A stretch of DNA of 34,927 nucleotides from Bacteroidota bacterium. GTDB taxonomy: Bacteria > Bacteroidota > Ignavibacteria > Palsa-1295. Position numbers and translations under genes: made by a program. The stretch lies in contig JAJPIQ010000062.1 of assembly GCA_021324685.1 (NCBI GenBank), positions 1 to 34,927 of the forward strand, written 5' to 3'. The notes below the pieces were generated by a model, which worked only from the letters and a program-made list of their open reading frames with translations, searched no databases and was not told where the DNA came from. This document shows, piece after piece, positions 1-34,927 of the stretch; the first letter of the stretch is position 1, and each line of letters starts with the position of its first letter.

Positions 1-203
1 GCAACTTCTTCGACGTTCACATACGCTTTTGTCGTAATCTCGCCGGCCACAACGACAAGGCCCGTCGTAACGAACGTCTCACAGGCCACGCGAGAGTTCG
101 GGTCCTGAGCAAGAATAGCGTCTAAAACAGCATCGGAAATTTGATCGGCGACTTTATCCGGATGGCCTTCGGAAACCGATTCGGAGGTAAAAAGATATGA
201 CAT
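1..203 (-). CDS. metK: S-adenosylmethionine synthetase, N-terminal part (runs off window)
   Basis: Makes S-adenosylmethionine from methionine and ATP in the cytoplasm. Only the first 67 codons are present; the gene continues past base 1. The translated start reads [20 protein letters not shown], and the [19 protein letters not shown] block is the highly conserved N-terminal ATP/methionine-binding signature of MetK, containing the catalytic His of the GHPDK motif. The ATG at 203-201 gives the usual MetK N-terminus. It lies downstream of and in the same direction as a secreted sulfotransferase gene, but a strong hairpin (230-269) separates them, so metK probably has its own promoter or is insulated. 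No SAM riboswitch is recognisable in the short leader. Family identification is certain; regulation is unknown. Confidence 0.96.
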
Positions 204-221
204 CGGGCGAATACTAAATTA

Positions 222-269
222 AAAATGAATGAATTCCCGGGTGCGTTTTAATGCAAATCCGGGAATTCA
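222..269 (-). terminator. Hairpin terminator between sulfotransferase 1 and metK
   Basis: A perfect 11-bp inverted repeat (TGAATTCCCGG at 230-240, CCGGGAATTCA at 259-269) encloses an 18-base loop. Read on the minus strand it starts 37 bases after the sulfotransferase stop and is followed by a T-rich run. It fits a rho-independent terminator for the upstream gene. It also sits only 27 bases before the metK ATG, so a role in the metK leader cannot be excluded. Confidence 0.7.
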
Positions 270-305
270 GCAAACCGCAAATAGGAAACCTCAGTTCGGA
301 TGAGC

Positions 306-2120
306 TTAATGTGTAACGATGATCGGTTTTACGATGCTTCCGGTCGCGGTTTTGAACACGCAAAAATATGCGCCCGAAGAGAGCGAGCGTGTTACAAGAG
401 GTAGGTGCTGGGAGGTTGGCGTGACCAGGCCATGGTAGATCGTCCGAAGTTCGCGGCCCGTTGCATCGTACAACGCAAGGGAACCATCCTGTTGCGTTGC
501 AGAGGAAATCGCTATGTCGTACGCGAAGGCATTCGCCATTGCTTCGATCGAAAGGCCGGAGGAGCTTTCGGTGCCCGGGCTTACCGAGGATGGCGCTTCC
601 ACAGTCGGATACTTGAGCGCTCGGTACGACTGGAGCCACGGAGTTGTCAGTTCAAATGCGACTGAACCATCAGGCCGGACTTCGGTCATCGTCGCGGTGG
701 CGGCAAACCCCCATCCGATAAAGGTATTGCCATTCGGCATTCGTTGCACCGAGCCCATCGACTGCGCAATGACAGGCGGATCGTGTTGAAATTGCCAGAC
801 GAGTTTAGCAGTATAATTCGTTTCGTCTATTTCATATTCTACCGCGCGGCTTTCGGAGCTTCGGAAGAATCCATTGTCGAACATCAGAATATGGCCGTTA
901 GGAAGCCACCGCGCATAATGCTGCCCGCTGAAGCCACCGAGGGAATCTCCGGATAACATAAATTGATTGTGCAGTCCGCCGAAGCGCCAGATGATATCGC
1001 CGCTTGCGCCATCTATCTTCGTTATTTCACTCAAATGCCGGTTCGAGAGCAGATAGTTACCGTTGGAGTCCCGGTCGAGCGAGTTCGCGTGTTCGAAGTC
1101 GAAGACCTGATTGGCAAAATACATGGCCGCTCCGTCGATCAGGTCATAATGGTCGATCCCACGCCATTCGAATATAAGATTCCCAGCCGGGTCGAAGGAT
1201 TGTATCACATTCCCTTCGACCGGAATCGAGCCAGGAGCGCCAGGAATAACGGACGAAAGCGGCTCGGTGTAGAGTTGAAGTCCAATGAGCGAAAAGCTCC
1301 CGTCGCGATAAATTCGAAGCTCATGGCCATCCAGGAATACTCCGTCGATTGACGAGAAGGTGTCGATGACATGATAATTGCTGTCAAGACCCAAATAGAC
1401 CGAATCGATATTGTTGAAATAGGTCATTTCGCCATCGTCCTGGTATTCGAAGTCAAAGCAGCCTTTTTGATGTGAAGAATCGACCAATGCCCCATCTTGT
1501 GTAATGCGTGCAAGCATATTGGAATAGCCGCTGACAGGACCGTCCATTGCCAAATAAATCGTTCCGCCCTGCGGAGTTCCGTTCACACTCGGGGTGAATT
1601 CGGAACCCCAGGGAATTGTATCGAACGGCGGTGGTGGCGGGGGAGGCGGCGGTGGTGGTGGCGGGCCGGAATCGACGGTCAACTTGCCATCTTTTATTGG
1701 CGCTTTTGCAAGGACTGATCGCAGGTCCCGTTGCATTGTCTCGAATGAGAACGAGTCCCTGACCATCGAACCGTCGGTCAGTGCAGCCTGAAAATAGACT
1801 GTGACAGATTCATTATAAAAGAACGGAGTGGACGGCTGAAAAATAGCCGTCCTTTCATCGAGTGAAAGCTGCACTCTTCCGGAATGTAAGCCAGAGATGG
1901 AACCTCTGATAGTGAAAATTATTCGATCAGGATTCCGTGAAAAAGTGGTTTTCGCACTGATTCCGATCTGGGTTCGAGGCGAGACCTCTCGCGCATCGGC
2001 GAGAGGATACTGCCGCTCGATTTCCGGAGCGTTGTGAATCGTGTGACCAACCGTAGCTGCCGGACGACTGCTGAGCAGTGCCGCCAGGAGGCTGTAGTGA
2101 ACGAAAGATTGACGGATCAT
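306..2120 (-). CDS. Secreted aryl-sulfate sulfotransferase (copy 1) with T9SS-type tail
   Basis: Predicted PAPS-independent arylsulfotransferase (ASST family), which moves sulfate between phenolic compounds outside the cytoplasm. 604 aa from the ATG at 2120. Order: signal peptide (about 1-25); an Ig-like beta domain (about 40-130); a 13-proline linker (codons at 1664-1626); an ASST beta-propeller (about 170-510) with the telling stretch FDFEHANSLDRDSNGNYLLS and the repeats KIDGASGDIIWRFGG and WLPNGHILMFDNG; and a C-terminal beta domain ending SGAYFCVFKTATGSIVKPII, which resembles a type IX secretion sorting domain. I chose ATG 2120 over an in-frame start at 2162 because it begins directly with a signal peptide and the bases upstream match those before copy 2. 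Whether it still transfers sulfate is not shown; the T9SS assignment is by C-terminal pattern. Confidence 0.85.
   Translation of the reverse strand: MIRQSFVHYSLLAALLSSRPAATVGHTIHNAPEIERQYPLADAREVSPRTQIGISAKTTFSRNPDRIIFTIRGSISGLHSGRVQLSLDERTAIFQPSTPFFYNESVTVYFQAALTDGSMVRDSFSFETMQRDLRSVLAKAPIKDGKLTVDSGPPPPPPPPPPPPPFDTIPWGSEFTPSVNGTPQGGTIYLAMDGPVSGYSNMLARITQDGALVDSSHQKGCFDFEYQDDGEMTYFNNIDSVYLGLDSNYHVIDTFSSIDGVFLDGHELRIYRDGSFSLIGLQLYTEPLSSVIPGAPGSIPVEGNVIQSFDPAGNLIFEWRGIDHYDLIDGAAMYFANQVFDFEHANSLDRDSNGNYLLSNRHLSEITKIDGASGDIIWRFGGLHNQFMLSGDSLGGFSGQHYARWLPNGHILMFDNGFFRSSESRAVEYEIDETNYTAKLVWQFQHDPPVIAQSMGSVQRMPNGNTFIGWGFAATATMTEVRPDGSVAFELTTPWLQSYRALKYPTVEAPSSVSPGTESSSGLSIEAMANAFAYDIAISSATQQDGSLALYDATGRELRTIYHGLVTPTSQHLPLVTRSLSSGAYFCVFKTATGSIVKPIIVTH
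1626..1664 (-). repeat. Poly-proline codon tract (13 Pro) in sulfotransferase 1
   Basis: Thirteen consecutive proline codons (CCG, CCA, CCT, CCC mixed) between the Ig-like and propeller domains. On the plus strand the tract is an unbroken run of NGG triplets. It probably forms a stiff spacer. The second copy of the gene has 14 prolines at the same place, so the length differs between paralogs. Confidence 0.95.
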
Positions 2121-2175
2121 CGCTATAACGAGATGTAAGTGAACTCGATAGCGAAGTGACAAAGAAAAATTTATG

Positions 2176-2188
2176 ACCGACGGTCGGT
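2176..2188. promoter_or_regulatory. Short palindrome upstream of sulfotransferase 1
   Basis: ACCGAC-G-GTCGGT is a 6-bp perfect dyad with a one-base centre, 56 bases upstream of the sulfotransferase 1 ATG in the 187-base gap between the two paralogs. The short centre suits a protein-binding site better than an RNA hairpin. No regulator is identified. The rest of this gap shows no terminator or gene. Confidence 0.3.
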
Positions 2189-2307
2189 GTCCTGAAAGAA
2201 TCGTTTTTGAAAGCGACCAATGCGGCCGTCGAACGGTTGCTCTGCGGGTCGATATTCATAGAGACGTTCTCGTTCACACCCAGAATGAAGCAGTCAGTTT
2301 AAGAAGC

Positions 2308-4131
2308 TTAATGCGTGACAAGGATCGGCTTTACGACGCTTTCGGTTGCCGACTTGATTACGCAAAAATAGGCGCCGGAGGGAATCGTTCTCGTTGCCAG
2401 CAAAAGCTCTTGCGTGGCCGGCGTAACGTTGCCGCGGTAAATTCGCATGAGTTCACGGCCAGTCCCATCGTATAAATCAACGGAAGCATCCTGTTCGGTA
2501 CCGGAAGCAATAGAGATATTGTAGCCGGATAACGTCGCCGTTGCTTCGATCGAGAGGCCCGAAGAGGCCGGCGCACGCACCTTGACAGAGGAAGGTGCTT
2601 CGACTGTTGGATATTTGAGCGCACGGTACGATTGCAACCACGGCGTCGTCATATCGAAGACTACAGATCCATCGGGACGGACCTCCGTCATCGTTTCCGA
2701 AAATGAAGCCCCCCAGCCAATGAACGTGTTGCCGTTCGGCATCCGCTGAACGGAACCCATCGCGGCCGAATAGACCGGAGGATCGTGGTGATATTGCCAC
2801 ACGAGCGTGGCCGTATGATTTTTTTCGTCCATGGCATATTCGACGCCGCGACTTTCCGGAACGTCGTGGAACGAGCCGTTATCGAAAAGCAAGATATTAC
2901 CGTTCGGAAGCCAGTGAGCATAATGCTGGCCGCTGAACCCGCCGATCGTATCGTTTAAGACGGTAAACTGATCGTGCAGTCCTCCAAAGCGCCACATGAA
3001 ATCGCCCGTTGTGCCATCGATTTTTGTGAGTTCGCTTAAATTCCTGTTCGAAAGAAGGTAGTCTCCGTTGGCATCGCGGTCGATCGAATTGGCGTGCTCG
3101 AAATCGAAGATCTGGTTCGCAAAATAGAGTGCCGCAGCGTCGATGATATCATAATGGTCGATACCACGCCATTCGAAGATGAGATTATGATCTCGATCGA
3201 ACGTTTGAATGACATTGCCTTCGACAGGAATGCTTCCCGGCGCATCCGGAATGACATCGGAAAGCGGTTCGGAATAGATCTGAAGACCAATGAGCGTATA
3301 ATCTCCATTGGCATAGACACGGAGTTCATGTCCATCTAAAAATGCACCGTTGATCGTCGCGAAGGTGTCGATATTACGATAATGATTGTCCAGGCCGTAA
3401 TAAACAGAGTCCAGGTCACTGTAATAGGTCATTTCGCCATTGTCCTGCAGCTTAAAATCGAAACAACCATAGCGGTGAGCGGAGTCGATGAGGCTCCCGT
3501 CCTGCGTCATGCGTACAAGAAGATTCGTGTACCCCTCCGCCATCCCGCCCAACGCAAGATAAATAATTCCTTGCGTTGGAGTGCTATCGATGGAGGGGCT
3601 GAACTCGGAGATCCACGGTACCGTATCGAAAGGCGGCGGAGGCGGTGGTGGAGGCGGCGGCGGGGGTGGGGGGGCACCAGAATCGACCGTCATTTTCCCC
3701 GTTTTTACCGGAGCTTTGGACGCAAACCAATGCAGCTCTTTCTGCATCGTAACAAATGAGAACGAATCGCTGACAACAGAACCGTCGGTCATAACCGACG
3801 AGAATACGACCACGACGGACTCATTGTACAGGAATGGAGTAAGGGGCTGAAAAATGGCTGTCTTACCGTCCAACGAAAGGTGCGCATGCCCTTCATGCGG
3901 TCCGGAGACAGAGCCCGTTACTCGGAAACTGAGGTCCTCGGTATTGGGGGAAAAGGCGCCTCGGGCGCTAATGCCGATTTGAGTTTGCGGGGCGACTTCG
4001 GTCGCGCCGGCCAGTGGATATTGGCGAATAATGGCCGAGGAGTGGATGCCACCATCGGCAAAAGCAAAAACAGGAATAGTGCTCATGGCCATTGCCACGA
4101 GCAAACGAAGAACGAGAGGTCGATTGTACAT
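2308..4131 (-). CDS. Secreted aryl-sulfate sulfotransferase (copy 2) with T9SS-type tail
   Basis: 607-aa paralog of the adjacent gene, with the same architecture: signal peptide (MYNRPLVLRLLVAMAMSTIP...), Ig-like domain, 14-proline linker, ASST beta-propeller (FDFEHANSIDRDANGDYLLS; KIDGTTGDFMWRFGG; WLPNGNILLFDNG) and a T9SS-like C-terminal domain ending SGAYFCVIKSATESVVKPIL. The two proteins are colinear throughout and share the final IVTH, so they arose by tandem duplication. The ATG at 4131 follows an upstream block nearly the same as that before copy 1. Family knowledge: ASSTs use phenolic sulfate esters as donors and need no PAPS. The role here (detoxification, scavenging of sulfated aromatics or polysaccharides) is open. 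No sulfatase or disulfide-bond partner lies nearby. Confidence 0.85.
   Translation of the reverse strand: MYNRPLVLRLLVAMAMSTIPVFAFADGGIHSSAIIRQYPLAGATEVAPQTQIGISARGAFSPNTEDLSFRVTGSVSGPHEGHAHLSLDGKTAIFQPLTPFLYNESVVVVFSSVMTDGSVVSDSFSFVTMQKELHWFASKAPVKTGKMTVDSGAPPPPPPPPPPPPPPFDTVPWISEFSPSIDSTPTQGIIYLALGGMAEGYTNLLVRMTQDGSLIDSAHRYGCFDFKLQDNGEMTYYSDLDSVYYGLDNHYRNIDTFATINGAFLDGHELRVYANGDYTLIGLQIYSEPLSDVIPDAPGSIPVEGNVIQTFDRDHNLIFEWRGIDHYDIIDAAALYFANQIFDFEHANSIDRDANGDYLLSNRNLSELTKIDGTTGDFMWRFGGLHDQFTVLNDTIGGFSGQHYAHWLPNGNILLFDNGSFHDVPESRGVEYAMDEKNHTATLVWQYHHDPPVYSAAMGSVQRMPNGNTFIGWGASFSETMTEVRPDGSVVFDMTTPWLQSYRALKYPTVEAPSSVKVRAPASSGLSIEATATLSGYNISIASGTEQDASVDLYDGTGRELMRIYRGNVTPATQELLLATRTIPSGAYFCVIKSATESVVKPILVTH
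3631..3672 (-). repeat. Poly-proline codon tract (14 Pro) in sulfotransferase 2
   Basis: Fourteen consecutive proline codons, preceded on the N-terminal side by Gly-Ala. The plus strand shows NGG triplets and a G7 homopolymer at 3668-3674 at one end. Slippage in triplets would change linker length; slippage inside the G7 run would shift frame. It is the counterpart of the 13-Pro tract at 1626-1664. Confidence 0.95.
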
Positions 4132-4211
4132 CGCTGTATCGAGATTACATAAACTCGAAATGCGAAGAAGCGAAAGGTATTAATAAGACACCGACCGGGG
4201 CTCTGTATCAC

Positions 4212-4268
4212 ACGAAAAAATTATTTCTTTTTCGTTAAAATACGGTGAAATCGCTTTTTTTGCGATTT
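4212..4268 (-). terminator. Two AT-rich stem-loops after the membrane protein gene
   Basis: Two perfect inverted repeats follow the stop of the gene ending at 4268: AAATCGC/GCGATTT (4248-4254 and 4262-4268, loop of T) and ACGAAAAA/TTTTTCGT (4212-4219 and 4228-4235). The stretch is clearly more AT-rich than its surroundings. Together they may end transcription on the minus strand, but neither has a strong GC stem, so this is a weak call. Confidence 0.35.
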
Positions 4269-5593
4269 TAATGATATGCGACCGATATTTTTCCAGCGCC
4301 ACTGGAAAGATGGAGCGTGAGTACCGGGCTTGTCGAATAATTGAACCCAGGACTCGTGGCATATCCATCCCGCCTGACAGCCAGGCCGGAGAACGAATAC
4401 GAACTGAGAAGACCGTCATCGAAAAAGACCTGTACACGCGCTGCAGTGGCAGGAATAGAAAGCGTGCACATTCCAAGGCCAAGTTCAATCACTGCATCGA
4501 GATTTCGCGTCAATTTTCCTTCGAAGCCCAAATGATAGCTTCCCACCGCCCCATGGAAAAGAAAGTGTTCTGCATTGAGGTAAGAGATTCCGTTGAACGT
4601 GCATTGTCCAAGCCCGGCGCGGAGCGAGCATGTTTCGAGTGGCTGCGGGTTTGGCTCGGTAGAATAGAGATATGCTTTCGAAGCGCCCGTCTCGATCTCG
4701 GCATCGGTGAGTGGCAGGCCGCTTAAATTAAGGACCGACTCGCCAAAGCCAAGATCTGCGGCAAAATACATGGGGAAGTCCTTTGTAAGGCGGATCCGAG
4801 TGCCCGCAGCAGGGCTGGGAGGAGGTATATCGCCGGCGTCTGTCATTATTGTTCGAGAGGCAGAGCCGATCGCTGGTCCGTTGGGAAAATCGTAAAAGAG
4901 CGGTGGCAGAGAGAAACGAGGAGAGACCGACAGGAACGGGTTTGCAGGTATTGGACAGCCTCGGTCGGACTGCGGTTCATTCGAGGTCGCAAGCGAAAAA
5001 CGATTCTCGTTATTTGCGTACCACATCGCCACCGGTGGGCCGCCGCGCATTCCTTCATCGGTTCCGATCCCAATGTGGAGTACTCCGACCGTCGCATCCC
5101 GCAGTCCATAGCTCCATTGGAAATTGTGGGCATTGGCATCTTCCTCGAGCATTTGGACCGTGGCTACGTCGTTCGGATCCGCACCGGCGCGAAGATCGAC
5201 CGAGCCATAAGGAGCTTCCAGACGGAAGACGAGCCGTTGCTCCTGACCTTTTCGAGGAATGTGCGAGGTAAAATACTTCTCAACGCCAAAGGCAACAACC
5301 GCAGCGACGCCAATGAACGCGACCGTAATAATCCCTACACGAACAGGGGATCGGAGACCAATGGGCGTGCGAGCGTGAACGCCAGATAGAGAGGGGCGCT
5401 TTGGAAAATCGGTCGGCTCCTGCTGATCGGCCGTCACAAGGGCTCTTTCGAGAATAAAAAGAGGGTTTCGCGTCGGCCACACGCGAAGATGGTGAATACG
5501 CAATTTAGCCAGATTCCGGTACGAAGGGGGTAAAGTGGATGTTTCGTTCTTTGGCGCGAAAACGCGCGTTTCGGAAACCGCAGACCGCTTCAT
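4268..5593 (-). CDS. Membrane-anchored beta-rich protein, LiaF/'toast-rack'-like C-terminal part
   Basis: Function unknown. 441 aa from ATG 5593. A basic, low-complexity N-terminal part (about 1-85) is followed by one membrane segment (about 86-104, VGIITVAFIGVAAVVAFGV), then a long extracytoplasmic region. The last third repeats short strand patterns (LGFGESVLNLSGLPLTDAEI, GLGMCTLSIPATAARV, SSGAGKISVAYH). These resemble the Gly-rich beta-helix or 'toast-rack' repeats of LiaF and DUF4097-type proteins; this is pattern resemblance, not proof. An in-frame TTG at 5632 would add 13 residues (MQGSVEIDDALEH) but would overlap the divergent gene, so ATG 5593 is preferred with moderate confidence. 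The divergent neighbour starts only 33 bases away, so the two probably share a control region. Confidence 0.6.
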   Translation of the reverse strand: MKRSAVSETRVFAPKNETSTLPPSYRNLAKLRIHHLRVWPTRNPLFILERALVTADQQEPTDFPKRPSLSGVHARTPIGLRSPVRVGIITVAFIGVAAVVAFGVEKYFTSHIPRKGQEQRLVFRLEAPYGSVDLRAGADPNDVATVQMLEEDANAHNFQWSYGLRDATVGVLHIGIGTDEGMRGGPPVAMWYANNENRFSLATSNEPQSDRGCPIPANPFLSVSPRFSLPPLFYDFPNGPAIGSASRTIMTDAGDIPPPSPAAGTRIRLTKDFPMYFAADLGFGESVLNLSGLPLTDAEIETGASKAYLYSTEPNPQPLETCSLRAGLGQCTFNGISYLNAEHFLFHGAVGSYHLGFEGKLTRNLDAVIELGLGMCTLSIPATAARVQVFFDDGLLSSYSFSGLAVRRDGYATSPGFNYSTSPVLTLHLSSGAGKISVAYH

Positions 5594-5626
5594 GTGTTCT
5601 AAGGCATCATCAATCTCGACCGACCC

Positions 5627-6847
5627 TTGCAAATTTTTCGGACTCCCATCTGCCAGATTTTCTTAATACTTCTAAGCGCGGGAATTTTTGGTTGCTTCAG
5701 AACGAACATTGCTTTTGGGCAACAACCCGAAAGTACAACGCCTCAACTCGATTATAATTTTCCCTTTCATACCATGTGGGACGATGCCGTGCTTGCATCG
5801 CAAAAATCGGGTAAGCCCGCATTGGTCTTCGATCTCGATCTCGTCGATTCCAACAGCATTAAAGTAGCCAGGGAAGTCATTGCAGATAAAGGACTTCAGG
5901 CATTTATTCGAACTCATTTCGAGCCAGCCCTTAATGATTTTGCCGTCGATCCGCCGCCATCGGTAGGATTGGATAGTTTAAGAAATTTAGGTTGGCGTCT
6001 TAGCGGATTGGAAAAAGATTACTTCATCTCCGTCCGTCCCGCAATCGTTATGATCGCTCCGGATAAAAAAGAAATGGACAGGATTGTGTTTCCTCAGCAG
6101 TTGAATTCTGGCCAGCTTGAGGCGCGATTGACCGAAATCCTACAGGGCAAGAATACAATCCAGAGCACAATTGCTGAATTTTGGCAGGACTCGAATTCGG
6201 TCGAAAAGCGGCAAAAATTGATCGAAATGTTTCAGGAGCGTTCGAAATACGATAGCGTCCTCTATCATTTACAGGTGCTTGGCAAGCGCAATGACGTCCC
6301 GGATGTTGCAAAGGAAGCTCAGATCCGGTACGCGTATTTAAGGCTACAAATTGAGGGGAATACGGTTCCCATCGAGGATTTGATGTCGAAACTCTCGTCG
6401 ACCCCGCAGGATAGTTCTCTCCATTTCGATCTGCTCGAGCGCCTGCTCGAGCATTTTCAGGTCATTAAGCGTGTGGATAGTGTCTCCGCGACGTATGAGA
6501 GAATTTTGAAATTTATTCATTACCGCGACCCCGATATTTTGAACGATTATGCATGGCATTTGGCGAGTTATTCGAAAGATAGTATGACCGATGCTTATGC
6601 GATGATCAATGAAGCGCTTTCTAAGGACGATAAAGAGCCTAATTATTACGATACCCGGGCACTTGTTCTGGGACGTATGCACCGCTTCGATGAAGCGATC
6701 CGCGACGAAGAGACCGCTTTAAGTTACGCGGCGAAATCGGACAAAGAATACTTTCAAACACAGCTCTCTTATTATAAAAAGCTTAAAGCTGAATACGATA
6801 AACTCGAAGCGCAGAAAAGTTCAAAAGCGCACGCCGATAAAAAGTAG
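5627..6847 (+). CDS. Secreted thioredoxin-fold protein with TPR region, no redox cysteines
   Basis: 406 aa. A signal peptide (about 1-30, QIFLILLSAGIFGC...IAFG) is followed by a thioredoxin-like domain (about 40-165; MWDDAVLASQKSGKPALVFD is the usual start of the fold, and VRPAIVMIAP the usual strand with the cis-Pro). The CxxC site expected right after the first strand is absent (DLDLVDSNSI instead), so it is unlikely to be an oxidoreductase. The C-terminal half is helical with TPR-like units (NDYAWHLASYSKD, PNYYDTRALVLGRMHRFDEA). The only canonical start that keeps the signal peptide is TTG 5627, because an in-frame stop lies at 5600-5602. Likely a periplasmic binding or scaffold protein; partner unknown. 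Confidence 0.7.
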   Translation: MQIFRTPICQIFLILLSAGIFGCFRTNIAFGQQPESTTPQLDYNFPFHTMWDDAVLASQKSGKPALVFDLDLVDSNSIKVAREVIADKGLQAFIRTHFEPALNDFAVDPPPSVGLDSLRNLGWRLSGLEKDYFISVRPAIVMIAPDKKEMDRIVFPQQLNSGQLEARLTEILQGKNTIQSTIAEFWQDSNSVEKRQKLIEMFQERSKYDSVLYHLQVLGKRNDVPDVAKEAQIRYAYLRLQIEGNTVPIEDLMSKLSSTPQDSSLHFDLLERLLEHFQVIKRVDSVSATYERILKFIHYRDPDILNDYAWHLASYSKDSMTDAYAMINEALSKDDKEPNYYDTRALVLGRMHRFDEAIRDEETALSYAAKSDKEYFQTQLSYYKKLKAEYDKLEAQKSSKAHADKK

Positions 6848-6884
6848 CGGAATTTCGTTGTTTTGTGAGTTTATTTTGCTGCCC

Positions 6885-6903
6885 AGTGTGTTAACCGCAC
6901 ACT
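6885..6903. promoter_or_regulatory. Inverted repeat touching the ALDH start codon
   Basis: AGTGTG-TTAACCG-CACACT, a perfect 6-bp dyad whose right arm ends on the base before the ATG at 6904. It occupies the position where a ribosome-binding site would lie, and there is no Shine-Dalgarno sequence. It could be a repressor site or a small RNA hairpin masking the start. Confidence 0.35.
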
Positions 6904-8418
6904 ATGGCAGAAATTTTAACGGCATCGTCCGAAGACATACAAGTAGAACTTAAACCGGCCAAAGCTCACATTAAGCCGGGCAAATTATTCATCGGCGGCG
7001 AGTTCGTCGATGCGCTTTCTGAAAGAACCTTCGAAACGCGAAATCCCGCAACGGGCGCAGTCCTCACGGACGTCGCAGAAGCAGGCGTGGAAGATGTCGA
7101 GCTGGCGGTAAGGGCGGCCAGAAAAGCGTTCGAAGATGGCAGTGAATGGAGAAAAATGACGCCCCGAGACAGGGGACGTATTCTCTGGAAGCTCTCGGAA
7201 TTAATTCGCACGCATGCGGAAGAGCTTTCCGAACTTGAAACGCTCGATACAGGTAAGCCCATTTTCGAATCGTCTCGTTTCGATATTCCGCTTGCGGCAG
7301 AATGCTTCGAGTATTACGCCGGGTGGCCATCGAAAATTGCCGGTGAAACGCTGCCGAACAGTGCTGGCGGCGATGCGCTGGTCTATACGCTCAGGGAACC
7401 TGTTGGCGTCTGCGGACAAATTATTCCCTGGAATTTCCCGCTTCAGATGCTTGCCTGGAAAGCCGCTCCGGCACTTGCCTGTGGCAATACGGTCGTAATG
7501 AAGCCCGCAGAACAAACGCCGCTTTCAGCGCTCCGTCTCGCAGAACTCACGCTGGAAGCGGGAATTCCCGCCGGTGTTTTCAATGTCGTGACGGGCTTCG
7601 GTCCAACGACGGGTGCGGCACTGGTCGCAAATCCGGGCGTCGACAAGATCGCTTTTACCGGCAGTGTCGAGATCGGGAAAGAAATTATGCGCGGTGCGGC
7701 CGGAACGCTCAAGCGTGTCTCGCTCGAGCTTGGCGGGAAATCGCCGAATATCGTTTTTGCCGACGCGGACCTTGAAACGGCGGCCAAGTTCGCATTGGGC
7801 GGGATCTTTTTTAACCAGGGGGAAATGTGCACCGCCGGTTCGCGGATCTTTGTCGAGGAAAAAGGGTATGACGAATTTATGTCGGTCCTTCGATCTCGCG
7901 CACAAAAAATGGTTGCAGGCGACCCGCTTCATCCGAAAACGCGTTTAGGAGCGCTTATTTCCGAACAGCATTTGGACCGCGTGTTGAATTACGTCTCGAT
8001 CGGCAAAGAGGAGGGAGCTTCCGTCGCGATCGGCGGGGCCAGAATTGGCTCCAAAGGCTATTTTATGAAGCCGACCGTGCTCGAAGGGGTCACGAATTCG
8101 ATGCGCGTGGCGCAGGAGGAAATTTTCGGACCCGTTGCGAGCGTGATTAAATTCAAGGACATCGAGGAAGGTCTGCGGGAAGCGAACAATTCACAATTCG
8201 GTCTGGCGGCGGCCATCTGGACGCGCGATATTAAAAAGGCGCATCGCATCGCGAAACAGGTCAAGGCGGGGACCGTCTGGATCAATACGATCTCGACAAC
8301 CGACAATGCGGTTCCTTTTGGCGGTTATAAGTCCAGCGGCTTTGGGAGGGAACTTGGGCGCTCCGCGATCGATCTCTATACGGAAACCAAATCGGTTTGG
8401 GTGGATTTAAATGGGTAA
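6904..8418 (+). CDS. NAD(P)-dependent aldehyde dehydrogenase
   Basis: Oxidises an aldehyde to the acid in the cytoplasm; substrate not determined. 504 aa, full length for the family. Visible motifs: PWNFP with Asn177, MKPAEQTP with Lys200 (cofactor), FTGSVEIGK (Rossmann loop), LELGGKSP with general base Glu275, and GEMCTAGSR with catalytic Cys309. The sequence is closest in style to class 1/2 or betaine-aldehyde-type enzymes. The N-terminus has an extra 20 residues or so (MAEILTASSEDIQVELKPAK) before the usual start of the fold. It follows the thioredoxin-fold gene by 56 bases in the same direction. No pathway partner is adjacent, so the substrate cannot be inferred from context. Confidence 0.93.
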   Translation: MAEILTASSEDIQVELKPAKAHIKPGKLFIGGEFVDALSERTFETRNPATGAVLTDVAEAGVEDVELAVRAARKAFEDGSEWRKMTPRDRGRILWKLSELIRTHAEELSELETLDTGKPIFESSRFDIPLAAECFEYYAGWPSKIAGETLPNSAGGDALVYTLREPVGVCGQIIPWNFPLQMLAWKAAPALACGNTVVMKPAEQTPLSALRLAELTLEAGIPAGVFNVVTGFGPTTGAALVANPGVDKIAFTGSVEIGKEIMRGAAGTLKRVSLELGGKSPNIVFADADLETAAKFALGGIFFNQGEMCTAGSRIFVEEKGYDEFMSVLRSRAQKMVAGDPLHPKTRLGALISEQHLDRVLNYVSIGKEEGASVAIGGARIGSKGYFMKPTVLEGVTNSMRVAQEEIFGPVASVIKFKDIEEGLREANNSQFGLAAAIWTRDIKKAHRIAKQVKAGTVWINTISTTDNAVPFGGYKSSGFGRELGRSAIDLYTETKSVWVDLNG

Positions 8419-8567
8419 ATAACAGAATGCGCCGCGAGCCGTTTCGATATCGGAAGATTCGCTCGCCGAGGCTGCCTCCCGTGGAATGACAGAAGTTTAT
8501 CGATCTCGCGCGTGTATCGGCGTTCTTTGAACACCGTTCTTCTGATTTTCATTATTCGTTCCTGATT

Positions 8568-9047
8568 TTGTTCGAACACCTTCCCGTTAAGCGTCGACGA
8601 GTTCTTCGAGCATTCCTCGGCGGAGGTATGGTGGCTTTTGCGGCCCCGTTCGTGTATGCCGCATCGAAGTTCCTTTCGTATCAGGGAGTCCTTGGCGGGA
8701 ATAAAACTGCTACGTTCTCGGCAGAGGAGTTGACACCCGACAGTCCCTCGAAGTTGGTAGAAATCGAAGGTGAACCGGTGATCGTCGTCCGTGAAGCCGA
8801 CAACTCCATTCGCGCTTTCACCGCAACGTGCACGCATTTAGGGTGCATCGTTTCATTCCGCCCTCAACTTGCGATCGGTCATGAGGTCACGCCGGGATTT
8901 TATTGCAAGTGCCATGGCGGTAAATATGATGTCAATGGTATAAACATTCCCGGCACGCCCCCGAAAGCACCACTCACGGAACTCGAAGTTGTCGATGTCG
9001 CCGATGACCTGACGATCTCCCTTCTTCCCAAAACCGCTTCCCAATGA
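8568..9047 (+). CDS. Rieske [2Fe-2S] subunit of a cytochrome bc-type complex
   Basis: Electron-transfer subunit that takes electrons from quinol in complex III or b6f. 159 aa. The N-terminus carries arginines (KRRRVLRAFLGGG) followed by a single hydrophobic segment (about 17-33), as in Tat-type Rieske anchors. Box I CTHLGC (Cys88, His90 ligands; Cys93) and box II CKCHGG (Cys113, His116 ligands; Cys115) are complete, including the disulfide pair. The start is taken as TTG 8568: no ATG or GTG occurs in frame between the stop at 8487 and the anchor. It overlaps the cytochrome b gene by four bases (ATGA), so the two are translationally coupled. The 149 bases upstream hold no gene; only a weak 6-bp inverted repeat (8434-8466) is visible. 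Confidence 0.93.
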   Translation: MFEHLPVKRRRVLRAFLGGGMVAFAAPFVYAASKFLSYQGVLGGNKTATFSAEELTPDSPSKLVEIEGEPVIVVREADNSIRAFTATCTHLGCIVSFRPQLAIGHEVTPGFYCKCHGGKYDVNGINIPGTPPKAPLTELEVVDVADDLTISLLPKTASQ

Positions 9048-10132
9048 GTGCGTTGATAGATCTTCTGCATCTTCGCGAGCCGGTCGAAGCGCTGAAAGCG
9101 AAGAGCGTCCCGCGGCACCGGAGTGCGTTCTGGTATTATCTCGGCGGCCTGGCGCTGTTCTTCTTTTGCGTCCAGATCGTGACCGGAGTTTTACTACTCA
9201 TGTATTATCGCCCCACGCCCGAAGCCGCGCATCAAAGCGTAGAGATGATCGTGAGGGAGGTTCCATTCGGCTCGATGATCCGGTCCGTCCATTCCTGGGC
9301 CGCCAATGCCCTCATTGCCACCGTCTTTCTGCATATGTTCAGCGTGTTTTTTATGAAGACGTATCGAAGCCCACGTGCGATTTTGTGGGTGACGGGGATC
9401 GTATTGTTGCTCCTGATGCTCGGCTTTGGCTTTACGGGCTATCTGCTGCCGTGGGATTCGACGGCGTATTTCGCGACAAGGATTGGAACCGAAATTCCCA
9501 GAACCATTCCCATCCTGGGCGATACGATCGCCTCCTGGCTCCGTGGCTCGAAGGAAGTAACGGGAGCAACGCTCACGAGACTGTTCGGGCTGCACGTCGC
9601 AATTCTTCCATTGATTGCTCTGGGATTCGCATCGGTCCATATAGCAATCACAGCATTGCTCGGCAGCGGAACTCCCCGAACGGCTGAGATAAAAGGCGAA
9701 ACGCGCTTTCTTCCGGACTATCTCTTTGGAGAATCGATCTTATGGCTCATCGGACTCGCAGTTCTGCTGGCCGTAGCAGTTTTATTCCCGTGGAATTTAG
9801 GTCCTGCGTACGATTTAACAAAGCCGAGCGAGCCGCCGGCGGGAGTCCATCCGGAATGGTACTTCATGTTCCTATACCAGAGTTTGAAGTACGTTCCGGA
9901 ATGGTCGGCTGTCTTAATCTATACTATTGTACTCCTTTTTTGGACGGCCGTTCCGTGGCTCGACCGTAACGCTCGAAGGGGTAAGCGCAGCCCAGTCTTT
10001 ACCTGGATCGGTATCCTCGCGATCGCCGGAATAGCGACGCTGACAACTCTGGCATATTTTTCGGTTGCTCAGGAGCAGGCCGACGCGAGAACGGAGCAAA
10101 CATCCGTTCCCGATACGACGGCCCCTCACTAA
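9044..10132 (+). CDS. Cytochrome b (b6 + subunit IV fused) of a bc complex
   Basis: Membrane quinol-oxidising subunit. 362 aa with about eight hydrophobic helices. Haem ligands are visible: His83 and His97 in helix B (13 residues between) and His184 and His199 in helix D (14 residues between), the b6-type spacing. PEWYF (270-274) is the quinol-oxidation-site motif. The C-terminal helices correspond to subunit IV, so the protein is a fused b6/IV as in many bacterial complexes. It overlaps the Rieske gene. No cytochrome c1, f or multihaem c gene follows within the window, so the electron acceptor subunit is either encoded elsewhere or replaced. Confidence 0.94.
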   Translation: MSALIDLLHLREPVEALKAKSVPRHRSAFWYYLGGLALFFFCVQIVTGVLLLMYYRPTPEAAHQSVEMIVREVPFGSMIRSVHSWAANALIATVFLHMFSVFFMKTYRSPRAILWVTGIVLLLLMLGFGFTGYLLPWDSTAYFATRIGTEIPRTIPILGDTIASWLRGSKEVTGATLTRLFGLHVAILPLIALGFASVHIAITALLGSGTPRTAEIKGETRFLPDYLFGESILWLIGLAVLLAVAVLFPWNLGPAYDLTKPSEPPAGVHPEWYFMFLYQSLKYVPEWSAVLIYTIVLLFWTAVPWLDRNARRGKRSPVFTWIGILAIAGIATLTTLAYFSVAQEQADARTEQTSVPDTTAPH

Positions 10133-10143
10133 CACTGAATACT

Positions 10144-10518
10144 ATGATGCTTCCCTTGAAACGATTTGGATGGCTCTTTTTAAATGTTATGATTCTTGTC
10201 GGACTGAGTTCGCTTTCAGCGAGAGCTCAGGACAATGGCTCGGCTGCTGGCGGGAGCAGTGTCGCACCCAGCACATCGGCTCCGGCGCCGAGCACTTCGA
10301 CCGCTCCTTCGACGTCGGGCGGCGGAGGCTCAGCCATTGAGCATTCTTCTTCGCATACTACAAGCACGACGACCGAGACCGGTCCGCAAAACACGATGGA
10401 CAGCAATACGTGGCTTTTGATCGCCATTGCAGTAATTGCTTTCCTGGTCTTGATTATCGTGATCGCTCGGGCCGCCTCTTCGAAACGGCGCGTTTCGAGG
10501 ACTACCGTCGTCCGATAG
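10144..10518 (+). CDS. Small Ser/Thr-rich membrane protein behind the Rieske/cytochrome b pair
   Basis: 124 aa, not recognised. Signal peptide (about 1-28, ending SARA-QD), a low-complexity Gly/Ser/Thr/Pro stretch (about 30-80), one membrane helix (about 89-108) and a basic tail (SSKRRVSRTTVVR). Topology would place the low-complexity part outside. It starts 11 bases after cytochrome b and is followed by a good terminator, so it belongs to the same transcript. It may be an accessory or assembly subunit of the bc complex, but there is no CxxCH haem motif and no proof. Confidence 0.65.
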   Translation: MMLPLKRFGWLFLNVMILVGLSSLSARAQDNGSAAGGSSVAPSTSAPAPSTSTAPSTSGGGGSAIEHSSSHTTSTTTETGPQNTMDSNTWLLIAIAVIAFLVLIIVIARAASSKRRVSRTTVVR

Positions 10519-10565
10519 TTTTAGCGATTTTTTTTGCCTGGACAAGTGATTTTCTTCGCTTGCTT

Positions 10566-10592
10566 AAAAGGCCGGTACTACCGGCCTTTTTT
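10566..10592 (+). terminator. Rho-independent terminator of the Rieske/cytochrome b operon
   Basis: AAAAGGCCGG-TACTA-CCGGCCTTTT: a 10-bp perfect stem (10566-10575 / 10581-10590) with a five-base loop and a T run, 48 bases after the small membrane protein stop. From 10593 to 10740 I see nothing else except a T8 run near 10627. Confidence 0.93.
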
Positions 10593-10740
10593 GCTGAAGG
10601 CCTCTCACATTCAGCCTCCATATAAAATTTTTTTTGTAACCCAGGGACATTCGTGCGTTCTTGTACTGATTCGTTCCTCCCGGGATGCCAACTCTCGTTC
10701 AATACGGGACTGCGACATCCGTAAAATGCAGGATAAGGGA

Positions 10741-10764
10741 AAGCCCCGCCGGAGAGCGGGGCTT
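10741..10764 (-). terminator. GC-rich hairpin, probable terminator of the tRNA transcript
   Basis: AAGCCCCGC-N6-GCGGGGCTT, a 9-bp perfect stem placed 40 bases past the 3' end of tRNA-Ala on the minus strand. The T run after it on the minus strand is broken by C, so it is a weaker U-tail; on the plus strand it is followed by CTTTATTT, so it may act in both directions. Confidence 0.7.
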
Positions 10765-10803
10765 CTTTATTTCCAGAATCCAAAAATACCAGAATCCAAA
10801 GCG

Positions 10804-10876
10804 TGGACCCGAGGGGACTCGAACCCCTTACCTGTAGAATGCAAATCTACCGCTCTACCAGATGAGCTACGGGCCC
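10804..10876 (-). tRNA. tRNA-Ala (UGC)
   Basis: All four arms fold: acceptor GGGCCCG/CGGGTCC, D arm GCTC/GAGC, anticodon stem GTAGA/TCTAC with loop TTTGCAT (anticodon TGC), T arm AGGGG/CCCCT with TTCGAGT, discriminator A. The 3' CCA is not encoded. It lies 75 bases downstream of tRNA-Ile in the same direction. Confidence 0.96.
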
Positions 10877-10881
10877 CAGGT

Positions 10882-10941
10882 AGTGCTGAGTCATTAGTGC
10901 TAAGTTGAAAAACAGTTACTTGGCACTTAGGACTTAGCACT
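10882..10941. repeat. Compound inverted repeat between the two tRNA genes
   Basis: The left arm carries AGTGCTGAGT and AGTGCTAAGT (10882-10905); the right arm carries ACTTGGCACT and ACTTAGCACT (10918-10941). The inner left unit AGTGCTAAGT (10896-10905) and the outer right unit ACTTAGCACT (10932-10941) are perfect complements. Over 24 bases the arms pair at about 20 positions, around a 12-base centre. It fills almost the whole spacer, so the tRNA precursor RNA would form a long hairpin between the two tRNAs. It resembles a small mobile or REP-like intergenic repeat. Confidence 0.75.
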
Positions 10942-10951
10942 CTAAAATCCG

Positions 10952-11025
10952 TGGGCCTAAGTGGAGTTGAACCACTGACCTCCCGCTTATCAGGCGGACG
11001 CTCTAACCAACTGAGCTATAGGCCC
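10952..11025 (-). tRNA. tRNA-Ile (GAU)
   Basis: Acceptor GGGCCTA/TAGGCCC, D arm GCTC/GAGC, anticodon stem TCCGC/GCGGG with one wobble pair and loop CTGATAA (anticodon GAT), T arm AGTGG/CCACT with TTCAACT, discriminator A; CCA not encoded. With tRNA-Ala it forms the Ile-Ala pair that usually sits inside a 16S-23S spacer, but no rRNA sequence flanks it here. Confidence 0.96.
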
Positions 11026-11035
11026 CAACTATTTC

Positions 11036-11107
11036 GATCCGATGGGATTTTCGATTTCGAATTCTAATCCGAGATTTCGAATTCTGATCCGATGGGATTT
11101 CCGATTT
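11036..11107. repeat. Nested tandem repeats upstream of tRNA-Ile
   Basis: A 20-bp unit beginning GATTTCGAATTCT occurs twice in direct tandem (11053-11072 and 11073-11092) with one mismatch. A second unit, GATCCGATGGGATTT plus NCGATTT, flanks it (11036-11057 and 11086-11107), also with one mismatch. The arrangement looks like local duplication. It lies just upstream of the tRNA promoter region on the minus strand and some 150 bases upstream of the ferredoxin gene on the plus strand. Confidence 0.85.
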
Positions 11108-11199
11108 TGAGCGCGATTTAACGGGATGCGCAGTTTTCGCGTTCCCTTGCAAATTTTCTAAACTCTTATCTTTCACGTTCTGTTATCCCAACGTCAGGC

Positions 11200-11219
11200 A
11201 AACTAACGAGCGTTAGTTT
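11200..11219. promoter_or_regulatory. 20-bp palindrome in the ferredoxin leader
   Basis: AAACTAACG-AG-CGTTAGTTT: a 9-bp perfect dyad with a two-base centre, followed by TT, 37 bases before the ferredoxin ATG. The form (ACTAACG NN CGTTAGT) is typical of TetR-family operators, and the two-base centre disfavours a simple RNA hairpin, though a four-base loop with an 8-bp stem is also possible. The regulator is not in the window. A weak -7-like TATCTTTC lies upstream at 11167-11174 with a TTG 17 bases before it. Confidence 0.5.
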
Positions 11220-11256
11220 TTCCGTTTCTTGTCGTTAATAAAAAGATAGATATACC

Positions 11257-11601
11257 ATGGCAATCATGATCACGACCGAATGCATCAACTGCGGTGCATG
11301 CGAGCCGGAATGCCCTAATAATGCGATCTACGAAGGCGGCGCGAATTGGACGCTGGGCGGACAGAACTTCGGTCCGACCGATCCGGCGCCAAGCGGAGCG
11401 GTCGGGTTTTTTTCGTCCGATTATTTTTATATCGTGCCCGATAAATGCACCGAGTGTGTGACGTTCCATGATGAGCCGCAGTGCGCAGCGGTATGCCCGG
11501 TCGATTGTTGCGTGCCGGATCCGAATTGGGTCGAACCGCAGGAGCAGCTTGAGGCCAAAGTGAAATGGCTCGACGAGGTCGATCCGGGGCGGAAACGCTA
11601 A
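11257..11601 (+). CDS. 2[4Fe-4S] ferredoxin, Chlorobium-like second motif
   Basis: Low-potential electron carrier in the cytoplasm. 114 aa. First cluster motif CINCGACEPECP (residues 10-20), standard CxxCxxCxxxCP. Second motif CTECVTFHDEPQCAAVCP, a C-x2-C-x8-C-x3-CP spacing as found in Chlorobium/Alv-type ferredoxins. Between them there is a longer linker than in classical 60-80 residue ferredoxins (NWTLGGQNFGPTDPAPSGAV...), and an acidic/basic tail follows the second cluster. The start ATG 11257 gives MAIMITTECINCG; a second in-frame ATG is three codons on. Possible partners are pyruvate:ferredoxin-type or 2-oxoglutarate synthases, none of which is adjacent. Confidence 0.92.
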   Translation: MAIMITTECINCGACEPECPNNAIYEGGANWTLGGQNFGPTDPAPSGAVGFFSSDYFYIVPDKCTECVTFHDEPQCAAVCPVDCCVPDPNWVEPQEQLEAKVKWLDEVDPGRKR

Positions 11602-11614
11602 TCCGCCGGTCCAA

Positions 11615-11634
11615 CGGGGAAGTGATCTTCCCCG
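11615..11634 (+). terminator. Stem-loop after ferredoxin, without T run
   Basis: CGGGGAAG-TGAT-CTTCCCCG, an 8-bp perfect stem 13 bases after the ferredoxin stop and 12 bases before the ankyrin gene. It lacks a T run, so it may partly terminate, or stabilise the ferredoxin mRNA end against 3' decay so that ferredoxin is made in excess of the next gene. Confidence 0.5.
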
Positions 11635-11646
11635 GCCAGTGTTAAG

Positions 11647-12126
11647 ATGAAGTCTATCTTTCAATTTCAAATGAAAAACTTCGTCACCATCCTGTTCGTA
11701 TTCATTGTAGGATCTTTCTCCTCTCAACTGAAAGCACAAGGCACTGGAGAAGCCTTATATGCCGCTGTTGTTAATAACGATACGGCTCAAGTCCGAATGC
11801 TGCTCGATGGCGGCGCCGACGCAAATTATATCAAGGAGCAGGGGTTTGTAAAAGTCAGTTGCCTGATCACGGCTGTAAATAATGACAACCCAGGCTCGGT
11901 TCGAATGCTTCTGGAACACAAGGCACAGGTGGACTGGCGCGATGGATTTAATACTACGGCACTAATCTACGCTGCAAATAAAGGCAATCCCTTAGTCGTT
12001 ACAATGCTTCTCGATGCCGGCGCCGATCCGGCTGCCGACGATGGCGATGGAAACACGCCTTTGAAGTCGGCAAAAACGGCCGAAATCAGATCGTTGATTC
12101 AAGCTCGTCTCGACGCTAAAAAATAG
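11647..12126 (+). CDS. Secreted ankyrin-repeat protein
   Basis: 159 aa. Signal peptide (about 1-30; MKNFVTILFVFIVGSFSSQ core) followed by about four ankyrin repeats: ALYAAVVNNDTAQVRMLLDG, CLITAVNNDNPGSVRMLLEH, ALIYAANKGNPLVVTMLLDA and a degenerate last TPLKSAKTAEIRSLI. Ankyrin repeats bind protein partners; the partner is unknown. ATG 11671 is an equally good start, giving a shorter signal peptide. The gene is preceded by the hairpin at 11615-11634 and may be read through from ferredoxin. Confidence 0.8.
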   Translation: MKSIFQFQMKNFVTILFVFIVGSFSSQLKAQGTGEALYAAVVNNDTAQVRMLLDGGADANYIKEQGFVKVSCLITAVNNDNPGSVRMLLEHKAQVDWRDGFNTTALIYAANKGNPLVVTMLLDAGADPAADDGDGNTPLKSAKTAEIRSLIQARLDAKK

Positions 12127-12168
12127 GAGTATTATTACGAATCTGCGAAGAGATACCTGACTTTAAAT

Positions 12169-13008
12169 ATGACAATCGGCCCCTATACTCTCACTGCCGT
12201 TGAAACCGGCCGCTTTGCGTTGGATGGCGGCGCTATGTTCGGAGTCGTTCCAAAAAATTTGTGGAACCGCACGAACCCGGCCGACGAGCAAAATCGGATC
12301 GATATGGCGCTCCGCGTCCTCCTCGTTCAGGGCAATGGAATGAATATTCTCGTCGATACCGGTATGGGAGACAAGTACGACGAGAAAACACGCTCGATTT
12401 ACAAGCTCGACCACTCGAAATGGACGCTCCTGAGTTCCCTTGGGGACCATGGGCTGAGACCGGAAGACATCACACATGTCATTCAGACCCATCTTCACTT
12501 CGATCATTGCGGAGGAATGGTTACACGGCTCGCGGATGGCAGAGAAGTTCCGACCTTCCCAAATGCGAAAGTCTTCGTTCAAAAAGAAAATTTGAAATGG
12601 GCGAATAATCCGACCGAAAAAGACCGCGCCAGTTATTTAAAGCAGGATTGGAACGCTATTGTTAGCAATGGCATGCTGGAAGCAGTGGACGGTCCCGGCG
12701 AGCTTTTTCCGGGAATATCGGTCCGAATTTTTAACGGCCATACGCGCGCCCAGCAACTTCCCGTGATTTCGGACGGGGCGAACAATGTTTTTTTCTGCGC
12801 CGATCTGTTCCCAACCCAGGCCCACGTCAATCTTCCCTGGATCATGGGCTACGATAATTTTCCGCTAACCACGCTGGAAGAAAAACGAGATCTTTTGCCC
12901 GAAGCGTTTGAGTCGAAATGGACCCTCTTTTTCGAGCACGATCCGAAAAGCTCCTTCGCTACACTCGAATCGACGCCGAAGGGATTTAAAACGATCGATG
13001 TCGCGTAG
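12169..13008 (+). CDS. MBL-fold metallo-hydrolase
   Basis: 279 aa, cytoplasmic (no signal peptide). The metallo-beta-lactamase motif HxHxDH is present as THLHFDHCGG (His108, His110, Asp112, His113), followed by His191 (FNGHTRAQQ), Asp212 (FFCADLFP) and His257 (FFEHDPK), so the two-metal site looks complete. Overall it is like the AHL-lactonase/YtnP type of small MBL hydrolases, but the substrate cannot be read from sequence. It lies 42 bases after the ankyrin gene in the same direction, with no clear ribosome-binding site. Confidence 0.88.
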   Translation: MTIGPYTLTAVETGRFALDGGAMFGVVPKNLWNRTNPADEQNRIDMALRVLLVQGNGMNILVDTGMGDKYDEKTRSIYKLDHSKWTLLSSLGDHGLRPEDITHVIQTHLHFDHCGGMVTRLADGREVPTFPNAKVFVQKENLKWANNPTEKDRASYLKQDWNAIVSNGMLEAVDGPGELFPGISVRIFNGHTRAQQLPVISDGANNVFFCADLFPTQAHVNLPWIMGYDNFPLTTLEEKRDLLPEAFESKWTLFFEHDPKSSFATLESTPKGFKTIDVA

Positions 13009-13018
13009 CGTTTTCTCT

Positions 13019-13052
13019 GAAATTGTGAATATCTTGTTTTATTAACAATTTC
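13019..13052 (+). terminator. AT-rich inverted repeat after the MBL gene
   Basis: GAAATTGT (13019-13026) and ACAATTTC (13045-13052) are perfect complements 10 bases after the MBL stop. The low GC content and lack of a T run make it a weak terminator candidate. Confidence 0.3.
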
Positions 13053-13060
13053 GTAATAAT

Positions 13061-13104
13061 ACCGTAAAATTACTTGACTTTACGGTTCCCGTTGTGTATT
13101 TTTG
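13061..13104 (+). promoter_or_regulatory. Promoter of the outer-membrane protein with dyad over the -33 box
   Basis: TTG at 13074-13076 and TATTTTTG at 13097-13104, with 20 bases between, match the Bacteroidota -33/-7 pattern (TTTG / TAnnTTTG). A perfect 8-bp dyad, ACCGTAAA (13061-13068) and TTTACGGT (13079-13086), straddles the -33 element with a 10-base spacer that contains the TTG. This is the layout of a repressor or activator site; the regulator is unknown. Confidence 0.65.
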
Positions 13105-13109
13105 CGATG

Positions 13110-13137
13110 GATATCATCGCGATTTTGCAATGATATC
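13110..13137 (+). promoter_or_regulatory. Inverted repeat in the leader of the outer-membrane protein gene
   Basis: GATATCAT (13110-13117) and ATGATATC (13130-13137), perfect, with a 12-base loop, starting just after the -7 box. In the mRNA it would be a 5' hairpin, which often protects outer-membrane protein messages from decay. Confidence 0.4.
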
Positions 13138-13194
13138 TGGCCTTGTTCATTGTCGCACGAGGCCTTGTTTTCACACTTCATTCTGGAGGCACTT

Positions 13195-13935
13195 ATGATG
13201 GCTCGTTCTTTTAAAAAGATCGTTGCGTTTGCATTCATTCTCACATTCACCTTTGGCATTGCCCATACCACACGGGCACAGGATGCCGATAAAGATATCA
13301 TTCGACCACTCACCGCAAAAGGGAGCGCGGCCTTCGTGTTTACGCTGGGAGGGCTCGGGAATTTTAAAATCGGAGCTCCGGGATTAGGCTCTGTCACCCT
13401 TCAAAGAGCGATGGTCACTGCCGGGGAAGGCGGTTTGACAACGACCATTGTCGATTCCACCGTTCGGCTCTTCGGAATGGGAGCAAAATATTTCTTCTCG
13501 GATGACATGGCGCTCCGCATTTCGCTCGCCTTTAATAGCATGTCTTCTGGTGCAGACACGCTTGGAGGGAAATTGTCAAGCACGATTTTCGGTGTTGGAC
13601 TCGGCGTTGAAGACCACCTCCGTCCGCTTTATTCTACCTCGCCGTATGTCGGAGCGCAGGTTAGCTTCTTATCGGGAAGTTCGACGAATACCGTGTTAGT
13701 CGGTAAAACGGATCAGGACACGAAGACTTCTTCTTCGGACTTTCGTATTGCCGCGATCGCAGGTTTCGATTGGTTTTTCACCCGAGGCATGGCCATTGGC
13801 GCAGAGGGAATGCTCGGCTTCGATAGCCAATCGTTCTCCGTAACCCCGGCTTCGGGCACGGAAACAAGTTATCCTTCGACGACAACGATCTCTCTTGCCA
13901 CAGAGGGTAATGTTCATTTCGTTGTTTACTTTTAA
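13195..13935 (+). CDS. Outer-membrane beta-barrel protein
   Basis: 246 aa. Signal peptide (MMARSFKKIVAFAFILTFTF...TTRA-QD), then an all-beta protein with alternating hydrophobic strands (RLFGMGAKYFFSDDMALRIS, STIFGVGLGVEDHL, FRIAAIAGFDWFFTRGMAIG) that ends in phenylalanine (HFVVYF), as expected for a barrel inserted by BAM. It resembles small OmpA/OprF-like or OMP_b-brl barrels. The start is fixed by a strong GGAGG at 13185-13189; ATG 13195 and 13198 are both possible. It is one of only two genes here with a clear Shine-Dalgarno, and it has its own promoter and terminator, so it is likely well expressed as a single gene. Specific function unknown. Confidence 0.82.
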   Translation: MMARSFKKIVAFAFILTFTFGIAHTTRAQDADKDIIRPLTAKGSAAFVFTLGGLGNFKIGAPGLGSVTLQRAMVTAGEGGLTTTIVDSTVRLFGMGAKYFFSDDMALRISLAFNSMSSGADTLGGKLSSTIFGVGLGVEDHLRPLYSTSPYVGAQVSFLSGSSTNTVLVGKTDQDTKTSSSDFRIAAIAGFDWFFTRGMAIGAEGMLGFDSQSFSVTPASGTETSYPSTTTISLATEGNVHFVVYF

Positions 13936-13956
13936 GTAAGTTCGACCTAAAGCAGG

Positions 13957-13984
13957 AGCCCTTCCTTTTCAGGAAGGGCTTTTT
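13957..13984 (+). terminator. Rho-independent terminator of the outer-membrane protein gene
   Basis: AGCCCTTCCT-TTTC-AGGAAGGGCT followed by TTTT: a 10-bp perfect stem with a four-base loop, 21 bases after the stop codon. Confidence 0.95.
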
Positions 13985-14021
13985 GATTTTTGGTGTTCTT
14001 CTTGACTGAAATTTAAAATTT

Positions 14022-15635
14022 ACGGAAACCGACGTCCTTGTTCTTGGCTCCGGCTCGGCCGGATTGTTTTTCGCTCTTCGCGTTGCGAATGAAACGCGGC
14101 TGCGTGTGCTCGTCGTCACCAAAAAAGAACGTTCGGAATCGAACACGAACTACGCGCAGGGCGGCATCGCAAGTGTCATCAGTGGTTCTGATACGCTCGC
14201 GTCGCACGTGCGGGATACGCTTATTGCAGGCGCCGGCCTTTGCCATGAAGATGCGGTCCGCGTCTTGGTCAACGAGGGACCCGAGCGCATTCGCGACCTG
14301 GTCGCGATCGGCGCGCGCTTTACCCGGACAAAAGGCGGCGCGCTCGATCTGGGCCGTGAGGGGGGACACTCCGTGAACCGCATTGTGCACGCGCGCGATT
14401 TTACAGGAAGGGAACTCGAGCGAGCGCTGTTGGCCGCGGTCCATGAACATCCTCGGATTCGAATCCTCGAGAACCATTTTGCCGTCGAATTACTGACCGA
14501 TCACCAGCGAAAGAACAGTCGCAAAAAAAAGGATCGAACGCTTTCGTGCTATGGCGCCTATATTTTAGATGAAATAAGTGGGAAGGTAAAAATCTGCCGT
14601 GCTCGCCAGGCGGTCATGCTTGCGACCGGTGGGGTGGGGCAGGTCTATCTTCATACGACGAACCCCCTGATTGCGACCGGGGATGGCATTGCGATGGCCT
14701 ATCGCGCCGGAGCGAAGATCGGGAATATGGAATTTATTCAGTTCCACCCTACGACGCTCTATGCACCCGAAGCGAATTCGTTCCTGATCAGCGAGGCCGT
14801 GCGAGGCGCCGGCGGGATTCTGCTGAATCAGGCCGGAGATCGATTCATGAGCCGTTATGACTCCGAGCGGATGGAACTGGCTCCTCGCGATATTGTCGCT
14901 CGCGCGATCGATGCCGAACTGAAGCGCCGAGGCGAGAACTATGTGTTCCTCGCTGTATCGCATCTTCCGTCGCGTGCCATTAAGAGCGAATTTCCGAGTA
15001 TTTACGAACGCTGTAAAGAGTTTGGACTCGATATTACGAAGGAGCCGATTCCGGTCGTGCCGGCCGCGCACTATAGTTGTGGCGGAGTGGTGGCAAGCCT
15101 GGACGGAACGACGAATATCGACAGGCTCTATGTGGCCGGTGAAACCTCGATGACCGGGGTCCATGGTGCGAACCGGCTTGCCAGTAATTCACTGCTCGAA
15201 TCGCTCGTTTGGGCCGGCCGAGCGGCAGAGCATTTAAAAGAGCGGATAAAGACCGAACAAACGCCCAAACGTAAAGTTGAAATCGAGGAATGGGATGAAT
15301 CGGGGACCGAGAATTCCGAAGAGTGGATCTATATTTCTCATGACCTGAAAGAAGTGCAGGAGCTCATGTGGGATTATGCCGGCATCGTTCGGAGTAACTA
15401 CCGTCTCGAACGCGCCCTGCGACGACTGAAACTGATCCAAAAGGAGATCGAGGAATATTATCGCCGAACCAAGGTTACCGTTCCACTCCTCGAGTTGCGC
15501 AACATTGCAGAGGTAGCGCTCCTCATCGTTCGTTCTGCACTGCGCCGAAAAGAAAGCCGGGGACTCCAATTCACGACCGATTATCCCCAAACGGATGACC
15601 GGCATTGGCTTCACGATACGATCCTTTCACAATAA
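14022..15635 (+). CDS. nadB: L-aspartate oxidase, apparent ACG start
   Basis: Flavoprotein that oxidises L-aspartate to iminoaspartate, the first step of de novo NAD synthesis. Motifs: FAD-binding GSGSAG near the N-terminus, NYAQGGIASV, the active-site stretch GREGGHSVNRIVHARDFTG, FIQFHPTTLY, EAVRGAGGILLN, and the C-terminal AGETSMTGVHGANRLASNSL. A basic insertion (HQRKNSRKKKDR) follows the first FAD domain. The first canonical start, TTG 14064, would remove the GxGxxG motif. Between the in-frame stop at 14007-14009 and that motif there is no ATG, GTG or TTG. ACG 14022 would give MetGluThrAspValLeuVal, a normal NadB beginning, for 537 aa. So either ACG is used or a base is changed here. speB follows 22 bases later. 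No nadA or nadC in the window. Confidence 0.9.
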   Translation, partial: TETDVLVLGSGSAGLFFALRVANETRLRVLVVTKKERSESNTNYAQGGIASVISGSDTLASHVRDTLIAGAGLCHEDAVRVLVNEGPERIRDLVAIGARFTRTKGGALDLGREGGHSVNRIVHARDFTGRELERALLAAVHEHPRIRILENHFAVELLTDHQRKNSRKKKDRTLSCYGAYILDEISGKVKICRARQAVMLATGGVGQVYLHTTNPLIATGDGIAMAYRAGAKIGNMEFIQFHPTTLYAPEANSFLISEAVRGAGGILLNQAGDRFMSRYDSERMELAPRDIVARAIDAELKRRGENYVFLAVSHLPSRAIKSEFPSIYERCKEFGLDITKEPIPVVPAAHYSCGGVVASLDGTTNIDRLYVAGETSMTGVHGANRLASNSLLESLVWAGRAAEHLKERIKTEQTPKRKVEIEEWDESGTENSEEWIYISHDLKEVQELMWDYAGIVRSNYRLERALRRLKLIQKEIEEYYRRTKVTVPLLELRNIAEVALLIVRSALRRKESRGLQFTTDYPQTDDRHWLHDTILSQ

Positions 15636-15657
15636 CTATAAAAGTGCTACCGAAACC

Positions 15658-16557
15658 ATGAAGGTACTACCGACGACGCAAAATTTTCTGGCGTTGCCTA
15701 AAGAGTCGAGCGGATATGATTCCAGCAAGGTGGTCATCCTTTCTGCACCGTACGAAAAGACGGTAAGCTATGGCGGCGGTACGGCGAAGGGACCCGAGGC
15801 CATTATCAAAGCCTCGCAGTACGTCGAATTTCTCGACGACGAGTTCTTTAAGGAATTATGCTTCGATGTCGGTATAGCGACGCTGCCGCCGCTCGCGTTC
15901 GGCAAACGGGCCGGAAAATCGATGCTCGATTATCTCCAGAAGGCGGTCCGAGAGCAAATTGAGAACAAAAAATTCGTCGTTACTCTGGGCGGCGAGCATA
16001 CGATCTCGACGGCACCCATAATGGCGCATTACCAGATGTACCCGAATGTCAGCGTGCTTCATTTCGATGCCCACTCCGACCTGCGCCTGGAATATTCCGG
16101 CACACCGTATAGTCACGCCTGCTTTATGGCACGGGTGGCCGACCTTGGGTTCCCAATGAACCGCGTCGTGCAGGTCGGAATTCGGGCGCAGGAAAAAGCG
16201 GAATATGAATATATTAAAAGGCTCGGCATTCAGACCTTCTACGCGACTGGAATTCGAAAAGGGATCTATGGCGATCATTGGCAGAGGTCCGTCGTACAGG
16301 CACTGCCGACCAATGAAGTCTATATTACGTTCGATGTCGATTATTTCGATCCCGCCATTATGCCCTCGACCGGCACACCGGAACCCGACGGATTCCAATG
16401 GAATGAAACGATGGAAGTCTTTCGGGAGCTTAAGAAAGCGGGAAAGAAGATCGTGGGCTTCGATGTCGTGGAGCTCGCGCCCGACCTGAAAGCGCGGCAC
16501 GCTACCTATCTTGTGGCGAAGTTGGTCTATCGGATGCTGAACTTCGCGCTTGCTTGA
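15658..16557 (+). CDS. speB: Agmatinase / arginase-family ureohydrolase
   Basis: Hydrolyses agmatine to putrescine and urea with a two-manganese centre. 299 aa. Metal ligands are all visible: LGGEH (His114), FDAHSD (Asp137, His139, Asp141) and TFDVDYFD (Asp226, Asp228); SYGGGTAKGP and SHACF are also typical. The family resemblance is to agmatinases, but formiminoglutamase or guanidinobutyrase activity cannot be excluded by sequence alone. ATG 15658 is chosen because earlier in-frame starts lie inside nadB. It follows nadB by 22 bases and ends two bases before the stop of the convergent pentapeptide gene, with no terminator between. An arginine decarboxylase partner is not in the window. Confidence 0.9.
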   Translation: MKVLPTTQNFLALPKESSGYDSSKVVILSAPYEKTVSYGGGTAKGPEAIIKASQYVEFLDDEFFKELCFDVGIATLPPLAFGKRAGKSMLDYLQKAVREQIENKKFVVTLGGEHTISTAPIMAHYQMYPNVSVLHFDAHSDLRLEYSGTPYSHACFMARVADLGFPMNRVVQVGIRAQEKAEYEYIKRLGIQTFYATGIRKGIYGDHWQRSVVQALPTNEVYITFDVDYFDPAIMPSTGTPEPDGFQWNETMEVFRELKKAGKKIVGFDVVELAPDLKARHATYLVAKLVYRMLNFALA

Positions 16558-16559
16558 GC

Positions 16560-17111
16560 CTATTCAATCAAGAGATCAAATCCTGCAAGTAAATTCAATA
16601 CTTCGGGCGAGGAGAATCTCGCTTTGCGAATTTTATTTTGAGTGGGATCGATGTAGTAGCCGGAAGCTGTACGAAAATCCGCTTTTGTTAGATTCGTATT
16701 TCGAAAGACACAATCCTCGAACGTCGTATTGGAGAAGTCCGCCTCGGAAAGGTCGGCATCCGAAAAGTCGACATTATGCAGTTCACAACCGGTAAATTGT
16801 ATCTTCAGCAGTTTCAATTCCGCAAAGGAAGAATGCCGAATGAGACACGATTCGAACGAGAGCGATAGTAACGAGCGCTTGGCGGTAAAAAAGTTAACGC
16901 CTTCGATTTTTGAGTTCTTAAATTGCGCTTGAATGACGGCGCCATCGATTTTGATCGAGCTTAACTGACATTGTTCGAACGTACAATCGATGAATTTTCG
17001 ATCGCGCAGATCGAGTCCAATGCCCGTTGCGCCATAAAAGTGTTCGTCCTCAAATTCGAATTTTGAAAGCAGAATAGGAATATCTTCGTTGGTGGTCGTG
17101 CTGGAGTTCAA
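16560..17111 (-). CDS. Qnr/McbG-like pentapeptide-repeat protein
   Basis: 183 aa built of A(D/N)LXX-type pentapeptide repeats (DLRDRKFIDCTFEQCQLSSI; DFSDADLSEADFSNTTFEDC), which fold into a right-handed square beta-helix that can mimic DNA. The C-terminal segment (GYYIDPTQNKIRKARFSSPE...LLAGFDLLI) resembles the conserved tail of Qnr-like proteins that bind and protect DNA gyrase. Gyrase protection is known for Qnr and MfpA but is only an inference here. It lies 49 bases downstream of the unknown protein gene in the same direction and could be the last gene of the ABC/lipoprotein transcript. Confidence 0.85.
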   Translation of the reverse strand: MNSSTTTNEDIPILLSKFEFEDEHFYGATGIGLDLRDRKFIDCTFEQCQLSSIKIDGAVIQAQFKNSKIEGVNFFTAKRSLLSLSFESCLIRHSSFAELKLLKIQFTGCELHNVDFSDADLSEADFSNTTFEDCVFRNTNLTKADFRTASGYYIDPTQNKIRKARFSSPEVLNLLAGFDLLIE

Positions 17112-17160
17112 GAGAATGTTGCGTTATTAGTGAAGGCAGCAAGAACGGGAGAGAGTGGTT

Positions 17161-17691
17161 TTAATTTGCCCAATAAGGCATATACAGCAGGGTGGTGTCG
17201 TTCGGAGGCTGAAACGCCTGATTTCTTCTTTTGGGATTTTCTAAACTACTGAAGGCTTGAATGTTCTCTATATTGGAATCCCTGGAGATCGCTTCAAAAA
17301 TTTGTCCCTGCTTGTTTTTCCACCAGTATGCTCGCCAATTCCTGATGTTCCCTGTAAACGTATAGTCTTTCATTGTATCGAGATCCCTCCAATAATCGCT
17401 ATCGCCCCACAAGGGCCTTCGCATCATATAGAGATAATCGAGTCGGTTGAGTGAATCGAACCCGAGATAATCCGTTTCACCGTGAAGCCTGATACGCATG
17501 TCGAAAAAATCGGAAGAATCTCCAAGTTCAGCTTCGGGATACATGAAAAGAATTTCGCCGCGAGGCATGCCTATCGACAACATCTGTACTTGTGGCCGGC
17601 GTACAACGAAATCTTTTTTTGCCGGAATGAAGATAGAACTGAGGCCCAACATTAAGACCGATGTAAGCCGTGATCTTTTCCGGGGACGCAT
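17161..17691 (-). CDS. Unknown protein with N-terminal anchor, last of the lipoprotein cluster
   Basis: 176 aa, not recognised. A basic N-terminus (MRPRKRSRLTSVLMLGLSSI) gives a possible signal or membrane anchor, then an aromatic-rich soluble region with many Trp, Tyr and Asp (LWGDSDYWRDLDTMKDY, NWRAYWWKNKQGQ), ending YMPYWAN. ATG 17691 is chosen over an in-frame start at 17754 because it leaves a 13-base gap after the preceding lipoprotein stop instead of a 50-base overlap. The tight spacing to the two lipoproteins suggests co-function at the cell surface. No homologous family could be named. Confidence 0.6.
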   Translation of the reverse strand: MRPRKRSRLTSVLMLGLSSIFIPAKKDFVVRRPQVQMLSIGMPRGEILFMYPEAELGDSSDFFDMRIRLHGETDYLGFDSLNRLDYLYMMRRPLWGDSDYWRDLDTMKDYTFTGNIRNWRAYWWKNKQGQIFEAISRDSNIENIQAFSSLENPKRRNQAFQPPNDTTLLYMPYWAN

Positions 17692-17704
17692 ACGGTGCTT
17701 TCGA

Positions 17705-18283
17705 TTACTGCACCTTCTGAAAAGTGATATCGTCGAACCATACGGGGTTCCCATGCTGGCCGCCTAAACGCGCTCCGGCGGAAAGGAGCAGCAGGACGGT
17801 ATCGGCAGGTTGCAAGGAGAGCGTATCGAATAGCGTAATGGAAGTCCAGGAGGTGCTGTCGATGGTCGGAAGGGATTTAGTAACCGTATCGCCTGCGCTG
17901 ATCTTTGCGATGGAAATCCATCCTTCAGGAAAGGCCGTATCGGGGAGGATATATTTCAGGTGCTCCCAGGCCGTGAGCGAATAGACGCCGCTCGAAAGTC
18001 CGGTGAAATTCCGTGTGAGCGTATTCGTTACAGGCGGAAAATCGCTGGTGTGAAGTTTATACGACCACGTGCCGTCTCCTTGGGGCACGTCCTGTTCAAA
18101 ATCGAGCGTATCGTCCGAGCCGGCCGGATGGAATGTCCATCCATTGAGCGAAGGCTGTCCATTCTGCTCGAACAGCGCATGACTCAGGATCACATTGGAA
18201 TTCGTCGTATTTGTCGTCGTGGTCTGCTTGCAGGCACCCAATAGGACCATGCTCAAAAGGACGGGAACGGAATATCGGATCAT
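17705..18283 (-). CDS. Lipoprotein with jelly-roll (CBM-like) domain, copy 2
   Basis: 192 aa. Lipobox LLGAC (Cys18) after a short signal, then a Thr/Asn-rich linker and one beta-sandwich domain (about 35-190). Its start (FEQNGQPSLNGWTFHPA) and end (GNPVWFDDITFQKV) have the look of carbohydrate-binding jelly-roll modules, where the WFDDI strand closes the sandwich. It shares both ends and the general order with the upstream lipoprotein, so they are tandem paralogs. Starts nine bases after it. A glycan or peptide-binding role next to an ABC ATPase is an inference only. Confidence 0.75.
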   Translation of the reverse strand: MIRYSVPVLLSMVLLGACKQTTTTNTTNSNVILSHALFEQNGQPSLNGWTFHPAGSDDTLDFEQDVPQGDGTWSYKLHTSDFPPVTNTLTRNFTGLSSGVYSLTAWEHLKYILPDTAFPEGWISIAKISAGDTVTKSLPTIDSTSWTSITLFDTLSLQPADTVLLLLSAGARLGGQHGNPVWFDDITFQKVQ

Positions 18284-18292
18284 ACAGAATGC

Positions 18293-18883
18293 TTACGGTA
18301 TTTTTTTAAATGTCACATCGTCGAACCACATTGGGTTTCCATGGGTGGACGTGTCGGTAGCGGCTGCGGAAAGTTCAAGGATGACAGAGTCTGTGGGAAC
18401 GAGCGAAAGCGTATCGAAGAGATCGAGTTCGTGCCAGTTCGTATCGCTCCCAGCGAAGGCACGGAGGGTATCGCCCATGCCGTTCCGACTTCTAATCACG
18501 GCGATCCATCCTTGCGTTGAAGCCGGCCCGGCAAAGCCTTCGTATTTTGTCATTAACCAGGAGCTTAGTTCATAAATACCGCTTGTCAGGTTCGTAAACC
18601 CTTCGGTAACATTGTTCGTGGTATGCGGAGCATCCGCCTTGTGCAGTTTGATAGACCACGTTCCACCGCTCCCTGGCGGGGCTGTGTCGTCGAAATTGGC
18701 CGTGTCACCGGGAATGGCCGGATGAAAGGTCCATCCGTTGAGCGACGGTTTCCCGTTTTGCTCGAACATGGCGTGAGTGGGGAAACGGGTTGAGTCTGGC
18801 GCGAGCGGAGTCGGGCTGGTACTCTTACTGCAGGAGCACAATGCACAGGCAGCAGCACAGCAAAAAAAGAAAAGTTTTCTCAT
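18293..18883 (-). CDS. Lipoprotein with jelly-roll (CBM-like) domain, copy 1
   Basis: 196 aa. Cys-rich signal with a lipobox (CALCSC), linker STSPTPLAPDS, then the same single beta-sandwich domain as the next gene (FEQNGKPSLNGWTFHPA near the start, GNPMWFDDVTFKKI at the end). Divergence between the two is highest in the middle, where the loops and the ligand face would lie. The gene starts three bases after the ABC ATPase stop, so the two are very likely co-transcribed and translationally coupled. Confidence 0.75.
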   Translation of the reverse strand: MRKLFFFCCAAACALCSCSKSTSPTPLAPDSTRFPTHAMFEQNGKPSLNGWTFHPAIPGDTANFDDTAPPGSGGTWSIKLHKADAPHTTNNVTEGFTNLTSGIYELSSWLMTKYEGFAGPASTQGWIAVIRSRNGMGDTLRAFAGSDTNWHELDLFDTLSLVPTDSVILELSAAATDTSTHGNPMWFDDVTFKKIP

Positions 18884-18886
18884 TTA

Positions 18887-19888
18887 TTATGCCTCGACTA
18901 ATTCTGCCGGACGTTCGGCCTTTACTTTGTCCCAATGATGGCATGCCGAAAAATGTCCGGGTTCGTGCTCGAGCAGGGCGGGCTCCTGTTTATAACACAC
19001 TTCCGTGGCCCAGGGGCACCGAGTGTTAAAGTTACAGCCGATCGGGAAATTCGTGGGTGAAGGGACCGTCCCTTCGATCGTCATCAGCCGCTCGCTCTCG
19101 ATATGAAGTTTCGGGATCGATCCGAGAAGTCCTACCGTGTAGGGATGGATTGGATTGTGGAAGATCTCATCGACATTCGAATACTCGACGATATGCGAAG
19201 CATACATCACGGCGACCTTATCGGCCGTTTCGGCAATCACTCCGAGGTCGTGCGTGATGAGGATCACCCCCATACCGAGCTCTTCCTGAAGCCGGTTGAT
19301 GAGTTCCAGAATTTGGGCCTGGACGGTTACGTCGAGCGCCGTCGTCGGCTCATCGGCGATCAAAATGTCGGGATTGCAGGACAAAGCGATCGCAATCATC
19401 ACGCGCTGCCGCATCCCGCCTGAAAGCTGATGGGGGTATTCTCCGTAACGCTGTTCGGGAGCAGGGATGCCGACCAGGCGCAGCATTTCGATCGCTTTTT
19501 TCTTTGCCTCGTCTTTGGTAACCTTTTGGTGCAGCAGGATCGATTCTTCGATCTGATTTCCGACCGTGAAGACCGGATTGAGCGAAGTCATCGGCTCCTG
19601 AAAGATCATTCCGATCTTATTGCCGCGAATGCTTCGCATTTCCTCTTCGGGAAGTTTGAGCAGGTCGCGCCCATCGAAAAGCACCTCGCCACCCACGATC
19701 TTTCCCGGGGGATCGGGGATAAGGCGCATGATCGAAAGAGCTGTCACCGACTTACCGCAGCCGGACTCACCGACGACTCCGAGCGTTTCCCGACGATCGA
19801 CCGTGTAGCTTACGTCGTCGACCGATTTGGCAACGCCATCGTCCGTGAAAAAATAGGTTTTAAGATGTTTTACTTCGAGTAAAGGCAT
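18887..19888 (-). CDS. Peptide-type ABC transporter ATP-binding protein (DppD/OppD family)
   Basis: ATPase subunit expected to drive import of oligo- or dipeptides or related solutes through a membrane permease. 333 aa. Walker A GESGCGKS (40-47), Q loop IFQEPM, signature LSGGMRQR (155-162), Walker B DILIADEP (174-181), and the C-terminal oligo-HPY region with the Cys-containing motif [11 protein letters not shown] that binds an Fe-S cluster in some members. Full length. DppD/OppD normally sits with DppB, C, F and a solute-binding protein; none is here. Instead it is followed after three bases by two lipoproteins. Either the permease is elsewhere, or it serves a different assembly. Confidence 0.92.
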
Positions 19889-19933
19889 TTGTTAGAGAAC
19901 AATTGCTTTGTGGAACGGCAGGGAATTGAATAT

Positions 19934-19983
19934 GGCTCCTGAAACAGAGTTTATCGATAAGTATTATCGACTCGGAAGGAGCC
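19934..19983. promoter_or_regulatory. Three-tier hairpin between E1 and the ABC/lipoprotein cluster
   Basis: Nested perfect complements: GGCTCCT (19934-19940) with AGGAGCC (19977-19983); GAG (19947-19949) with CTC (19971-19973); and TCGATAA (19954-19960) with TTATCGA (19964-19970) around a three-base loop. On the minus strand it lies about 45 bases before the ABC ATPase ATG and about 100 bases after the E1 stop. It may be a 5' leader structure, a small RNA, or a terminator lacking a T run. The rest of the 193-base gap shows no convincing gene. Confidence 0.5.
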
Positions 19984-20081
19984 TGATATATGGAGAAGAT
20001 CCTGCGCGAAGATTTCAGGTTCTTCTGCCCGACATCGAATTAAATCTACCGAAGAACACAAGAAGTTGCAACGACTCGTGT

Positions 20082-22499
20082 TCACCACCGCGCAAGTTGC
20101 TCGGCGGCTGCCTTGATCTTCGCCGGATTGGGAAGAATGGCGTCTTCCAGCACCTTGGCAAAGCCAACGGGCGTGAAGATCGAGCCAACACGCATAACCG
20201 GGGCGTCGAGCGATTGGAAGGCGTGTTCGGTGATCAGGGCCGAAAGCTCGCCACCGAAACCGCCGGTCACCTTATCTTCGTGAGCGATCAGCACTTTGCC
20301 GGTTTTTTCTACCGACTTCAGGACCGCATTCAGGTCCAGCGGATAGAGCGAGCGGAGATCGAGCACATCGCATTCGATACCTTGCTCCGTTGCAAGCTCC
20401 TGTGCTGCAGAGAGGCAAAAATGCGTCGCTGTACCGTATGTAATGATCGAAAGATCTTTACCTTGACGCCGTAACCGCGCTTTTCCAAATGGGGTTAGCT
20501 CGTTTGCCTGAAGTGGCTCGGACTTCGCCATTGGATGATAGTAAAGGTATTTCGGCTCGAGATAAACCGTCACGCCGCGCGTACGGAACGCGCTTCGCAA
20601 AAGTCCCTGGGCATCGTCCGCAAAGCAGGGTTGTACCACTCGGACACCGGGAATCGTTGTGAATGTTCCTTCGAGATTCTGGGAGTGATACAAGCCTCCA
20701 CCAATGTATCCGCCGGAAGCAATACGAATGACAATATTCGGGGCATACTGCCCGCGCGTGCGCCAATACGCATGCGAGAGCTCAATAAAGCTTTCCATTG
20801 CTGGCCAGAAATAGTCGGCAAATTCAGCACCTTCGACACAGACCCAGATATGATCCTGATCGACGCGGCAAAATCCATCTGCAGAGCCAAGAATAAAGTC
20901 TTCTGCAATAGGCGCATTGAAGACCCGTTCATTGCCGAACTCCTGGAGCATTCCCTTCGTGACGTTAAAAACGCCGCCTTTGTTTTTGGAGGCGACGTCC
21001 TCGCCCCAGAGGAACGTATTCGGATTTCTGCGGAATTCTTCTTTTAACGTCTCATTGATGCCCTCGATAAATTGCATCCCTTCTTCCTTACCTTTGGGCG
21101 TCGTAAAGGGATAAAATTTCGTTGCGATATCTTCCGGCTGTGTTGTGTAAGGGTCGTTCGAAACGATCCGGTCGGAAGGAATAACGAAATCGAGCACCGT
21201 GGACGGATCGGCCGGAGGAGCCACTTCGGCTTTATCGGCGGATGCACGGAAAAAGGCCTGGTTCTCTTCGTGAATACGGTGAAGTTCTTCGCTCGTGGCA
21301 ACTTCATTTTGCACGAGCCAGTCGCGAAAGCGAACAACCGGATCTCGCATTTTTACCGCTTCGAGTTCTTCGTGGGAACGGTAAAGTTCGTGGCGGTCCG
21401 AGTTCGAGTGAGAACCGATCCGGACGCAATCGGCGTGCACCATGGCCGCGCCTCGTCCCGAAAGACACCATTCGTAGGCTTCCTGCATGGCCCGGTAACT
21501 ATCCAGCACGTCGGTGCCATCGCAATAGGTGATGAGCAGGTGATTGAAACCGCGCCAGTTATCGGCTACACGGGTATTCGCGGTTTGCTCCGCGACGGGG
21601 ACCGAAATACCGTACTTGTTATTTTGGATAACGAAAATCGCCGGGATCTTTTCGCGCGTGGCCCCATTGACGGCCTCGTAGAAAAATCCTTCGCTCGTTC
21701 CGGATTCTCCTCCCGAAAAAATGGCGACGGCGCCTAATTTATAATACTTAATTGCACGAGCGCAGCCAGCGGTGTGCTGCGCATGGTTATTCGTGAGCGA
21801 GGAATGGGTCTCGATGTTCATCGACATCTTCGCAAAGTGGTTGGACATGTGCCGTCCGCCACCGGCAACGTCGGTATCCTTCGAAAGGCCATTCAGGACG
21901 ATCTCTTCAACGGTAAGCCCCGCCGCAAGGCAGGTCATAAGATCGCGATAATACGGAAAAAGATAATCTTTTTTTGCTCGAAAACTTACGCCGATCGCAA
22001 GCTGAATGCCCTCATGTCCAGCGCACGGAGCATGGTAGCTCCAGCCCATCGCTTTTTTCAGGTAATTGGCCGCGGCGGTATCGGTAATACGCCCCAGATC
22101 CATCAATCGGAACCATTCGAGGAGTTTCTCCCGGTCGACGCCGCACTGCTCGAACGTCCCGCGAAACGACCGAGCGCCTTCGGGCAACGGACCGCGGAGT
22201 TCTGCACCATTCGGAATCCGCTTTAGGGAATCCGGTACAATGCGGGGTGCGACCGCCTCGGCAAGTTGTTCGATCTCGGCGGCAGTATCGGCGGTGGCGG
22301 CGGTATCGATCGCTCCATCGGTCTGTAGCGCCTGAGGGCCGGTCTTCTGGCCCGGGGCAGTTTTGGACACATTCGTCCCGTTTTGCGAACCGTTAATCGG
22401 GGCTGTACCATTCGGGGCTCCCGCAGCGGTTTGCGTTACGGAGTTCTGTTCTTCCTGCACGGCGACTTCGCTTTCCTGATTCCTGTTTTTTCTTGGCAT
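20082..22499 (-). CDS. Fused alpha/beta 2-oxoacid dehydrogenase E1 (branched-chain/pyruvate type)
   Basis: Thiamine-diphosphate enzyme that decarboxylates a 2-oxoacid and passes the acyl group to lipoyl-E2. 805 aa from ATG 22499. N-terminal extension of about 90 residues rich in Ala, Gly, Thr and Gln; E1-alpha (about 110-440) with the ThDP motif GGES...(about 30)...NN; E1-beta (about 470-805) with WGEDVASKNKGGVFNVTKGM, FNAPIAE, YLEPKYLYY and IAHEDKVTGGFGGE. In most bacteria these are two proteins; here they are one chain, as in some Bacteroidota. Substrate range (2-oxoisovalerate, pyruvate) is not decided by sequence. No E2 or E3 gene is adjacent. Confidence 0.92.
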   Translation of the reverse strand: MPRKNRNQESEVAVQEEQNSVTQTAAGAPNGTAPINGSQNGTNVSKTAPGQKTGPQALQTDGAIDTAATADTAAEIEQLAEAVAPRIVPDSLKRIPNGAELRGPLPEGARSFRGTFEQCGVDREKLLEWFRLMDLGRITDTAAANYLKKAMGWSYHAPCAGHEGIQLAIGVSFRAKKDYLFPYYRDLMTCLAAGLTVEEIVLNGLSKDTDVAGGGRHMSNHFAKMSMNIETHSSLTNNHAQHTAGCARAIKYYKLGAVAIFSGGESGTSEGFFYEAVNGATREKIPAIFVIQNNKYGISVPVAEQTANTRVADNWRGFNHLLITYCDGTDVLDSYRAMQEAYEWCLSGRGAAMVHADCVRIGSHSNSDRHELYRSHEELEAVKMRDPVVRFRDWLVQNEVATSEELHRIHEENQAFFRASADKAEVAPPADPSTVLDFVIPSDRIVSNDPYTTQPEDIATKFYPFTTPKGKEEGMQFIEGINETLKEEFRRNPNTFLWGEDVASKNKGGVFNVTKGMLQEFGNERVFNAPIAEDFILGSADGFCRVDQDHIWVCVEGAEFADYFWPAMESFIELSHAYWRTRGQYAPNIVIRIASGGYIGGGLYHSQNLEGTFTTIPGVRVVQPCFADDAQGLLRSAFRTRGVTVYLEPKYLYYHPMAKSEPLQANELTPFGKARLRRQGKDLSIITYGTATHFCLSAAQELATEQGIECDVLDLRSLYPLDLNAVLKSVEKTGKVLIAHEDKVTGGFGGELSALITEHAFQSLDAPVMRVGSIFTPVGFAKVLEDAILPNPAKIKAAAEQLARW

Positions 22500-22688
22500 T
22501 CTGATTTTCCGTGATTCGGCGCCGAAAACAAGGCTCGAACGCAATTAGTGGCAAAAAAGCGGAAGGAGCGGCTCACGAATGGGGAGTGAGGCCAGGAAAA
22601 CTATTTACATGATTTTTTTAATGCTCTGGTACAGAAGTTTTCGTATATTAGGCCGGTTTCGCGAAAGTTTCCTTTTCTTGTCACTCTA

Positions 22689-24623
22689 ATGAACGATGCC
22701 ACGATCCTGATTTTACAGGACCGTTCGATAGGTCTGGAAACGCTGCAAGATGATTTGCGGCGCCATCAAATATTTCCGCTTTTCCTTTATGCATCGAATA
22801 TCCAGGAATTCAAAGCTGCCCTCGCCCGGAAAAATGCCGACCTGATTTTACTTGTCCAGCGATATTTTACGATTCCCTTCGACGATGTCCTTCATATGGT
22901 TCGCGGCACCAGTCCGGAATTACCGATCATTGTGATCTTGCCGGAGGGCCGTGCTACGGAGGGAATGGACCTTCTTAAGCGAGGCGCACAGGACTACCTG
23001 CTGGAGACCGAACTCGACCGATTGCCGGCTTCCGTGTTTTCGGCGCGTCGGTTACGGTCTGCGACGCCGGCACCGAAACCATTCGATCTTGCGACGCCGG
23101 CACCGGTGGTATTCGAACGGGCTTCCAATGAGCGCCCGCTCGAGGAAACCCTCATCGGGAGCATTATTGACATCGTGACCGAAGTCGATCTTATGGGAAC
23201 GATCCTATACGAAAGTCCCTCGATCTTCGATCAGCTGGGATATACACAGGAAGAGCTGATTGGCAGGAACGCCTTTTCATTGATCCATCCGATGGACGTT
23301 CCGAAAGTCATGCCGGTCTTTATGCTCGCCCTTGCGAGCCCCGGAATTCCTCATTCCGCACGCTTCCGGTTTCGTCACAAGAACGGTTCCTGGCGCGTCC
23401 TCGAGTCGGTCGGAAAATCGATCCTACCGAAAGAGGGCAGCCGTCATGTCATTGTGACATCTCGTGTCTTCAAAGAGGAACTGCGTCCCCGGGCCAATCT
23501 CGGGGATTCCGAAGCGCTCTTTATGGATGTCGTCGAAGGACTTGGCGAGGGAGTCCTTGTTACGGACTCATCGGACAAAATTCTTTACGCCAACCGGCAA
23601 ATGGCAGAATTTACCGGCTATGACGTTTCCAATTTGCTTGGCCAGCTTTCCTATAAAGTGTTTTTGCCCGAAGAAGCATGGCCGATCTATATGGAGCAGA
23701 AGGAAAAATGGCTTCTGGGAAACAAAGAAGAATATGAACTTTCGATCCCCCGCAAGGACGGAGTCCCGCTCTGTATGCACGTGAATGTTTCTCCCTACCG
23801 CGATTCGGAAGGCCGAATTGTAGGCACCCTGACGGCCTTTACCGACATCACCAAACGTAAACTCGCCGAGGAAGAAGTGCAGCGTACGTTTGCCAGCCTT
23901 CATGCCGCAAAAGATCGCGCGGAAGAAATGAACCGGCTCAAAACGAATTTTTTAAATAACGTCAGCCACGAAATTCGGACGCCTCTCAACTCCATTCTTG
24001 GATTTTCTTCTATCCTTTCCGATAGCCTGGAAGGAACAGAGTTCGGGTCTTACGCACGAACGATTGAAACAAGCGGCAAGCGTTTGCTGGAAACGATCGA
24101 AGGTATTCTCGATCTCTCCCGGCTCGAGTCGAACACCGTCTCGCTGGTGCCACGGCGCATATCGCTCGAAGTCGAGGCGCGCCGTATTGTTTCGCTGCTG
24201 GAACTGCAGGCCAGAGAAAAGGGCATAGCGGTCTACGTCGATGCGGAATCACCGGTGCAGGCGTATGTGGACGTCCATTACTTAGGCCGCGTCCTTATGA
24301 ATGTGGTCGGGAATGCAATCAAGTTCACTCCTTCGGGAAATGTTCGTATCGTACTATCGAACAATGCAGACACCGTGGAAATAAAAATAATCGATACGGG
24401 TATCGGTATTTCTGAAGAGTTCCTGCCGCATTTGTTCGAAGAGTTTTATCAGGAGTCGGACGGCCTTGCGCGCACTTTCGAAGGGACGGGGGTTGGGCTT
24501 CGCATCGCGAAGCGCCTCGTCGAACTCATGGGCGGTTCGATCTCTGCCGAAAGCGAAAAAGGGAAGGGCAGTACGTTCACGATTTCGCTGCCGTTGAATA
24601 TGGAACAGGCGGCGAAGGCCTAA
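22689..24623 (+). CDS. PAS-domain sensor histidine kinase with degenerate receiver
   Basis: 644 aa, cytoplasmic (no membrane segment). Residues 1-118 have a receiver-like fold, but the phosphoacceptor position in ADLILLV is Val56, not Asp, and the usual Lys near DYLLKP is Glu (DYLLET), so it cannot be phosphorylated normally. A short Pro/Thr linker with a duplicated ATPAP follows. Then PAS 1 (about 155-265), PAS 2 (about 275-395), HisKA with H box NNVSHEIRTPL (His427), and the ATPase domain with N box NVVGNAIKF (Asn542), DTGIGI and GTGVGL. All catalytic elements of the kinase are present. No response regulator is adjacent; convergent with rmuC, stop codons overlapping by four bases. Confidence 0.92.
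   Translation: MNDATILILQDRSIGLETLQDDLRRHQIFPLFLYASNIQEFKAALARKNADLILLVQRYFTIPFDDVLHMVRGTSPELPIIVILPEGRATEGMDLLKRGAQDYLLETELDRLPASVFSARRLRSATPAPKPFDLATPAPVVFERASNERPLEETLIGSIIDIVTEVDLMGTILYESPSIFDQLGYTQEELIGRNAFSLIHPMDVPKVMPVFMLALASPGIPHSARFRFRHKNGSWRVLESVGKSILPKEGSRHVIVTSRVFKEELRPRANLGDSEALFMDVVEGLGEGVLVTDSSDKILYANRQMAEFTGYDVSNLLGQLSYKVFLPEEAWPIYMEQKEKWLLGNKEEYELSIPRKDGVPLCMHVNVSPYRDSEGRIVGTLTAFTDITKRKLAEEEVQRTFASLHAAKDRAEEMNRLKTNFLNNVSHEIRTPLNSILGFSSILSDSLEGTEFGSYARTIETSGKRLLETIEGILDLSRLESNTVSLVPRRISLEVEARRIVSLLELQAREKGIAVYVDAESPVQAYVDVHYLGRVLMNVVGNAIKFTPSGNVRIVLSNNADTVEIKIIDTGIGISEEFLPHLFEEFYQESDGLARTFEGTGVGLRIAKRLVELMGGSISAESEKGKGSTFTISLPLNMEQAAKA
23061..23105 (+). repeat. 15-bp direct repeat in the kinase linker
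   Basis: GCGACGCCGGCACCG occurs at 23061-23075 and 23091-23105, 30 bases apart and in frame, encoding ATPAP twice in the linker between the receiver-like and first PAS domains. Probably a small in-frame duplication. Confidence 0.85.
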
Positions 24624-26059
24624 GCTTCTATTAAGTTCCCATCGGGACCTGCGGCCAGCGAATCCAGGGGAAGCGATTCGCCTGATCGATCGAGCAACGT
24701 TCCGGGCAGTTGCTTCGTGGCTTTTGCACCCATCTCTTTTAGTTGTTCCGATTGACGCACGAGATTTCCGGGGCCGGTCGTGAGCTTACTCATGGCATTC
24801 GCATAGCCCGATTTGGCATCGTCCATTTTTTTGCCGACGGCGATCATGTCATCGACAAAGCCGACGAACTTATCATACATTTTTCCAGCGCGATCGGCAA
24901 TATCGAGCGCATTCTTTGTTTGCCGTTCCTGCTTCCAGATCGAAGCGATCGTCCGCAAGGTCGCAAGCAGCGTGGAGGGACTCACGATTACAATTTTGCG
25001 GTCCCAGGCATAAGCAAAAAGCTCGTTGTCGGCCTGGATCGCCATGCCGAACGACGATTCAATGGGCATGAACATCAGGGTGAACTCGGGAGAATCGAGC
25101 TCCGGGATCAGGAAATAATTCTTTTCGCTCAGCTCCTTAATGTGCTTCTTGACAGAAGCAATATGTTCCAGCAACGCCGTTTCTCGTTGGCTGTCGTTTG
25201 TAGCGGACACACATCTTTCATAGGCAACGAGCGACACTTTGGCATCGACAAGAATATTCTTTTTGTCGGGTAAATAAATGACGGCATCAGGAATTTTCCG
25301 TTCCTGTCCATCTCGAAAGTTTTCCTGTAGTTTATATTCATCGCCTTTGCGAAGCCCGGAAAACTCCAACACCTTTTCGAGAATCAATTCACCCCAGTTG
25401 CCTTGTTTTTTCGTATCGCCTTTTAAGGCCAGAGCAAGGTTCGAGGCTTCTTTACTGATCTGCTGGTTCAGCTCTACCAAATTCTTTATTTCGCCCCGGA
25501 GGGAGTTCCGTTCAGCCGCTTCCAGCTTGTAAGCGGCATCGACCTTTTGTTCGAATTCGAGAAGCTTCGACTTCAACGGTTCCATCGATTCACGAACAAA
25601 GTTTTCCCGATTTTCTTTCAGCGCCTGCTTGCTGATCGAGTCGAACGTATTTTCAAAGTTCTTTCGAACATCCTTCAATTCATCGATTAACCGGATATCG
25701 GCCTCCCGCGCCTCCCGGAGTTGCGCATTCTCGGCATAGAGGTCCTGAATTTGCTTCTGAACTCCTTCCAATGTTCGTTCCAGGATCGGAACTCGATCGG
25801 CTTTCTCGGCAAAACGGGCACGATCGGCCTCCAGGATTCGAACGGTGTCGGTAAGCGAATGTTTTTCGTTTTCAAGCGTGGGAATTCGACGGTTTTCGGC
25901 TTGTAGCACGGCTGCACGTTCGCGCTCACCACGCAGTTCCTCCTCGATCTTTTGCTTTTCTTCTCGGGCGCGGTTGGCCGGGGCACGTGTAACCAGTGAA
26001 CCCAATAGCCATCCGGCGACCAGGGCGATAAGGGCGGTGATAACACTGCTAATATCCAT
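24620..26059 (-). CDS. rmuC: DNA recombination protein RmuC
   Basis: 479 aa. N-terminal membrane helix (about 2-22), a long coiled coil (about 30-200), then the RmuC nuclease-like domain (about 200-440): GNWGELILEKVLEFSGL, DAVIYLPDKKNILVDAKVSL (the PD-(D/E)xK-like core with D and the DAK motif), FMPIESSF and IVSPSTLLATLRTIASIW. RmuC limits rearrangements at inverted repeats in E. coli. ATG 26059 is preferred to an in-frame TTG at 26074. Convergent with the kinase gene, with overlapping stop codons. Confidence 0.93.
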   Translation of the reverse strand: MDISSVITALIALVAGWLLGSLVTRAPANRAREEKQKIEEELRGERERAAVLQAENRRIPTLENEKHSLTDTVRILEADRARFAEKADRVPILERTLEGVQKQIQDLYAENAQLREAREADIRLIDELKDVRKNFENTFDSISKQALKENRENFVRESMEPLKSKLLEFEQKVDAAYKLEAAERNSLRGEIKNLVELNQQISKEASNLALALKGDTKKQGNWGELILEKVLEFSGLRKGDEYKLQENFRDGQERKIPDAVIYLPDKKNILVDAKVSLVAYERCVSATNDSQRETALLEHIASVKKHIKELSEKNYFLIPELDSPEFTLMFMPIESSFGMAIQADNELFAYAWDRKIVIVSPSTLLATLRTIASIWKQERQTKNALDIADRAGKMYDKFVGFVDDMIAVGKKMDDAKSGYANAMSKLTTGPGNLVRQSEQLKEMGAKATKQLPGTLLDRSGESLPLDSLAAGPDGNLIEA

Positions 26060-26153
26060 TTCAGTTAAGAACAATTAAATCCATCGCCACTAACTTAGAA
26101 GCTCCCGTAATCATTCTTCTCCAGTTCACGATCACGTTCTTTCGAAGGCCAGT

Positions 26154-27572
26154 TTAAAGTTCTTTCGCGAAGGCAAGGATTTTTTTTACCGTTGCCATGC
26201 GGGGCGCTTCGGCATAATAGCGGAGGAGTGGTTCTGTGCCGGAAGCCCGGAGCATAAACCAAGCACCTTTTTCAAGCTCGAATTTATAGCCGTCGAGCGT
26301 ACTTGTCTTTAGCACTTTCAGTCCGGCAATTTCCGAAAATCCGGCACGGGCCTTCGAAAGGACTTGCTTCTTGCGTTCGTCCGTGGTCTGAAAATCGTAG
26401 CGGTCATACTTATGCGGACCGAATTCTTTTTCGAGCGCAGCGACCAGCTCACCCAGGGATTTTTTGTTGTGAGCGCAAATTTCGCACAGAAGCAGGCCAT
26501 TGAATAAGCCATCTCGTTCGGGAATGTGAATGGAAGGAATTCCGATGCCGCCCGATTCCTCGCCGCCGATCAATACGCCGCCTTTTAGCATATAGTCGGT
26601 AATATACTTGAATCCGACCGGCGTGCGAATTATTTTAAGCCCATATTTCGCGCACATTTTATCGACCATGTTGGTGACGGACTGACTGACGACCACCAAC
26701 CCAGTTTCTTTACGGACCTCAACAAGGTACTTCAGCAGGAGACACAGGATCATCTGAGAACTGAAAAACTCACCTCGTTCATCGACGGCACCGATGCGGT
26801 CTGCATCGCCATCGGTGACAAGTCCAATATCGTATCTATTTTCGGTAATGAATTTTGCGAGTTCGCGAGTCGTGTCGGGTAATGGCTCGGGACGGGTGCG
26901 GCCGAAGCCGGGGTTCCAAACATTATGAAGAATAGATGCAGTCGGCAGAAGCGGCTCCAGGTTCCCGACGCCGGCTCCGTACATGGGGTCGTAGGCGACG
27001 CGAAGTTTCGCTCGTTTAATCCGATCGAGCTTCACCAATTTAGCCAGTTCCTTCACATAGATCGCCTTTGCATCGAGCTCTTCGATCTTTTTTTGTTTTT
27101 CGAAATCGGCAAAGGAGGGGAGGGAATTCGCATTCCGATCTTCGGCGATTTTCCGGGCATTTTCTTCGCTGTTCGTTGCATGCTCGATCTCGGCAATCGC
27201 ATCTGGCAATGCCGAGCCGCCATAATCGCCCTTGATTTTAAAGCCGTTATATTGCGCAGGATTGTGGGAGGCCGTGATCATAATGCCACCAGCCAACTTT
27301 TTCTTCACGATCGCAAGCGATGTGGCAGGGGTGGAAACGACAGTCTTTGCGATAAAGACTTTGAGTCCTTCATTCGCGAGCACACGTGCGGTAAGCTCCG
27401 CAAATTCGCGTCCCAAAAAGCGGCCATCGTAGCCGACGACCACGCCGGCGCTCGCTTTGGGGTGCTTCTTAAAATAGAGCGCGGTCCCGCGGGCAACCCG
27501 ATGGACGTTTTCGAACGTATAATTTTCCGCGATTTCATCGCGCCAACCGTCGGTGCCGAATTTGATGGTCAT
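26154..27572 (-). CDS. Phosphoglucomutase/phosphomannomutase family enzyme
   Basis: Interconverts hexose 1- and 6-phosphates for glycogen or envelope sugar synthesis. 472 aa, four-domain alpha-D-phosphohexomutase. Catalytic phosphoserine loop ITASHNP (Ser102), metal loop DGDADR (Asp254, Asp256, Asp258), sugar-binding GGEESGG, and the C-terminal phosphate-binding RASGTEPLLR are all seen. Glucose versus mannose versus glucosamine preference cannot be told with confidence; the GEESGG loop fits PGM/PMM. Separated from rmuC by 94 bases with no evident terminator, so the two may be co-transcribed. Confidence 0.92.
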   Translation of the reverse strand: MTIKFGTDGWRDEIAENYTFENVHRVARGTALYFKKHPKASAGVVVGYDGRFLGREFAELTARVLANEGLKVFIAKTVVSTPATSLAIVKKKLAGGIMITASHNPAQYNGFKIKGDYGGSALPDAIAEIEHATNSEENARKIAEDRNANSLPSFADFEKQKKIEELDAKAIYVKELAKLVKLDRIKRAKLRVAYDPMYGAGVGNLEPLLPTASILHNVWNPGFGRTRPEPLPDTTRELAKFITENRYDIGLVTDGDADRIGAVDERGEFFSSQMILCLLLKYLVEVRKETGLVVVSQSVTNMVDKMCAKYGLKIIRTPVGFKYITDYMLKGGVLIGGEESGGIGIPSIHIPERDGLFNGLLLCEICAHNKKSLGELVAALEKEFGPHKYDRYDFQTTDERKKQVLSKARAGFSEIAGLKVLKTSTLDGYKFELEKGAWFMLRASGTEPLLRYYAEAPRMATVKKILAFAKEL

Positions 27573-27773
27573 GTGTCGACTTCTTTAAGCTTATTTAAAA
27601 CCGATTACGTTGATTTCTTTCCGATTTAGTCATGGTAACGAATGAACCGCGAGAAATGCGCCTAAGGGATGAAATTCGTTTCACCACTATGATCGCTTTT
27701 CCAGAAAAACGTCCGTAGTTTTCGGGCATGTTCTTTCGAGCAATAAGTAAGTAACTCTGAAAAGGAGGCTTTT

Positions 27774-28241
27774 ATGAAAAACGTAAGAAATCTGCTTGCT
27801 GCAATAGTCATTTTTGCAATGTTACCCTTTGCGAATGTGGCCCATGCGCAAGTAGTTGTCTATAATCACGGTCATCGTGTTCGAGTAGCCAATACGGCCT
27901 CGAAGACATGGTCCAATATCAAGTCGGACGCAACGACGGAAAGCCATAAGGTTTCCAATACCGCAACGAACGATTGGAACCGGCTTCGTCATCGTAATAA
28001 TGCGACGGTAACAACGACTACCACGTACCAGTCGCGGCCAATAAATACGTATCAGCCGGCAACTACACGGCCGATGAATTCGTACCAAAGCCGCACGATG
28101 TCGATGCGGACAAGCCTTCGATCGAATAACGGTCGAACGTTTGCACTCCGCTCGCGGACCCGTACCGAACTTATCAGACACCGTGTGACGCGGAAACATC
28201 ATGTTTCCTCGTACCGGGCAAGTTTATCGCGTCAGCGATAA
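27774..28241 (+). CDS. Small basic secreted protein, Arg/Thr-rich
   Basis: 155 aa, not recognised. Signal peptide (about 1-26, ending AHA-QV), then a strongly basic, repetitive chain rich in Arg, Thr, Ser, Asn and Tyr (TYQSRPINTYQPATTRPMNSYQ shows a TYQ/SYQ repeat broken into short units) and a final His/Arg-rich part. No Cys. Probably binds an anionic surface (LPS, polysaccharide, nucleic acid), which is an inference from charge. AAGGAGG at 27762-27768 is a strong ribosome-binding site, unusual in this window, and a strong terminator follows, so high expression is likely. The 201 bases upstream hold no gene; a weak TAGTTTTC box near 27715 is the only promoter hint. Confidence 0.72.
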   Translation: MKNVRNLLAAIVIFAMLPFANVAHAQVVVYNHGHRVRVANTASKTWSNIKSDATTESHKVSNTATNDWNRLRHRNNATVTTTTTYQSRPINTYQPATTRPMNSYQSRTMSMRTSLRSNNGRTFALRSRTRTELIRHRVTRKHHVSSYRASLSRQR

Positions 28242-28261
28242 ATGTTTGTTCTCAGCTTTAG

Positions 28262-28288
28262 AACCCTTCCCAATATGGGAAGGGTTTT

Positions 28289-28290
<2 letters not shown>
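28262..28290 (+). terminator. Rho-independent terminator between the basic protein and enolase
   Basis: AACCCTTCCC-AATAT-GGGAAGGGTT followed by T4: a 10-bp perfect stem, 20 bases after the basic protein stop. The enolase stop codon overlaps the T run, so the same hairpin sits at the 3' end of both convergent transcripts and may serve both. Confidence 0.95.
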
Positions 28291-29686
<1,396 letters not shown>

Positions 29687-29691
29687 TCATA

Positions 29692-29730
29692 TTGTGGCCG
29701 CGTCGAGAATCTTTCGTATCTTTGCGAAAG
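29692..29730 (+). promoter_or_regulatory. Promoter of the lipoprotein gene, -7 box inside a dyad
   Basis: TTG (29692-29694), 22 bases, then TATCTTTG (29717-29724), a full match to TAnnTTTG. The -7 box is exactly flanked by CTTTCG (29711-29716) and CGAAAG (29725-29730), a perfect 6-bp dyad. It could be a repressor site covering the -7 element. It lies 62 bases before the ATG. Confidence 0.5.
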
Positions 29731-29791
29731 TCCTTCGAGTTGCCTTTCGGTCAATTCCCGTTGTGACTGTCATTACTTAACTTACTTCCCA

Positions 29792-30499
29792 ATGAATACG
29801 ATCAAACTAACCTTCGTGTCTCTTTTATGTGCAGGAATTTTTTCAAGTTGCAGAACTTCCACCAGCCCGAATGGTGGTGGTGGAACACCGCTCGCAGCAG
29901 CGAACCCCGGAAGCACGTTCCATTTTACAACGGTTCAAACAGATCAGAGTGGTAATGTGATCAACACCGTGCACACTACCGATTCTATCGTCGCCGTAGG
30001 AATCTCGTGGCAGGGGAGATCGAACGTAATTGAAATGAGAAGTTGGGACGATCAGGGCGGGAGCGGAACGGGATATTACTCCCTGCTTAGCAATGGCGAT
30101 GTCGATCTTTATCTCGGCCCGCTCGCCCCAGGAATCGTAACGCAGTGGCTTACGCTGCCGTATAGTTCTGGCGGTCCGGTGAATACGACGATTGAAGACC
30201 AGACAAATTCTTCCGGTGGCATGAGCGAACGTGTCGTGGAAACGGCATCGTATCGTTCCGCGACAGACACCAGCGCGCTCGTTCAGGGAACTTCACTTCA
30301 ACTCAAAGAGGTCGTTGGGACCTATACAGAGACCGAATCCCTGAACGGTCAGGTCGTTTCGACAACGCAGTTGCCTCCCTACCGGTATTACTGGTCAACA
30401 TCGATCGGTTTCGCAGCCGGCGCGCAATACTCTACCACCGACCTTTTCGGCGATACGGTCTATGGCACGCAGGTGCTGACGGGATATACGGTGAAGTAA
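29792..30499 (+). CDS. Lipoprotein of unknown function
   Basis: 235 aa. Signal peptide with lipobox (FSSC, Cys20), a Ser/Gly-rich linker (RTSTSPNGGGG), then one beta-rich domain of about 190 residues (FHFTTVQTDQSGNVINTVHT; GYYSLLSNGDVDLYLG; YRYYWSTSIGFAAGAQYSTT). No motif identifies a function. It resembles no family I can name. Transcribed alone, divergent from enolase and convergent with aconitase; no clear terminator in the 38-base gap to aconitase. Confidence 0.7.
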   Translation: MNTIKLTFVSLLCAGIFSSCRTSTSPNGGGGTPLAAANPGSTFHFTTVQTDQSGNVINTVHTTDSIVAVGISWQGRSNVIEMRSWDDQGGSGTGYYSLLSNGDVDLYLGPLAPGIVTQWLTLPYSSGGPVNTTIEDQTNSSGGMSERVVETASYRSATDTSALVQGTSLQLKEVVGTYTETESLNGQVVSTTQLPPYRYYWSTSIGFAAGAQYSTTDLFGDTVYGTQVLTGYTVK

Positions 30500-30537
30500 G
30501 AGCGGCTGCGCAAAAAAGTCCGAATGTAACGAAGGCG

Positions 30538-32970
30538 CTACGCCGTCACTTCCTCGGGGGGCCCCTCCTGGATGCCCTCCGATATATGCTGCTCGCCGGA
30601 ATGGAGCCGAATGAGATTGAGCGCGCTGCCGGCCTCGAACCAGGCGATGTGCTCCATGTTCATCGTATGCTTAAGGGCAATGACATCGACGACTCCGTTG
30701 GAATGAGTAACCTTCATATTTACGGTGCGGACTGGATCGAGTTCGTGCAGATACTCAAACGACACCGTATCGCCTTCCCTGATCTTTTCGTAATCGGCCG
30801 GATCGATGAACGTAAGGGGTAAAATTCCCTGTTTTTTGAGATTCGACTCGTGAATACGCGCGAAGCTCCGTGCAACGACCGCCATGCAGCCTAAGTATCG
30901 TGGCGACATCGCGGCGTGTTCCCGGCTGGAACCCTCGCCGTAATTTTCATCGCCAACGATGACCCAGCGTTTTCCACGCTTTTTGTAATCGCGTGCCACT
31001 TGGGGCACCGGGAGGTCTTTCTCGTGCGTATAAATATTGGTCGTCGTACCGGTTTCGCCACTCCATGCGTTGACGGCTCCGGTCAGCATATTGTCCGAAA
31101 TTTTATCGAGATGTCCCCGATAGCGCAGCCAGGAACCGGCTGGGGAGATATGATCCGTCGTTGTTTTGCCTTTGGTCTTGATAAGCACCGGCATGTCGAC
31201 GGTCTCGGTATCGACCATCGGCTGGAACGGTTCCAGGACCTGGAGACGGTCGCTCGTAGGGGGAACCGCGACGCTGACATTTCCAGACTGCGCTGCGGGC
31301 GGAACATAACCGATCCTACGGCCAATATAGCCATTTTTAGGAAGCGGATCGACTTTGGACGGTGGCTCCAGACGGAACTTCTTTCCATCTTTTCCTTCCA
31401 GTTCGTCCACTAAAGGATTAATAGAAAGATCGCCCGCAAGCGCATACGCGACCACGACTTCCGGGCTTGCAACAAAGGCAAGCGTAGCGGGATTGGCGTC
31501 GTTGCGGCCAGGGAAATTTCGGTTGAAACTATTGATGATCGTGTTTCGCTCGCCTTTCTTGACATCGTCGCGTTTCCACTGCCCGATGCAGGGCCCGCAC
31601 GCATTGGCAAGAATTTCGGCACCGATCGACTCGAGCGATTTAAGCTGGCCATCGCGGTCGACCGTTTTTCGGATCAGCGCCGAGCCGGGATTTATCATGA
31701 GTGGAACTTTTGCTTTCGCGCCGAATTTTGTCGCCTGATCGGCGATTTGGGCAGCCCGCGTTAAGTCCTCGTAGCTCGAGTTTGTACAACTTCCAACAAG
31801 CGTTGCAGAAATTGTTTGAGGATAATCATTTAATTTCGAATCGACAGCCAGTTTCGCAACGGGCCGAGCAAGATCGGGAGTGAACGGTCCATTGATGAGC
31901 GGTTCCAGTTTCGAAAGATCGATCTCGAGAATTTCATCGTAGTATTTCTCGGGATCGAGTTCGATCTCAGGATCGGCCGTGAGCAGTCCGATATTATTCT
32001 GTGCGAGTTCCGCAATTTCTTCACGACCGGTGGCCTGCAGATAACGGACGCCATTCTCATCGAAGGGGAAGAGCGACGTCGTCGCTCCAATTTCGGCTCC
32101 CATATTGGTCACAGTCGCTTTGCCGGTGGTGGAAAGCGTACGGCAGCCCGGTCCAAAATATTCGATAATGCGGTTCGTGCCCCCTTTGACGGTAAGTTTG
32201 TCCGCCACATGCAAAATAATGTCCTTCGGTGCCGCCCATCCGCTGAGTTCTCCGGTAAGACGCACGCCGACGAGTTTCGGATTCAGCACTTCCCATGGGA
32301 ACCCGGCCATGGCATCGACCGTGTCGGCGCCTCCGACGCCGATGGCGATCATCGAAAGGCCGCCCATATTCGGCGTGTGCGAATCACTGCCAATGATCAG
32401 TCCACCTGGAAACGCATAATTTTCGAGCACGACCTGGTGAATGATTCCCGAGCCGGGTCCCCAAAATCCAATACCATATTTCGAACAGGCGGCCTTCAGA
32501 AAGTGATAGACTTCGGTATTCGAATCGAGCGCACGGTCCAAATCGGCGTCTGCGCCCTGATACGCCTGGATCAAATGATCGCAATGCACGCTCGAGGGAA
32601 CCGCCACCTGGTTGCGCTGCGCCTGCATAAATTGAAGAATGGCCATTTGCGCGGTAGCATCCTGCATGATGACGCGATCGACCCGGAGTTGCAGAAAGCT
32701 CTTGCCGCGTTCCAGGTCCTGCGATTTGGGGTCCCATGCATGCCCATAGACAATTTTTTCGGCGAGCGTAAGCGGGCGCTTTAATTTTTCACGAATAAGG
32801 ATCAGATTTTCCGCCGTACGTTTATAGATGCCCCCAACAAGATCGCGTGTTGTCTCGACGAACATGGCCCGAGCGTTCGAGCGGATCTCATTCATTTCGA
32901 CGGCTTCGGGTTCGATCTGAAATGGCTGGTGTACGACAGGGAGGTTGGTTCCATTGGTGAGTTGCGCCAT
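30538..32970 (-). CDS. Aconitate hydratase
   Basis: TCA-cycle enzyme isomerising citrate to isocitrate. 810 aa from ATG 32970 (MAQLTNGTNL). Fe-S ligands Cys395 (VGSCTNSS), Cys458 and Cys461 (ACGPCIGQW) are present; GSDSHTPNMGG and the C-terminal swivel domain (GDENYGEGSSREHAAMSPR) are classical for the mitochondrial-type/AcnA-like aconitases. An in-frame start at 33054 would add 28 residues but these do not look like an aconitase N-terminus, and a promoter-like pair lies inside that stretch. Specific assignment to the acn subfamily name is not made because mAcn-, AcnA- and 2-methylcitrate-type enzymes overlap. Confidence 0.95.
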   Translation of the reverse strand: MAQLTNGTNLPVVHQPFQIEPEAVEMNEIRSNARAMFVETTRDLVGGIYKRTAENLILIREKLKRPLTLAEKIVYGHAWDPKSQDLERGKSFLQLRVDRVIMQDATAQMAILQFMQAQRNQVAVPSSVHCDHLIQAYQGADADLDRALDSNTEVYHFLKAACSKYGIGFWGPGSGIIHQVVLENYAFPGGLIIGSDSHTPNMGGLSMIAIGVGGADTVDAMAGFPWEVLNPKLVGVRLTGELSGWAAPKDIILHVADKLTVKGGTNRIIEYFGPGCRTLSTTGKATVTNMGAEIGATTSLFPFDENGVRYLQATGREEIAELAQNNIGLLTADPEIELDPEKYYDEILEIDLSKLEPLINGPFTPDLARPVAKLAVDSKLNDYPQTISATLVGSCTNSSYEDLTRAAQIADQATKFGAKAKVPLMINPGSALIRKTVDRDGQLKSLESIGAEILANACGPCIGQWKRDDVKKGERNTIINSFNRNFPGRNDANPATLAFVASPEVVVAYALAGDLSINPLVDELEGKDGKKFRLEPPSKVDPLPKNGYIGRRIGYVPPAAQSGNVSVAVPPTSDRLQVLEPFQPMVDTETVDMPVLIKTKGKTTTDHISPAGSWLRYRGHLDKISDNMLTGAVNAWSGETGTTTNIYTHEKDLPVPQVARDYKKRGKRWVIVGDENYGEGSSREHAAMSPRYLGCMAVVARSFARIHESNLKKQGILPLTFIDPADYEKIREGDTVSFEYLHELDPVRTVNMKVTHSNGVVDVIALKHTMNMEHIAWFEAGSALNLIRLHSGEQHISEGIQEGPPEEVTA

Positions 32971-33000
32971 AAAGTCTTTCGAATTGATAGTGGGGGAAGT

Positions 33001-33034
33001 CAAACACAGGAAACTACGAAATTTGCGCCCCAAA
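33001..33034 (-). promoter_or_regulatory. Candidate aconitase promoter
   Basis: On the minus strand TTTG (33034-33031), 22 bases, then TGTGTTTG (33008-33001), one mismatch from TAnnTTTG, 30 bases before the ATG at 32970. The remainder of the 227-base gap to the divergent ASH-repeat gene shows no other feature. Confidence 0.35.
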
Positions 33035-33197
33035 GTTGCCTTAAGAAAGCTCAAAACTATGAAAAATGAGCGTCAGGACCTCAGCAGGAAAATTTTGGCA
33101 TTTTTTCAGCATAACCGTCGCCAGATATTAACGGTCCTTCACAGTGGATGACCTTATTCATTCGCGAAGGGAAACAATCATTCTTTTTTGGAACAAT

Positions 33198-34927
33198 ATG
33201 GCTATTGCTACAAGACTTAAATCACTCGTTGCTTTTGCCTGCTTCGGACTTTTCATTTTTATGAACGGTCCCGCACGCGGCGCAAGCACCTTCTCGGTCT
33301 CTCCTTCTGGTGAGATTAATTTTACCACCCATGCCGGCGCCAGCGATACACAGGCATTGGCGATTCGGAACCTCACCTCCTATCCACTCGTGCTGACGCT
33401 AAATTATAATGGTAGCGGGAGCACTAATTTTTCGACGTCGTCCGGACTTGTAACCGTTCCAGCGAACGGATCGCAAAGCGTCAATCTCTCTTTCAATCCG
33501 ATCGCGGCCGGATTCGACTCTGCGACGTTGAATATCGTTTCTGCGACAGGAGACTCGCTGAGCATCCCGGTCTCCGGCCATGCGACGAGTCTCGGTTCGT
33601 TCCAGATCGTGCAGGGGTCCGGGAATATCGTCTTTAATACCCATGTGGGCACGCCGACCTCTTCCTCGATCGATATTAAGAACCTGACGAATTCACCGCT
33701 AATCGTAACTCCTACGGTCACAGGCAGTTCGCTCTTTACCTTGAGTGCGCCGGCTCTTACGATCCCGGCAAACGGTTCGCAGGACCTGACGATCACGTAT
33801 TCTCCGCTTACCGCCGGCGATGCGAATGGTCGGCTCATGTTTACAGCGTCCAACGGCGATACGGCTTCCGTCGGCCTCGTCGGTCATGCCGTCATGCCGT
33901 CCAACGGCAATCTCAATGTTGCTAACGAAGTCGATTTTAACGCGGAGGTCGGCCAGACGGAATGTCTTCCAGTTATGATTCCAAATCCGGGTCTTGGCAC
34001 ACTCACTTTGACGAACATTCAGGTGACAGGGGATACCGCTGCATTCTCGACATCTTCGAGCACCGGCATGATGGTCAATCCCGGCACAACCGGTTCGATT
34101 GATGTCTGTTTCCATCCCGTCACGGCAAAGGGAGATATCGATGGCAATCTTTCCTTTACATATGCGAACTCGCTGGACAGCACGATAAAAGGAACGGTCA
34201 ATGTGCAACTCGATGGACATGCGACGGCCGCTCCTCCGGGACCGCCGGCGCCCTTCTTTTTAATTACCAATCAGCTTGAATTCAATAATGTCATTGTCGG
34301 ACAGGAAGAATGCCAGGCCCTTCAGATCGCGAATCCTACGAGCGATGCGGTCACGATCGATAGTGCGACGCTTTCCGGAAGCGAAGCTGCGGAGTACAAT
34401 GTCAGCGGCGCGAATATGCTGCAGATCGGCGCAAACTCAACAGAATATGTTACCGTCTGCATGACGCCAATGCAAGCCGGAGGCGATCAGGACGCGACAC
34501 TCGCGCTTCATTATACTGTTAACGGCACATCGACGACGGGAACTCTTAATGTCAAGCTGAATGCGAACGCCATCGATACCACAAGCCCCGAACTCACGAA
34601 TTGCATTTACGTTCGTCATGCCACGGGTGTGATCGGTCCGATTGTACTGGGAGGAATGGACACCAGTTCGATCTTCCTTACAAATCGCACGAATGGAACC
34701 GTAACAATCAGTGGAGCGACACTCAGTGGGGGAGACGCCAGTGCATTTACAATTGGAAACAACCAATTCCCCATGACTCTTCAGTCCGGTCAGGAAGGAC
34801 AACTTCTTGTAACTTTCAATCCGACTGGAATGAACGGTGCCCCGAGCTTCGGTTCGACAATCAATCTGACCCTTACGGGCAACTCAGCCACCTGCGGACC
34901 GGTAAGCATTCATGTCGAGGGCGTCGC
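33198..34927 (+). CDS. Secreted ASH/choice-of-anchor-D repeat protein, 3' end cut by window
   Basis: 576 codons present and open to the last base. Signal peptide (MAIATRLKSLVAFACFGLFI...ARGA) then about five Ig-like repeats of roughly 100 residues each. Each repeat has the ASH pattern: FG.V..G....ALxIxN near its start (INFTTHAGASDTQALAIRNL; VDFNAEVGQTECLPVMIPNP; LEFNNVIVGQEECQALQIAN), then a strand pair and a closing VTFxP/ISFNP strand (VNLSFNPIAAG, LTITYSPLTAG, LVTFNPTG). ASH repeats are common in large secreted or adhesin-like proteins of this group, where a C-terminal T9SS domain often follows; the end is not in the window. ATG 33198 fits the signal peptide; GGAACAAT is not a Shine-Dalgarno. 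Confidence 0.88.
   Translation, partial: MAIATRLKSLVAFACFGLFIFMNGPARGASTFSVSPSGEINFTTHAGASDTQALAIRNLTSYPLVLTLNYNGSGSTNFSTSSGLVTVPANGSQSVNLSFNPIAAGFDSATLNIVSATGDSLSIPVSGHATSLGSFQIVQGSGNIVFNTHVGTPTSSSIDIKNLTNSPLIVTPTVTGSSLFTLSAPALTIPANGSQDLTITYSPLTAGDANGRLMFTASNGDTASVGLVGHAVMPSNGNLNVANEVDFNAEVGQTECLPVMIPNPGLGTLTLTNIQVTGDTAAFSTSSSTGMMVNPGTTGSIDVCFHPVTAKGDIDGNLSFTYANSLDSTIKGTVNVQLDGHATAAPPGPPAPFFLITNQLEFNNVIVGQEECQALQIANPTSDAVTIDSATLSGSEAAEYNVSGANMLQIGANSTEYVTVCMTPMQAGGDQDATLALHYTVNGTSTTGTLNVKLNANAIDTTSPELTNCIYVRHATGVIGPIVLGGMDTSSIFLTNRTNGTVTISGATLSGGDASAFTIGNNQFPMTLQSGQEGQLLVTFNPTGMNGAPSFGSTINLTLTGNSATCGPVSIHVEGV

Follow-up and report, generated by a model that had tools for sequence, protein, structure and literature searches.

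Two neighboring genes near one end of this contig raise the question of whether they encode active sulfotransferases and, if so, on which side of the outer membrane sulfate transfer would take place. The window (the whole stretch of 34,927 nucleotides analyzed here) is contig 35 of an 89-contig genome, which has a size of 3.47 Mb and is 98% complete. The two genes, here termed gene A and gene B (Table 1), are colinear on the minus strand and separated by a 145-base gap, and their proteins are 65% identical, in agreement with a first-pass annotation of this DNA that had placed two colinear paralogs at 306-4131. Gene B is listed with a TTG start at 2162, from which its 618 amino acids are counted, but the ATG at 2120 makes the better start codon.

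Both proteins belong to the arylsulfotransferase (ASST) family, and are predicted to be enzymes that move sulfate groups between small molecules. Pfam assigns Arylsulfotran_2 to the two proteins with E-values of 3e-22 and 2e-20, and Arylsulfotrans with ∼1e-19; the scores for these families (PF05935 and PF14269; 70.8-79.7 bits) are far above the cut-offs of 24.2 and 27. The fold match of the propeller (residues ∼161-511) describes a six-bladed structure, and the best match by both sequence and fold is Cpz4, the caprazamycin sulfotransferase from Streptomyces sp. (PDB 9kf4, 9kf6; Z 42.5 over 334 residues), followed by AssT from Escherichia coli CFT073 (PDB 3elq, 3ets, 4p04) at Z 33; the highest-ranking unrelated protein reaches only 21. 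A homologue-profile search likewise recovers Cpz4 (E 2.9e-68) and AssT (E 2.4e-14). Cpz4, an active enzyme (PMC13426309) that is part of an antibiotic pathway, has catalytic motifs that align with those of the window proteins, but it aligns to the propeller only, and the matches show no counterpart of their Ig domain, proline run, or T9SS tail. AssT has the same propeller fold, with 18-19% identity to the window proteins over this region. AssT is not known to have a T9SS tail. Cargo of the T9SS type A class (TIGR04183, PF18962) carries an Ig-like sorting domain at the C-terminus, and the window proteins probably end in such a domain.

The layout proposed in the first-pass annotation, in which an Ig-like domain is followed by 13-14 prolines, an ASST propeller, and a T9SS-like tail, is recovered in both proteins from profiles and modeling. 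An AlphaFold2 model of gene A, built with 58 aligned homologues (mean pLDDT 87.8), has a folded Ig domain, propeller, and tail; pLDDT falls below 50 only at residues 20-26, 139-164, and 511-519, with disorder in the proline region and in the short linker ahead of the tail. The N-termini of both proteins are hydrophobic and, as read by eye, resemble signal peptides. Matches to Big_5 are just below the Pfam cut-off in both proteins (23.3 and 22.7 versus 23.6 bits), and CopC is the top fold match of the gene A Ig domain. A copper-carrying role was considered on account of CopC, but the fold is also common to other sandwiches. As to a possible homology of this domain with the sandwich at the AssT N-terminus, AssT was absent from its fold-match lists.

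Table 1. Coordinates of genes, domains, and catalytic codons of the ASST pair, in positions of the window.
Feature	Position	Strand	Evidence
Gene A, 607-aa arylsulfotransferase-family protein	2308..4131	-	Pfam PF14269 2e-20, PF05935 1.1e-19; AF2 model
Gene A signal-peptide-like N-terminus, residues 1-26	4054..4131	-	Read by eye; helix 4-17 in model
Gene A Ig-like domain, residues 28-135, Big_5/CopC-like sandwich	3727..4050	-	PF13205 22.7 bits; Z 13.8 to CopC
Gene A poly-proline run, 14 Pro, residues 154-167	3631..3672	-	Sequence
Gene A propeller, residues 168-511	2599..3630	-	Z 42.5 to Cpz4, 33 to AssT
Gene A putative catalytic His403 codon (EcAssT His436)	2923..2925	-	Alignment
Gene A T9SS type A-like C-terminal domain, residues 520-607	2311..2574	-	TIGR04183 23.8 bits in genome search, 19.6 on protein
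Gene B, arylsulfotransferase-family paralogue	306..2120	-	Start taken at ATG 2120, with the frame open as far as TTG 2162; PF14269 3.3e-22
Gene B poly-proline run, 13 Pro	1626..1664	-	Sequence
Gene B putative catalytic His415 codon, numbered from TTG (EcAssT His436)	918..920	-	Alignment
Gene B T9SS type A-like C-terminal domain	315..515	-	TIGR04183 26.4 bits, genome search

Where these enzymes would act depends on the C-terminal domain. When the whole proteins are searched, Por_Secre_tail is below the Pfam cut-off in both (16 and 19.4 versus 27 bits), as is TIGR04183 (22.6 and 19.6 bits versus a cut-off of 23), while a search of the whole genome raises the TIGR04183 scores of gene B and gene A to 26.4 and 23.8, respectively, above the same cut-off. 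The genome holds ∼150 TIGR04183 tails, including those of gene A, gene B, and one other ASST, and encodes PorU (676 bits; cut-off 420), PorV (255; cut-off 250), and SprA (574; cut-off 200), all above their equivalog cut-offs. The porU and porV genes are adjacent, and three C25 peptidases are also present. GldM was not found in this genome with TIGR03517, a search that is uninformative, since no control matched either. The first-pass annotation had proposed a T9SS-type tail and had made its reading depend on a match of the C-terminus to T9SS profiles; the tails do match, if weakly, and the T9SS core genes accompany them. The profiles by themselves thus leave the tails close to the cut-off, and it is the genomic context that backs them: the ∼150 tails together with PorU, PorV, and SprA make T9SS export of both proteins likely.

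Alternatively, the two proteins could be active sulfotransferases that stay in the periplasm, with a degenerate or ordinary C-terminal Ig-like domain that carries no working export signal. This arrangement would resemble that of AssT and related enzymes, which are periplasmic (PMC13426309), and is in line with the sub-threshold scores of the tails on the whole proteins, as well as with paralogue L002, in which no T9SS match occurs at E 0.01. We nevertheless regard a periplasmic location as improbable, given that both tails score above the cut-off of TIGR04183 when the whole genome is searched, that the export components are encoded in the genome, and that T9SS tail profiles match 42-43 of the 58 homologues; the dockerin-type ends of relatives outside the lineage likewise point outside the cell.

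A 2026 review names six active-site residues of AssT: His252, His356, Asn358, Arg374, His436, and Thr501 (PMC13426309). Five of the six are shared by the window proteins: in a profile alignment to 3elq, H268, H346, N348, R363, and H403 of gene A fall on EcAssT H252, H356, N358, R374, and H436. Taken singly, the segments around H252 (0 bits) and H356/N358/R374 (7 bits) are weak, but the numbered residues match up exactly. The catalytic His, on whose retention the first-pass annotation had staked the sulfotransferase assignment, is kept as H403 in gene A and H415 in gene B. All five residues are invariant in 58 homologues at ∼30% identity, which is difficult to account for unless catalysis is under selection, with the invariance of H346 and N348 partly ascertained, as one of the two patterns used in the scan for relatives covered the motif of these two residues (H268, R363, and H403 are unaffected). 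Gene A has 67 positions occupied by His, Asn, or Arg; only six of them are invariant among the homologues, and five of these six constitute the active-site set. The sixth AssT residue, Thr501, aligns with Met458 of gene A, and at this position Met occurs in 45 of the 58 homologues and Thr in one. As read from the alignments, the active site is therefore not identical to that of AssT, as Thr501 has no counterpart, and this Thr does not define the wider family, because Cpz4 also lacks it. Least probable of the readings considered is that of a secreted binding or adhesion module, in which the propeller would retain the fold but have lost sulfotransferase activity: propellers often serve as scaffolds for binding, the pair has no linked pathway gene, and Thr501 is not kept, but the five invariant residues argue against it, as does the activity of Cpz4, which has no Thr either.

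Each window protein contains two cysteines: the propeller has one of them, and the tail the other. AssT, a periplasmic enzyme, requires a disulfide that is formed by DsbL/DsbI (PMC13426309), and the window proteins have no counterpart of this disulfide. Because the two cysteines lie in different domains, neither an active-site disulfide nor a Dsb pair is to be expected here. The first-pass annotation had remarked that no sulfatase or DsbA/B-like partner is adjacent; no gene of either kind is named among the scanned window genes, so that the remark stands as an observation, although the Dsb part of it carries no information.

We consider it probable that the pair represents a recent tandem duplicate of a PAPS-independent sulfotransferase of the Cpz4/AssT type, exported by the T9SS and operating by an AssT-like ping-pong mechanism outside the outer membrane. 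The analysis shows the domain architecture, the conserved active site, the T9SS genes, and the distribution in the lineage, whereas activity, export, donor, acceptor, and what the spacer does are inferred. The protein would be made with a Sec signal and then be directed by the Ig-like domain at its C-terminus to the T9SS (the SprA translocon, PorV, and the PorU sortase), such that the propeller would end up outside the outer membrane, either attached or released. There, as in AssT, His403 (His415 in gene B) would take the sulfuryl group from an environmental aryl sulfate, with His268, His346, Asn348, and Arg363 assisting this transfer, and would subsequently pass it on to an acceptor with a hydroxyl group. 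The prolines may form a stiff spacer that keeps the Ig domain and the enzyme apart.

When species-representative genomes were scanned, 205 relatives were found, and the best of them come from MAGs that bear the label Ignavibacteria, Kapabacteria, or Bacteroidetes. Among the 58 aligned proteins (five of them from this genome), Por_Secre_tail occurs in 43 and Big_5 in 32 (E <= 0.01). By these profile matches, the combination of Ig domain, propeller, and T9SS tail is the common layout of the family in genomes of the Ignavibacteria/Kapabacteria type and no peculiarity of this pair. In some relatives outside the lineage the protein instead has a dockerin-type end, and the sequence ends show the same swap. 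Three relatives labelled Verrucomicrobia (L069, L102, and L103) have lectin-like (Laminin_G_3), CBM_4_9, fn3, and dockerin domains, additions that hint at a polysaccharide as partner or acceptor. The occurrence of T9SS tails, dockerin-type ends, and carbohydrate-binding domains among the relatives shows repeated joining of the enzyme to extracellular targeting parts. In a partial literature search, no papers were found that join an ASST or sulfotransferase with the T9SS or with Ignavibacteria, and the ASST-T9SS domain combination, while widespread in the lineage, seems to be undescribed.

Long proline runs are far more restricted. Among 68 tree members, they occur only in the window pair (14 and 13 residues), in L028 (13), and in one of the L032 copies (8), all of which are at this locus. 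The poly-proline spacer is a feature of this syntenic ASST, and its sole unusual added part. A slippage microsatellite was ruled out as the source of the run, as its CCN codons are mixed. Elsewhere in the same genome, a 159-aa protein with a 15-proline run and no Pfam match is encoded on another contig (L168:1488-1967; G000 C75).

The PAPS-independent sulfotransferases described so far work either in the periplasm or as part of antibiotic pathways, and little is known about which donors and acceptors they use in nature (PMC13426309). In the present genome (G000, 98% complete), no match to the PF00884 sulfatase, the PF01583 APS kinase, or the PF13469 (Sulfotransfer_3) sulfotransferase was found in searches that covered these three profiles, not PF00685, and whose controls worked; genes in a missing 2% would have escaped them. 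If upheld, the absence of an APS kinase would imply that the usual PAPS synthesis does not take place, and that the exported ASSTs depend on sulfated phenols from outside. The five ASSTs may thus provide the main sulfuryl-transfer activity of a genome in which these three families were not detected, with donors drawn from the environment. More tentatively, and at present doubtfully, sulfuryl chemistry as a whole could be located outside the cell in this organism, which would be unable to make PAPS and would lack formylglycine sulfatases, and in which expanded, T9SS-exported ASSTs would swap sulfate between environmental phenolic sulfates and acceptors at the surface or in the matrix. A large, repeatedly duplicated family of T9SS-exported enzymes would, if borne out, put sulfuryl transfer at the cell surface, where phenolic sulfates from the environment and polymers outside the cell are accessible. 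A genome with no detectable sulfatase or APS kinase offers a clean setting for asking what role these ASSTs have, and those of the window are candidate enzymes for PAPS-free sulfation.

Across the family, 11 of 13 genomes carry ASSTs, with up to eight in each (five here), and tandem arrays of two to four are frequent. Four-gene arrays, in which each ASST-family gene encodes 590-650 aa, occur at L163 (G010 C22), L166 (G005 C11), and L164 (G012 C108). Downstream of the window pair lies the start of metK, read by eye as MetK at that window end, and in related genomes the start of MetK (21 protein letters) is found at the corresponding place. Upstream of gene A, the gene at 4268-5632 (minus strand) matches no Pfam or NCBIfam family and has a hydrophobic stretch near its N-terminus; it is kept in all ten good genomes of the family, either directly before metK or before the ASSTs that are inserted there. 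In sister genomes with this gene order, the number of intervening ASSTs is none (G008), one (G007), or two (G005). The upstream gene was rejected as a partner of the ASSTs: it adjoins them in three genomes, yet in G008 it stands directly before metK with no ASSTs between. An all-against-all comparison of the 5-kb flanks of 79 loci identified no neighbor common to more than four loci, except for further ASSTs. Gene A and gene B group together in the tree as sisters (support 100), and the two L032 copies are sisters as well; since paralogues are sisters within each genome, the duplications appear to be independent or homogenised. At the opposite end of the window, a large, open-ended ORF (33144-34925, plus strand) encodes many Ig-like repeats of the ASH/HYDIN type.

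Follow-up and report, generated by a model that had tools for sequence, protein, structure and literature searches.

We analyzed a window of 34,927 nucleotides, positions 1 to 34,927 of contig JAJPIQ010000062.1 from a Bacteroidota genome, in which a nadB gene lies between a terminator-like hairpin and a gene of the agmatinase/arginase family (Table 1). The stop-to-stop frame of nadB spans 14010-15635, and an open reading frame with a usual start codon opens at TTG 14064. After the TGA at 14007-14009, the frame reads AAT, TTA, AAA, and TTT, then the ACG at 14022, and GAA, ACC, GAC, GTC, CTT, GTT, and CTT lead into the residues GSGSAG at 14046-14063, which we take to be the dinucleotide (FAD) binding motif. 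Direct reading of the frame from the TGA to the motif found zero ATG, GTG, or TTG codons, and among the nine codons that differ from ATG by one base, ACG alone is present. ACG is absent from the start codons of translation table 11. Read from the ACG, the protein would begin with Met followed by ETDVLVLGSGSAG. The preliminary description of this DNA had claimed that nadB has no canonical start before the FAD motif, and our reading of the interval from TGA 14007 to 14046 confirmed this.

Table 1. Features at and around the nadB start in the 34,927-nucleotide window
Feature	Position	Strand	Basis or remark
Terminator-like hairpin after the upstream gene	13954..13983	+	Inverted arms 13957-13966 and 13971-13980; 38 bases before ACG
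GGTGTTCTT, nine-base block	13992..14000	+	Identical in the three ACG species; distance to ACG varies
In-frame TGA, upstream bound of the nadB frame	14007..14009	+	Direct reading
ACG, inferred nadB start codon	14022..14024	+	Sole codon one base from ATG between TGA 14007 and the motif; ortholog alignment
nadB, L-aspartate oxidase (predicted)	14022..15635	+	537 codons plus stop; NF006567, TIGR00551, PDB, and Pfam matches
GSGSAG dinucleotide (FAD) binding motif	14046..14063	+	Direct reading; lost if translation begins at TTG 14064
TTG, first canonical in-frame start of nadB	14064..14066	+	A start here removes the FAD motif
Agmatinase/arginase-family gene, ATG start, directly 3' of nadB	15658..16557	+	TIGR01230 above cutoff; PF00491

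The ACG-read protein scored 678 bits against NF006567 (curated cutoff, 629) and 575 bits against TIGR00551 nadB (curated cutoff, 453), and both matches run from residue 2. The same description had proposed ACG 14022 as the beginning of nadB; this placement is well supported by the comparisons reported below. A version cut at TTG 14064 scored 23 and 21 bits lower, respectively, and still passed both cutoffs, and the GxGxxG FAD motif is kept only when translation starts upstream of 14046. Pfam placed FAD_binding_2 (PF00890, 316 bits) from residue 4 and Succ_DH_flav_C (PF02910, 68 bits) in the protein, and the closest solved structures, PDB 5kxj (E value, 2e-153) and 1chu (E value, 2e-152), are both L-aspartate oxidases. 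By family models, domains, and structures, the product is a full L-aspartate oxidase, with a predicted activity to match. Its likeness to the NadB proteins of 1chu and 5kxj is near full-length homology across both domains; the start codon is the unusual part here, and the protein itself looks ordinary. We rejected a second nadB copy in this genome, as the other genome match (G000:C46) is a 609-codon frame only 34% identical; its identity and frame size fit a succinate dehydrogenase/fumarate reductase flavoprotein.

We compared the start position across the genus (7 genomes) and the family (13 genomes) of the genome under study (G000). A nadB match was present in 13/13 family genomes, some of them partial or split. 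Within the genus, G000, G004, and G006 have ACG as their aligned start codon, G002 and G005 have GTG, and G001 and G003 have TTG. The ortholog comparison that the preliminary description had suggested thus produced two further species with ACG at the same aligned position. The G006 contig agrees at every base with the public record JAKAIL010000326, which is from a Bacteroidetes metagenome-assembled genome. In G004, a TAA lies 7 codons ahead of the ACG and none of the codons between them is a canonical start; two ATC codons also occur upstream of the ACG. In G006, an in-frame TTG lies 19 codons upstream of the ACG, within a terminator-like hairpin, and no canonical start occurs within 18 codons. 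At the nadB start position, GTG, TTG, or ACG is found in 12 of the 13 genomes of the family, and in 5 of those 12, all from other genera, the GTG stands one codon further upstream. None of the 13 has an ATG 7 to 17 codons before the motif; in G007, in-frame ATGs lie 27 and 30 codons before it. In G009, the position that is GTG in related genera is occupied by ACG, and an ATG lies 11 codons above this ACG and 20 before the motif. The G009 nadB (loci L113 and L278; G009:C90:1758-3372) was matched as two halves separated by 40 bases, against a gap of 10 residues in the query, which puts the halves in different frames.

Among 93 nadB loci outside the family with a recognized motif, an ATG occurred 7 to 17 codons before the motif in 80 and only GTG or TTG in 13, and none of the 93 lacked a canonical start in that interval. 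This set left out five outside loci without a recognized motif (L007, L011, L016, L024, and L076) and L092, a partial family gene. Compared over 300 bases from the motif, no two recognized-motif loci were identical or at least 97% alike, apart from L003 and L083, a single contig that is present twice. We also scanned 391 genomes of the class for an ACG followed, after two or three codons, by a flavin-type N terminus, a scan that covers those two fixed distances only. It returned 24 ACG sites, 20 of which have a canonical start no more than 7 codons upstream. The G009 site has one at 11 codons, and G000, G004, and G006 were the only sites with none within 18. In another family of the class (f13), nadB has only TTG or GTG at all four loci examined (L106/G036, L108/G027, L109/G045, and L110/G054).

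The use of ACG elsewhere in the lineage was assessed by comparing G000 (about 1.08 Mb) with G004 (1.16 Mb) at 166 ortholog pairs of at least 60% identity over at least 100 aligned residues. Three of the 166 pairs showed conserved residues ahead of the first canonical codon; once these had been inspected, nadB alone remained. One of the other two has an ATG after the conserved leader, and the other is a short frame with 3/5 matching residues in one genome only; neither was retained as an ACG-type start. A looser set of 225 pairs gave 22 flags, nadB among them; visual inspection led us to class the remaining 21 as antisense or off-frame open reading frames or noncoding leaders. Wide use of ACG in the lineage was therefore not supported, as nadB alone stands out among the 166 sampled pairs. 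The ortholog-pair test detects only starts without a nearby canonical codon, and further ACG cases could be missed because just 93 of the 166 pairs have an aligned canonical start no more than nine columns from where the alignment begins. Those 93 G000 genes start with ATG (75), GTG (11), or TTG (7), and 10 of them carry a Shine-Dalgarno-like four-base motif, a scarcity that agrees with what PMC3155529 gives for Bacteroidetes. By inspection, the first in-frame start of nadA is ATG in all five genus genomes in which its N terminus is present, and the nadC start reads ATG in 5/7. One genus member, G003, is listed as 100% complete and gave no nadA match, yet nadB (with its TTG start) and nadC are present.

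A single 13-base pattern found initiator-type tRNA sequences with the anticodon CAU in 7/7 genus genomes. ARAGORN called six of these sequences but not the one in G004, in which two bases are masked. We rejected the idea that an initiator tRNA has the anticodon CGU, since the pattern gave one CAU gene per ACG species, and CGT-loop matches in G001 and G003 were not tRNAs by ARAGORN. The infC genes of the seven genus members (L255 to L261) have 97 to 115 open codons before the usual IF3 N terminus, and the last part of this extension is conserved, with the form RMERFSR..P.RDPGVRM.

We consider it likely that ACG 14022 is a real, conserved near-cognate start of nadB, probably a weak one, in a gene that avoids ATG throughout the family. 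The ordinary initiator tRNA, with its CAU anticodon, would pair with ACG through a middle-base mismatch, and because of that mismatch initiation on nadB is expected to be weak. An AU-rich leader may bring the ribosome to the ACG; we propose the leader as the guide because most genes here are without Shine-Dalgarno sites. NadB opens the NAD pathway and makes hydrogen peroxide, and the weak start may have been kept because a low level of NadB is favored. The ACG looks like one extreme of the family-wide avoidance of ATG in nadB. The use of GTG, TTG, or ACG in nadB, set against ATG in nadA and mostly ATG in nadC, suggests that it is nadB itself that retains a weak start, and for the same reason it is plausible that the ACG start limits NAD synthesis; the weak start may serve a regulatory purpose.

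ACG could also be the start and be merely tolerated, as a mutation that drifted to fixation in a single ancestor and has no part in regulation. The three ACG species cluster in a nadB tree of 10 genomes with support of 84/87, below the threshold for strong support, and because of this clustering their ACG is probably of one origin, as drift would have it. At conserved fourfold residues, the codon is identical in all three species at 19 of 143, so that identity by chance is not rare and retention of the ACG is by itself weak evidence of selection. Start-codon selection in prokaryotes is also described as weak though significant in PMC5622118. Against drift, ATG is one transition away from ACG and yet is absent in all three species, and the family keeps to GTG, TTG, or ACG with no ATG in the 7-to-17-codon interval in any of its 13 genomes. 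On balance, we regard simple tolerance as rather unlikely.

To locate the boundary of coding, we compared the three ACG species codon by codon. In the first 25 codons from the ACG, each pair has 11 to 14 identical, 7 to 11 synonymous, and 3 or 4 nonsynonymous codons. In the 15 codon slots before the ACG, each pair has 0 or 1 identical, 0 synonymous, and 14 or 15 nonsynonymous codons, with indels in the gapped alignment. This comparison shows that the coding boundary falls at the ACG, with protein-level selection evident on the frame from there on. It bears on whether translation starts elsewhere, either at TTG 14064, with a truncated product, or farther upstream in a different frame, with a programmed frameshift. 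TTG 14064 is the first canonical in-frame codon and the shortened protein passes the nadB cutoffs, and G004 has a TTG of its own 3 codons before the motif, which would spare the motif and drop the conserved ETDV. However, a start at TTG 14064 removes the FAD motif, and G006 and G004 have CTT and CTA, respectively, at the aligned codon; conservation begins upstream of TTG 14064, at the ACG. The short upstream frames that begin with GTG end differently and, by eye, differ in frame relative to nadB in the three species. A start other than the ACG is thus very improbable.

The preliminary description had allowed that the base at 14023 might be wrong and the codon really ATG. A single C for T would be enough, and the draft assembly consists of 89 contigs. 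However, the same ACG recurs in G004 and G006. The three proteins are 84, 81, and 82% identical in pairwise comparisons, and over the whole of nadB, pS is 0.71 to 0.73 (near saturation) and pN is 0.11 to 0.13. A shared error is not credible, because the ACG is common to three species with near-saturated synonymous differences, and we give an assembly or sequencing error next to no weight. We saw no sign here of C-to-U editing of an ACG start and know of no bacterial precedent for it. Such editing of the message, turning ACG into AUG as it creates start codons in plant chloroplasts (PMC9845219), would leave the GTG and TTG of the sister species unexplained and can be set aside as a negligible prospect.

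Near-cognate starts are already known in bacteria, and the AUU start of Escherichia coli infC, which limits expression of IF3 and serves autocontrol through IF3, is the standard case, according to titles cited in PMC9845219. Both genes are real and use a near-cognate codon outside AUG, GUG, and UUG, but infC has a third-base mismatch and encodes a translation factor that controls itself, whereas nadB has a middle-base mismatch and is a metabolic gene. AUG is generally the favored start in prokaryotes (PMC5622118). PMC9845219 cites a preprint whose title speaks of bacterial genes preferring non-AUG starts; these share gene-specific avoidance of AUG with nadB, but GUG and UUG are usual bacterial starts. 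Some chloroplast genes share with nadB an ACG at the start position, but the chloroplast C can be edited to U in the RNA (PMC9845219). Among the titles and abstracts listed in the open-access literature, with subscription papers mostly outside its scope, we found none that reports a metabolic gene of bacteria with a conserved ACG start. Such a start would be a natural test case for the strictness of ribosomal start-codon choice, and it would also test whether selection keeps weak starts. A gene finder limited to ATG, GTG, and TTG cuts this nadB past its FAD motif, so that genomes of this kind may be scored wrongly for NAD synthesis.

We examined the leader upstream of the ACG in the three species. 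The block GGTGTTCTT is conserved while much of the remaining leader has diverged, and it is possibly a promoter or regulator element. If it is a promoter element, the leader of the nadB message would be very short or absent altogether. A sigma-70 scan at the nadB start of the G000, G004, and G006 loci found no promoter, and no clear promoter motif for the lineage emerged from the k-mers of 210 upstream regions. A hairpin similar to the one in Table 1 is present in G006 (L003), and none passed the scan in G004 (L084). The predicted RNA fold near the nadB start is slightly weaker than that of shuffled sequences (z scores, 1.38 and 1.26). A bolder extension of the weak-start reading would have the start codon itself control NAD synthesis: the conserved ACG, replaced by GTG or TTG in relatives, would make the amount of NadB depend on start-codon fidelity. 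The link might be an IF3 that carries a long N-terminal extension, or a message with almost no leader, and the supply of NAD would then follow the state of the translation machinery. We hold this to be improbable and offer it as speculation.

Elsewhere in the window, no rRNA match was found at the gathering threshold, and tRNA-Ala(TGC) lies beside tRNA-Ile(GAT) at 10803-11025 on the minus strand, a pair that in many bacteria sits within the spacer of the rRNA operon.
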